Shown here: piece by piece, positions 1-46,215 of the stretch
How positions within the stretch are numbered: the first letter of the stretch is position 1
Layout of the letters: each line of letters begins with the position of its first letter
Source of the DNA: Ruminococcus sp.
Lineage (GTDB): Bacteria; Bacillota; Clostridia; Oscillospirales; Ruminococcaceae
Assembly: GCA_017521805.1 (NCBI GenBank)
Contig: JAFXDK010000088.1
Span: 1 to 46,215, forward strand
Direction of reading: 5' to 3'
DNA length: 46,215 nucleotides
The notes under the pieces: model-generated
What the model was told of the DNA's origin: nothing
Databases searched by the model: none
The model's input: only the letters and a program-made list of their open reading frames with translations
Program-made: the position numbers and the translations under genes

Positions 1-166
1 GGGACGCTCTCTCTTGCAGAGCGTCCCCTCTTTCAAAACAGTCCACAGGACTGTTTTGAAATTCACCCCTTGCAGAGCGCTTGAACGCTACGCAGGGCTT
101 TGCCCTGCACCCACCAGAGACTCCGTCTCTGGACTCTGCTAAAGGGTTTCACCCTTTAGAATCCCA
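1..166. repeat. Family A composite hairpin repeat, copy 1
   Basis: This stretch is a chain of small palindromes: GGGACGCTCT/AGAGCGTCCC, then CAAAACAGTCC/GGACTGTTTTG, AGCG/CGCT, GCAGGGC/GCCCTGC, CAGAGAC/GTCTCTG and AAAGGGT/ACCCTTT, ending TTTAGAATCCCA. Closely similar sequence recurs at 25258-25425, 32975-33200 (opposite orientation) and 40943-41053. It contains no reading frame. It begins at the first base of the window, so the left boundary may be cut off. Confidence 0.85.
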
Positions 167-188
167 TTTTATTTATCAACAAACAAAA

Positions 189-210
189 CCGAGGAAAATT
201 AATTCCTCGG
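189..210 (-). terminator. Rho-independent terminator of the ABC exporter operon
   Basis: On the minus strand an 8-bp stem CCGAGGAA/TTCCTCGG with an AT-rich loop is followed by TTTTGTTTG, just after the stop codon of the permease at 219. Confidence 0.8.
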
Positions 211-218
211 CTGTTGTT

Positions 219-1544
219 TTACGCTTTTTTGCTTGATTTTTTATATTTCGATTTCTGTCCGAAATTCAGTGTTGCTGTAAGTATCTTATCAGACTTGAAC
301 AGACGAAGTGCAAAGAACAGACATACTGCAAATATTACAACCTGATATGCAAGTCCTATGTAGAATATCGCCATATTGTCAAACATGAGATTGGGAATCG
401 CAGAAAATGTGTGTGTGAATGGTATAGCGTATACAAATATTCTCACTGCCATGGGAAGTGTATTTATATCAGCAAGCATTGAAATCATATAGGGAATCAT
501 TGCTCCGAACATAAGAGGCATAATCATTGTCTGGGTCTGCTTTGCGTCGTTTACCAGTGAACCAAGTACCAGTGATAAGCAGAGACAAATCATAATTGTA
601 AGGAACAGCTGTAATCCCACAAGGATGTAATCGCCCATACCCAATGTAAGTCCAAGCTTTTCAAGGGCTTCATCAATTGGTGTAATCTGAGCCGCTATAC
701 TGCCTGCTAAATCAGCTGTTGCTTCCTCTGTTGCTCCTGACATCATGGAGGAGAAACCAAACATAAAACATACCGCCTGTAACATTGCAACTATTGTTGC
801 CGCAAGCATCTTTGAACCGAGAATAGCTGTTCTTGAAACAGGTGCGGAAAGGAGAGTTTCAAGAGTTTTATCAATCTTCTCGTTGGAAATACCGCTCATA
901 AGTCCCTGTGATGTCATCATAATGAGCACAAATACAATAACAGGAAGCAACATATTCTGCATCATTACCTTGCTCATTATCATATCTGCGGAAACATCTG
1001 CGGATTTATCACTGATAACCGTATGAGATTTTATGCTTACAGGATTATTTATAAGCTGAACATCCTCCGGTGTAAGTCCTGCATTTGCGGAGAATACGTC
1101 GGAAACGCATCTGCGGATAAGAGATTCCGCGCCGCTGTTGGAGTTTGATACGTTGGACATCATAGCTGCTGATTTCATTCTTGCAATGCTTATAAGCTCA
1201 GGAGATTCGCCGTTTTCAACAGCTGCGGAGAAGCCCTCGGGGATAATTACAAGATTTTCTTTGTCAGCGTTGGCAAGAAGCTGTGCGTAATCCTCGGATT
1301 CGTCTGTAATCTCAGTAACCTTTGCGCCATAGCCGCGGAGAGTTTCTATCATATCTGCTGTAAAATCCGTTTTATCTCTGTCGCAGATAGTGACGGTGTA
1401 TTCCTGCTTTACAGCTTCCTCAATGGTATCTGTCATAACATTTCCCATAACCATGAGAAGTCCCATTGCAACAACAAGGCTTATGAGTGTCTGAACGTTG
1501 AGCAGCTCTGCAAGCTCCTTTTTAAGAAGATTAAAGAACTTCAT
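219..1544 (-). CDS. ABC-2 type transporter permease, NatB-like
   Basis: This 441-residue protein is the membrane subunit of an ABC exporter. One hydrophobic segment near residues 17-35 is followed by a long extracytoplasmic domain (about 36-195) and then five or six membrane helices in the C-terminal half. This is the topology of ABC-2 permeases of the NatB/YhaP group. The sequence FALIGPNG-type partner lies upstream, and the two genes overlap by 14 bases, implying translational coupling and a two-subunit exporter. The C-terminus is short and lysine-rich. The substrate cannot be read from the sequence; NatAB homologues export sodium, and others export peptides or drugs. The assignment to the ABC-2 family is firm, the NatB label less so. 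Confidence 0.85.
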   Translation of the reverse strand: MKFFNLLKKELAELLNVQTLISLVVAMGLLMVMGNVMTDTIEEAVKQEYTVTICDRDKTDFTADMIETLRGYGAKVTEITDESEDYAQLLANADKENLVIIPEGFSAAVENGESPELISIARMKSAAMMSNVSNSNSGAESLIRRCVSDVFSANAGLTPEDVQLINNPVSIKSHTVISDKSADVSADMIMSKVMMQNMLLPVIVFVLIMMTSQGLMSGISNEKIDKTLETLLSAPVSRTAILGSKMLAATIVAMLQAVCFMFGFSSMMSGATEEATADLAGSIAAQITPIDEALEKLGLTLGMGDYILVGLQLFLTIMICLCLSLVLGSLVNDAKQTQTMIMPLMFGAMIPYMISMLADINTLPMAVRIFVYAIPFTHTFSAIPNLMFDNMAIFYIGLAYQVVIFAVCLFFALRLFKSDKILTATLNFGQKSKYKKSSKKA

Positions 1545-2271
1545 TATTGTTCACCACCCTTTCGAATACTTCTTCAAGATTTGCCGCATTATAGCGCGCT
1601 TTTAGCTCATCGGCAGTACCTGTGACGTGGAGCTTTCCCTTGGAAATAATGCCCACACGGTCGGAAACAAACTCAATTTCAAGCATATTGTGAGAGCTTA
1701 TAAGGAAAGACATTCCCTCCTCAGCAGCAAGCTTTTTTATCATCTTTCTGATTTCGATAGCGTTGAGAACATCAAGTCCGCTGGTTGGCTCATCGAGAAT
1801 AGCCAGAGCAGGCTTTGTCATAACTGCACGGGAGAGAAGAAGCTTTCTTATCATACCGCGGCTGTATGAGCCGATTTTATCGTTAAGTCTTTCTCCGAGA
1901 CCGCACATTTTTTCGGCTCTTTCAATATAGCCGTTGATAGTGTCGATATCGTTGGAGAAAAGACCTGCCATGAATCTCAGATATTTTTTTCCTGTCATAT
2001 TCTTGTATGCGCCTGCTTCGTCGGGAAGATAGGTGATACACTGGCGAACCTTTTCAGGCTCTTTGAGTACGCTGTGGCCATTTACAACAGCGTCTCCGTC
2101 CGTGGGTGTGAGCAGAGTTGAAATCATACGTATTGTTGTAGTCTTTCCTGCTCCGTTAGGTCCGATAAGAGCGAATATTTCGCCCTTTCCGATTTCAAAG
2201 GACACCTTGTTTGCGGCAAGTACTTTTGTGTACTGCTTGGACAGTCCTTTGACTTCAAGAACATTTTCCAT
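1531..2271 (-). CDS. ABC transporter ATP-binding protein, NatA-like
   Basis: This is the 246-residue nucleotide-binding subunit that powers the permease encoded next to it. The Walker A motif GPNGAGKTT lies near residues 38-46, the signature region reads SYSRGM (a degenerate form of LSGGQ), Walker B is LAILDEPTSGLD, and the H-loop is SSHNMLE. The architecture matches the CcmA/NatA exporter ATPases. The start ATG is preceded by AGAAAGGGAAA, and a good promoter sits at 2332-2360, so this is the first gene of a two-gene operon. The drifted signature sequence is common in NatA-type ATPases and does not by itself imply inactivity. Confidence 0.93.
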   Translation of the reverse strand: MENVLEVKGLSKQYTKVLAANKVSFEIGKGEIFALIGPNGAGKTTTIRMISTLLTPTDGDAVVNGHSVLKEPEKVRQCITYLPDEAGAYKNMTGKKYLRFMAGLFSNDIDTINGYIERAEKMCGLGERLNDKIGSYSRGMIRKLLLSRAVMTKPALAILDEPTSGLDVLNAIEIRKMIKKLAAEEGMSFLISSHNMLEIEFVSDRVGIISKGKLHVTGTADELKARYNAANLEEVFERVVNNNEVL

Positions 2272-2331
2272 AATTTTTCCCTTTCTGCTCCATAGGGAGC
2301 AATATCATTTACAGTTTTTAACTGCAAATTA

Positions 2332-2360
2332 ATTATACCACATTATCACGATAAAGTCAA
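2332..2360 (-). promoter_or_regulatory. Sigma-A type promoter for the ABC exporter operon
   Basis: On the minus strand TTGACT and TATAAT are separated by exactly 17 bases, about 60 bases before the ATPase start codon. The leader contains a small GCTCC/GGAGC hairpin at about 2288-2302. Confidence 0.75.
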
Positions 2361-2390
2361 TCATTTCTAACATATTGAAATATAAATTAA

Positions 2391-2408
2391 GGCGGCAAAA
2401 CTGCCGCC
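2391..2408 (-). terminator. Possible terminator or hairpin after the lipoprotein gene
   Basis: A perfect GGCGGCA/TGCCGCC palindrome lies downstream of the lipoprotein stop on the minus strand and is followed by TTAATTTATATTTC. The uridine tract is weak, so termination is uncertain. Confidence 0.4.
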
Positions 2409-2440
2409 AAAGTATGTTGAAAAAGTCGTTATTTCAATGT

Positions 2441-2463
2441 GGACCGCCAAAGGCGGCCCCTAC
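2441..2463. repeat. Family B short palindromic repeat (reverse orientation)
   Basis: The segment has the form GGACCGCC-AAA-GGCGGCCCCTAC, the reverse of the TGTAGGGGCNGCC unit found at eight other places in this window. It sits between two genes and is non-coding. Confidence 0.7.
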
Positions 2464-2491
2464 GAAAAATAGCATAAAATATACCTTTTTG

Positions 2492-3244
2492 TCAATACGG
2501 CAATTTAAACTCGCTTACGCGCCATGCTCCGTTGGATTCCCTGACAATCACAAATTCCGTTTCCTTTATATATGACTCAATGCCGAAATTTTCGCCATTA
2601 TAGTAGCTGACAACCTTAAAACGAATCTCTCCGTCACTCCGTCCTGTGATTTCCGTCACCTCAGAGCTTTCATAGAAAATATCTGAGCCTCTTGCACCGT
2701 TAAGACAATATACTCTGCCGTCCTTTTCTCTGAAAAGCTCATCAAGGGTATCTTCATAACTTTCGCTGAAAACGCGGTGGAAATCAGCACGAACATCATC
2801 AAGAGAATTTATACCCTCATCTGTTACCAAACAGTACTGCCAATCGTATTCATTAGTGATATACTCCGATGTATCAAGGGAATAGGGCGAACCTACGGTG
2901 AAATTCCACTCTGTTTCACAGGCTTTCTCAAATAAAACCTGCGCTGCCGCTATAACCTCATCGTCCAGCTTTTCCTCAAATTCGGGGTCATCTTCTGGGA
3001 ATGTGAGTCCCTCAGATGTTTCAGCTGTTGTCTCTGTCTCAGTGGAATTTTCGGCTGCCGTGATTGATACCGTGGTTTCCGCTGATTCTTCGGCTTTTGT
3101 TGTGATTTCGATATTTTCCATATCTGCCGCATCAGTCACCGCAGGAGAAGCGGGGGATTTCCCACTTTCCGTGTCTTTTTTATCACTGCAAGCCGTTGCA
3201 GACAACATAAGTAACGCCGCAAATAATGCTATTATTCGTTTCAT
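2492..3244 (-). CDS. Putative lipoprotein of unknown function
   Basis: This 250-residue protein starts with a lysine/arginine n-region, a hydrophobic stretch and a lipobox ending at Cys19 (SATAC), so it should be lipidated and exposed outside the membrane. Residues 20-77 are a Ser/Thr/Glu-rich linker, and the folded part is about 88-250. I recognise no domain. The gene starts inside the RNase R stop codon (TAATG overlap), and its Shine-Dalgarno GAGGAGG forms the last Glu codons of RNase R, so it is translationally coupled to rnr. Why a surface lipoprotein is tied to an RNase gene is not evident; a shared transcript may be all there is. Confidence 0.8.
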   Translation of the reverse strand: MKRIIALFAALLMLSATACSDKKDTESGKSPASPAVTDAADMENIEITTKAEESAETTVSITAAENSTETETTAETSEGLTFPEDDPEFEEKLDDEVIAAAQVLFEKACETEWNFTVGSPYSLDTSEYITNEYDWQYCLVTDEGINSLDDVRADFHRVFSESYEDTLDELFREKDGRVYCLNGARGSDIFYESSEVTEITGRSDGEIRFKVVSYYNGENFGIESYIKETEFVIVRESNGAWRVSEFKLPY

Positions 3245-5394
3245 TAGAATTCCTCCTCGTCAAGCACAAAATCAACAGTGCCCTCGCTGACATTTACCGC
3301 CGCGCAAAGCACCTGTACAGTATCGCCCAGTTCGTAAGAAACTCCGCTGAATTTCTCCGTAAGTGCCACGGGCTCGCTGTAGTCATATTCGCCCTCAGGG
3401 AGCGTTCTGATGTGTACAAGTCCCTCTACAGAATTCGGAAGCTGTGCATAAAATCCGAACTCAGCAACGCTTGAAATCTTAGCTGTAAAGCTTTCGCCGA
3501 TGTGCTGTTTCATATATTCTGCCTTGTAGCAGTCCTCGCAGTCACGCTCCGCAGATACTGCACGTATTTCCGCAGATGTAGCAGCTTCAGCGGCATTTAC
3601 TGCAAATCCGCTGTAACGCTTGCTGAGCCATTTTTCGTCATATCCTGCAAGAATGTCTGTTATTATACGGTGTATTGCAAGGTCTGAATAACGTCTTATA
3701 GGCGATGTGAAATGTGCGTAATCCTCCAGAACAAGTCCGAAATGTCCGAGAGGTTCTTCCGAATACTTCGCCTTAGCCATGGAGCGCAGTACCATCATAT
3801 TCACCGCCTCATACTTATCCGTACCCCTTGAATTTTCCAGAATTGCCGCCGCATGAGCAGGCTTGAACTCCTTAAAATGCGGATATTCCACATTCAGCTT
3901 TGTCAGCATTTCGCACAATGACGCTGTTTTCTCCTCGGGAGGTGCTTCGTGTATACGATACACAAAGGGAACTTTTTTCTCACGGGCAAGCTTTGCCGCC
4001 GCCTCGTTGGCGCAGAGCATGAATTCCTCGATAATACGCTCAGATTTACCTCTTTCACGGGGTACAACATCACAGCAAACACCATTTTCGTTGATTACAA
4101 GCTTGCTTTCAATTGTTTCAAGTTCGGGCGCATGACGCTGTTTTTTGCGCTCAATAAGAATATCCGCCAGCTGATTTATAAGGGGTATTTCCTTTTCAAC
4201 ACAGACATATTTTGCCTTTATACCGTCGTCTGCACTGCCGTCAAGGATTTTGTTTATCTCCGAATATACACCTTTAACTCTTGAACGAATCACAGTTTTG
4301 CAGAAGCGGTAGGAAATCATTTCGCCGTCCTCGCCCAGCTCCATAAATGCGGAAAGAGTGAGCCTGTCCTCGTCGGGATTAAGAGAGCATATGCCGTTGG
4401 AAAGCTCTTTCGGAAGCATTGGAACAACCTTATCCGCGTAGTACACACTTGTACCGCGGCGCATAGCCTCTTTATCAAGCGCGCTGTTGCCCCGCACGTA
4501 GTGGGAAACATCAGCAATATGAACGCCCAGAAGCCAGCCCTTTTCCGTTTTTTCCACGGAAATCGCATCGTCAAGGTCCTTGGATTCACTGCTGTCAATG
4601 GTAAATATGGGAAGATGTCTTAAATCCTCGCGGTTGTTGAAGCAGTATTCCTGCACACCGCCCTCAGATATCCTGTAAGCCTCGCGCAGTGATTCATCAG
4701 AAAATTCTGTGATGATACCGCTTGCAGTTATTATGGATTCGGCACAGGAAGCGGCAAGCTCCGCACTGCCGAATACTGACACGATTTTCACCTTATGCTC
4801 TGCGTGTCGTCTGCCGCGGTATACGATTTCCGCAAGCACCTTATCTCCCTCAACAAAGGGAACACTTTCGCCCTTTGAAATAATCATATGATTTCTTGAC
4901 GCTATATCGGGAACAAGATATAGTGCACCCTCAGCATACTCAATAACGCCTGTAAGGGTACTGCTTCCAAAGCTGAGGATATCAATTACTTCTCCCTCAG
5001 GCTCTCCTGAACGTGAGGGAATATCCGTAATAAGCACGCGGTCACGGGGCATAGCCCCCATCATGCACTTGCCGGGGATGAAATATTCCGTACCGTCCTC
5101 AGTTACAGCAAAGCCGAATGTGCGGCTGAGACGTGTAATCTCAGCGGCTTTGAATCCCATACGTGAGCAGAGAGCGACCTTCATACCCTTGCGGACGGTA
5201 ACAACACCCTCGTCACGAAGCTCGGTGAAAGCCTGCACAAAATTTTCTCTGCCCGATTTCTTTGTACGGCATTTCGTTTCAAGCTCATTCAGGGGAATGA
5301 GCCTTTTTCCTGTATTGAGATAGGTTACAATTTTATTTTTATAGCTTTCAACTGTAACCTTATCCTTTGAATTCTTTTTATTTTTTTCTGCCAT
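3244..5394 (-). CDS. rnr: Ribonuclease R
   Basis: This 716-residue enzyme is a processive 3'-5' exoribonuclease that degrades structured RNA and takes part in RNA quality control. An N-terminal winged-helix region (about 15-75) is followed by cold-shock-like domains, an RNB catalytic domain (about 253-560) and a C-terminal S1 domain (about 632-714). The catalytic motif IDSSESKDLDDA places the metal-binding aspartates at 267, 273, 275 and 276. The conserved HFTSPIRRYSDL segment is also present. The gene lies downstream of secG, the usual secG-rnr order of Firmicutes; smpB, often next, is absent here and a lipoprotein gene takes its place. Confidence 0.97.
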   Translation of the reverse strand: MAEKNKKNSKDKVTVESYKNKIVTYLNTGKRLIPLNELETKCRTKKSGRENFVQAFTELRDEGVVTVRKGMKVALCSRMGFKAAEITRLSRTFGFAVTEDGTEYFIPGKCMMGAMPRDRVLITDIPSRSGEPEGEVIDILSFGSSTLTGVIEYAEGALYLVPDIASRNHMIISKGESVPFVEGDKVLAEIVYRGRRHAEHKVKIVSVFGSAELAASCAESIITASGIITEFSDESLREAYRISEGGVQEYCFNNREDLRHLPIFTIDSSESKDLDDAISVEKTEKGWLLGVHIADVSHYVRGNSALDKEAMRRGTSVYYADKVVPMLPKELSNGICSLNPDEDRLTLSAFMELGEDGEMISYRFCKTVIRSRVKGVYSEINKILDGSADDGIKAKYVCVEKEIPLINQLADILIERKKQRHAPELETIESKLVINENGVCCDVVPRERGKSERIIEEFMLCANEAAAKLAREKKVPFVYRIHEAPPEEKTASLCEMLTKLNVEYPHFKEFKPAHAAAILENSRGTDKYEAVNMMVLRSMAKAKYSEEPLGHFGLVLEDYAHFTSPIRRYSDLAIHRIITDILAGYDEKWLSKRYSGFAVNAAEAATSAEIRAVSAERDCEDCYKAEYMKQHIGESFTAKISSVAEFGFYAQLPNSVEGLVHIRTLPEGEYDYSEPVALTEKFSGVSYELGDTVQVLCAAVNVSEGTVDFVLDEEEF

Positions 5395-5485
5395 TTAATT
5401 TCTCCTTTTAATTAAAGCCATTAGCCGTTAGCCTTTAGCTTGATTACCAATAGCTAATGGTTACGCTAAAGGACGTAATAAAATT

Positions 5486-5514
5486 TGTAGGGGGCGGCGC
5501 CTTCGACGCCCCGT
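5486..5514. repeat. Family B short palindromic repeat
   Basis: TGTAGGGGGCGGCG and CGACGCCCCGTA surround a CCTT centre, giving a strong GC-rich hairpin like the other TGTAGGGG units. Confidence 0.7.
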
Positions 5515-5546
5515 AAATCAGGCGAAATGCTTGATTTACTTTTTTG

Positions 5547-5616
5547 TGTAGGGATGACCATTGGTCAACCACAATTTCGTAACGAAATTCAGGGTTTTCA
5601 ACAATCCGCCCCTGCA
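5547..5616. repeat. Family B long variant
   Basis: A 70-bp unit starts TGTAGGGATGACC and ends CCGCCCCTGCA, with internal palindromes (TGACCATTGGTCA, TTTCGTAACGAAA). It is probably a diverged or composite family B copy. Confidence 0.55.
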
Positions 5617-5655
5617 AAAATAATTATGCATTACGCATTAAGAATTAAGCATTAA

Positions 5656-5685
5656 CAAAAAACCCCATGACGCAAAGTCACGGGG
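5656..5685 (-). terminator. Rho-independent terminator of secG
   Basis: On the minus strand CCCCGTGAC/GTCATGGGG forms a 9-bp stem with one wobble pair, followed by TTTTTTG, a few bases after the secG stop codon. Confidence 0.85.
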
Positions 5686-5693
5686 CGATTTCA

Positions 5694-5954
5694 TTACTTT
5701 TCGGTAAAAATCGGGATAATATTAACTGCAAGTGTAACAATAAAGAGGATTATACCTGTTGTTTTTGTTATCTTTGCGAGAACTGCCTCACGGCTTCTGC
5801 CCTCATTTTTTCCGTAGAACGAATCTGAACTTGCACCTGTAAAAGCAGATGTCATACTGTCCTGAGACTTTGATTCCTGTGCGAGACACAGAATAATGAT
5901 TGCGATACAAGCAACGAGGAGAACAGCTCCTCCGATAGTTTCAACAATACCCAT
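5694..5954 (-). CDS. secG: Preprotein translocase subunit SecG
   Basis: This 86-residue protein has two membrane helices, about residues 5-25 and 65-82, joined by a polar loop containing GASSDSFYGKNEGRS, which resembles the loop of SecG proteins. SecG assists SecYEG-mediated protein export. The start is preceded by GGAGG at good distance, and a canonical promoter at 6034-6062 drives it. It is encoded upstream of rnr as in many Firmicutes, although a terminator separates the two genes. Confidence 0.93.
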   Translation of the reverse strand: MGIVETIGGAVLLVACIAIIILCLAQESKSQDSMTSAFTGASSDSFYGKNEGRSREAVLAKITKTTGIILFIVTLAVNIIPIFTEK

Positions 5955-6033
5955 GATTAACCTCCATAAAATTCATCAATATTCGTCAGCGATTGGCGCG
6001 CACCAAACCGCACTACATTCAATTAGCTTATTA

Positions 6034-6062
6034 ATTATAACACATACCGCAGAATTTTGCAA
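6034..6062 (-). promoter_or_regulatory. Sigma-A promoter for secG
   Basis: On the minus strand TTGCAA and TATAAT are 17 bases apart, about 80 bases before the secG start codon. Confidence 0.75.
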
Positions 6063-6107
6063 GGGTTTTCCCGAAAAATCCCCGAAATTTTTTTTGCCAT
6101 TTTTTGT

Positions 6108-6136
6108 GCATATGTTACAATTTCTCAGCATATATA
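6108..6136 (+). promoter_or_regulatory. Candidate sporulation (SigE-type) promoter for yabPQ
   Basis: GCATATG and CATATATA are 14 bases apart, resembling the mother-cell SigE pattern, and lie about 40 bases before yabP. No well-spaced sigma-A promoter is visible. YabP and YabQ homologues are sporulation proteins, which fits, but the match is by eye. Confidence 0.4.
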
Positions 6137-6176
6137 TAATCATGGAAATTTTTACCGCAAATAAACGGAGGATTTT

Positions 6177-6467
6177 ATGAAGGACAAGAATATTTTATCA
6201 CAAACGAAAACAAATCATTCAGTAATTATGGAAAACCGTCGTACAATGACTATTTCAGGAATCACCGACGTTGACAGCTTTGACGAAAAGGTAATATGCC
6301 TTTACACTCAGCTTGGAGAACTCACAATAAAGGGCAGGGAGCTGCACATTGATTCTATGAGCGTTGAAACAGGGGATATGGTCATAACAGGCGATATATG
6401 GTCGGCGGTATACGGCGACCGCGACAAAAAAAGCCCTGTTTCTGCCTTAGGGAGACTTTTCAGATGA
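6177..6467 (+). CDS. yabP: Sporulation protein YabP
   Basis: This 96-residue protein matches the YabP/YqfC family: a beta-rich domain starting at NRRTMTISGI with the characteristic LGELTIKGRELHI segment. In Bacillus subtilis YabP is needed for spore coat and cortex assembly. The ATG has the ribosome site CGGAGGA seven bases upstream, and the stop overlaps the yabQ start by four bases (ATGA). The neighbouring yabQ, divIC and yabR homologues reproduce the conserved Firmicutes order. Confidence 0.93.
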   Translation: MKDKNILSQTKTNHSVIMENRRTMTISGITDVDSFDEKVICLYTQLGELTIKGRELHIDSMSVETGDMVITGDIWSAVYGDRDKKSPVSALGRLFR

Positions 6468-6919
6468 ACGTACCCGAAACCTTTTTCACCATAAGCGAGG
6501 AACTGAGGCTGTTTTTTCTCTCCTGTGCTGCAGGAGCAGTTTTCGGCGTTTACTATGACATATTCCGCACCCTGCGCCTTACCATTCCCCACCATAGCTT
6601 TTTCGTCTTTGCGGAAGATGTGATTTTTCTTGCTACATACGGCATATTCCTCTCGTCCTTTGCTTCTGCGGAGGCAAGGGGAGAACTGCGGGGCTATTAC
6701 GTAATTGGCGGAATCATCGGTTTTACCCTGTACTTCTTTACTATAGGCAGATTTGTCATGAGATTCATGGGGAAAATTCTGTCCGTATCAAAAGGTACTT
6801 TAAACACGTTGCTCAAACCGGTGCTGAAATTATGGAGTAAAATTGTAGAAATCACCAAAAACGCTGTTAAATCAGCTAAAAATTCAGCTTCACCCTTGCA
6901 AAACAATGATGAAATGTAG
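6464..6919 (+). CDS. yabQ: Sporulation membrane protein YabQ
   Basis: I take the start at 6464 (MNVPETFF), giving 151 residues, because it has AGGGAGA upstream and overlaps yabP by ATGA; a longer reading frame from 6398 would run through yabP. Three or four hydrophobic segments (about 12-35, 48-66, 78-100) and the motif GVYYDIFRTLR are typical of the YabQ family, membrane proteins needed for cortex formation in sporulation. The C-terminal 40 residues are basic and polar. The promoter of divIC overlaps the end of this gene. Confidence 0.92.
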   Translation: MNVPETFFTISEELRLFFLSCAAGAVFGVYYDIFRTLRLTIPHHSFFVFAEDVIFLATYGIFLSSFASAEARGELRGYYVIGGIIGFTLYFFTIGRFVMRFMGKILSVSKGTLNTLLKPVLKLWSKIVEITKNAVKSAKNSASPLQNNDEM

Positions 6920-6925
6920 TATAAT
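6896..6925 (+). promoter_or_regulatory. Sigma-A promoter for divIC
   Basis: TTGCAA (inside the yabQ 3' end) and TATAAT lie 18 bases apart, about 35 bases before divIC. It would let the division gene be expressed independently of sporulation. Confidence 0.65.
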
Positions 6926-6960
6926 AAATAGTGTATAATAGGTAGAAAGAATGTGAAAAA

Positions 6961-7296
6961 ATGGCTGCGGAAAAACAGAATAAAAGCAAAAAAGATAACA
7001 AACAGAATCAGCAGAAAAAAGGTCTGTTCAACCGCGGACTTTCAAAGCTTGCGGCGGCAGCAGTAATAATCGGCTGTGTGGCTCTTGTGATATCCACAGA
7101 AACCGATTGCAGCAATAAAGAAGCAGAGCTTGATGCAATTCAAGCTCAGATTGACGCGTATAAAATAGAAAACGCGGAGCTCCAGCGCACTCTTGAAAGC
7201 GACGATTTTTCCGCATATATGGAGCGTATTGCCCTCGAAGAAAGAGGCTATGCGTACCCCGATGAACGAAGATTCTACGATACCTCACGTGATTGA
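6961..7296 (+). CDS. divIC: Septum formation initiator, DivIC/FtsL-like
   Basis: This 111-residue single-pass membrane protein has a lysine/glutamine-rich cytoplasmic N-terminus (1-26), a hydrophobic segment at about 31-48 and an extracytoplasmic coiled coil (about 52-82), followed by a domain with RIALEERGYAYPDE, typical of the DivIC family. DivIC works in the divisome with FtsL and DivIB. Its position after yabP-yabQ supports DivIC rather than FtsL, which normally lies in the mur/mra cluster. The ribosome binding site is weak. Confidence 0.85.
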   Translation: MAAEKQNKSKKDNKQNQQKKGLFNRGLSKLAAAAVIIGCVALVISTETDCSNKEAELDAIQAQIDAYKIENAELQRTLESDDFSAYMERIALEERGYAYPDERRFYDTSRD

Positions 7297-7370
7297 CAGC
7301 ACAGATTGGCAGAGACAGGAACAAAAGAATAATATTTAAGGATAATATTTTTAAGGAGTAAAAAATACAT

Positions 7371-7811
7371 ATGCAGCTTGAAATCGGAAAAATCTACACA
7401 GGCAAAGTAAAGGGAATTGCGCAGTATGGCGCTTTCGTCGATATCGACGGCGGCGGATCGGGTATGGTTCATATTTCCGAAATTTCCAATACCTTTGTAA
7501 ACGCTATCCGCGACCACCTAACAGAAGGACAGGAAGTAAAGGTAAAGGTTATCGGAATCAACGAACAGGGCAAGGTGAGTCTCTCAATCAAAAAAGCTGA
7601 AACTGCCGAAGATTCCGCAAATCCTGAAAAAAAGCATTTCAAGAAGGAGCGCAAATTCAACAAGCCCAATATCTACGAGCCCAAGAAGTCAATTCCCCAG
7701 TCGGAAATGACATTTGATGATATGCTTGCACACTTCAAGCAGTCCAGCGAGGAACGCATAGGCGACCTCAAACGCAGTACCGACAGAAAGAATGGTACAA
7801 GAAGAAAATAA
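7371..7811 (+). CDS. yabR: S1 RNA-binding domain protein, YabR-like
   Basis: This 146-residue protein starts with a complete S1 (OB-fold) RNA-binding domain, residues 1-70 (GKVKGIAQYGAFVDIDGG, GMVHISEIS, GQEVKVKVIGI, KVSLSIKKA). The remainder is a basic, low-complexity tail with a conserved FDDMLAHFKQSSEERI segment. It resembles Bacillus YabR and the related general stress protein 13, which bind RNA or ribosomes; the precise function is not established. It follows divIC as in Bacillus and ends at a terminator. Confidence 0.9.
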   Translation: MQLEIGKIYTGKVKGIAQYGAFVDIDGGGSGMVHISEISNTFVNAIRDHLTEGQEVKVKVIGINEQGKVSLSIKKAETAEDSANPEKKHFKKERKFNKPNIYEPKKSIPQSEMTFDDMLAHFKQSSEERIGDLKRSTDRKNGTRRK

Positions 7812-7821
7812 ACAACATTTC

Positions 7822-7848
7822 CCCTTAATGTTTTTAAGGGGATTTTCT
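7822..7848 (+). terminator. Terminator after yabR
   Basis: An 8-bp stem CCCCTTAA/TTAAGGGG with a five-base loop is followed by ATTTTCTG. The uridine tract is short but the position is right. Confidence 0.65.
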
Positions 7849-7900
7849 GTGCATTTCGACGTATTTTGACAGTTAAATTTGTATTTATCAGCATATTCTA

Positions 7901-7929
7901 TTGACATAGTTTTCCGCATTTGTTATAAT
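7901..7929 (+). promoter_or_regulatory. Consensus sigma-A promoter of the glycan operon
   Basis: Perfect TTGACA and TATAAT hexamers are separated by 17 bases, about 60 bases before the sugar transferase start at 7990. Downstream lies a mini-ORF (7962-7982) with a strong AAGGAG site. Confidence 0.9.
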
Positions 7930-7961
7930 AAATGTATATGTAAACGAATAAAGGAGCTTTC

Positions 7962-7982
7962 ATGCTCCGAGGACTTTTTTAA
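7962..7982 (+). other. Possible leader mini-ORF MLRGLF
   Basis: A six-codon frame follows AAGGAG at 5-base spacing and stops seven bases before the sugar transferase ATG, which lacks a close ribosome site of its own. GGAGC and GCTCC around the mini-ORF start can pair. It could couple or regulate translation of the transferase; this is inference. Confidence 0.35.
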
Positions 7983-7989
7983 ATATATT

Positions 7990-9396
7990 ATGAAAAGAGA
8001 CAAATTCAAACGACTTATATCCCTTGTGCTTGCGTTCTTCCTTGTGATGATACTGACCGCAGGCTTCGGTATCGTGTGGTATACCTACTACAGCGATACA
8101 ATTGTACTCCCCTATTACCGACGGGGAAACTGGGTGCTGATTGGCATATACTGTATGCTTGTATGGGTATTTTTCAAGGCATACGGCGGCTTCAAGCTGG
8201 GATATCTGAAAAAGACGGATATGCTTTATTCACAGCTTATATCAATTGCCTGTGTGGATTTCGTATCCTACTTCCTTATAAGCCTTATCGGACGGCATTT
8301 TCTTGCAGTTTATCCCATGCTTATCCTCACATTTGCGGATTTCGGCTTTATATCCCTGTGGACGCTTCTGACAGATAAGATATATTTCCTGCTCTATCCG
8401 CCGAGAAAGCTTATAATACTTTACGGCAGCCGTCAGGCAGCTTCTCTGGTGCTGAAAATGAGCCAGAGAGTTGATAAGTATATGATATGCGAATCCATAA
8501 GCATAAACGAGGATTCCGAAAAAATCCGCGAACTTATTCTCAGATACGAGGGAATTATTATATGCGATATCCCCGCAGAGCTTCGCAATGATTATGTGAA
8601 ATTCTGCTACGAAAACTCAATACGTGCGTATATCGCCCCTAAAATCTCCGATATTATCATAAGAGGCGCTGACGATATACGTCTTTTCGATACCCCCCTG
8701 CTTCTCAGCAGAAACTATGGTCTTGATTTCGAACAGAGGCTTTTAAAGCGTATTTTCGATATTATTTTCTCGCTTATTGTAATAATACTCCTTTCCCCTG
8801 TCATGCTTGTTTCTGCAATCGCCGTAAAGCTTTACGACGGAGGACCTGTACTTTACAAACAGAAACGTCTTACCATTGACGGAAAGGAATTTTACATCTA
8901 CAAATTCCGCAGTATGATTACAGACGCAGAAAAATCCGGTGGATTCCAGCTTGCCGCCGATGACGACCCTCGTATAACTCCCGTGGGAAAAATCCTGCGC
9001 AAAATACGTATGGATGAGCTCCCGCAGCTTTTCAACATTCTCAAGGGAGAAATGTCAGTAGTTGGACCGCGCCCCGAGCGCCCCGAATTTACGGAGCTTT
9101 ACAAAAAGGAAATGCCAGAATTCACTTTCAGACTTAAAGTGAAAGCAGGTCTTACAGGCTACGCGCAGGTTACGGGAGCATACGACACATCCCCCTACGA
9201 CAAGCTGAAAATGGATATGATGTACATTGAGAATTACTCATTCAGACTTGATTTGCAGATAATTCTCATGACAATAAAAACCATGCTTTTTCCGCCGAAA
9301 TCCAACGCACAGGAAAGCCTTGGAATTCTGACAGCAAAAGCTACCCCACCAACGACACATAATGAGATGACGCAATCTCAGGAAAAAGAGGATTAA
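7990..9396 (+). CDS. Undecaprenyl-phosphate sugar-1-phosphate transferase (glycan initiation)
   Basis: I start this 468-residue protein at ATG 7990 because the upstream extension would overlap the promoter. The N-terminal third has four or five membrane helices, followed by a Rossmann-like cytoplasmic part (KLIILYGSRQAA). The C-terminal catalytic domain (about 250-450) is the bacterial sugar transferase fold of the WbaP/CpsE type: KRIFDIIFSL membrane-embedded helix, KFRSM, the conserved KIRMDELPQLFN and VVGPRPERPEF, and GLTGYAQV. It should transfer a hexose-1-phosphate to undecaprenyl phosphate, the first step of surface polysaccharide synthesis. The sugar is not predictable. It heads the operon that makes GDP-D-rhamnose. 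Confidence 0.93.
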   Translation: MKRDKFKRLISLVLAFFLVMILTAGFGIVWYTYYSDTIVLPYYRRGNWVLIGIYCMLVWVFFKAYGGFKLGYLKKTDMLYSQLISIACVDFVSYFLISLIGRHFLAVYPMLILTFADFGFISLWTLLTDKIYFLLYPPRKLIILYGSRQAASLVLKMSQRVDKYMICESISINEDSEKIRELILRYEGIIICDIPAELRNDYVKFCYENSIRAYIAPKISDIIIRGADDIRLFDTPLLLSRNYGLDFEQRLLKRIFDIIFSLIVIILLSPVMLVSAIAVKLYDGGPVLYKQKRLTIDGKEFYIYKFRSMITDAEKSGGFQLAADDDPRITPVGKILRKIRMDELPQLFNILKGEMSVVGPRPERPEFTELYKKEMPEFTFRLKVKAGLTGYAQVTGAYDTSPYDKLKMDMMYIENYSFRLDLQIILMTIKTMLFPPKSNAQESLGILTAKATPPTTHNEMTQSQEKED

Positions 9397-9397
9397 T

Positions 9398-10462
9398 ATG
9401 AAGATTACAGCAGTTATTATGGCAGGAGGCAAGGGTGAAAGATTCTGGCCGAAAAGCCGTATATCCCTCCCGAAACAGTTCCTTTCCCTCACATCAGACG
9501 GAGAAACAATGATTCAGAAAACAGTGAAAAGACTTCTCCCACTGGTTGCCGCGGAGGATATATATATATCCACCAATGAGATGTACCGTCATCTTGCAGA
9601 GGAACAGCTCCCCGATATACCAAAAGAAAACATACTCTGCGAGCCTGCTCCGAGAAATACAGCTCCGTGTATAGCTTTTTCTGCGGCTGTAATCGGCAGA
9701 AAATACGATGACGCAGTTATGATGGTTCTCCCCTCTGACCACCTTATCGGAATCGAGGATATATACATCAACACGCTGAAAAAGGCTGTTTCCGTGGCTG
9801 AAAGCGGCAATAATCTTGTAACTGTTGGCATAACTCCCACATATGCGGAAACAGGCTATGGCTATATCAATTTCGGCAATGAGGCAGGGGACGCTTACGA
9901 GGTTGAGCGTTTCGTGGAAAAGCCCGACCTTGAAACTGCCGAAAAATATCTTGCTTCGGGAAAATATCTCTGGAACAGCGGTATGTTTATCTGGAAGATT
10001 TCATCCATTATGAGCAATATTGAAAAGTTCATGCCCGAGGTATACAGCGGCGCAGTTAAAATAGGCGAGGCTTTCGGCACTCCCGATTTCAATGAAGTCC
10101 TTGAAAGAGAGTTTACAGCCATGCCAAGCGAATCCGTGGATTTCGGAATCATGGAAAAGGCTGAGAATATCTATACTATCCCCGGCAGCTTCGGTTGGGA
10201 CGACGTAGGCAGCTGGCTTGCTGTTGAGCGTATCAACGATACTGACAATGACAACAACTACACTGAGGGAAATGTATGCTTTACAGACATAAAGAATACA
10301 ACAGTATGCGGCGGAAAAAGACTTGTTGCCGCTGTAGGTGTTGAGGATATAATCATCGTGGACACAGACGACGCAGTCCTTGTGTGCTCCAAGAACAGCA
10401 CTCAGGACGTTAAGAAAATCATCGCCCAGCTTAAAGAACAGGGCAAAAATAATTTGTTATAA
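9398..10462 (+). CDS. manC: Mannose-1-phosphate guanylyltransferase
   Basis: This 354-residue enzyme makes GDP-mannose from GTP and mannose-1-phosphate. The nucleotidyltransferase signature MAGGKGERFWPKSR lies at the N-terminus, followed by LPKQFL, the phosphate/metal segment VMMVLPSDH, the FVEKPD motif and WNSGMFIW, all typical of ManC-type enzymes. The isomerase domain of bifunctional ManC/AlgA proteins is absent, so this is the short, monofunctional form. A GAGG ribosome site precedes the start, and the gap to the upstream gene is one base. It supplies substrate to Gmd encoded next. No phosphomannomutase is present in the window. Confidence 0.95.
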   Translation: MKITAVIMAGGKGERFWPKSRISLPKQFLSLTSDGETMIQKTVKRLLPLVAAEDIYISTNEMYRHLAEEQLPDIPKENILCEPAPRNTAPCIAFSAAVIGRKYDDAVMMVLPSDHLIGIEDIYINTLKKAVSVAESGNNLVTVGITPTYAETGYGYINFGNEAGDAYEVERFVEKPDLETAEKYLASGKYLWNSGMFIWKISSIMSNIEKFMPEVYSGAVKIGEAFGTPDFNEVLEREFTAMPSESVDFGIMEKAENIYTIPGSFGWDDVGSWLAVERINDTDNDNNYTEGNVCFTDIKNTTVCGGKRLVAAVGVEDIIIVDTDDAVLVCSKNSTQDVKKIIAQLKEQGKNNLL

Positions 10463-10477
10463 CAGAAAGGCTTATTT

Positions 10478-11497
10478 ATGAGAAATGCACTTATTACAGG
10501 AATCACAGGTCAGGACGGCTCTTATCTTGCAGAGCTCCTTCTCGAAAAAGGCTACAACGTATACGGAATCTGGCGCAGAAAGGCTACAGTAGACTACGGC
10601 AATATCGCGCATTTAAAGGATAAAATCACTCTTATTTACGCAGATATGACAGACCCCATATCACTTATCACAGCTATGAAGATTTCACAGGCTGACGAGG
10701 TTTATAACCTTGCGGCGCAGTCCTTTGTTTCTACAAGCTGGGATACTCCCATAGGTACAGCAGATATCAACGCTATAGGCGTTACAAATATGCTGGAGGC
10801 TATACGCATTGTGAAGCCCGAAGCCCGTTTCTATCAGGCTTCTACATCTGAAATGTTCGGTCTTGTACAGGAAACTCCCCAGAAAGAGACAACTCCCTTT
10901 TACCCCAGAAGTCCATATGGAGTTGCAAAGCTTTACGGTCACTGGATTACAAAGAATTACCGCGAAAGCTACAATATGTTTGCCTGCTCAGGTATACTTT
11001 TCAACCACGAAAGCGAAAGACGCGGACTTGAATTTGTTACAAGAAAAATTACAGATGCCGCTGTCCGTATAAGCCTTGGCTTGCAGGAGTGTGTGGAGCT
11101 TGGAAATCTCGACGCAAAACGCGATTGGGGACATTCCAAGGATTATGTCCGCGCTATGTGGCTCATGCTCCAGCAGGATACCCCCGACGATTACGTTATT
11201 GCTACAAACGAGACAAGAACAGTCCGTGAATTTGCTGAAATTGCTTTCCGCTGCGCAGGAATCGACGTAGAATGGCAGGGTACAGGAGTTGAAGAAATCG
11301 GCATAAACAAGGCAAACGGAAAAACGGTTGTAAAGGTAAACAAGAATTTCTTCCGTCCCGCCGAGGTTGATATCCTCTTAGGAAATCCTGCAAAGGCAGA
11401 GGAAAAACTTGGCTGGAAGCGCGAAATAAGCTTTGCACAGCTTGTTGAGCGTATGGTTAAAAATGACCTTGAACTCGTGAAAAAAGAGTTAAAATAA
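10478..11497 (+). CDS. gmd: GDP-mannose 4,6-dehydratase
   Basis: This 339-residue short-chain dehydrogenase converts GDP-mannose to GDP-4-keto-6-deoxymannose. It has the cofactor motif GITGQDGSYLAE at residues 8-19, the NLAAQSFV loop, the STSEMFG motif, the catalytic YGVAK near residue 147, and FNHESERRG and TRKIT, which are hallmarks of Gmd. The product is consumed by Rmd encoded at 14522. The length is typical of the family. Confidence 0.96.
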   Translation: MRNALITGITGQDGSYLAELLLEKGYNVYGIWRRKATVDYGNIAHLKDKITLIYADMTDPISLITAMKISQADEVYNLAAQSFVSTSWDTPIGTADINAIGVTNMLEAIRIVKPEARFYQASTSEMFGLVQETPQKETTPFYPRSPYGVAKLYGHWITKNYRESYNMFACSGILFNHESERRGLEFVTRKITDAAVRISLGLQECVELGNLDAKRDWGHSKDYVRAMWLMLQQDTPDDYVIATNETRTVREFAEIAFRCAGIDVEWQGTGVEEIGINKANGKTVVKVNKNFFRPAEVDILLGNPAKAEEKLGWKREISFAQLVERMVKNDLELVKKELK

Positions 11498-11530
11498 AGG
11501 GAATACCTAAAGATAAGGAATGAAAAAAGC

Positions 11531-11788
11531 ATGAAAAACGGAATTTTAAGATCTGTAAAGGGCGGCTATAAAAAAATGGACGTTCTTACAAAGCTTGATG
11601 CATATATGGCACTTATGGCTAAAATCCAGAATGGCATAACTCCAGCAGAGGGAAAAGAGGAACTGTTAAAAATCAGACAGATGCCTCTTGAAACGGAGAA
11701 CGAGGAGCAGGAGGGCTTTGCAAAGAACGACACCGACGCTTACTTCAACCAGATGGAACTCAGAATTGTTGAATTTTTCAGAAAATAG
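11531..11788 (+). CDS. Small protein of unknown function, paralogue of the 11977 product
   Basis: This 85-residue, mostly helical protein has no family that I recognise. It shares with the 87-residue product at 11977 the motifs ILRS, KGGY, a K-x2-AY segment, NG, R-x-MP and a terminal DTDAY, so the two arose by duplication. The KGGY/K and DTDAY patterns faintly recall the GYD...VD-F-L pattern of DivIVA N-terminal domains, which is only a hint. Its stop TAG is the left edge of the ATAG duplication that flanks the element at 11789-11960. It lies in the GDP-rhamnose operon between gmd and the glycosyltransferases, so a structural or regulatory role in glycan assembly is plausible. Confidence 0.75.
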   Translation: MKNGILRSVKGGYKKMDVLTKLDAYMALMAKIQNGITPAEGKEELLKIRQMPLETENEEQEGFAKNDTDAYFNQMELRIVEFFRK

Positions 11789-11960
11789 GGCAACACCGCA
11801 CAGAGCTTGTGCGAAAGATGCGTAGTCAGATTTTTCGTCAGATTGTATAGAAATTCCGCAGGCATACTGTCGTATGTCAAGGGATTTCTGTGCAAGATGA
11901 CGGAAAATATGCAAGCAGATTTCGTGCAAAATCGTCAGGTGTGCTTTGTGCGGTGTTGCC
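11789..11960. mobile_element. MITE-like element with 14-bp inverted termini (family C)
   Basis: The 172-bp segment begins GGCAACACCGCACA and ends with its exact complement TGTGCGGTGTTGCC. It is flanked on both sides by ATAG, a probable 4-bp target duplication. The interior folds into a long imperfect hairpin (AGAAATTCC/GGATTTCT around a CATACTGTCGTATG core) and codes for nothing convincing. Deleting it together with one ATAG rejoins TAG-GAGG, giving the first small gene's stop codon directly followed by the Shine-Dalgarno of the second. No transposase is present, so it would be mobilised in trans. Confidence 0.85.
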
Positions 11961-11976
11961 ATAGGAGGAAAAATAA

Positions 11977-12240
11977 ATGCCGGATATATTAAGAAGTGAA
12001 AAGGGCGGCTACGATAAATCACAAGCCCTTATGAAAATTCAGGCGTACTACCTGCTTCTCATGACAATCGAAAACGGTATGTCATATGATGAAGCAATGA
12101 ACGAGCTTGAAAGGCTCAGAGCAATGCCTATAAATACAGTAAAATCAGGCGGTTTCTTCAGCAAAACCGGATTTTCAAGAGAAGATACCGACGCATACAT
12201 TGCAAAATTGGAAAATCAAATTATTGACGCATTAAAATAG
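11977..12240 (+). CDS. Small protein of unknown function, paralogue of the 11531 product
   Basis: This 87-residue protein has an ATG preceded by TAGGAGG at good spacing, which sits just outside the right end of the inserted element. Residues 4-12 (ILRSEKGGY) and the C-terminal EDTDAY segment align with the preceding paralogue; the middle (NG-x9-EL-x2-LRAMP) is also shared. Helices and a short loop containing GGFF are predicted by eye. It has no signal peptide or membrane segment, so it should be cytoplasmic. The function is unknown; its place before two GT4 glycosyltransferases suggests a role in glycan assembly or its spatial control. Confidence 0.75.
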   Translation: MPDILRSEKGGYDKSQALMKIQAYYLLLMTIENGMSYDEAMNELERLRAMPINTVKSGGFFSKTGFSREDTDAYIAKLENQIIDALK

Positions 12241-12252
12241 GGTGATAAACAA

Positions 12253-13398
12253 ATGAAAATTTCATTCGACGCGGTGCCGATTATAAACGGCGGAATGACA
12301 GGAATCGGCTGGTGCGAGGTAGGTCAGACCATGGCTATGGCAAGACTTCACCCCGAGGATAACTTCTACTATAGCTTTTTTTCACGCAAAGACGACCACA
12401 TAAAGCTTGAAAAGCTTGCACCATTCTCCAAGGATATCGGAGCACATATCGGGCATTTTTCAGGACTTGCATACCGCACCGCAAGCCTTGTTCTGCCTAT
12501 ACCATACAAATGGTTTTTCGGCAAGGAAATGGATATCACTCATTTTTTCAACTACATCGCACCGCCCGGAGTTCACGGAAAGACAGTAATCACCGTACAC
12601 GATATGGTGTATAAATCTTTCCCCGAAACCGTCCGCGGACGCACAAAGAAAATGCTTGACACAGGTCTTGCTCCCTCTATGAAAAGGGCAGATATCATTG
12701 TAACCGATTCTGAATTTTCCAGAACGGAGATAATAAAGTATTTTCCGCAGCACGAGGCTAAAATCCGCGTTGTGCCCTGCGGTGTTGACTTAGAAAAATT
12801 CAAGCCCTGTGATACCCCAGAGCGTATCCCCGAGGTTAAAAAAAGCCTTGGAATCGAAGGTGAATACTTCCTGTATCTCGGCACAATCGAGCCGCGAAAG
12901 AATCTGGAAAGGCTCATAAACGCATATAACATCTTCTGTCAGCGCGAAAAGGACGCTCCAAAGCTTGTCCTTGCAGGCGGCAAAGGCTGGCTTTACGACA
13001 GCATTTTCCAGCGTGTTACAGACCTGAAGCTGACGGATAAAGTTATATTCACACAGTACATTCCCTCAGAGGATATGAATCCCCTTATGTGCGGCGCACT
13101 GGCATTTGTTTTCCCCTCGATTTACGAGGGATTCGGTATGCCGCCCCTTGAAGCAATGGCATGCGGAGTTCCCGTACTTGCCTCAAATGCCGCTTCGCTT
13201 CCCGAAGTTACAGGGGACTGCGCTGTTTCCTGCGACCCATACTCCGAGGAGGACATAGCAGAGGGACTTCACAAACTTTACAGCGATTCCGCACTGAGAG
13301 CCGATTTAAGCCGCCGAGGTCTTGAACGGGCAAAAACTCTCACATGGGATAACTCCGCAGAAATCCTCTACAGCGTCTACAAGGAACTTATGAAATGA
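12253..13398 (+). CDS. Glycosyltransferase, GT4 family
   Basis: This 381-residue GT-B fold enzyme has a divergent N-terminal acceptor domain and a C-terminal nucleotide-sugar domain with the GT4 landmarks: GTIEPRKNL, LVLAGGKGW and FPSIYEGFGMPPLEAMACG, which contains the E-x7-E pair that binds the donor. The HDMVYKSFPE segment resembles mannosyltransferases of the WbdA/MtfB group. Given ManC, Gmd and Rmd in the same operon, the donor is probably GDP-mannose or GDP-D-rhamnose, but the sequence alone does not prove it. It overlaps the next glycosyltransferase by four bases (ATGA). Confidence 0.92.
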   Translation: MKISFDAVPIINGGMTGIGWCEVGQTMAMARLHPEDNFYYSFFSRKDDHIKLEKLAPFSKDIGAHIGHFSGLAYRTASLVLPIPYKWFFGKEMDITHFFNYIAPPGVHGKTVITVHDMVYKSFPETVRGRTKKMLDTGLAPSMKRADIIVTDSEFSRTEIIKYFPQHEAKIRVVPCGVDLEKFKPCDTPERIPEVKKSLGIEGEYFLYLGTIEPRKNLERLINAYNIFCQREKDAPKLVLAGGKGWLYDSIFQRVTDLKLTDKVIFTQYIPSEDMNPLMCGALAFVFPSIYEGFGMPPLEAMACGVPVLASNAASLPEVTGDCAVSCDPYSEEDIAEGLHKLYSDSALRADLSRRGLERAKTLTWDNSAEILYSVYKELMK

Positions 13399-14525
13399 AG
13401 AAACTGAAAGTACTGGAAGTCAACAAAGCGTATTTTCCGCATATTGGCGGAATTGAAACACTTGTAAAGCAGTATTCCGAAGAACTGGGACAATTCGGCG
13501 CTCAGGTGCGCACTCTTGTATGCCGTGACGGAAAAGGCGGCACAATAAGGGAAAAAGTCAACGGCGTACCCGTTATCCGCGCAGGAAGTATGGGAACATA
13601 TTTTTCCTGTCCCCTGTCCCTGCATTTTATAAGAGAATTTCGCAGAATGGCTAAAAAAGCAGATGTTATCCATATACATCTGCCCTTTCCCCTTGCGGAT
13701 TTGGCACTGCTTTTGTCGGGATACAAGGGGAAAGTTGCAGTTTCATGGCACAGCGATATCGTAAAGCAGAAAAAACTGCTGTTTTTCTATAAGCCGCTGC
13801 TGAAATATCTGCTGAACCGCGCAGATATGATATTCACCGCAACTGAGGGGCATATAAACGGCTCTGATTTTCTCCCTGAATATCGCGAAAAATGCCGCAT
13901 ACTCCCCTATGGTATAACCGTTGAGGATTATCTTGAAATCGAAAGAAAACCTGTCCTCACGGAGAAACTTACGGATAAAAACAGCGTTAAAATATTTTTC
14001 ACAGGACGGCTTGTGTACTATAAAGGTGTGGACGTTCTACTGAAAGCATTTTCAAAAGTCAAAAACTGCGAGCTTTTCATTGCAGGCACAGGTGAGCTTG
14101 AAGCCTCCCTGAAAGCCTACGCGGAATCCCATAATCTTTCGGATAAGGTGCATTTTCTCGGATTCCTCCCCGACGACGAGCTGAAACAGGCATACGCAGA
14201 CTGCGATATATTCGTATTGCCCTCAGTGGCAAAAAGCGAAGCATTTGGCATAGTCCAGCTTGAAGCCATGGTTTACGGGAAGCCTGTTATAAATACATCT
14301 CTGCCCTCGGGAGTACCATATGTAAGCATTGACGGCGAAACGGGACTGACTGTCCCCCCCTCTGATGCAAAGGCTCTTGCAAAGGCAATAACCCGACTTG
14401 CAGAAGATAAAACGCTCCGCGGAAAACTGGGAAAAAATGCGGCTGTCCGTGTACGCGGAAGCTTCAACGAAAAGGACGTAATCCGCAGACTTTACGACTA
14501 TCTTGCAAAGGAGGCGGCAGAATGA
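13395..14525 (+). CDS. Glycosyltransferase, GT4 family (second)
   Basis: This 376-residue cytoplasmic glycosyltransferase begins KVLEVNKAYFPHIGGIE, the glycine-rich acceptor loop common in GT4 enzymes, and carries FTGRLVYYKGVDVLL, LFIAGTG and SEAFGIVQLEAMVYGKPV with the E-x7-E donor motif. It should add a sugar to the lipid-linked glycan initiated by the transferase encoded at 7990. The gene overlaps both neighbours by four bases, indicating tight coupling with the upstream GT4 gene and downstream rmd. A D-rhamnosyltransferase role is a reasonable guess. Confidence 0.92.
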   Translation: MKKLKVLEVNKAYFPHIGGIETLVKQYSEELGQFGAQVRTLVCRDGKGGTIREKVNGVPVIRAGSMGTYFSCPLSLHFIREFRRMAKKADVIHIHLPFPLADLALLLSGYKGKVAVSWHSDIVKQKKLLFFYKPLLKYLLNRADMIFTATEGHINGSDFLPEYREKCRILPYGITVEDYLEIERKPVLTEKLTDKNSVKIFFTGRLVYYKGVDVLLKAFSKVKNCELFIAGTGELEASLKAYAESHNLSDKVHFLGFLPDDELKQAYADCDIFVLPSVAKSEAFGIVQLEAMVYGKPVINTSLPSGVPYVSIDGETGLTVPPSDAKALAKAITRLAEDKTLRGKLGKNAAVRVRGSFNEKDVIRRLYDYLAKEAAE

Positions 14526-15454
14526 AAGCTCTTATAATCGGCGGCGGAGGATTTGTAGGCGGATATCTCATAGATGAACTCAACGCTAACGGCTACGAAG
14601 TCCACGCAACCTGCCTTGAAAACGAAACAATTGAGGGCAAATGTGCCGCGCACACTCTCGATATACTGAAAAAAGACGATATATCCGCAATTCTCAGCAA
14701 TATAAAGCCTGATATCGTCTTTCACCTTGCCGCACAGAGCTCAGTTGCACTGTCGTGGAAAAAACCACAGCTTACAGCGGAGATAAACGTTATCGGCTCA
14801 ATAAATCTCTTTGAGGCAGTCCGCGAATACAGCGGAAAAGTGCGGCTTATTGTTATCGGCTCAGGAGAGGAATACGGCTATATTGCTCCGAATTCCTGCC
14901 CCTTAAAAGAAACTGAGCCCCTGCACCCCGGCAATATCTACGCTGCAACAAAGGCTTGTCAGGAAATGACAGCGGAGATATACGCCCGCGCCTATAAGCT
15001 TGATATGGTTATGGTGCGAGCTTTCAACCACTCAGGTCCAAAACAGGACAGCATATTTGTAATATCCGATTTCTGCCGACAGATTGCAGAAATTGAAAAG
15101 GGCAGAAAATCCCCTGTAATATCCGTGGGAAATCTCACAGCAATGCGTGATTTCACCGATGTCCGTGATATCGTCCGCGGCTATCGCTTACTTGGAGAAA
15201 AGGGCATAAGCGGACAGATATACAACATAGGCAGAGGAAAAGCCGTGAGTATACAGTATATTCTCGATACAGCGCTTAGCCTGTCAACAGCAGAAATAGC
15301 GGTTGAACGGGACGAAAAGCGCATGAGAGCCGCAGATATCCCCGTAATTGAACCCGATATCACGAAAATACATGGTGATACAGGCTGGAAAGCTGAAATC
15401 ACCGTTGAGCAGACAATAGAAGATACCCTTAATTATTGGCGGAAAAGGAGCTGA
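14522..15454 (+). CDS. rmd: GDP-4-keto-6-deoxy-D-mannose reductase (GDP-D-rhamnose synthesis)
   Basis: This 310-residue short-chain dehydrogenase has the cofactor motif GGGGFVGGYL (7-16), HLAAQSSVALSW, a YAATK catalytic pair and RAFNHSGPKQ, followed by RDFTDVRDIVRGYRLL and GWKAEITVEQTIEDTL. These match Rmd-type reductases rather than GDP-fucose synthase, which has a different N-terminus and epimerase residues. It would reduce the Gmd product to GDP-D-rhamnose, completing a ManC-Gmd-Rmd route. The start overlaps the upstream GT4 gene by four bases. The alternative, another NDP-hexose epimerase, is less likely given the neighbours. Confidence 0.85.
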   Translation: MKALIIGGGGFVGGYLIDELNANGYEVHATCLENETIEGKCAAHTLDILKKDDISAILSNIKPDIVFHLAAQSSVALSWKKPQLTAEINVIGSINLFEAVREYSGKVRLIVIGSGEEYGYIAPNSCPLKETEPLHPGNIYAATKACQEMTAEIYARAYKLDMVMVRAFNHSGPKQDSIFVISDFCRQIAEIEKGRKSPVISVGNLTAMRDFTDVRDIVRGYRLLGEKGISGQIYNIGRGKAVSIQYILDTALSLSTAEIAVERDEKRMRAADIPVIEPDITKIHGDTGWKAEITVEQTIEDTLNYWRKRS

Positions 15455-15459
15455 ATTAT

Positions 15460-15789
15460 ATGGATATGAAGCTTACAAAAGATAAAATGCGAACCTTTGG
15501 CGGACACGAGAAAATAGGCGTATTCAACGCAGGCGATAAGCTTACGGAATTCGGCGAGAAGCAGAACAATGCCAACGAAGTCCTTGCCGCAAATATAAAC
15601 GACCTTATAAAGCGGATATGTGCACTGGAGGATAAGGCTTTAAAGCATGAGGAAATCATGAAAACTCTTGCAAATGAGCTCAACGGCTTCAAAAGGGAGC
15701 TTGACCGTTTAAGGCTGTCAGAAAAGCTCAATTCAGGAGCAATTGAACGTCTTGACAAGGCTATAAATCTGATTAACAACGGTGAATAA
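15460..15789 (+). CDS. Small coiled-coil protein of unknown function
   Basis: I start this 109-residue protein at ATG 15460 (MDMKLTKDKM) because AAGGAG lies nine bases upstream; an earlier TTG at 15436 would overlap rmd by 19 bases. After an N-terminal FGGHEKIGVF segment, residues 40-109 are a strongly heptad-patterned coiled coil (KALKHEEIMKTLANELNGF and LDRLRLSEKLNSG). There is no membrane segment. It ends the glycan operon and could be a scaffold for the enzymes encoded upstream. I recognise no family. Confidence 0.75.
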   Translation: MDMKLTKDKMRTFGGHEKIGVFNAGDKLTEFGEKQNNANEVLAANINDLIKRICALEDKALKHEEIMKTLANELNGFKRELDRLRLSEKLNSGAIERLDKAINLINNGE

Positions 15790-15803
15790 TCCATAATATA
15801 ATT

Positions 15804-15829
15804 TGTAGGGGCTGCCTTTGGCAGTCCGC
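15804..15829. repeat. Family B short palindromic repeat
   Basis: TGTAGGGGCTGCC-TTT-GGCAGTCCGC, nearly identical in reverse to the copies at 16920-16943 and 33270-33293. Confidence 0.8.
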
Positions 15830-15886
15830 TGATGAAATATCAGTTAATGAATTGATAGCAATTAACAGCTGAAATAAAAAAATATC

Positions 15887-15915
15887 TTGACATTTACAGC
15901 ATTTTGATGTATTAT
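15887..15915 (+). promoter_or_regulatory. Probable sigma-A promoter of the atp operon
   Basis: TTGACA and TATTAT are 17 bases apart. It is the only good promoter seen between the glycan operon and atpB, and would give a leader of about 250 bases. Confidence 0.65.
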
Positions 15916-15920
15916 TATAA

Positions 15921-16084
15921 GGGGTTCTATAAAAACCGGAACACGAGCGAAATTTCGTAAATGACAAATATCAGTTACAAGGCGACAAACCGCTGTAATA
16001 CTTGATGTATTGCAAGGTTTGTCAACGCAGTAAATGATTTTTGACATAGAAAGTTCGCCGTGAGGGAGGTTTTTAGAGGTTCCC
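15921..16084. mobile_element. Palindromic MITE-like element in the atp leader
   Basis: The left end GGGGTTCTATAAAAACC and the complement of the right end, GGGAACCTCTAAAAACC, form imperfect 17-bp inverted termini. The centre holds GACAAACC/GGTTTGTC around TGTAATAC/GTATTGCA. The core resembles that of the 11789-11960 element and of the hairpin at the end of the window. No protein is encoded. Confidence 0.6.
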
Positions 16085-16111
16085 ATATATCAACAAACAG
16101 CTAAAGACACC

Positions 16112-16150
16112 AACGGAAACGCTGACAAACGGCTGTTTCCGTTTTATTTT
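16112..16150 (+). terminator. Terminator or attenuator in the atp leader
   Basis: AACGGAAAC (16112-16120) pairs with GTTTCCGTT (16135-16143) and is followed by a T-rich run, TTATTTTTTT. Only about 20 bases separate it from the atpB start, so transcripts from the visible promoter must pass it. AAACAGC at 16095-16101 can pair with GCTGTTT at 16132-16138, which would block the terminator stem. Confidence 0.7.
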
Positions 16151-16172
16151 TTTATGAAAGAAAGGTGATGTA

Positions 16173-16859
16173 ATGGATAATCTTTCAGAAAAGCTTATGG
16201 AAGAACTCGAAAACCACACTGCGTTTACCATACCAATTTTCGGAGGTATACCCGTCCCCGATTCCTGTGCTGTATCGTGGATAATCATTGCAGTGGTGGT
16301 ACTGCTTTCAATTATCCTGACGCATAATATGAAAAAAGTACCGCAGGGAAAGCAATGTCTGCTTGAAATCGGCATAACGTGGATGAACGACTTTTTCCTT
16401 GATACTCTCGGGCCACACGGAAAAAAGTATCTGCCAATACTGGAAACATTCATGATATACATAGGATTTTCCAATCTTATCGGCTTATTCGGCTTTGTAC
16501 CGCCAACCAAGGATATCAACGTAACAGTAGCCCTTGCAGTTATGGCATCCATATTGATACAGGTTGCAGGCTTCAAGGAAAAGGGCGGAAAAAAATGGGC
16601 AAAGGGATTTTTAGAGCCAATGCCGGCAATGCTTCCAATGAATCTGCTGGAGCTTGTAACCCGTCCCCTTTCAATGAGTATGCGACTTTTCGGCAATGTT
16701 TTAGGCGCATTTGTTGTAATGGAGCTTATAAAGATATGCATACCGGGAGGTATACCCGTGCCGTTCAGCCTTTATTTTGACATATTCGACGGCGCAATTC
16801 AGGCATATGTATTTGTATTCCTCACATCTCTCTTTATGGCAGAAGCTATTGAGGAATAG
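16173..16859 (+). CDS. atpB: ATP synthase F0 subunit a
   Basis: This 228-residue integral membrane protein forms the ion half-channels beside the c ring. Five or six hydrophobic helices are visible, and the key segment RPLSMSMRLFGNVLGAF carries the essential arginine (equivalent to E. coli aArg210), followed by an IQAYVFVFLTSLFMAEA helix. The start is preceded by AAGGTGAT. It is the first gene of the operon; neither atpI nor another gene precedes it. A 260-base repeat-filled gap separates it from atpE, which is unusual inside an atp operon. Confidence 0.96.
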   Translation: MDNLSEKLMEELENHTAFTIPIFGGIPVPDSCAVSWIIIAVVVLLSIILTHNMKKVPQGKQCLLEIGITWMNDFFLDTLGPHGKKYLPILETFMIYIGFSNLIGLFGFVPPTKDINVTVALAVMASILIQVAGFKEKGGKKWAKGFLEPMPAMLPMNLLELVTRPLSMSMRLFGNVLGAFVVMELIKICIPGGIPVPFSLYFDIFDGAIQAYVFVFLTSLFMAEAIEE

Positions 16860-16873
16860 GAATACGGACAATC

Positions 16874-17036
16874 TGTAGGGGCGGCTATTATCCGCCAGAA
16901 ACAACGAACACTTGTATTCGGACTGCCAAAGGCAGCCCCTACAAAATAAATTTATTTTGCACAGCGTAGGGGCCGCCTTCGGCGGTTCGCAGTCTGCAAA
17001 AAATATGATGTAGGGACACGGCGTGCCGCGTCCGTT
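16874..17036. repeat. Cluster of four family B repeats inside the atp operon
   Basis: Four units lie between atpB and atpE: 16874-16896 (TGTAGGGGCGGC), 16920-16943 (reverse, GCAGCCCCTACA), 16965-16990 (GTAGGGGCCGCC) and 17009-17036 (TGTAGGGACACGG/CCGCGTCCG). Each is a short GC-rich palindrome. They are non-coding and do not include a clear uridine-tailed terminator. Confidence 0.8.
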
Positions 17037-17119
17037 ATACAATATGCCATTTTCAAACAATTCAGGCGAAAATCCGCCGCAAATCAAATCAAAAGAATTA
17101 AATCTTGGAGGTATTTATT

Positions 17120-17344
17120 ATGGGATTAGTTGCTATTGGTGCTGCTATTGCAGTTCTCACAGGTGCAGGCGCAGGAGTTGGTATCGGTATTGCCACAGCA
17201 AAGGCTGCAGAGGCTATCGCCCGTCAGCCCGAAGCTAAAAAGGATATCAGAAGTGCAATGCTTCTCGGATGTGTACTTGCAGAGGCTACAGCTATTTACG
17301 GCTTTGTTATTGCACTCCTTATCATTGTTATGCTTGGCAAGTAA
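17120..17344 (+). CDS. atpE: ATP synthase F0 subunit c
   Basis: I start at ATG 17120 (MGLVAIG), 74 residues, because GGAGG lies just upstream; a TTG at 17105 overlaps that site. Two helices form a hairpin around the conserved polar loop ARQPEAK. The ion-binding carboxylate is the Glu in LAEATAIYGF. Compared with sodium-type c subunits (for example Ilyobacter, Gln32 and Ser66), the equivalent positions here are Ile (GVGIGIA) and Ala, so proton coupling is more likely; this last point is inference from a remembered alignment. Confidence 0.95.
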   Translation: MGLVAIGAAIAVLTGAGAGVGIGIATAKAAEAIARQPEAKKDIRSAMLLGCVLAEATAIYGFVIALLIIVMLGK

Positions 17345-17359
17345 GACGGAGGATTTCCA

Positions 17360-17851
17360 ATGCTTAAATTTGAATTCTGGAATATTTTCTGGACGGTATT
17401 CAACGTACTTCTGCTTTTTGTACTGCTCAGAATATTCCTGTTTAAACCTATCAACAAAATGCTGGATGACCGCACCCAAGCAATTCAAAAGGACTACGAC
17501 GACGCTGAACGCGCACGCAGGGAAGCCGAGGAGCTGAAAGCTCAGTACGACACTTCTATCAGCGAGGCTAAGGAGGAAGCTGCAAAGATACTCCGCACCG
17601 CCCATGAAGAAGCCGAAAACGAGCGTGAGGCAATTATCCGCAAATCCCACGAGGAAGCGGAAAATATCGTTGCCGCCGCAAGTGAAACTATTGAAAACGA
17701 GCGCAAGCGCGTAATCCGTCAGGCACATTCCGAAATCGCAGACCTTGCTGTTGAAGCGGCTTCAAAAATTGTAGGCGCAAATCTGGACGACGAAAAGAAC
17801 CGTAAGCTTGTTGATGAGTTCCTTTCCGCAGAGGAGGCTGACCGCAGATGA
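17360..17851 (+). CDS. atpF: ATP synthase F0 subunit b
   Basis: This 163-residue peripheral-stalk protein has one N-terminal membrane helix (about 6-28) and a long charged helix rich in Ala, Glu and Arg, which dimerises. The segment [13 protein letters not shown] directly after the membrane helix is typical of b subunits. Its stop overlaps the start of the delta-alpha fusion gene (ATGA). The b dimer should bind the delta part of that fusion. Confidence 0.95.
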
Positions 17852-19872
17852 AAGATACAGCCAAAGAATTTCTCAACGAGTTGGTGCGGCTGAATATTCC
17901 GCGAGAGGATATCGAAACCGCCAAGGGCATATTTGCCGCCTGTCCCGATGTAAAGGACACATTGGCAAATCCCCTTATAACCTTTGACGAAAAGCGAATC
18001 GCCATAAAGCAGATTTTCCCCAAATCCCTTGAACGTCCCATGGCAAATGCCGCAAAATCGGGAGTTATCGAGGATTTAGACGAAATATTTGAAGCATATC
18101 AGGATATACTCCTTGAAAAACAGAAAAGCATCAAGGCAGTTGTCCGCTATGTCACACCTCTGACGGAAAATCAGCAGGCGGAGCTTCGCCGCTTCATCAA
18201 GGAAAAATTCACCAAAGAAGACGTAGACATCGAATACAAACACGACCCCGATATTATCGGCGGCTTTATCCTCAGCGCAGGAGATGTGGAATTCGACCGC
18301 AGCTACCGCACAAGTCTCCGTTCAATCCGTGAATCCCTGAAACAGAAAGCAAATGAAAGCGTAACAATAAGCGGAAAGGATTTCAAATCAAAGGATATAA
18401 TATCCGTTCTCAAAACAGAGATAAAGGATTTTGAAGTCCGTTCAGGCGCGTCCGAAACAGGCTTTATTATCCGTCTCGGCGATGGTATCGCCCGTGTCCG
18501 CGGCATGAGCGGAGTTATGTACGGCGAGCTTGTGGAATTTGAAACAGGTGTACGCGGTATTGTCCAGAATATCGAGGATAATTCTGTGGGAATCGTACTT
18601 CTTGGCGACGACTACGGACTTACCGAGGGCTCAACAGTAGTACGCACCTGCAAGCGCGCAGGAATCGGCGTAAGCGACGAGCTTTTAGGCAGAGTTGTAG
18701 ACGCTCTGGGCTCAGCAATCGACGGACAGGGACAGATACACGCGGAGGACTACTTCCCCATTGAGCGTGAAGCCCCCGGTGTTATCGAGCGCAAGCCCGT
18801 AAACGTCCCCTTGCAGACAGGCATACTTTCCATTGATTCCATGTTCCCTATCGGCAGAGGACAGCGTGAGCTGATTATCGGCGACAGACAGACAGGCAAG
18901 ACTTCAATTGCCATAGATACAATAATCAACCAGAAAGGGCAGGACGTTATCTGCATTTATGCAGCTATCGGTCAGAAATCCTCAACAGTTGCACAGGTTG
19001 TAAATACCCTTAAAAAGTACGGCGCAATGGATTATTCCGTAGTTGTAACAGCATCGGCTTCTGAGCCTGCGCCTTTCCAGTATATCTGCCCTTATTCCGC
19101 CACAGCAATTGCTGAATACTTCATGTCAAAGGGCAAAGACGTACTTATCATATACGACGACCTTTCAAAGCATGCCGTTGCATATCGTGCAATGTCCCTG
19201 CTGCTGCATCGTCCCCCGGGACGTGAAGCATACCCCGGAGACGTTTTCTATCTCCATTCGAGACTGCTTGAGCGTTCAAGCCGACTTGATGATGAACACG
19301 GCGGCGGCTCACTTACAGCACTGCCGATTATAGAAACTCTTGCAGGCGATATTTCGGCATATATCCCCACAAATGTAATATCAATCACCGACGGACAGAT
19401 TTTCCTTGAAAGCGAACTTTTCAATTCAGGACAGCGTCCTGCGGTAAACTATGGATTATCCGTATCCCGTGTAGGCGGTGCAGCGCAGACAAAGGCAATG
19501 AAAAAGGCGGCAGGAAATCTCCGTATCGACCTTGCACAATTCAAGGAAATGGAGATATTCACCCAGTTTTCATCGGAGCTTGACCCTGCAACATCGGAGC
19601 TTCTTGCCCACGGTCATATGCTGACGGAAATGCTGAAACAGCCCTTGTACAATCCCCGTCCCCACTATGAGCAGGTTATACTGCTGTATGCCGCCCAGCA
19701 CGGACTTTTCAAGCACGTTACACCAAAGGAGCTTAAAGAGTACATCTCCGAGCTGATGAGCTATATCAACAGCTACGGACAGGATATTATTGCAGAAATC
19801 GAAGAAAACCGCGTACTCACCGACGACCTTATGGAGCGTATCGAGCGCATAGTCACAGCATTTGAGGAATAA
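17848..19872 (+). CDS. atpHA: Fused ATP synthase F1 subunit delta-alpha
   Basis: One open frame of 674 residues joins two normally separate subunits. Residues 1-165 are delta: [10 protein letters not shown] near 41-50 in the N-terminal helical domain, and [14 protein letters not shown] near 133-146 in the stalk-binding domain. After a short linker (about 166-180), residues 181-674 are a full alpha subunit beginning [12 protein letters not shown], with GDGIARVRG, Walker [10 protein letters not shown] (345-353), [14 protein letters not shown] and the arginine-finger region [11 protein letters not shown]. No stop codon, ribosome site or in-frame ATG/GTG/TTG sits at the junction. F1 normally holds one delta and three alpha, so the fusion poses a stoichiometry problem. 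Confidence 0.95.
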
Positions 19873-19881
19873 GGTGATTAT

Positions 19882-20793
19882 ATGCCGAATATAAGAGAAA
19901 TCCACGAGAGGATTGAAAGTATAAAGCAGATTTTAAAAATCACAAATGCTATGTATCTCATATCCTCCTCAAAGCTTAAAAAGGCGCGAAAAGCCCTTGA
20001 TTCCACCGAACCGTATTTCTACAAGCTGCAGGATACAATTGAAAGCGTTCTTGAGCACACTCCTCATATGAGACAGATGTACTTTGACAGGCGATTGAAT
20101 ATCCCCGAGGATAAGCGGAAAAAGGGATATATCGTCATTACAGGGGATAAGGGCTTATGCGGAAGCTACAACCACAATATACTGAAATACACAGAAGAAA
20201 GACTGGATGCCGCCGCAGACCTCAATAACTGCTATCTCTTTGTCATGGGGCAGGTAGGCAGACTTCACTTTCAGCGCAGAATAAAATCGGGAAAGCAGGC
20301 ATATGTTGACGGAGAATTCCTCTATACAACCCAGAATCCCACCCTTTACCGCGCCGCAGAAATTGCGGATATAGTCCTTGAAAAGTTCAAGAAAAAGGAG
20401 CTTGACGAGGTGTGGGTGCTCTACACGGATATGGTAACATCAAACGTGCAGGAGACCCGAACAGTACAGCTTCTCCCCTTTGAGCGCAGACATTTCGGCA
20501 AAGCAGAGGACGGTACACTGAAAAAGCTTCCAAAAGCGTCATTTGTGCCCTCTCCCGAAAAGGTTATGGACTATCTCATTCCCCAGTACGCAAAGGGCAT
20601 AATTTACGGCGCAATGGTTGAGGCTTTCTGCTGTGAACAGCATTCGCGCATGACGGCTATGGATGCCGCCACCACAAGCGCAAAAGATATGATACACGAC
20701 CTCTCACTTATGTACAACCGCGCAAGACAAGCGGCAATCACTCAGGAAATCACCGAGGTATGCGGCGGCGCATCTAAGGTACAGGAGGAATAA
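19882..20793 (+). CDS. atpG: ATP synthase F1 subunit gamma
   Basis: This 303-residue rotor subunit has the N-terminal helix RIESIKQILKITNAMYLIS, the ITGDKGLCGSYN motif of the Rossmann domain, and the C-terminal helix with AAIT-QEI-T-E-V-GGA pattern (RQAAITQEITEVCGGAS), all diagnostic of gamma. It rotates inside the alpha3-beta3 hexamer. The length is about 15 residues above the typical bacterial gamma; the extra residues are in the middle, around 200-230 (FGKAEDGTLKKLPKASF). The start follows GGTGATT, nine bases after the fusion gene. Confidence 0.95.
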   Translation: MPNIREIHERIESIKQILKITNAMYLISSSKLKKARKALDSTEPYFYKLQDTIESVLEHTPHMRQMYFDRRLNIPEDKRKKGYIVITGDKGLCGSYNHNILKYTEERLDAAADLNNCYLFVMGQVGRLHFQRRIKSGKQAYVDGEFLYTTQNPTLYRAAEIADIVLEKFKKKELDEVWVLYTDMVTSNVQETRTVQLLPFERRHFGKAEDGTLKKLPKASFVPSPEKVMDYLIPQYAKGIIYGAMVEAFCCEQHSRMTAMDAATTSAKDMIHDLSLMYNRARQAAITQEITEVCGGASKVQEE

Positions 20794-20817
20794 CGAAAAG
20801 AGGTGTTTTCATTTTAA

Positions 20818-22215
<1,398 letters not shown>

Positions 22216-22217
22216 TC

Positions 22218-22628
22218 ATGGCAAAGACATTTTATCTTGAAATAATTACCTCAAACCGCGTATTTTTTCAGGGCGACTGCGAGCATCTCGTAATAACCGC
22301 CATAGACGGACATATGGGCATACTTGCAGGCCATGAGCCCCTTGTAACGTCACTCCCCACAGGAGAGCTGAAATATATGGTTGAGGGCGAATGGAAATAT
22401 GCCGCCATATCAGAGGGATTTATCGAAGTTCTCCCCGACAGAGCCGTAATTCTTGCGGATTCCTGCGAGCTTCCCGAGGAAATCGACATAAAGCGCGCCG
22501 AGGAAGCAAGGGAACGTGCCGAGGAAATGCTCCGACAGCAGCAGAGTATCCGCGAATACTACGAAACACAAGCGGCACTTAACCGCGCCATGAACAGACT
22601 TAAAATATCCCAGAAACATTTTAAGTAG
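22218..22628 (+). CDS. atpC: ATP synthase F1 subunit epsilon
   Basis: This 136-residue subunit has the N-terminal beta sandwich (ITSNRVFFQGDCEHLVITAI, GHMGILAGHEPLV) and a C-terminal pair of helices (about 88-133, RAEEARERAEEMLRQQQ) that can inhibit rotation. It lies two bases after atpD and closes the atp operon. No terminator is evident; the secD promoter follows within 100 bases. Confidence 0.94.
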   Translation: MAKTFYLEIITSNRVFFQGDCEHLVITAIDGHMGILAGHEPLVTSLPTGELKYMVEGEWKYAAISEGFIEVLPDRAVILADSCELPEEIDIKRAEEARERAEEMLRQQQSIREYYETQAALNRAMNRLKISQKHFK

Positions 22629-22719
22629 CTAAATATTGGCACTCTCTGTTGATATCACCAAAAATACAGTGCTCAAATTGTGCAAAATTTCAAAATATGC
22701 CCATTTACAATGTATATGC

Positions 22720-22748
22720 TTGACTTTTACTGTGAAATATTGTAAAAT
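22720..22748 (+). promoter_or_regulatory. Sigma-A promoter for secDF
   Basis: TTGACT and TAAAAT are 17 bases apart, about 60 bases before the secD start. Confidence 0.65.
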
Positions 22749-22809
22749 AATAGTAATTGTCACAGACAAAAATCAAGGGAAATTTTTTCCCGAACAGGAG
22801 GCAAAAGAC

Positions 22810-24219
22810 GTGAAAAAGATTCACAAATCCACTTTCTTCATTGTCGTTGCTATTATTGCGTTATTCGCAGTCTCCACAATCACAGGATTCGATTACTTCT
22901 ACGGCGATAACAAGACTACCGTCGTAAAGGGCGTTGACGATATCCGTCTTGGTATTGATATACAGGGCGGCGTTGACGTAACATTCGCTCCTTCAGGAGA
23001 CTACGACGCTACCGATGATCAGCTTGACTCTGCTACTGAGATTATCAAAACCCGTCTCAGTTCACTCGGTATCAACGACAACGAAATTTACAGCGACACC
23101 AAATCAGACCGTATTATCGTACGTTTTCCATGGCAGGCAGGCGAAAGCGAATATGATGCAGAAGCCGCTGTTAAGGAGCTTGGCGAAATGGCTGAGCTGA
23201 CTTTCCGCCGCGGAAGTGACTACGATACCGACGAGGAGGGAAATATCACCCCTACAGGCGAAATCGTTCTTACAGGTGCCGATATCGCAAACGCTGATTA
23301 TGGCTATTTCCCCGATGATAACGGCAGCTATGAATGGGTGGTAACCCTTGACCTCAACACAACAGGCAAGGACGCTTTCGCAGCTGCTACTGCTGAGCTT
23401 GCAGGCACAGGTACTCCCATTTCCATCTGGATGGATAACACCATGATATCCGCTCCTAATGTAAACGAGGCTATTACAGGCGGCGAAGCTCAGATTACAG
23501 GTGATTTCGACGAAAACTCATCCAAGAAGCTTGCAAACCAGATTAATTCAGGCGCACTTCCTTTCAAAATGGAGACAACAAGCTTCAAGACAATCTCATC
23601 AACTATGGGTGAGGGTTCTCTCGACGCTATTATCCTTGCCGCATTAATCGCATTTGTTTTCATTGCGATATATATGATTGTACTCTATAAAGTACCCGGC
23701 GTTGTAGCTATCATTGGTATCATCGGACAGATTGCCGCAACTCTTGCAGCTGTAACAGGCTGGTTCGGCTTTATGCCCGGTTCAACTCTTACAATTCCCG
23801 GTATTGCGGGTATTATCCTTGCTGTAGGTATGGGTGTTGACGCTAACATCATCACAGGTGAGCGTATCAAGGAGGAGATCCGTTCAGGAAAATCTCTGGA
23901 ATCCGCTATCCGCGTGGCTTACAAGCGTGCATTCTCCGCTATCCTTGACGGTAACATCACTAACGTTCTTATCGCAATTATTCTTATGGGTGCTTTCGGA
24001 GTTCCTACAAGCTTCTTCTCAAAGATTCTCAACAAAACAGTATTCTTCATGTTCGGTGCAACAACTGAGGGTGTTGTATACTCCTTCGGCTTCACACTCC
24101 TTGTAGGTGTTATATGTAACTTTATCTTCGGCGTATTCGCTTCAAGAATCATGGTTACATCACTTTCCAAGTTCAAGGGTCTCCAGAACAGAAAGCTTTA
24201 TGGAGGTGATGTCAAGTGA
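22810..24219 (+). CDS. secD: Protein translocase subunit SecD
   Basis: I take the GTG at 22810 (VKKIHKST) as start, preceded by GGAGG; the frame is open further upstream but that part overlaps the promoter. The 469-residue protein has one N-terminal membrane helix, a periplasmic-type domain with LGIDIQGGVDVTF and DLNTTGKDAF, and five C-terminal membrane helices with the SecD signature AVGMGVDANIITGERIKEE. SecD with SecF uses the proton gradient to help complete protein export. The stop overlaps the secF start. Confidence 0.95.
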   Translation: MKKIHKSTFFIVVAIIALFAVSTITGFDYFYGDNKTTVVKGVDDIRLGIDIQGGVDVTFAPSGDYDATDDQLDSATEIIKTRLSSLGINDNEIYSDTKSDRIIVRFPWQAGESEYDAEAAVKELGEMAELTFRRGSDYDTDEEGNITPTGEIVLTGADIANADYGYFPDDNGSYEWVVTLDLNTTGKDAFAAATAELAGTGTPISIWMDNTMISAPNVNEAITGGEAQITGDFDENSSKKLANQINSGALPFKMETTSFKTISSTMGEGSLDAIILAALIAFVFIAIYMIVLYKVPGVVAIIGIIGQIAATLAAVTGWFGFMPGSTLTIPGIAGIILAVGMGVDANIITGERIKEEIRSGKSLESAIRVAYKRAFSAILDGNITNVLIAIILMGAFGVPTSFFSKILNKTVFFMFGATTEGVVYSFGFTLLVGVICNFIFGVFASRIMVTSLSKFKGLQNRKLYGGDVK

Positions 24220-25184
24220 GTAAGAAAAAGAAACAGGTAGCTGCTGCAGCTGCTCCGGATTGCAAAATCTACAACTTCTGCGGAAAGAAAAGAATGATTC
24301 TTGCAATCGTTATATGCGTTGTTGTTGCTCTCCTTGCAGGCATCCTCATCAGAGGCGTTGACCTTGCTATCGAGTTCAAGGGCGGTACAATGCTCACCTA
24401 CTCATATGAGGGTGACCTCGATACAAACGGCGTAAAATCAGCCGCTGAGGAGATTGTAAATACTCCCGTTACTATCCGTACAGGTGAAAGCCTTGAGGGT
24501 AACGGACATCAGATAACACTTTCCTTTACATCTGAGGAAGGACTTAACGCAGACAAGCAGTATGAGCTTACAAATGCTCTTAACACAAAGTATCCCGACA
24601 ATAAGCTTGCGCTTTTCGATTCAAACGACGTAAGCCCTGCTTCAGGACGCGAATTCCTGCTGAAATGTCTGCTTGCAATGGTTGTTGCGGCTATACTCAT
24701 CATCATCTACATCGCTATCCGATTCCAGAAAATCGGTGGCTGGTCTGCCGGTGTATGCTCAATATTCGCACTTTGCCACGACCTTATGGCTGCACTTGCG
24801 GCTTCAATCCTTTTCGGATTTGAGTTCAATGCAAATATCGTTGCGGTAATTCTTACAATTCTCGGTTATTCTATCAATAACACAATCGTTATCTATGACA
24901 GAATCAGAGAGAACAAGACACTTTATCCCAACGCTACACTGAATGAGCTTATCAACATGGGATGTTCACAGTCTCTTACACGTTCAATCAGAACATCTAT
25001 TACAACAATCGGTACAATGATTATCGTATCAATCGTTGTATTTGTAAGCGGCTATACATCACTGCTCAGCTTCTCAGTTCCGCTTATCTTTGGTCTTATT
25101 TCAGGTACTTACTCATCACTCTTTGTTGCACCTGTAACATGGTCATGGCTGATGAATAAGAAAGCTGCTAAGAATTCCAAGTAA
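24216..25184 (+). CDS. secF: Protein translocase subunit SecF
   Basis: This 322-residue membrane protein starts with GTG overlapping the secD stop (GTGA) and has GGAGGTGAT upstream. It shows the RGVDLAIEFKGGTMLTY segment after the first helix and the signature ILTILGYSINNTIVIYDRIREN in the C-terminal membrane domain. The separate secD and secF genes contrast with the fused SecDF of Bacillus, as is common in Clostridia. The N-terminus carries an extra basic and alanine-rich cytoplasmic stretch. Confidence 0.95.
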   Translation: MSKKKKQVAAAAAPDCKIYNFCGKKRMILAIVICVVVALLAGILIRGVDLAIEFKGGTMLTYSYEGDLDTNGVKSAAEEIVNTPVTIRTGESLEGNGHQITLSFTSEEGLNADKQYELTNALNTKYPDNKLALFDSNDVSPASGREFLLKCLLAMVVAAILIIIYIAIRFQKIGGWSAGVCSIFALCHDLMAALAASILFGFEFNANIVAVILTILGYSINNTIVIYDRIRENKTLYPNATLNELINMGCSQSLTRSIRTSITTIGTMIIVSIVVFVSGYTSLLSFSVPLIFGLISGTYSSLFVAPVTWSWLMNKKAAKNSK

Positions 25185-25257
25185 ACTTAAAGGCAATCAT
25201 CAAGAGTTAGGAATCATTATGGTTTCTATCTGAGTTTGTTAAAAACAGCACTTTTTA

Positions 25258-25425
25258 GGGGACGCTCTCACTTGCAGAGCGTCCCCTCTTTTCAAACAGT
25301 CCTATGGACTGTTTGAAAATTCCCCCCTTGCAGAGCGCTTGAACGCTATGTGGGACGCTGTCCCACACCCTGCCAGAGACTCTGTCTCTGGACTCTGCTA
25401 AAGGGCTTCGCCCTTTAGAATCCCA
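25258..25425. repeat. Family A composite hairpin repeat, copy 2
   Basis: This full 168-bp copy is in the same orientation as copy 1, with the same order of palindromes: GGGACGCTCT/AGAGCGTCCC, CAAACAGTCC/GGACTGTTTG, AGCG/CGCT, TGTGGGACG/CGTCCCACA-like, CAGAGAC/GTCTCTG and AAAGGGC/GCCCTTT. Several stems carry compensating differences relative to copy 1. Confidence 0.9.
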
Positions 25426-25438
25426 ATCTAAAATCTTA

Positions 25439-25467
25439 TTGACATAATCTCACATATATGCTATAAT
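25439..25467 (+). promoter_or_regulatory. Consensus sigma-A promoter for the glycan export operon
   Basis: TTGACA and TATAAT are 17 bases apart, starting 14 bases after the end of the family A repeat and about 57 bases before the first gene. Confidence 0.9.
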
Positions 25468-25523
25468 ATTGAAGATAATAAGGATATAAACTGTATGTAA
25501 CACTTCGAGGAAAGGATATTAAT

Positions 25524-27230
25524 ATGCCTGAAATAATCAATAAATTGAGAGATAATATTTTCAGACGCTTTATCGCCCATGATTACGCTGTTGCTATGCA
25601 GCTTGATACAGAGCGAAACAAGGTCATCTGCTGCGACTTCATCGTTGAAGCCGATACCTCTCCACAGGACGAATTCGAGCTTTTCAAGTATCTCTACAAA
25701 AACGGCAGGAAAAACTTTGAGCCTTACTATATAATCAATGATAAATGTGCCGCCTATGCCGAAATAAAGGCTGAATACGGTAATAATATAATCGAGTATT
25801 CCCCCGAAAAAATCGTGGAATTTGCGAATACCCTCAAAGAGCTTTTCAAAACAACAAAGTATATCTGCGGCGGATTTCAGGTGCTTCACTCTCTCCGCCT
25901 CGGAATAACAGAAGCTGTAAAAAGAAGCCCTTATGTGTATTCAATCTTCACTCAGCACGGTATTACTTTTTTCAAGGACGATTTCATTTCTCAGGCATCA
26001 TACAGCTCATTCCTCTTTGATAAGCTTATGATAAGCAACGATTTCGAGAAAGAAATCTTTATTAATCGCGGCTGTTATGCAGAGGAAAATCTCATAAAGA
26101 ACGGACTTTTCCGCTGGGATTTGCTCAGCGCTGACAATGCAGAATCGGAAAAATCAATTTTCATTTACTTCACACACAGAAGATATCTGAAAAATATCGA
26201 GGAATCTGAGCTTAAAAATACCGTTTATGTGAAAACTATTCTGGGACTTCTTGAAAATCCCCGATTCAAAAAATTCGTGGAGGATAACGGCTATACCCTT
26301 AAAATTGCTCTCCACCACAGCGTATTGCAGGCTTGCGGAAGCGGTCTTTTAGAGGGAGTGAAAATTCTGGAGGATGATGAAATCGCCGACGCTAAAAAGA
26401 AATCTGCTATACTCATCACCGATTATTCCTCTATGTGCTTTGAGATGTGGTTTCAGCACAAGCCCTCAATATTCCTCAATATCCCCGACGGCGAGGACTG
26501 CATAAAATACGGTCACAAAACCGACCTTGCAGACCCTTACGGTCCCAAAAGAGAGTATATATTCAACATTGTCAACTCTGTTGAGGAATGTATGGATAAG
26601 CTGGAGGATTACCACAATACAGGCTACAAGCTGAAACCCGATGAAAAGGCTAAGCGCGACGCTTTCTTCTATCACAACGGGGATTTCTGCAAGCGTTTTT
26701 ACGAATATCTCATATCTATGAAAAAGAGCGTGAAAAAGCTTTATCAGATGCCTGTAAATACTACTGTAAACCTTGCAAGATACCCCGAAGTTGAAATATT
26801 GGGCATTGAAATGCCAACAGCTGAGGGACGCTGGATTGTCCGCAAAAAAGCATTTCTCCGCTTTTTCGTGCCCAAGTGGGATAATGGTCTTGCTGTACAG
26901 CTTTACTATGAGCCATTTTTGCTTGGCAAACAGAATAAGATCAGCGTAAAAGTTCTTGCAAACGGAAATAATGTCTGTGAAAAAGTTATCACTGAGCAGA
27001 AAAACGGTCATATCTCTTTTGATATTCCCAAGGAGTATATCGGCTCTGACGGAAAAATTGAAATCGGCTTCAGAATTTCTGGAGTTTATCCCCATGACCA
27101 GCTTGATGAAAATGCTTTAAATGATAAAAGATATCTGTCTCTCAGACTTAAAGATATGGATATTTACGAAAAATCAGAGAAATCCGCAGATACGATAACG
27201 AATCTCCGTACTGCCCGTGAATCTGAATAG
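25524..27230 (+). CDS. CDP-glycerol glycerophosphotransferase family protein (TagB/TagF-like)
   Basis: This 568-residue protein has a GT-B type catalytic domain of the TagB/TagF family: FTQHGITFFKDD at about 142-153, with the conserved histidine 145, and ILITDYSSMCFE at about 296-307, the family signature. Such enzymes add glycerol-phosphate or ribitol-phosphate units to wall teichoic acids or related glycans. From about residue 413 there is an extra C-terminal domain, mostly beta strands (VEILGIEMPTAEGRW, FFVPKWDNGLAVQLYY), which I do not recognise and which may bind glycan. The neighbouring Wzm/Wzt exporter supports a surface polymer role. A GAGGAAAGG site precedes the start. Confidence 0.87.
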   Translation: MPEIINKLRDNIFRRFIAHDYAVAMQLDTERNKVICCDFIVEADTSPQDEFELFKYLYKNGRKNFEPYYIINDKCAAYAEIKAEYGNNIIEYSPEKIVEFANTLKELFKTTKYICGGFQVLHSLRLGITEAVKRSPYVYSIFTQHGITFFKDDFISQASYSSFLFDKLMISNDFEKEIFINRGCYAEENLIKNGLFRWDLLSADNAESEKSIFIYFTHRRYLKNIEESELKNTVYVKTILGLLENPRFKKFVEDNGYTLKIALHHSVLQACGSGLLEGVKILEDDEIADAKKKSAILITDYSSMCFEMWFQHKPSIFLNIPDGEDCIKYGHKTDLADPYGPKREYIFNIVNSVEECMDKLEDYHNTGYKLKPDEKAKRDAFFYHNGDFCKRFYEYLISMKKSVKKLYQMPVNTTVNLARYPEVEILGIEMPTAEGRWIVRKKAFLRFFVPKWDNGLAVQLYYEPFLLGKQNKISVKVLANGNNVCEKVITEQKNGHISFDIPKEYIGSDGKIEIGFRISGVYPHDQLDENALNDKRYLSLRLKDMDIYEKSEKSADTITNLRTARESE

Positions 27231-27251
27231 GACAGCGTAAGGAGTGTGTAA

Positions 27252-28040
27252 ATGGTTGAAAATATAAAAGCTCAGATACACCAGATTAAAAAATATCAGT
27301 TTTTGTTTTCCGAGCTTGTAAAACGCGATTTCAAGAAAAAGTACAAGCGTACCGTTCTTGGCATGGTGTGGAGTATACTTTCTCCACTCATGCAGCTTGC
27401 GGTTATGGCTGTAGTGTTCACAAAATTTTTCGGGCGCAACACAGAGCATTATATCATATATCTCTTTTCCGGAAACCTCATTTTCTCCTTTTTCAAGGAC
27501 GCTACAAACGGCGGAATGCACGCTTTGATGCAGAATGCCAATATCATCAAGAATATCAACGTCCCGAAATATCTGTTTATGGTATCAAAGGAAGTTTCAG
27601 CCTGTATAAACTTCGGTCTTACGCTGATAATTTATTTTCTGTTTGTGGCAGTTGACGGAATACCATTCTCGCTGAAATTCTTTACACTGCTTTACCCCAT
27701 TGCCTGCCTTGTTATATTCAATATCGGTATGGGCTTTATTCTTTCGGCGATGTTCGTGGTTTTCAAGGATATCCAGTACCTTTATGAGATATTTACACAG
27801 CTTCTGATGTATGTTTCAGCGATATTCTACACAACAGACATCTATCCGCCTAAAATACAGCTGGTATTCTTCCTTAACCCTGTATACAACTATATCGCCT
27901 ATTTCCGAAGCGTTGTGATAAATGGAGTTATTCCGCCTTTATGGCATCACGGACTTTGTCTTGGTTATGCGCTGGCTGTACTGATTGCAGGTATGGTCAT
28001 TTACAAGAAAAATAACTACAAGTTTATGTATTATATCTGA
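27252..28040 (+). CDS. Polysaccharide ABC exporter permease (Wzm/TagG-like)
   Basis: This 262-residue membrane protein has an amphipathic N-terminal segment (FSELVKRDFKKKYKRTVLG, the typical start of TagG/Wzm permeases) and six membrane helices. LGMVWSILSPLMQ and LNPVYNYIAYFRS are family landmarks. With the ATPase encoded next, it should export a completed lipid-linked glycan such as a teichoic acid or O-antigen-like polymer. The start is preceded by AAGGAGTG. Confidence 0.92.
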   Translation: MVENIKAQIHQIKKYQFLFSELVKRDFKKKYKRTVLGMVWSILSPLMQLAVMAVVFTKFFGRNTEHYIIYLFSGNLIFSFFKDATNGGMHALMQNANIIKNINVPKYLFMVSKEVSACINFGLTLIIYFLFVAVDGIPFSLKFFTLLYPIACLVIFNIGMGFILSAMFVVFKDIQYLYEIFTQLLMYVSAIFYTTDIYPPKIQLVFFLNPVYNYIAYFRSVVINGVIPPLWHHGLCLGYALAVLIAGMVIYKKNNYKFMYYI

Positions 28041-28052
28041 TACGGAGGATTT

Positions 28053-28790
28053 ATGAAAACAATTGAATTGAATAACATCTCCGTATCCTATATTACAGGA
28101 GATTTTGCCAATACAGGTCTTAAAGATATATTAATTCAGAAGTTAAAAGGCACATACGTCCAAAAAGAGTTTATGGCTTTGAATAATATCACCTTTTCCA
28201 TTGATAAGGGTGAGCTTCTGGGAATTATCGGCACTAACGGTGCAGGTAAATCTACGCTGTGCAAGGTGATTTCGGGTATTATGCGCCCAACCGAGGGAAC
28301 AATGGCTGTACGCGGAAGTATTGCTTCACTTCTTGAACTTGGTACAGGCTTTGACGGCGACCTTACTGTTAAGGAAAATGCCTTTCTCCGCGGTGCTTTA
28401 CTGGGATATACCCGCGATTTTATGAACAAAACATATGACAGTATAATCGAATTCGCTGAGCTTAAAGAGTTCGAGGACAGAAAATTCAGTCATCTTTCTT
28501 CGGGTATGAAATCGAGACTTGCTTTCTCTATTGCCTGCCTTGTAAATCCCGAAATACTCATACTTGACGAGGTGCTTTCCGTTGGCGACGGCGCTTTCCG
28601 CAAAAAGAGCGAAGCTAAAATGCAGGAGGTCATCGGCGGCGGTGCTACGACTATTCTCGTTTCCCACAGCCTTGCGCAGATAAGACGTATGGCGACTAAG
28701 GTGCTGTGGATTGAAAAGGGAAAACAGATTGACTTTGGCGATACAACGGAAATCTGCGATAAATACGAGGAATTTATAAAAAAGAAGTAG
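28053..28790 (+). CDS. Polysaccharide ABC exporter ATPase (Wzt/TagH-like)
   Basis: This 245-residue ATPase has Walker A GTNGAGKST, the signature LSSGMKSR, Walker B ILILDEVLSVGD and the H-loop SHSLAQI. The N-terminal insertion before Walker A (IQKLKGTYVQKEFMALNN) and the LLELGTGFDGDLT segment are typical of Wzt/TagH/RfbE transporters. There is no C-terminal carbohydrate-binding domain, so this is the short form that does not recognise a chain terminus. It pairs with the permease just upstream. Confidence 0.94.
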   Translation: MKTIELNNISVSYITGDFANTGLKDILIQKLKGTYVQKEFMALNNITFSIDKGELLGIIGTNGAGKSTLCKVISGIMRPTEGTMAVRGSIASLLELGTGFDGDLTVKENAFLRGALLGYTRDFMNKTYDSIIEFAELKEFEDRKFSHLSSGMKSRLAFSIACLVNPEILILDEVLSVGDGAFRKKSEAKMQEVIGGGATTILVSHSLAQIRRMATKVLWIEKGKQIDFGDTTEICDKYEEFIKKK

Positions 28791-28797
28791 GTGTGAA

Positions 28798-29058
28798 ATG
28801 GAAATCAAGAAAAAATTTCAGTGTAAATGCTGCGGTTATTTTACTCTCGGTGAGGAGGGCAGCTATGACATATGTCCTGTGTGCTTCTGGGAGGACGATG
28901 AGGCTATGTACCGCGATCCCGATATGACAGGGGGAGCAAACAGAGTATCTCTGACAGAAGCAAGAGCCAATTACAAGGATTACGGCGCTTGCATGGAGGA
29001 ATTCCTGCCATTTGTCCGTGAACCTCTTGAAGAAGAAAAAACAGAATCAGAATTATAA
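28798..29058 (+). CDS. CPCC-family cysteine-rich protein
   Basis: This 86-residue protein has CKCCGYFTLGEEGSYDICPVCFWEDD, the pattern of the cysteine-rich CPCC family, with two CxxC-type pairs that probably bind zinc; the family's usual first motif CPCC is CKCC here. The rest contains NRVSLTEARANYKDYG, also common in the family. Its function is unknown. It starts seven bases after the ATPase and ends at a terminator, so it is the last gene of this operon. Confidence 0.85.
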   Translation: MEIKKKFQCKCCGYFTLGEEGSYDICPVCFWEDDEAMYRDPDMTGGANRVSLTEARANYKDYGACMEEFLPFVREPLEEEKTESEL

Positions 29059-29066
29059 TATTACAT

Positions 29067-29096
29067 GGCTGGGGTTCGCTCCAGCTTTTTTTATTT
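29067..29096 (+). terminator. Terminator of the glycan export operon
   Basis: GCTGG and CCAGC form a short stem followed by TTTTTTTATTTTTAT, just after the CPCC-protein gene. Confidence 0.7.
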
Positions 29097-29397
29097 TTAT
29101 ACATCTTTTTTATCACTTCCTTTCTGTGAAATCTGTGTGTGAAAAATCTGCCTGAAAAATAAAACTCCCTCCATAAATAGGCTGAAATGAGCCATTTTGC
29201 AACGGAAAAACGTTGCATTTTGAAAAATAATTTTTATTTTCTACTTTTTCAACAATTGTCAACAGCTATTTTTATGCATGTATAACAGAATTTACTGTAA
29301 TATGTTTTTGCATCAATTGTTATATATATTTATTATCGAACTGTGTTTCGATGTCCGCGGATATGTCGTGATTTGCATGAAAACTTAGTGAAATTTA
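29097..29397. other. AT-rich intergenic region without a gene
   Basis: This 300-base stretch is AT-rich. It holds one 7-bp palindrome, TGCAACG/CGTTGCA (29198-29217), of unknown role. No gene is visible. Confidence 0.6.
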
Positions 29398-29426
29398 TTG
29401 CATTTGTAACGAAAATGTGATATAAT
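29398..29426 (+). promoter_or_regulatory. Sigma-A promoter for the leucine-rich-repeat protein pair
   Basis: TTGCAT and TATAAT are 17 bases apart, about 44 bases before the first start codon. Confidence 0.7.
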
Positions 29427-29469
29427 GTTATAAAAATGAGCGTTTGTTTACGCTGAAACGAGGGAAAAC

Positions 29470-31632
29470 ATGAATAACTATAAAAAAATTACTGCCGCCC
29501 TTATGGGTCTGCTTATTTCAGTGTCGGCTGCAGTTCCTGCTATGGCTGTTTACGCTGATAACGAGGAAACTGCTACAGAAGCTATAGCCGAGGAATCCGA
29601 GGATTCTGCCGCTGTTACTGCTGAAAACGAAACCGAAGAAGAAGTTTACAAGGAATCCGGCGATTATGTGTATATGATTACAGATGAGGGAACTGTGTGC
29701 ATTACTGCCTGCCGTTCAGATGCCGAAGATGTAGAAATTCCGTCGGAAATTGACGGCATTGCTGTAACGGAAATCGGTGGACAGGCGTTTTTGCAGAGCA
29801 ATATCAAAAAGCTTACAATTCCTGCATCTGTTACATCAATAGCCGAGGAAAATCCTTTTTGTCCAATGCTTTTTCTTGAGGAAATTATTGTTGATGAAGC
29901 CAATGAAAACTATATCGTAGCTGACGGCGTTCTCTATACAAAGGATATGAAAACACTTGTATCATATCCAGTTAAAAAGAAAGGCGCTTCCTTTACTATC
30001 CCCGACAGCATTGAAACTATCGGAATTGCCGCAATTTACGGCACTGAACTGGAGGAAATAATTATCCCCGACAGTGTCACTTCTATAAAACGTCACTGCT
30101 TCAACGGTAATGAGAATCTTAAAAAAATTGACATGAGTAATACTGTCATTGAGCAGATTTCACCTATGTGCTTTGCTGATTGTATAAATCTCACTGAAGT
30201 TATATTCTCCGAAAGCACTACATATATCGAAGTCGGCGGATTTATGAACTGCGAAAAGCTGGAAAATATTACTCTGCCCTCCAAGCTTGAATATATTGGA
30301 CAGAACGCTTTTCTTGGTACTTCTGTTAAAAAAATTATTATCCCCGATACTGTTACTAATATCGGATACTGCGCTTTCGGCTACGACAAGGACGAAAAAC
30401 CAATGAAAGGTGTTACGATTATAGGTTCTGAAGGTTCTATGGCTGAGATTTATGCTTCAGATACCGATACCGACAACGATTACGCCAACGACTTCACATT
30501 TATGGATTTTACAGAATTTGAAAGACGTGAGGAATACAACGCTCTTGACAGAAAATTCGTAGATGATTTTGAATATGCTGTTGTTGACGGCGAGGGTATG
30601 ATTACAGCCTGCATCGCTGTGGGCGACACTGTTACAGTTCCCTCTGAAATCGACGGTATAAAGATTACATCACTTTACTATGACGCTCTTATTGCCTGCG
30701 ATGCTCCCGTAATTATTCTTCCCGATACAATAAAGACAATCGGCGATTATGCTTTTCCGCAGAATATTGAGGAAATTACAATTCCCAGCGATGTCACATT
30801 CGAGAATGAGGAGGAATTCTTCCTGAAATATCAGCACCTCAGAGCAATTAATGTTCTTGAGGGCGATGGTAAATACTCCTCTCAGGACGGCGTACTCTAC
30901 AACAAGGACAAATCCCTGCTTATCGCCTATCCTGCAATGAAGCTTGATGAAAATTTTGTTATACCCGAAACTGTAAAGGAAATTGCAAAATCAGGCTTCT
31001 GTTATAATATAAATCTCAAATCCGTTGAGCTTCCTGCTGTTGAAATAGTCGGCGAATACGCTTTCGAGGGCTGTACAAGCCTCACAGACGCTAAGCTTTC
31101 TGACAGCCTCAAGGAAGTCCGCAGAAACGCTTTCCTCGGCTGCTACAATATGCTCACTATGCGTGTGCCTGCAAGCGTTGATTCTATCAGCGAATACGCT
31201 TTCGGCTACGACTACGATGAGGAGCTTGCCGCTGATATTCAGCAGAATATGGAGCAGTATGCACAGTCGGGACAGTCTGTTATTATGCCTTACTCCGTAA
31301 TAGAGGGCTTTAAAATGTACGTTGACGAGGACTCCCTTGCACATCGTTACGCTGTTGATAACAACATCGAAGTTGTGCTGAATACTGTAGCTGTCGGCAA
31401 GAAAAACGTTGACAAGAACTTCCTCTATGTTATTATCGGCGCGGCAATCGCTCTGGTGCTTGGTTTTGTCGGTTTCCTGACAGGAAAAGGCATAAGCAAA
31501 AAGAAAAAGGAAAAAGCAGCCGCCCAGCGCAAGGCTAAATCCGCTGAAAAATTAGCAGAAAAAAACGTGGAGGAATCCGAAGAAAGCAATTCTGAGGAAG
31601 AAGCGAAGGAGGAATCCGATGAAGATAAATAA
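29470..31632 (+). CDS. BspA-type leucine-rich-repeat surface protein, membrane anchored
   Basis: This 720-residue protein has a signal peptide (1-29, ending near MAVYA), an acidic stretch, and many LRR_5/BspA units with the pattern IxIPDSVTSIxxxCFxxNxxLKxI. Two blocks of repeats (about 75-335 and 375-615) each begin with a DVEIPSEIDGI-like segment. At 653-675 a single membrane helix is followed by a lysine-rich then acidic cytoplasmic tail. There is no LPxTG motif, so it is anchored by the helix. BspA-like proteins mediate adhesion or ligand binding. The 3' end overlaps the next LRR gene by 14 bases. Confidence 0.88.
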   Translation: MNNYKKITAALMGLLISVSAAVPAMAVYADNEETATEAIAEESEDSAAVTAENETEEEVYKESGDYVYMITDEGTVCITACRSDAEDVEIPSEIDGIAVTEIGGQAFLQSNIKKLTIPASVTSIAEENPFCPMLFLEEIIVDEANENYIVADGVLYTKDMKTLVSYPVKKKGASFTIPDSIETIGIAAIYGTELEEIIIPDSVTSIKRHCFNGNENLKKIDMSNTVIEQISPMCFADCINLTEVIFSESTTYIEVGGFMNCEKLENITLPSKLEYIGQNAFLGTSVKKIIIPDTVTNIGYCAFGYDKDEKPMKGVTIIGSEGSMAEIYASDTDTDNDYANDFTFMDFTEFERREEYNALDRKFVDDFEYAVVDGEGMITACIAVGDTVTVPSEIDGIKITSLYYDALIACDAPVIILPDTIKTIGDYAFPQNIEEITIPSDVTFENEEEFFLKYQHLRAINVLEGDGKYSSQDGVLYNKDKSLLIAYPAMKLDENFVIPETVKEIAKSGFCYNINLKSVELPAVEIVGEYAFEGCTSLTDAKLSDSLKEVRRNAFLGCYNMLTMRVPASVDSISEYAFGYDYDEELAADIQQNMEQYAQSGQSVIMPYSVIEGFKMYVDEDSLAHRYAVDNNIEVVLNTVAVGKKNVDKNFLYVIIGAAIALVLGFVGFLTGKGISKKKKEKAAAQRKAKSAEKLAEKNVEESEESNSEEEAKEESDEDK

Positions 31633-32962
31633 GATTTTTTCCGTCGTATTAGCGTCATTCTCCGCATTTACAATGTCAGCCCTGACAGGATTTGCATATT
31701 CAGGCACTCAGACCGGTGACACTCTCACTGACGGTACTTTCAGCTATGAGCTCCGCGACGGCTCTTATACCATTGTCGGCTGTAATGTTGACGCTCTTGT
31801 TGAGGAAATACCTGAGCTTAGAAACGGCTACGCTATTACTGCTATTGATGACAAAGCACTTTCAAACTGCGCTAATATTAAAACTCTTACAATTCCTGAT
31901 ACTGTTACTTCTATCGGCGATAATGCCTTTGCAGGCTGTACGTCCCTTAAAGAAATAAGACTGCCGAAAAAGATTAAAAATATTGGTCAGGGAATGTTTA
32001 TGGGCTGTACTAATCTTGAAAAGGTAGACATTCCCGATTCTGTAAATACTATCGAATCCTACGCTTTCTACAACTGCTCACTTCTGAAAGAAGTAACTCT
32101 CCCCGGTGAGCTTTCCATAATTGAGCCTATGGCTTTTGCAGAGTGCAGTTCTATTGAAAATATTGACGCAAGTCAGTGCAGCAGCTATGTCTTTGAGGAT
32201 AATTTCCTCATGAACAGCGACAAAACCAGCATTTGCAGAGCTTCTGCAAAAATTACAGGTGATGTTTATATCCCCGACGGAATTACACGAATTGAAGCTG
32301 GTGCATTTTCAGTATGCGCAGGAATTGAAAATCTGTTTATTCCCTCCTCTGTAGAGTATATCGGCGAGGACGCTTTCGGCTACTGTGTGGCTCTGAAAAA
32401 TATTGATTTCTCTGAGGGTCTTAAAACTATTGCTGATATTGCATTTAAAAATTGCCCGAATCTTGAAACTCTTGATTTTCCCACAACTCTTGTGGAAATA
32501 GGCTCCGGTGCCTTTTACAGCTGTTCTTCACTTACAAGAGCTGTTATCCCTGAGGGTACACAGACAATCGGTGAGGGCGCGTTTGTAAACTGTTCACAGC
32601 TGAAAAATGTAAGTATTCCAAAAAGTGTGGAATCTGTGGGCGCTAATGCTTTCGGTTATTCTTTTGACGCTGAGGGAAATTATAGCTTAGAGGATGATTT
32701 CAGCCTCAGTGTATTCTCAGGCAGTGCAGGTGCTGATTATGCCAAGGACAGCGATGTTGAATTTTCCTATGTTGACAAAAATCTCAAATCACTGGCATTT
32801 ATCATAATTGCTGTCGCACTTATTGCTGCAGCTGTCATTTTTGCGGTTGTGCTTATGGCAAGAAGCCGCAAGGGAGCTCCTGCTTCCGCTAAAAAGGCTG
32901 AAAAGCTTGCTAAGGAAAAGGAAGCGGAAGAAAATTACAAAAAGATTATTGATAATGAATAA
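31619..32962 (+). CDS. BspA-type leucine-rich-repeat surface protein, membrane anchored (second)
   Basis: This 447-residue protein has a signal peptide (1-25, FTMSALTGFAYS), at least ten LRR_5 units (about 45-370, such as IPDTVTSIGDNAFAGCTSLK) and a C-terminal membrane helix (about 388-412) with a basic tail. The design is the same as that of the upstream protein, so the two may act together at the cell surface. Its start codon is inside the end of the upstream gene, and GAGGAATCC in that gene serves as its ribosome site. Confidence 0.88.
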   Translation: MKINKIFSVVLASFSAFTMSALTGFAYSGTQTGDTLTDGTFSYELRDGSYTIVGCNVDALVEEIPELRNGYAITAIDDKALSNCANIKTLTIPDTVTSIGDNAFAGCTSLKEIRLPKKIKNIGQGMFMGCTNLEKVDIPDSVNTIESYAFYNCSLLKEVTLPGELSIIEPMAFAECSSIENIDASQCSSYVFEDNFLMNSDKTSICRASAKITGDVYIPDGITRIEAGAFSVCAGIENLFIPSSVEYIGEDAFGYCVALKNIDFSEGLKTIADIAFKNCPNLETLDFPTTLVEIGSGAFYSCSSLTRAVIPEGTQTIGEGAFVNCSQLKNVSIPKSVESVGANAFGYSFDAEGNYSLEDDFSLSVFSGSAGADYAKDSDVEFSYVDKNLKSLAFIIIAVALIAAAVIFAVVLMARSRKGAPASAKKAEKLAKEKEAEENYKKIIDNE

Positions 32963-32974
32963 AGCAGGAAAAAA

Positions 32975-33200
32975 TGGGATTCTAAAGGGTGAAACCCTTT
33001 AGCAGAGTCCAGAGACAGCGTCTCTGGCAGGGTGTGGGACTGGTCCCACGCAGAGCAAAGCTCTGCGATGCGTTTAAGCGCTCTGCAAGGGGTTGCCCGA
33101 ACGTGAGGCAGGATGCTGTTTGAACGTGAGGGTATATCGCACTTGGATTTGACTGCGATTGAATTGAAAAGAGTGGACGCTCTGCAAGAGAGAGCGTCCC
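32975..33200. repeat. Family A composite hairpin repeat, copy 3 (reverse, enlarged)
   Basis: This copy is in the opposite orientation. It begins TGGGATTCTAAAGGGTG and ends GAGAGAGCGTCCC. It has an additional GCAGAGC/GCTCTGC hairpin, and its second hairpin is replaced by unrelated sequence (about 33095-33170). It is followed by AAAAATCATCTTATTGTAAC, the complement of the sequence that precedes copy 4. Confidence 0.85.
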
Positions 33201-33269
33201 TTTAAAAATCATCTTATTGTAACTTTTTCGACAGACTCAGGGGACAGATTCTATCCCATTTCTTCTTGT

Positions 33270-33293
33270 GGACTGCCAAAGGCAGCCCCTACA
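33270..33293. repeat. Family B short palindromic repeat (reverse)
   Basis: GGACTGCC-AAA-GGCAGCCCCTACA, identical to the copy at 16920-16943 and the complement of the one at 15804-15829 except for flanks. Confidence 0.85.
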
Positions 33294-33368
33294 AAATCGA
33301 CTGTTTGTTCCCAAATTATCCGTCAATATTTATTCAAGCATTTAATTTAAATTTCCTTTCAATTTTAC

Positions 33369-33397
33369 TTGACAAAATATAAGAAATGTGTTATAAT
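33369..33397 (+). promoter_or_regulatory. Consensus sigma-A promoter of the SRP RNA and dnaX
   Basis: Perfect TTGACA and TATAAT hexamers are 17 bases apart, about 40 bases before the SRP RNA. Confidence 0.9.
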
Positions 33398-33436
33398 AAT
33401 ACTTAGAGCGTTATCGCTCGTTGTTATATGAAAAAA

Positions 33437-33566
33437 TTCCGGAATATAGATGTGCGGGCCCTGTGCAACAAGACACCGTGAACCATGTCAGGCGGGAGAC
33501 CGAGCAGCATTAAGCGGATCGTCTCGTGTGCCGCAGCAAGCCTGCACATCTATGTTCCGGATTTTT
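33437..33566 (+). ncRNA. ffs: Signal recognition particle RNA (4.5S-like)
   Basis: The long terminal stem TCCGGAATATAGATGTGC pairs with GCACATCTATGTTCCGGA. The conserved SRP core is present: GTGAACCATGTCAGG on one side and GAGCAGCA on the other, around GG-GAGA-CC, a GNRA-type tetraloop. The RNA binds Ffh and targets membrane proteins. The 3' end runs into ATTTTTATTT, a probable terminator. It lies upstream of dnaX, the usual place in Firmicutes. Ends are approximate. Confidence 0.92.
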
Positions 33567-33586
33567 ATTTGTAAAGGGGGCTTGTT

Positions 33587-35206
33587 GTGTATAAGGCTTT
33601 GTACAGAAAGTGGAGACCTCTGACCTTTGACGATGTCATCTCCCAACAGCATATCACTGATACGCTGAAAAACCAGATTAAAAACGACAAGACTGCCCAC
33701 GCCTATCTCTTTACAGGCTCGCGCGGTACGGGTAAGACTACCTGCGCAAGAATTCTCGCAAAAGCAGTAAACTGTCCCAATATGACGGAGGGCAATCCCT
33801 GCCTTGAATGTGATATCTGCCGCGAAGCTGATGAAGCTTCTCTTACTGATATCATCGAAATCGACGCTGCTTCAAACAATGGTGTTGATGATATCCGTGA
33901 CCTCAGAGACGGCGCTGTATACTCCCCCGAAAGATGCAGATTCAAGATATACATCATCGACGAGGTTCATATGCTTTCAGCTTCGGCTTTCAACGCTCTG
34001 CTGAAAATTATGGAAGAGCCTCCTGAATATGTGAAATTTATCCTCGCTACAACTGAGATTCACAAAGTTCCTGCCACTGTTGCTTCAAGATGTCAGCGGT
34101 ACGACTTCCGACGTATTCGTCAGAAAGATATCGCCGCAAGGCTTCTCTATATCGCTGAACAGGAACAGCTTACACTAAGCTCCGACGGCGCGGCTCTTAT
34201 TGCTAAAATCGCTGACGGCGGTATGCGTGACGCTGTATCTCTCCTCGACCAGTGCTCCGTATGCGCGGAGGATATCACCGCTGAGGTCGTATCCCAGACA
34301 GCAGGCGTTGCAGGAAGGGACTACCTTTACGATATGATTGACGCTGTTACGGAATCCGACGCTTCAAAGGCTCTCGCTATTACGGCTCAGCTTTATGATA
34401 TGTCAAAGGATCTGCAAAGGCTTTGCGAGGAGCTTATACTCCAGTTCCGCAATATCATGCTCATCAAGGCTTCTCCCTCAACAGCAGGTGATATCATTGC
34501 GGCTATGCCCGACGAATTGGAACGTCTGAAAAAAATTGCGGAATCCACCGAGCTTGAAACAATCCTCGACAGACTTGTACAACTTCAGGGCTGTCATGAG
34601 CGAATGGGACGGGTTATGAATAAGCGCGTGGAATTTGAAATGACGCTTATTAAACTCTGCGGAAATGTAAGCTCAGGCGGAAATGCTGTTTCTGCCGATG
34701 TTTCAGAGCTTCTTGAAAAAATCAGGGTGCTTGAAAGCAGAATTGCCAATGCTCCTGCTGCTCCTGCGAATCCCCCACAGAAAAGGGAGATTCTTACAGC
34801 TTCAAGTCCTGCCGCAGAAAATGAACCACAGCCAAATGTCCGCGTTGATATAAAAACTGTCAAGGAGGACGAGCTCACTCCATGTACCCGCTGGAATGAT
34901 ATTATGGAGGAATTCCGCCGTATAAATCCCGCGGTTGCAGGAAGTCTGGACGGCTCATCGGCGGCTTCAAAGGGAAATGTGATGTGTATATTCACCCCTA
35001 ACCGATTCTTTATTGACCTGTTCAAAAGCAATAAAGATAACGCTATTTCGCTGAGTAAGGCAATTTACAACGTACTCGGACAGAAATACAGAATATCTGC
35101 ACGCTGTACCGCAACCGTTGAAGAAACTAAATCCATGGCGGAACAGCTCATAAAAAAAGCAATTAACAGCAGTATTGAAACAGCTGTTGATAATAAAAAA
35201 GATTAA
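33587..35206 (+). CDS. dnaX: DNA polymerase III subunits gamma and tau
   Basis: This 539-residue clamp-loader ATPase starts with GTG (VYKALYRKWRPLTFDDV) after AAAGGGGG. Walker A is GSRGTGKTT, the zinc site uses Cys residues in CLECDIC and an upstream NCPN, Walker B/DExH is DEVHMLSASAFNALLK, and sensor-type segments IEEPPEYV (MEEPPEYV) and ATTEIHKVPATVASRC follow. The C-terminal third is a less conserved tau region. The protein loads the sliding clamp and links the replisome. It is followed by ybaB and recR, the standard order. Confidence 0.96.
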   Translation: MYKALYRKWRPLTFDDVISQQHITDTLKNQIKNDKTAHAYLFTGSRGTGKTTCARILAKAVNCPNMTEGNPCLECDICREADEASLTDIIEIDAASNNGVDDIRDLRDGAVYSPERCRFKIYIIDEVHMLSASAFNALLKIMEEPPEYVKFILATTEIHKVPATVASRCQRYDFRRIRQKDIAARLLYIAEQEQLTLSSDGAALIAKIADGGMRDAVSLLDQCSVCAEDITAEVVSQTAGVAGRDYLYDMIDAVTESDASKALAITAQLYDMSKDLQRLCEELILQFRNIMLIKASPSTAGDIIAAMPDELERLKKIAESTELETILDRLVQLQGCHERMGRVMNKRVEFEMTLIKLCGNVSSGGNAVSADVSELLEKIRVLESRIANAPAAPANPPQKREILTASSPAAENEPQPNVRVDIKTVKEDELTPCTRWNDIMEEFRRINPAVAGSLDGSSAASKGNVMCIFTPNRFFIDLFKSNKDNAISLSKAIYNVLGQKYRISARCTATVEETKSMAEQLIKKAINSSIETAVDNKKD

Positions 35207-35266
35207 TATTAAGACAATATCCAAAGATATTTTCGGAATGTCTTAGTCAAAAAGGAGAATTTTAAA

Positions 35267-35611
35267 ATGAAAGCAAGAATACCTAAGAATGCAGGCGGCG
35301 CTCAGAATATGAATCAGATGATAAGACAGGCACAGAAAATGCAGGATGAAATCACTGAGCTCCAGACAGATATCGAAGCTCGTGAGTTTACTGCTACAGC
35401 TGGCGGCGGCGTTGTTGAAGTTACTCTCAACGGCAAAAAGGAAATCAAAACTCTTAACCTTAAGCCTGAGGTTGTTGACCCTGAGGATATCGAGACACTT
35501 CAGGACCTTATCATTGCCGCTATTAACGAGGCTGTAAACAACATCGAGGCTACAACAGAGGCTGAGATGAGCAAGATTACAGGCGGCGTATCCATTCCCG
35601 GAATGTTTTAA
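35267..35611 (+). CDS. ybaB: Nucleoid-associated protein, YbaB/EbfC family
   Basis: This 114-residue protein has the family core: a helix with MIRQAQKMQDEITELQ, then TATAGGGVVEVTLNGKKEI and a GVSIPGMF C-terminus (typical ...G..IPGLF). It forms dimers that bind DNA. It lies between dnaX and recR as in most bacteria, and its stop overlaps the start of recR (TAATG). AAAGGAG precedes the start. Confidence 0.95.
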   Translation: MKARIPKNAGGAQNMNQMIRQAQKMQDEITELQTDIEAREFTATAGGGVVEVTLNGKKEIKTLNLKPEVVDPEDIETLQDLIIAAINEAVNNIEATTEAEMSKITGGVSIPGMF

Positions 35612-36213
35612 TGGCTGACCATAACGCGCTCCCACTTGTTATACTGGCGGAAAAATTCGCCTCGCTGCCCGGTATCGGCATGAAATCGGCTCAGCGCCTT
35701 GCCTATCACGTAATGTCTATGGATATGCATTCAGTTGAGGAATTTTCTCAGGCACTCCTTGACGCAAAGAGAAATGTCCGCTGCTGTGCTCACTGCCAGA
35801 ATCTCACAGAGAGGGAAATCTGCCCTATTTGCAGCGATGAATCCCGCGACCATAAAATTATATGCGTTGTGGAATCCCCGAAAGATGTTACGGCTTTTGA
35901 ACGCACCCGTGAGTATAACGGCGTTTACCATGTGCTTCATGGACTTCTTTCACCTATGGATAATATTACTCCCGATAAACTGCGCATACGTGAGCTTCTT
36001 GCAAGGCTCTCAGCTGGCGGCATTGAGGAAGTGATTATGGCTACTAATCCCACTGTTGAGGGCGACGCTACGGCTTTATACGTGGCTAATCTCCTTAAAC
36101 CGCTGGGAGTTAATGTCTCCCGTCTGGCATTCGGGCTTCCCGTTGGCGGAATGTTGGAATATGCCGACGAGGTTACGCTGTTCAAGGCACTGGAAAACAG
36201 AAATTTTATGTAA
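35611..36213 (+). CDS. recR: Recombination protein RecR
   Basis: This 200-residue protein has a helix-hairpin-helix (LPGIGMKSAQRLAYHV), a zinc finger (C-x2-C in CCAHC and CPIC), and a TOPRIM domain (IICVVESPKDVTAFERT ... HGLLSPMDNI ... ATNPTVEGDATALY). It works with RecF and RecO in recombinational repair. Translationally coupled to ybaB. A strong terminator follows at 36219. Confidence 0.96.
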   Translation: MADHNALPLVILAEKFASLPGIGMKSAQRLAYHVMSMDMHSVEEFSQALLDAKRNVRCCAHCQNLTEREICPICSDESRDHKIICVVESPKDVTAFERTREYNGVYHVLHGLLSPMDNITPDKLRIRELLARLSAGGIEEVIMATNPTVEGDATALYVANLLKPLGVNVSRLAFGLPVGGMLEYADEVTLFKALENRNFM

Positions 36214-36218
36214 GATTA

Positions 36219-36250
36219 AACCGTCCCGATTCTGTCGGGGCGGTTTTTCT
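36219..36250 (+). terminator. Terminator of dnaX-ybaB-recR
   Basis: AACCGTCCCGA and TCGGGGCGGTT form a long GC-rich stem with a TTCTG loop, followed by TTTCTTTT. Confidence 0.88.
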
Positions 36251-36272
36251 TTTAACGGTATGGACTATTCCC

Positions 36273-36301
36273 TTGACAAACATGGAAATATATAGTATAA
36301 T
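36273..36301 (+). promoter_or_regulatory. Consensus sigma-A promoter for the McrBC-like pair
   Basis: TTGACA and TATAAT are 17 bases apart, 38 bases before the mcrB-like start. Confidence 0.88.
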
Positions 36302-36339
36302 AATAACATAAAATATAACCACCACGAGAGGATTTTGTT

Positions 36340-38109
36340 ATGAATATACAGGAAATAATCACCAACCTTATACACGAAACAGAACTGCTCCCCGATGAAT
36401 ACGACGGCTGTTACAAGCTTATCCGCAACGCAGTAAGACGCTATGAAAACCTCCGCAACAAATCGATTATCGACCACAGTGACCTCGACCTTATTTACTC
36501 CCTCTGTATAAAATCCAATACAAGCGGAATGGATTTGCAGAAAGAAAATGTTCAGAAATCTCACCTGCTTCACGCTGATAAAAAATCCCTCGCTAAAACT
36601 ATTGAGGATATCTGGCTTTTAGCTTCCAAAAGAAGATATTCCATAAGCGAACAGGAAGAGGGTGTTACAGTGGGTATCTACAACACAACATTCCGCTCCT
36701 TCAAAGACCGTCCCATTTCTGAGAGAAAAGACTGCATAAGCAAATTTATTTCAATGTGCCTTGAAATCGTTCAGCTCAACCGCGAAACAGACGAGGAAAT
36801 TTTTGAAATCGCTGAAAAGGTGCTGGACAAGGACTTTGAAAGCGCCGGTCTTTCCGTTGTTGTAGTTTCAAGAATTTTACATTGCCTCAAGCCTTTTACA
36901 TTTCCTATAATAAATCCCGGAGATGTCCCCACTCTCTTTGCTTATGTTGGTATCGACCTCGAAGACCCTATGTCTGTATCGGCATATATCAATAACTGCC
37001 GTAAGATTAAGGCTTACCGTGACGAAACATTCAAAATCCGCAATTATATGCTCTTTGACCTTGCCATTGCAGACCTTGATATTGAAACGGAAATTGAAGA
37101 ACTTGCCGAGCCTGTGGTATACTCCGCTGTTATGGATGAGGAAATAAAGCGCATCGGTGCGCTGAACCGCATACTCTACGGCCCTCCCGGCACAGGTAAG
37201 ACTTATAATACCGTAAAGCACGCTGTTGCCCTTGTGGAAAATAAGGAGAACGTAGACGGCGAAAAATATTCCGATGTAAAAAAACGATTCGATGAATACT
37301 GCGAAAACGGAAGAATTAAGTTTACCACGTTCCACCAGTCTTTCAGCTATGAGGATTTCGTTGAGGGAATCCGTCCTGTTATCGTGGACAAGTACGGTAA
37401 GGAATCCACCTCTGCCCATGCAGAAACAAACGTTATATACAGAGTATACGACGGTGTATTCAAGACTTTCTGCGACAGAGCCGCAAAAAATCCCTATGTG
37501 AATTTTGTTGCTGTTATCGACGAAATAAACCGTGGTAATATATCAAAAATTTTCGGTGAGCTTATCACTCTTATTGAAGATACAAAGCGAAATACTGCTG
37601 TTACTCTGCCATTTTCTCAGCGCGAGTTCAAAGTCCCCGAAAATGTCTATATTCTGGGAACTATGAATACTGCCGACCGTTCCATTGCTATGCTTGATAC
37701 GGCTCTGAGACGACGTTTCGACTTCACGGAAATGATGCCTGTCCCCGAGCTTTTAGGCAAATGCGGCGATATCGACCTGTGCGAAATGCTGACGGCTATA
37801 AATCAGCGTATTGAGTATTACTATGACCGTGAGCATACTATCGGACACGCCTATTTCATGAACAAAAACGGCTCAATCGGCGATATCGAAACACTGCGAA
37901 AAATCTTCAATAATAAAATTATCCCTCTTTTGCAGGAATATTTCTTCGACGATTACGAGAAAATCCGCCTTGTGCTCAACGACGAAAACACATTCATCGA
38001 AACAATTCAGCCGAAATATATCAGAACCTTTGATTCAGAGCAGAATATCTACCGCATAGGCAATCCTGAGAAATGGACGGAAGAAGATTTTATCAACATC
38101 TATAGGTAA
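36340..38109 (+). CDS. mcrB: McrB-like AAA+ GTPase/ATPase
   Basis: This 589-residue protein has a C-terminal AAA+ motor of the McrB type: Walker A GPPGTGKT (281-288), the [19 protein letters not shown] segment, Walker B VAVIDE (390-395) followed by the McrB signature [13 protein letters not shown], and [21 protein letters not shown]. The N-terminal 265 residues form a helical domain that I do not recognise; it should set target specificity. McrB motors drive the McrC partner in modification-dependent or other defence restriction. AGAGGA precedes the start. It forms an operon with the mcrC-like gene, six bases downstream, and stands alone between recR and rpsT. Confidence 0.9.
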
Positions 38110-38115
38110 TTTAAC

Positions 38116-39495
38116 ATGAAAGAGATTATTGCAAAATTTGAAAATGATATAATAATTGAGCTGAACGGCGAAAATGCGTCACTTTTTGAAAAAATCGAGG
38201 ATTTCGCACTGCGGAATAGTCAGGTTATGACGGTATGCTTTGAAAAGGGAAGAAAAGTTATAAAATCTGCCGATTATGCAGGACTTCTGCGGCTTAACGA
38301 CGGTACTCAGATTGAGATTTATCCCCGTCTCAGCGACAATCCCACAACGGCAAAAAAGCTGCTGGGGCGCATGGTTTCAGCGTATCTCGATATCCCATTT
38401 GAGAAAAATACTGCTGATATCCTTGACAGCGAAAATGCGTCCTTTATGGAGTACTTCACCGCCGTATTTATCCGCGAATTCACTAAAATTATGAAAAGCG
38501 GTATGCTGTCGGGATATACAAGCATTGAGGAAAATTCCAACTCAATGCAGGGCAGTATCCTCTTTTCCGAGAACATCAGGCGAAATCTTGCACACCGTGA
38601 GCGACTGTACGTGCGCCATGACGTATTTACTCCCGACAGAGCCGAAAACCGCCTTATAAAAACTGCCGCCGCTGTGCTTGCAAAGCTTACGCAGGAGCAC
38701 CGCAACGGTCAGGAGCTGAAAAAGCTGATGATTTATCTTGACGAGGTAAAGCTGTCTGATAGCTGTGAAAGAGATTTTGCCGCCTGCGTAAATACACGGA
38801 ATGCGAAAAAATATACCGCTGTCCTCAATATATGCCGTATGCTCCTTGCAAAGAAAAGCAGCGGATTTTCAGGTAAATACGCAAGCTGTGCAATATTCTT
38901 TCCCATGCAGGAGCTTTTTGCCGCCTATATGGCAAAGCTTGCAAAGGCTGAATGTAAGAATACTATTGTGAAAACAATGGCAAAAGCAGGATTTGTATGC
39001 GGCGAAAACAGGCTTTTCCCAATTATGCCCCATATTGCCGTATATGAAAAAAGCGGAGAAATCCGCAATGTAACAAATATAAAATGGAGTCATATCAGTT
39101 CCGTAAACGAGATAAATTCCGACGATATCTTCAGGCTTCTTGCCGCCGCTGAAAAGCTGAACTGCGACAAAGCAGTTATGCTTTATCCCTCCTATGCGCA
39201 GATTCCAGATACGGAACTGACTATGGATTGCGGCAGGGAAATCGCTCTTACCATTAAATTTGTGGATTTTTCCGAGGGTACAATTACAAGTGAATTCAGC
39301 TGTGAAGCCTCAGATGAGGCAGATTTCACCGAAGAATACACGGAGGAAACAGATTTACCCGATACAGCCGAATACTCAGAGAAGGAAACGGCGGAAGATG
39401 AAAAAATCCCCGAAGAAACGGCAGAAACCGAAACTGCGGAGATAAATCACATACCCGAGAAAAAGCGCGTGAAAATATTACGACATAAAAAATAA
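38116..39495 (+). CDS. mcrC: McrC-like protein with degenerate nuclease site and acidic tail
   Basis: This 459-residue protein aligns with McrC: an N-terminal part that contacts the motor (LRLNDGTQIEIYPRLSD, LLGRMVSAYLDIPF) and the region around 255-345 where the PD-(D/E)xK nuclease should be. The expected Pro-Asp is Pro-His (MPHIAV, His306), and the expected Asp-x-Lys is Asn-Ile-Lys (NIKW, Asn321, Lys323). Thus both metal-binding acids appear lost. The last 60 residues (about 397-447) are strongly acidic, rich in Glu and Thr, and end in a basic tip. In E. coli McrC the residues are Asp244, Asp257 and Lys259. The protein may therefore be a non-cutting effector or regulator. Family assignment is good; loss of activity is inferred from motif reading. 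Confidence 0.82.
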   Translation: MKEIIAKFENDIIIELNGENASLFEKIEDFALRNSQVMTVCFEKGRKVIKSADYAGLLRLNDGTQIEIYPRLSDNPTTAKKLLGRMVSAYLDIPFEKNTADILDSENASFMEYFTAVFIREFTKIMKSGMLSGYTSIEENSNSMQGSILFSENIRRNLAHRERLYVRHDVFTPDRAENRLIKTAAAVLAKLTQEHRNGQELKKLMIYLDEVKLSDSCERDFAACVNTRNAKKYTAVLNICRMLLAKKSSGFSGKYASCAIFFPMQELFAAYMAKLAKAECKNTIVKTMAKAGFVCGENRLFPIMPHIAVYEKSGEIRNVTNIKWSHISSVNEINSDDIFRLLAAAEKLNCDKAVMLYPSYAQIPDTELTMDCGREIALTIKFVDFSEGTITSEFSCEASDEADFTEEYTEETDLPDTAEYSEKETAEDEKIPEETAETETAEINHIPEKKRVKILRHKK

Positions 39496-39538
39496 AAAAA
39501 CAGCCCCCGATTCGCAAGACATCGGGGGAATTTTATAT
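39494..39538. terminator. Bidirectional terminator between mcrC and rpsT
   Basis: CCCCCGAT (39504-39511) and ATCGGGGG (39521-39528) form a stem, with an A run on the left (minus-strand T run) and AATTTTAT on the right. It serves both convergent genes. Confidence 0.88.
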
Positions 39539-39543
39539 TTAAA

Positions 39544-39804
39544 TTACTGAGCGGCGTTAAGCTTCTTAGCCAGCTGAGCCTTCTTTCTTGCAGCCTTATT
39601 CTTATGCATAAGACCCTTAGCGCAAGCCTGGTCAACCTTCTTAACAGCGAGCTTGATAGCCTCTGCCTTATCAGCAGCACCTGTAGAACAAGCGATATCA
39701 GCCTTCTTGAGAACTGTCTTAAGATTGGACTTTCTGGACTTGTTAGCAGCAGCCTTAGTAGCGTTTACCTTAACTCTCTTCTTTGCAGATTTAATATTTG
39801 GCAT
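39544..39804 (-). CDS. rpsT: 30S ribosomal protein S20
   Basis: This 86-residue basic helical protein starts PNIKSAKKRVKV, the conserved S20 N-terminus, and has ANKSRKSNLKT and MHKNKAARKKAQLAK. It binds the 5' domain of 16S rRNA. The ATG is preceded by GGGAGGTG. The leader of about 110 bases has small hairpins (AGCTG/CAGCT and a GATATG/CATATC pair), possibly involved in autoregulation. Confidence 0.96.
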   Translation of the reverse strand: MPNIKSAKKRVKVNATKAAANKSRKSNLKTVLKKADIACSTGAADKAEAIKLAVKKVDQACAKGLMHKNKAARKKAQLAKKLNAAQ

Positions 39805-39919
39805 AATTGCACCTCCCGATTTTTTCCGCGGATATTTCGCAGATTATTACATATTTTAAACATATCAATTACGATATGCCGGCAGCTGCAACGCACAGCT
39901 ACCCACTGAGACAATAATA

Positions 39920-39948
39920 ATTATACCATTTTTCGCCTTAAAAATCAA
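39920..39948 (-). promoter_or_regulatory. Sigma-A promoter for rpsT
   Basis: On the minus strand TTGATT and TATAAT are 17 bases apart, about 115 bases before the rpsT start. Confidence 0.75.
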
Positions 39949-39972
39949 TAGTTAAAAGCGAAAGAATATGAC

Positions 39973-40002
39973 GAACATTTGCTCTTGAAATACAGCATTA
40001 TG
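39973..40002 (+). promoter_or_regulatory. Candidate forespore (SigG/SigF-type) promoter for gpr
   Basis: GAACA and CATTATG are 18 bases apart, close to the SigG pattern, about 46 bases before gpr; gpr is a forespore gene in Bacillus. The -35 has one mismatch. Confidence 0.4.
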
Positions 40003-40012
40003 TACAAATATA

Positions 40013-40032
40013 AGAGAACCTCTAAAAACCCC
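40013..40032. repeat. Solo terminus of the 15921-type element
   Basis: GAGAACCTCTAAAAACC matches the complement of the right end of the element at 15921-16084 at all but one or two positions, but no second terminus is found nearby. It may be a remnant, or a coincidence. Confidence 0.4.
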
Positions 40033-40047
40033 ACAAAGGAGAATTTT

Positions 40048-40896
40048 ATGAATATCAGAACCGACCTTGCTGTTGAACTTGTAACGGAAGAAAATCTGCC
40101 CAATGGGGTGCATATAAACCGCCGCGGAAATGCTTTTGAAATCACAGAAATTATAATTGACAGTGATGACCACCGCCGCACTCTCGGCAAGGGAAAAGGG
40201 CGGTATATCACTCTTGAAAGCAGCAGTATAAGCCGATTCTGCGACAATTACGAGGATATGGCACAGGAGCTTGCGGCTGAACTGAAAAATCTGCTTCCTG
40301 AGGGTGAAGTGCTTGTGGCAGGACTTGGAAACCGCGATATAACTCCCGACGCTATAGGTCCATGGACGGCTGAAAAAATCCTTGCTACGCGGCATCTGCG
40401 GAATGAGCTTGAAGATGACGAGGCGGATTTTCTCAAATCCCTGAGACCTGTAAGCAGTCTTGCAGGAGGGGTTCTGGGGCAGACAGGAATCGAGACAGCT
40501 GAGCTTATAACGGCAATTTGCCGCGAAATAAAGCCCTCTGCGGTTATTGCTGTAGATGCTCTCGCCTGTTCAGACGTGGAACGACTGGGCACTACAATAC
40601 AGATAAGCGACAGCGGAATATCTCCCGGAAGCGGCGTTGCCAACTCCCGAAAGGAGCTTTCGGCGGCATCGCTTGGTATACCTGTAATAGCCGTGGGAAT
40701 TCCTACTGTAGTGGATATGCACACGATAGTACGTAACTTTGGAGATACAGAAATTCCCGAGGGTACACCCAATATGATGGTAACTCCCCGTGATATCGAC
40801 AGATTGGCGGAACGAGGCGCAGAACTTATCGCCTGCGGAATAAATCTTGCATTACAGCCGACAATGACATTCAGTGATGTCAGAGGATTATTTTAA
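40048..40896 (+). CDS. gpr: Spore protease GPR (SASP-degrading)
   Basis: I start this 282-residue protein at 40048 (MNIRTDLAVEL) because AAAGGAG lies upstream; the longer frame has no such site. It matches germination protease GPR: a propeptide-like N-terminus (RTDLAVEL), VAGLGNRDITPDAIGPW, IAVDALACSDVERLG and SGISPGSGVAN with GIPTVVDM. GPR degrades small acid-soluble spore proteins at germination; it is an aspartate-dependent protease. It is preceded by a candidate forespore promoter and followed by repeat copy 4. Confidence 0.93.
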   Translation: MNIRTDLAVELVTEENLPNGVHINRRGNAFEITEIIIDSDDHRRTLGKGKGRYITLESSSISRFCDNYEDMAQELAAELKNLLPEGEVLVAGLGNRDITPDAIGPWTAEKILATRHLRNELEDDEADFLKSLRPVSSLAGGVLGQTGIETAELITAICREIKPSAVIAVDALACSDVERLGTTIQISDSGISPGSGVANSRKELSAASLGIPVIAVGIPTVVDMHTIVRNFGDTEIPEGTPNMMVTPRDIDRLAERGAELIACGINLALQPTMTFSDVRGLF

Positions 40897-40942
40897 ATCG
40901 GGATTCTAAAGGGTGAAAAAGTTACAATAAGATGATTTTAAG

Positions 40943-41053
40943 GGGACGCTCTCACTTGCAGAGCGCTTGAAAGCTATGTGGGACGCCGTCCCACACCCTG
41001 CCAGAGACGCTGTCTCTGGACTCTGCTAAAGGGTTTCACCCTTTAGAATCCCA
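40943..41053. repeat. Family A composite hairpin repeat, copy 4 (deleted)
   Basis: Same orientation as copies 1 and 2, but only 111 bp. The segment between the two CTTGCAGAGCG words of copy 2 is missing, so it probably lost the second hairpin by recombination between those direct repeats. A fragment at 40899-40920 (GGGATTCTAAAGGGTGAAA) is a truncated piece of the opposite end. Confidence 0.88.
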
Positions 41054-41080
41054 TTTTATTTATAGTTTATCGACAAGCAA

Positions 41081-41105
41081 AGGGACGCTCTGAAAAAACG
41101 TCCCC
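41081..41105 (-). terminator. Terminator of the carboxypeptidase gene
   Basis: On the minus strand GGGACG and CGTCCC form a stem around a T-rich loop, followed by TTTGCTTG, just after the stop codon. Its sequence GGGACGCTC recalls the family A end and may derive from it. Confidence 0.55.
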
Positions 41106-41110
41106 TGATA

Positions 41111-42235
41111 TCAATATGCAACAGTAGTTTCCGTTGAAATCTCCTCTGTTGTTTCCTCCGCCGATGTAGTTGCTGAGGAATAGGGCGATGTGGTCAGGGA
41201 CAGATTTTCCTTGCCTATCTCTACCTTTTCATTTACGTGAACTGTAACAATAAAGCCGTCAACATTATTTCCCGATATATCGAACTTTACGCCTGTGGGA
41301 AGCGGTACATTTGTATATTCCTCTCCGTCGTCCGAGGGATAGAAGTATATCTCATAGGGAGAACCGTATTCATCGGCAATTTTAAGATGCTCCCCGCTGT
41401 AGTTATAAGCGTTCCTCAGTAAATCAATATATTCTTCGAGACAAAGATTATTATCAGTCATATACTTGGCATGAGGAGAACCAACATATCTGAAATGCCA
41501 TGGCTCTTTGCGATATTCCGTAATATCTTCCTTATCCTCAGCGTATCTGATAATAAATCCGTATTTGTGACAATTCTGGTTAAGCCACTGGAAATCTCCC
41601 GTGCCCTGATAATCATAGCTTTCAGTCTCACTGAAATCAATGGCATAGCCCGTTTCGTGCTCGCTGAAGCCGGGAGGCGCAACAATGGGAGCTTCTCCGT
41701 CCTCTGCGGTATTGGCTGTAAACTGGTCGTATAACTGCTGCTGGAACTCATTTGAACGATATGAGCCGTACACAATAAGTGTATCATTATTGTATATGCT
41801 GTACCAGTCATCAACCATTTTTGCAAGGGGCTCATATACGGGTTCAAGGACGGTATAATCATAATCCACAGCTGTGAAGCTTGTTCTACCTTCCTCGTCA
41901 TTCTTCGTCATAATGCTGACAAGCTTCTCTTCTCCTGTGCTGTAGTACTGATGCTCGTTGTTTACAAGTATCAGATTACCGCTGAATTTCGACTTTGTGC
42001 TCACCGGTTTTGCGGCGAATACAATTTTATTCGGGTCGATAGCCTCGGAAGCATCGGGGATTTCAATATCTTCTATCTTTGTCGCTTCGTTCTGAGTTGA
42101 GGGTACGACTTTCACACGGTCAAGACAGCCTTTACCAAGAAATACCGCCGTACCGATAATTACAGCGGAAATAACAAGCTCCGTTGTTGTCTTTGCTTTG
42201 TTAATACTTTTTTCTTTGCTGATATCTTTAGGCAT
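41111..42235 (-). CDS. D-alanyl-D-alanine carboxypeptidase, VanY family
   Basis: I start at 42235 (MPKDISKEK), 374 residues, because CAGGAG lies upstream and a longer frame runs through the promoter. A membrane anchor at about 20-38 is followed by a linker and a peptidase M15B domain: YGSYRSNEFQQQLYD, the zinc motif SEHETGYAIDF, WLNQNCHKYGFIIRY and EPWHFRYVG with the second zinc histidine. It trims the terminal D-Ala of peptidoglycan stem peptides. The C-terminal 110 residues form an additional, unrecognised domain followed by a Thr/Ser-rich end. It is most likely a housekeeping wall enzyme; there is no vanA/vanS cluster nearby. Confidence 0.9.
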   Translation of the reverse strand: MPKDISKEKSINKAKTTTELVISAVIIGTAVFLGKGCLDRVKVVPSTQNEATKIEDIEIPDASEAIDPNKIVFAAKPVSTKSKFSGNLILVNNEHQYYSTGEEKLVSIMTKNDEEGRTSFTAVDYDYTVLEPVYEPLAKMVDDWYSIYNNDTLIVYGSYRSNEFQQQLYDQFTANTAEDGEAPIVAPPGFSEHETGYAIDFSETESYDYQGTGDFQWLNQNCHKYGFIIRYAEDKEDITEYRKEPWHFRYVGSPHAKYMTDNNLCLEEYIDLLRNAYNYSGEHLKIADEYGSPYEIYFYPSDDGEEYTNVPLPTGVKFDISGNNVDGFIVTVHVNEKVEIGKENLSLTTSPYSSATTSAEETTEEISTETTVAY

Positions 42236-42612
42236 AATTTTCAGCTCCTGTAAAAGTTTTTCTACACATTTGTTTTTATCTGGTCTATAGCTTTTTTTAT
42301 TATAACACGAATTAATGAAAAAATACAGAGTTTTCATATATTTTTCTTATTATATCAGCGTTATGCACAATACAAAGCGTTTATTGTCATTGCATTTTAT
42401 ACATCTTGTTACAGTGTTTTGTGAATTTCAATAAAAAAACTACGGAAACTTTTTTGTGTAAAGGTATTGCAAAAAAACAGCAGAAATGCTATAATAATAT
42501 TATATAATAGAAAAATTGATGTTTTTTATTCACAATGTCGTCTTTAGATAATCGACAAATCGTGGAATATAGTTGGTTTTGGGATAATACTAAGAGAAAG
42601 GGTGACTTCTAC
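42236..42612. other. Divergent promoter region
   Basis: This region separates the minus-strand carboxypeptidase gene and the plus-strand zinc-ribbon gene. It holds a TGTTATAAT extended -10 on the minus strand (42299-42304) and a plus-strand promoter at 42467-42495. It is AT-rich and codes for nothing convincing. Confidence 0.6.
42467..42495 (+). promoter_or_regulatory. Sigma-A promoter for the repeat-containing zinc-ribbon gene
   Basis: TTGCAA and TATAAT are 17 bases apart, about 118 bases before the start at 42613. Confidence 0.75.
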
Positions 42613-44049
42613 ATGGTATGCAGCGTCTGCGGTACAAACAATGACGACGGCTTCAAATTCTGCGTAAAATGCGGAAGTAATATGGAAAATCCAAACGAAG
42701 TAAATTACGAATCTGTTGACAGAGGAAATTATCACTCCGAGGAAGAATTTTCGGAGTCCAGCGGCGGTTTCACTATGGGAGACGGTGTTTTTATTATAAA
42801 AGATACTGCACCCCCTGCTGAGAAAAAAAATATCTACACCTCCGACGAACTTAACAAATCAGATGAGGAATTCGATTTCAGCATATACGACGAACCTGCT
42901 ATACCTGCTGTAAATCCGCCTCAACCCATTCAGCAGACTGCCTATCCGCAGCAGCCTGCGAATCCTTACCCACAACAGCCTATGATGTATACTCAGCCGC
43001 AGATTGTGGGATATGACCAGAATGGTATGCCTGTATACAGTCAGCCTCAGCCTATGATGTACGCTCAGCCGCAGATTATCGGCTATGACTCCAATGGTAT
43101 GCCTGTATACAGTCAGCCTCAACCTATGGTGTACGCTCAGCCGCAGATTATCGGCTATGACCCCAATGGTATGCCGATTTACAGTCAGCCTCAGCCCATG
43201 ATGTACGCTCAGCCGCAGATTATCGGCTATGACCCCAACGGTATGCCGATTTACAGTCAGCCTCAGCCTACGATGTACGCTCAACCGCAGATTGTGGGAT
43301 ATGACCCCAATGGTATGCCGATTTACAGTCAGCCTCAGCCAATGCCCTATGCTCAGCCACAGCCGCAGATTCCTGCACCGCAAATCCCCGCTGAGCCCGA
43401 AAAAACTGAGGAGAAAAAGGAAGTTCCCGATAACAAGCAGGCTTTCTGGGATTTCTTCAACGAGGGAAAAAAAGAACCTGCCCCACAGAAAGAGGAAAAA
43501 GATTTCTTCGGCAGATTCAAGGCTGATACCATAGACCCCAACGACCCGTTTGCCGATATCGACAACAGGAGAAAACAGCGCCTCAACGCTAAGGCTGAAC
43601 AGGAACGCAACAACGGAGTTATGGGCAATATGCCTGTGGTTGACGGCAGTAAGCTTGAAAAAAACGATTCAAGCAAGATAAATAATCTGTACATGAGACA
43701 GATTAAGGACAGTTCCTCAGCCGACCTTACAGTCGGAACAGGAAAGCATAAGAATCGCACCATGGAAGAAACAAAGGAAGTTGACGCTTCAAAGCTTTCA
43801 GAAAATCTCAATGTTAAATCAAGAGTTTCCATGGGATATACCGACGATGTAAATGCTGACGATATCGAAAAGGCTAATCTTGAGCACAGCGAAGCCATTA
43901 TGGCTCATGCTGACCATGCTGTTGAAGCTATGCCAAAGAAAACCAAATATGAAAGCGAAATTGATAAAATAGAGCTTCCGGAATATATGCAGGCAAAAAA
44001 GACAGTTCGTGACAATAGCCCCGAAATACCGTCGTTGCCTGAAATATAA
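42613..44049 (+). CDS. Zinc-ribbon protein with Gln/Pro/Tyr-rich tandem repeats
   Basis: I start this 478-residue protein at 42613 (MVCSVCGTNN), where AAAGGGTG lies upstream; the frame extends further but without a site. Residues 1-25 form a zinc ribbon with two CxxC pairs (CSVC, CVKC). Residues about 122-241 are five tandem 24-residue repeats (consensus QPMMYAQPQIIGYDPNGMP plus IYSQP). The rest is charged, with KQAFWDFFNEGKKE. No membrane segment is present. The repeats are Pro/Gln/Tyr-rich and probably disordered, perhaps a multivalent binding site. The function is unknown; a related zinc ribbon begins the protein at 44679. Confidence 0.8.
   Translation: MVCSVCGTNNDDGFKFCVKCGSNMENPNEVNYESVDRGNYHSEEEFSESSGGFTMGDGVFIIKDTAPPAEKKNIYTSDELNKSDEEFDFSIYDEPAIPAVNPPQPIQQTAYPQQPANPYPQQPMMYTQPQIVGYDQNGMPVYSQPQPMMYAQPQIIGYDSNGMPVYSQPQPMVYAQPQIIGYDPNGMPIYSQPQPMMYAQPQIIGYDPNGMPIYSQPQPTMYAQPQIVGYDPNGMPIYSQPQPMPYAQPQPQIPAPQIPAEPEKTEEKKEVPDNKQAFWDFFNEGKKEPAPQKEEKDFFGRFKADTIDPNDPFADIDNRRKQRLNAKAEQERNNGVMGNMPVVDGSKLEKNDSSKINNLYMRQIKDSSSADLTVGTGKHKNRTMEETKEVDASKLSENLNVKSRVSMGYTDDVNADDIEKANLEHSEAIMAHADHAVEAMPKKTKYESEIDKIELPEYMQAKKTVRDNSPEIPSLPEI
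42976..43335 (+). repeat. Five tandem 72-bp coding repeats
   Basis: Five 72-bp units, 24 codons each, begin at 42976, 43048, 43120, 43192 and 43264, followed by a partial unit to about 43360. They differ by a few bases each, and the last three are the most alike, as expected of recent slippage or unequal exchange. Confidence 0.9.
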
Positions 44050-44102
44050 CATGAACTAAATGAGACTACTCATTTAAATAAAACGAAAGGAGAAAAAGAA
44101 AA

Positions 44103-44519
44103 ATGAAGAAGTTATTGGATGAATTCAAGGCGTTTATCACCAAGGGAAACATCATGGATATGGCTATCGGTGTTATTATCGGCGGAGCTTTCACAGGTCT
44201 TGTTACCTCCCTGCTTGATAACATCATTTCACCTATTATCGGCTGTTTCAGCGTTGGCGGTCTCAACGGACTTTCCATTACTATTTTCAAGGCAGAGCTG
44301 AGAATCGGCGCGTTCATTATGGACGTTGCGAATTTCCTCGTAATGGCTGCTGTTGTATTCTTTATAATGAAGACTGTTACAGCTGTTATTAACAAGGCAA
44401 AGAAGCCTCAGGCACCTGCAGCTCCCTCCAAGGAGGAAGTACTGCTTACAGAGATAAGAGACCTTCTCAAAGCTCAGGCTGGAACAGCTGTAGAATCTGC
44501 TGAAAAGAAAACGGAATAA
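44103..44519 (+). CDS. mscL: Large-conductance mechanosensitive channel MscL
   Basis: This 138-residue protein has an N-terminal amphipathic helix, a first membrane helix with GNIMDMAIGVIIGGAFTGLV, the conserved SLLDNIISPIIG, and a second membrane helix (about 76-98, FIMDVANFLVMAAVVFFI). It ends in a charged helix with LLTEIRDLLK. It is a tension-gated pore that opens on osmotic downshock. AAAGGAG precedes the start, and a strong terminator follows. Confidence 0.96.
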   Translation: MKKLLDEFKAFITKGNIMDMAIGVIIGGAFTGLVTSLLDNIISPIIGCFSVGGLNGLSITIFKAELRIGAFIMDVANFLVMAAVVFFIMKTVTAVINKAKKPQAPAAPSKEEVLLTEIRDLLKAQAGTAVESAEKKTE

Positions 44520-44529
44520 TCTACATATG

Positions 44530-44559
44530 CAGCACTTGCGAAAGCAGGTGCTGTTTTTT
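44530..44559 (+). terminator. Terminator of mscL
   Basis: CAGCACTTGC and GCAGGTGCTG form a 10-bp stem capped by a GAAA tetraloop, followed by TTTTTT. Confidence 0.9.
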
Positions 44560-44615
44560 ATGGATAACACTCACTACAAAGAAAATTCATTTGCACATTT
44601 TTCGACTTTTTTCTG

Positions 44616-44644
44616 TTGACAACAATTACTTTTAAGGTTATAAT
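44616..44644 (+). promoter_or_regulatory. Consensus sigma-A promoter for the 44679 gene
   Basis: TTGACA and TATAAT are 17 bases apart, about 35 bases before the start codon. Confidence 0.88.
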
Positions 44645-44678
44645 ATAAATGGATAATTAAAACTATGGAGGAATTAAA

Positions 44679-46031
44679 ATGAAATGTAATTTATGCGGCG
44701 CTGTTCATGATGACGACACCCTTTATTTCTGCATAAGCTGCGGTGCTATGCTGAAAAATCCCATGACAGGAGAATCTGTCAAAGAAAATATAAACGAAGA
44801 TTCCAAGAAAATTTCAAATATCTCCGATGCTGAAGCTCCCGAAGAAAATATCCCTGTTGATATCTCCCCTGAACCCGAACAGGAGAAAATCGCCGAGATT
44901 TCGCCGGAAATTCTCCCAGAGCCCGAGAAAAGCCCCTCTGAACCCGAAAAAAAAGAAAGCGTATTTTCTACTGAGACTATCAAAGAAACAACTGCTCCGA
45001 AGCCTATGCCTGAAATACCAAAAGAGGAACTCCATATCGCACGTGAACGCGAAAAATCCGCTGAAAATGCAGCTGTTACGCCTGTACAGGAGAACACAGA
45101 GGCAGTTAAGGACGCTCCCAAGAAGCCCGAGAAGGTCAGCGCAGGCAGAATTTTCGGCGCAGGTGCAGTATCTCTTATAACAACAATAATACTCACTGCA
45201 GTGGGACTTCTTTTCAGCTTAAAACTGGGACTTACTGGTGATAATCTGCACAACATGGCAGAAAATCTCAACAAATGGTCAATTATAAACGCAAGGCTGA
45301 ATGGTCTTACTGTTTCGGACAATCTCTACTACGAATCTGAATTTGACAAGGCTACACACGGCTTTGCAGATACAACTGATTTCGCACTTTTCCTTGCAAA
45401 AACCGATTTTACAGGCTTCTGCGCTGATAAGCTTGAAGTTTACGCTGATTATATCATAGAGGGCAAGGGCGATGAGCCTACCCTCACAGAAGATGAAATT
45501 GTTTATTTCTTCAAGGGAAATCACGATATTGCAGTTGAGACTTTCGGCTATGACTTACAGACCGCCGATTATAACGCAATGCGCACAAGTCTTATCAACA
45601 ACGAAACAGCAGAAAAATTCTCTGTAAGCAAAATCGGCTGGGAACTGAGATTCCGCCTTGAAAATATCAGATACATACTTTCATATCTAACTCTTGGAAT
45701 CCTTACAGCTTTCGTTGCTCTCCTTATGATATGGATTGCCTCACTTGTAAACTGCAAAGGCAAGCATATTATCGGATTTTTCGGCAATATATTCACATTC
45801 AGCGGACTTGCGCTGATTATTGTATCAATTGCCATTTCTGCCGGTGCAGCTCTTGCTCACACGGTCACAGGAAATTTCCTCTGCTATCTCAGCAGTACGC
45901 TTCTTCTCCCCACAGCAGTATACGGCATATGCATAGGCGCAATTCTTCTCATTGCAGGACTTATAATCAAAAAGATAAAAGCTTCTGTCAAGACAAAGGA
46001 AAAGATTCAGAAAGCTGTTGAAAAAAGATAA
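44679..46031 (+). CDS. Zinc-ribbon membrane protein of unknown function
   Basis: This 450-residue protein begins with a zinc ribbon (CNLC near 3-6 and CISC near 18-21), similar to that of the 42613 product (both have C-x2-CG...C-x2-CG then NP). A long Pro/Glu-rich linker (about 35-155) precedes one membrane helix (about 160-182), an extracytoplasmic domain (about 183-330) and three further helices (about 333-360, 365-390, 405-428), with a basic tail. The start follows GGAGG. Zinc-ribbon membrane proteins of this type are frequent in Clostridia, but the role is not known. Confidence 0.8.
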   Translation: MKCNLCGAVHDDDTLYFCISCGAMLKNPMTGESVKENINEDSKKISNISDAEAPEENIPVDISPEPEQEKIAEISPEILPEPEKSPSEPEKKESVFSTETIKETTAPKPMPEIPKEELHIAREREKSAENAAVTPVQENTEAVKDAPKKPEKVSAGRIFGAGAVSLITTIILTAVGLLFSLKLGLTGDNLHNMAENLNKWSIINARLNGLTVSDNLYYESEFDKATHGFADTTDFALFLAKTDFTGFCADKLEVYADYIIEGKGDEPTLTEDEIVYFFKGNHDIAVETFGYDLQTADYNAMRTSLINNETAEKFSVSKIGWELRFRLENIRYILSYLTLGILTAFVALLMIWIASLVNCKGKHIIGFFGNIFTFSGLALIIVSIAISAGAALAHTVTGNFLCYLSSTLLLPTAVYGICIGAILLIAGLIIKKIKASVKTKEKIQKAVEKR

Positions 46032-46039
46032 AGTATTAT

Positions 46040-46070
46040 GGGTATCGGAAAATTTTCCGATACCCTTTTT
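46040..46070 (+). terminator. Terminator of the zinc-ribbon membrane protein gene
   Basis: GGGTATCGGAAAA and TTTTCCGATACCC form a perfect 13-bp stem followed by TTTTTG. Confidence 0.93.
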
Positions 46071-46096
46071 GTATTATTGCTCCACCAATTATACCT

Positions 46097-46215
46097 TGCC
46101 AAAAAGACGAAAGCAGAAAGGAAATTTATCAAGGAAGAAAAACGCAGGAATGCTGTCGCATTTCAAGTTTTTCTGACGCAGAGAAATTTTCTTTATGCCG
46201 AGTATTTGATGGCAA
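46097..46215. repeat. Palindromic element at the right edge, perhaps incomplete
   Basis: The stretch folds on itself: TTGCC at the left and GGCAA at the window's end, and GAAAAAC/GTTTTTC around GCAGGAATGCTGTCGCATTT. This core is close to GCAGGCATACTGTCGTATGT of the 11789-11960 element. The window ends here, so the right boundary is uncertain. Confidence 0.55.

What the first reader, a model, noticed from the sequence alone, without database searches (positions are those of the whole stretch)
17848..19872. ATP synthase delta and alpha subunits fused in one reading frame
The frame reads through from a complete delta subunit (about residues 1-165) into a complete alpha subunit (181-674) with no stop, ribosome site or in-frame ATG/GTG/TTG at the junction. 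All key residues of both parts are intact and the rest of the operon is normal. F1 normally contains three alpha and one delta; in E. coli delta binds the N-terminal helix of one alpha. A fusion implies three delta copies around the crown, or a processing or re-initiation step that frees alpha. The fusion I know of in this complex is the mycobacterial b-delta protein; I do not recall a described delta-alpha fusion. It could reveal a new peripheral-stalk architecture.
Basis: partly seen in the sequence, partly recalled or inferred. Interest (0 to 1): 0.88.

Follow-up and report, generated by a model that had tools for sequence, protein, structure and literature searches.

The report
Fused delta-alpha ATP synthase subunit
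In Ruminococcus gut bacteria, two parts of the ATP-making motor that are normally separate proteins, one present once and the other three times, are encoded as a single chain, which should give the motor three attachment points for its side stalk instead of one and may let it run on a weaker energy supply.

Summary
Window 17848-19872 encodes one 674-aa chain: delta N-terminal domain (NTD), delta C-terminal domain (CTD), linker, complete alpha. It is not an assembly error: 88 of 100 genomes drawn from the genus (named members: Ruminococcus) have the same unbroken frame, and in 39 of 46 it is the only delta found. No start codon with a ribosome-like site lies at the junction in any of 36 distinct genus members, against 32 of 44 separate alphas. 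The fusion recurs across Bacillota; one clade of all fused forms is rejected (p-AU 0.0075, quick tree). In the class sample 29 of 42 fused frames lack the NTD, and NTD-less forms also lie among full fusions on the tree. The NTD-less form is not new: Ueno et al. [quoted passage not shown] I found no description of the full-length form (ten paper searches). Most likely reading: three b-docking sites per F1, permitting more than one stalk. Stalk number is inferred, not shown; one stalk with two idle deltas is the main rival.

The parts
17848..18132 (+). delta N-terminal domain (residues 1-95) of the fusion; helix-1 pattern absent
   Evidence: Pfam OSCP from residue 19; pattern count and identity by domain; dN over whole-gene dS 0.133
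18133..18342 (+). delta C-terminal domain (residues 96-165), the b2-docking part (role from the literature)
   Evidence: Pfam OSCP to residue 164; matches PS3 and other delta chains; dN over dS 0.045
18343..18393 (+). linker (residues 166-182), no in-frame start codon
   Evidence: dN over dS 0.401
18394..19872 (+). alpha subunit (residues 183-674) and stop codon
   Evidence: TIGR00962 746.5 bits over residues 180-673; Pfam
16173..16859 (+). atpB, subunit a
   Evidence: Pfam PF00119
17105..17344 (+). atpE, subunit c; Ile at the position of the Na+-binding Gln, so H+ type predicted (motif recalled, not from a call)
   Evidence: Pfam PF00137; frame read
17360..17851 (+). atpF, subunit b, 163 aa
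   Evidence: Pfam PF00430
19882..20793 (+). atpG, subunit gamma
   Evidence: Pfam PF00231
20818..22215 (+). atpD, subunit beta
   Evidence: Pfam PF00006 and others
22218..22628 (+). atpC, subunit epsilon
   Evidence: Pfam PF02823, PF00401

Best explanation
The gene makes one delta-alpha chain (shown: an unbroken, selected, conserved frame with no internal ribosome-like site; inferred: no cleavage). Because F1 holds three alphas, each F1 carries three deltas (inferred). Each delta C-terminal domain is a docking site for a b2 stalk tied to its own alpha, so F1 has three docking sites and can carry more than one b2 stalk and a subunit, raising H+/ATP, as the engineered PS3 enzyme does (inferred by analogy). 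The delta N-terminal domain, which in ordinary enzymes sits on the threefold axis and is held to limit stalks to one, is kept in Ruminococcus under looser selection than the C-terminal domain and without its usual first-helix pattern, and is missing in many other fused lineages; I read the full-length fusion as a stage at which that domain no longer decides stalk number. A low-gear enzyme of this kind would suit Rnf-driven anaerobes with a weak ion-motive force.
For: Frame complete in 88 of 100 genus genomes; sole delta in 39 of 46. Start with ribosome-like site in the junction zone: 0 of 36 distinct genus members (control zones inside alpha: 5 and 8 of 36), 4 of 66 full fusions of all lineages, 32 of 44 separate alphas. 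At matched alpha identity the delta CTD of the genus is more conserved than that of separate deltas (0.64 v 0.39 at alpha 75-80%), and NTD/CTD identity is 0.62-0.71 for alpha 75-95%, against 0.79-0.91. dN over whole-gene dS: alpha 0.029, CTD 0.045, NTD 0.133, linker 0.401 (28 pairs). NTD-less rows lie among full-fusion rows (L168 with L153, support 100; L069 and L097; L092 and L119), and L168 keeps only the last NTD helix. 21 of 29 NTD-less-type genomes show no full delta anywhere, likewise 6 of 14 fused genomes. Spacing from the delta DxS motif to the alpha helix: window 31, full fusions median 29 (n=66), NTD-less median 25 (n=74); 24 in engineered 9jc1 (counted by me from the alignment). Engineered protein: up to three stalks, H+/ATP 5.8 v 3.0. 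RnfC over its cut-off in 42 of 46 genus genomes.
Against: The NTD is still there and under purifying selection in Ruminococcus, and Ueno et al. conclude that the NTD restricts stalks to one. At matched alpha identity the fused NTD is not more diverged than that of separate deltas (0.40 v 0.34 at alpha 75-80%): the looseness is only relative to the CTD. Full fusions of other lineages do not show the pattern clearly (NTD/CTD ratio 0.67-0.85 for alpha 55-90%, about 1.0 above; CTD 0.45 v 0.39 at 75-80% but 0.64 v 0.65 at 85-90%), and 12 of 29 of them keep the helix-1 pattern. No structure, stoichiometry or H+/ATP datum for this enzyme was found; structure prediction never ran. 20 of 74 NTD-less frames have a start with a ribosome-like site near the junction, although no more than in control zones (25 and 21 of 74). 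Subunit b and the operon look ordinary, with no extra a or b gene. Pairs and rows share ancestry and are not independent.
Confidence: 0.48

Rival explanations
1. Single-stalk enzyme: all three alphas carry a delta, but one N-terminal domain takes the axial seat on the crown, only that chain's C-terminal domain binds b2, and the other two deltas hang idle or cap the head.
For: NTD kept under selection in the genus; the NTD is said to limit stalks to one; a and b genes single and ordinary.
Against: NTD-less forms lie inside full-fusion clades with the operon kept; helix-1 pattern absent in 36 of 36 distinct genus members; if two of three CTDs were idle one would not expect the CTD to be better conserved than in separate deltas, yet in the genus it is.
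Confidence: 0.33
2. Processing or re-initiation makes free alpha from the same frame, so that the complex ends with one delta-alpha (or free delta) and two plain alphas.
For: Would restore the usual 3:1 ratio. In NTD-less frames of other lineages 16 of 75 have an ATG with a ribosome-like site in the junction zone, against 3 and 13 of 75 in control zones (the 75 include L173, which is not a fusion). The linker is the fastest-evolving part in the genus, as an exposed cleavable segment would be.
Against: No start with a ribosome-like site in any of 36 distinct genus members; no in-frame start between residues 148 and 219 in the window. No conserved linker motif is evident in the alignment of 24 fused sequences. 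Proteolysis not testable here.
Confidence: 0.13
3. The fused operon is a decaying copy and the canonical operon on contig C66 does the work.
For: The own genome has a canonical operon with separate delta and alpha.
Against: 39 of 46 genus genomes have only the fused delta; alpha dN over dS 0.029; the operon's genes all match their Pfam families as open frames.
Confidence: 0.03
4. Assembly or sequencing artefact (missed stop or frameshift).
For: The genome is a 112-contig assembly with 3.85% contamination.
Against: Same unbroken frame in 88 of 100 genus genomes at 66-95% identity and in named records such as Ruminococcus flavefaciens RUG10602.
Confidence: 0.01

Closest known systems
Engineered delta-deltaN-alpha fusion of Bacillus PS3 FoF1 (Ueno et al. 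2025, PMC12229609; PDB 9jc1, linked to that paper by me from its description and chain make-up)
   Same: Delta C-terminal domain joined through a short linker to the alpha N-terminus, three such chains in the entry; nearly the same spacing (24 v natural medians 25 and 29).
   Different: Man-made; delta residues 2-104 removed, whereas the window keeps the N-terminal domain; stalk number measured there, unknown here.
Natural delta-alpha fusion of Acidaminococcus fermentans and UniProt G4Q3K6, A0A1I2C5T3 (noted in PMC12229609)
   Same: Natural fusion of delta and alpha in one gene.
   Different: Reported to lack the delta N-terminal domain; the window has it. Not compared by sequence here.
Mycobacterial b-delta
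   Same: Covalent fusion involving delta (PDB 9vkp chain d is listed as b-delta).
   Different: Partner is b, not alpha (one delta per complex recalled, not from a call).
N-ATPases
   Same: Delta absent or fused (there with b), per passages of PMC11738941.
   Different: Other gene order and alpha family; the window alpha scores 606.5 against a cut-off of 750.5 for TIGR03324.

Membership tests
F-type ATP synthase operon | a, c, b, delta, alpha, gamma, beta, epsilon in one cluster | tested here: met
   Pfam hits in order, delta and alpha in one frame
delta-deltaN-alpha (multi-stalk) type of Ueno et al. | delta C-terminal domain fused in frame to the alpha N-terminus | tested here: met
delta-deltaN-alpha (multi-stalk) type of Ueno et al. 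| delta N-terminal domain absent | tested here: not met
   OSCP match from residue 19 (profile 23-172), domain under selection
delta-deltaN-alpha (multi-stalk) type of Ueno et al. | more than one peripheral stalk and a subunit per complex | not testable with these tools
   needs the purified enzyme
Mycobacterial b-delta | delta fused to b | tested here: not met
   b is a separate 163-aa frame
N-ATPase | alpha of the alternate F1F0 family | tested here: not met
   TIGR03324 606.5 bits, cut-off 750.5
N-ATPase | gene order beta-epsilon-X-X-a-c-b(delta)-alpha-gamma | tested here: not met
   window order a-c-b-(delta alpha)-gamma-beta-epsilon; order of N-ATPases

The most novel reading that the evidence does not exclude
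[quoted passage not shown] the full-length form shows that the delta N-terminal domain can be present and yet not hold the stalk number at one. The H+/ATP ratio would then be two to three times the usual.
Probability: 0.42. Interest if true: 0.93.

Novelty: new variant of a known kind. Interest (0 to 1): 0.78.

Why it matters
One peripheral stalk and one a subunit per F1 is the standard picture of F-type ATP synthases, with H+/ATP set by c-ring size. A conserved natural fusion that puts three stalk-docking domains on every F1, and is the only delta found in 39 of 46 genomes of a gut genus, gives cultivable organisms in which the multi-stalk prediction of Ueno et al. can be tested directly. If true, energy budgets of rumen and gut fermenters would need revision. 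The natural series separate - full fusion - NTD-less fusion also tests what the delta N-terminal domain is for.

Tried and rejected
Internal start or ribosome site at the junction: searched, none in the genus. Long open frame alone as a sign of fusion: rejected after L173 (G550), where the upstream part of the frame does not read as delta; L173 was still counted as NTD-less and set to separate. Absolute relaxation of the NTD: not supported. Weak OSCP match on contig C19 (758-aa frame): taken by me as chance after reading the protein (no family search was run on it). Ion type from subunit c: Ile at the Gln position in 69 of the 71 full-fusion loci, repeats included, where a c subunit was found, not decisive. 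b'-deltaCTD-alpha triple fusion: one genome only; its family holds that one genome and no second case appeared among 51 genomes of its order. Plasmids: one weak hit, a Sphingomonas delta. Structure prediction was asked for 13 times and never started, so no model or fold search supports this report. Papers: searches; in their listings I saw no paper on a full-length delta-alpha fusion, but most listed papers were not opened, the library lacks most subscription papers and bioRxiv, and supplements (including Suppl. Fig. 9 of Ueno et al.) could not be read.

Full report
OBSERVATION. The window (46215 bases, contig C69 of G000: 2.54 Mb, 112 contigs, 90.7% complete, 3.85% contamination) holds an F-type ATP synthase operon in the order a, c, b, delta-alpha, gamma, beta, epsilon. 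Delta and alpha lie in one frame, 17848-19872, 674 aa, whose ATG overlaps the atpF stop. Pfam finds OSCP at 19-164 and the three alpha domains between 202 and 672; TIGR00962 (atpA) scores 746.5 bits over 180-673. There is no in-frame ATG, GTG or TTG between residues 148 and 219.

NOT AN ERROR. The chain was searched in 100 genomes drawn evenly from the genus. 88 have a complete unbroken frame (66-95% identity, 670-700 aa); G036, G061 and G033 show it cut or in two pieces; G016, G082 and G083 have separate genes; G054 shows a separate alpha only; G017, G022, G037, G067 and G094 (64-82% complete) show no alpha of this type. Eight named records at 67-85% identity (L037-L044) are Ruminococcus, among them R. 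flavefaciens RUG10602, all fused, and four unnamed genus rows are identical in alpha core to named Ruminococcus rows.

IS THERE ANOTHER DELTA? PF00213 was sought in 46 genomes (the own genome plus 45 at least 95% complete; the same search rang in 9 of 14 control genomes): 44 have the fused frame, 2 (G082, G083) only a separate delta, 5 (G000, G042, G084, G116, G118) both, 39 only the fusion. The own genome belongs to the minority with a second, canonical operon, on contig C66, where delta and alpha are separate frames and alpha is 56% identical. Its third, weak match on contig C19 I take as chance.

IS FREE ALPHA MADE? A start codon preceded by a ribosome-like site was sought in a 35-codon zone around the usual alpha start and in two control zones inside alpha, on distinct sequences (which corrects). 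Genus: 0 of 36 (controls 5 and 8 of 36). All full fusions: 4 of 66 (8 and 20). NTD-less fusions: 20 of 74 (25 and 21). Separate alphas: 32 of 44 (8 and 14). So re-initiation is unlikely in the genus; in the NTD-less frames such sites are no commoner than in control zones, though with ATG alone they are somewhat commoner (16 of 75 against 3 and 13, one of the 75 being no fusion). Proteolysis is untested.

HOW WIDE? The 80 best named loci comprise 26 full fusions, 30 NTD-less fusions (delta-CTD-alpha) and 24 separate; this set is chosen by similarity and is no census. A junction profile (24 rows) was searched in 393 genomes of the class, at least 90% complete: 42 show an unbroken fused frame (12 full; 29 NTD-less, one of them, G191, cut by its contig's end; 1 triple) in 17 family codes; 225 of 393 had any match. 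The list of matches was cut, so this is a lower bound. In the family: 14 of 118 (G550's long frame rejected after reading). In the phylum sample: 18 of 398, 13 of them outside the class, all NTD-less; a further row there, G797, spans the junction in a frame cut short and was not read. I read the sequences of all fused class rows but two (G165, G213), of all 14 family rows and of all 13 rows outside the class. In the 16 NTD-less loci whose upstream frames I listed (L070, L079, L087, L105; L158, L159, L162, L165, L198, L201, L204; L069, L092, L097, L119, L168) an atpF frame of 155-201 aa is followed directly by the fusion.

N-TERMINAL DOMAIN LOST. PF00213 was sought in 32 genomes with fusions: 3 full (G134, G548, G616) and 29 NTD-less (the triple G502 among them). 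Of the 29, 8 also hold a full-length separate delta (G130, G163, G197, G325, G502, G668, G735, G870) and 21 show none, among them the one-contig genomes G142, G184, G359 and G643. In an earlier set of 14 fused genomes (a 15th, L079's, is not held) 8 had a separate delta and 6 none, those 6 all NTD-less. A very divergent NTD elsewhere could be missed.

HISTORY. On an alpha-core tree without delta (111 rows, quick method) the genus fusion is one clade, apart from the Lachnospiraceae fusions; holding all 86 fused rows together as one clade is rejected (p-AU 0.0075, lnL lower by 89.6). On a wider tree of 145 rows (I left out repeats, most Ruminococcus rows and 16 named near-duplicates) the three states need 19 changes; starred branches force at least 9 for the full and 6 for the NTD-less label. 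The quick method has known weaknesses with long rows; direction and number of gains cannot be read from it, and transfer between species is possible. NTD-less rows sit among full-fusion rows: L168 with L153 (support 100), L069 and L097 in one 98-supported group with seven full fusions, L092 and L119 with L051 and L057 (85). L168 still begins with the last helix of the NTD and overlaps atpF as L153 does, as expected of a deletion from a full fusion.

SELECTION. Among 33 distinct genus members, 28 pairs with whole-gene dS 0.05-0.9 give median dN over whole-gene dS of 0.029 for alpha, 0.045 for the CTD, 0.133 for the NTD, 0.401 for the linker (which corrects for repeats). At matched alpha identity the genus CTD is more conserved than that of separate deltas (0.64 v 0.39 at 75-80%; 0.81 v 0.65 at 85-90%) while the NTD is about equal (0.40 v 0.34; 0.55 v 0.51); NTD/CTD is 0.62-0.71 against 0.79-0.91 for alpha 75-95%, and 0.88 in the genus above 95%. 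Full fusions of other lineages do not show this clearly: ratio 0.67-0.85 for alpha 55-90% and about 1.0 above, CTD 0.64 v 0.65 at 85-90%. A helix-1 pattern of my own is present in 35 of 43 separate deltas, 12 of 29 full fusions of other lineages and 0 of 36 genus members. Helices 1 and 5 of OSCP bind the alpha N-terminal helix (PMC4057687, passages). Pairs share ancestry: these are trends, not tests.

MECHANISM. Shown: one selected frame, recognisable CTD and complete alpha, short linker. Inferred: three chains per F1, three b2-docking domains. In Bacillus PS3, deleting the delta NTD and fusing the CTD to alpha gave a and b at 2.2 and 1.8 times the usual, up to three stalks by cryo-EM, H+/ATP 5.8 against 3.0 and equilibrium pmf 68 against 133 mV (PMC12229609: outline and abstract, passages, whole Discussion). 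PDB 9jc1 holds such a chain in three copies (a PS3 delta CTD, a Gly-Ser linker, alpha) and was the second-best PDB match to the window protein; that it belongs to that paper is my reading. Natural spacing between the delta DxS motif and the alpha helix is close to the engineered 24 residues (counted by me): median 25 (n=74) in NTD-less forms, 29 (n=66) in full fusions, 31 in the window. I therefore rank more than one stalk first, but the retained and selected NTD, which those authors hold to limit stalks to one, is a real objection, and I give it 0.48. RnfC is over its cut-off in 42 of 46 genus genomes, so an ion pump that could drive synthesis is present; the direction of the enzyme in the cell is unknown.

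NOVELTY. The same authors note a natural delta-alpha fusion without NTD in Acidaminococcus fermentans and two UniProt entries. New here, as far as my searches go: the full-length form, its fixation in a genus as the only delta of most genomes examined, the breadth in Bacillota, the evidence for more than one origin, and an intermediate. Passages of ProAD (PMC11738941) mention delta fused to b in N-ATPases; passages of COGcollator (PMC5706428) do not mention this fusion; passages of a butyrivibrio energy paper (PMC4478896) count F0F1 as complete in all 62 genomes and call its stoichiometry uncertain. Databases probably list the domain architecture automatically (recalled, not checked).

Noticed in passing
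G000 contig C66 (loci L001, L005, L007), outside the window: Second, canonical F-ATPase operon with separate delta (179 aa) and alpha; similar second alphas of 52-60% identity appear in G021, G034, G042, G043, G080, G084 and G093.
   Followed up: partly
L167:1176-3398 (-), genome G502: A 741-aa chain b'-deltaCTD-alpha after a separate b gene: a three-subunit fusion that would tie one b' to each alpha (Pfam ATP-synt_B match below its cut-off). One genome only (6% contamination), no second case in 51 genomes of its order.
   Followed up: partly
L168:985-2808 (-) and L153:1225-3246: Sister sequences on the alpha tree: one a full fusion, the other with the N-terminal domain missing but for its last helix.
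   Followed up: yes
L196-L208 (other classes of the phylum): NTD-less delta-alpha fusions in lineages far from the window; some with a Gln or Asp at the ion-site position of subunit c.
   Followed up: partly
L048: A lone full fusion inside an otherwise separate Mediterraneibacter-like clade; recent fusion, or an assembly quirk.
   Followed up: no
G045:C31 and G045:C41: Two copies of the fused gene with the same score on two contigs of one genome (6% contamination).
   Followed up: no
G033:C43:56883-58896: Fused gene in two pieces (query 1-514 and 533-674), perhaps a frameshift or insertion.
   Followed up: no
window 22636-25184: Two membrane-protein frames downstream of the operon that look like SecD and SecF (recalled resemblance, not searched).
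   Followed up: no
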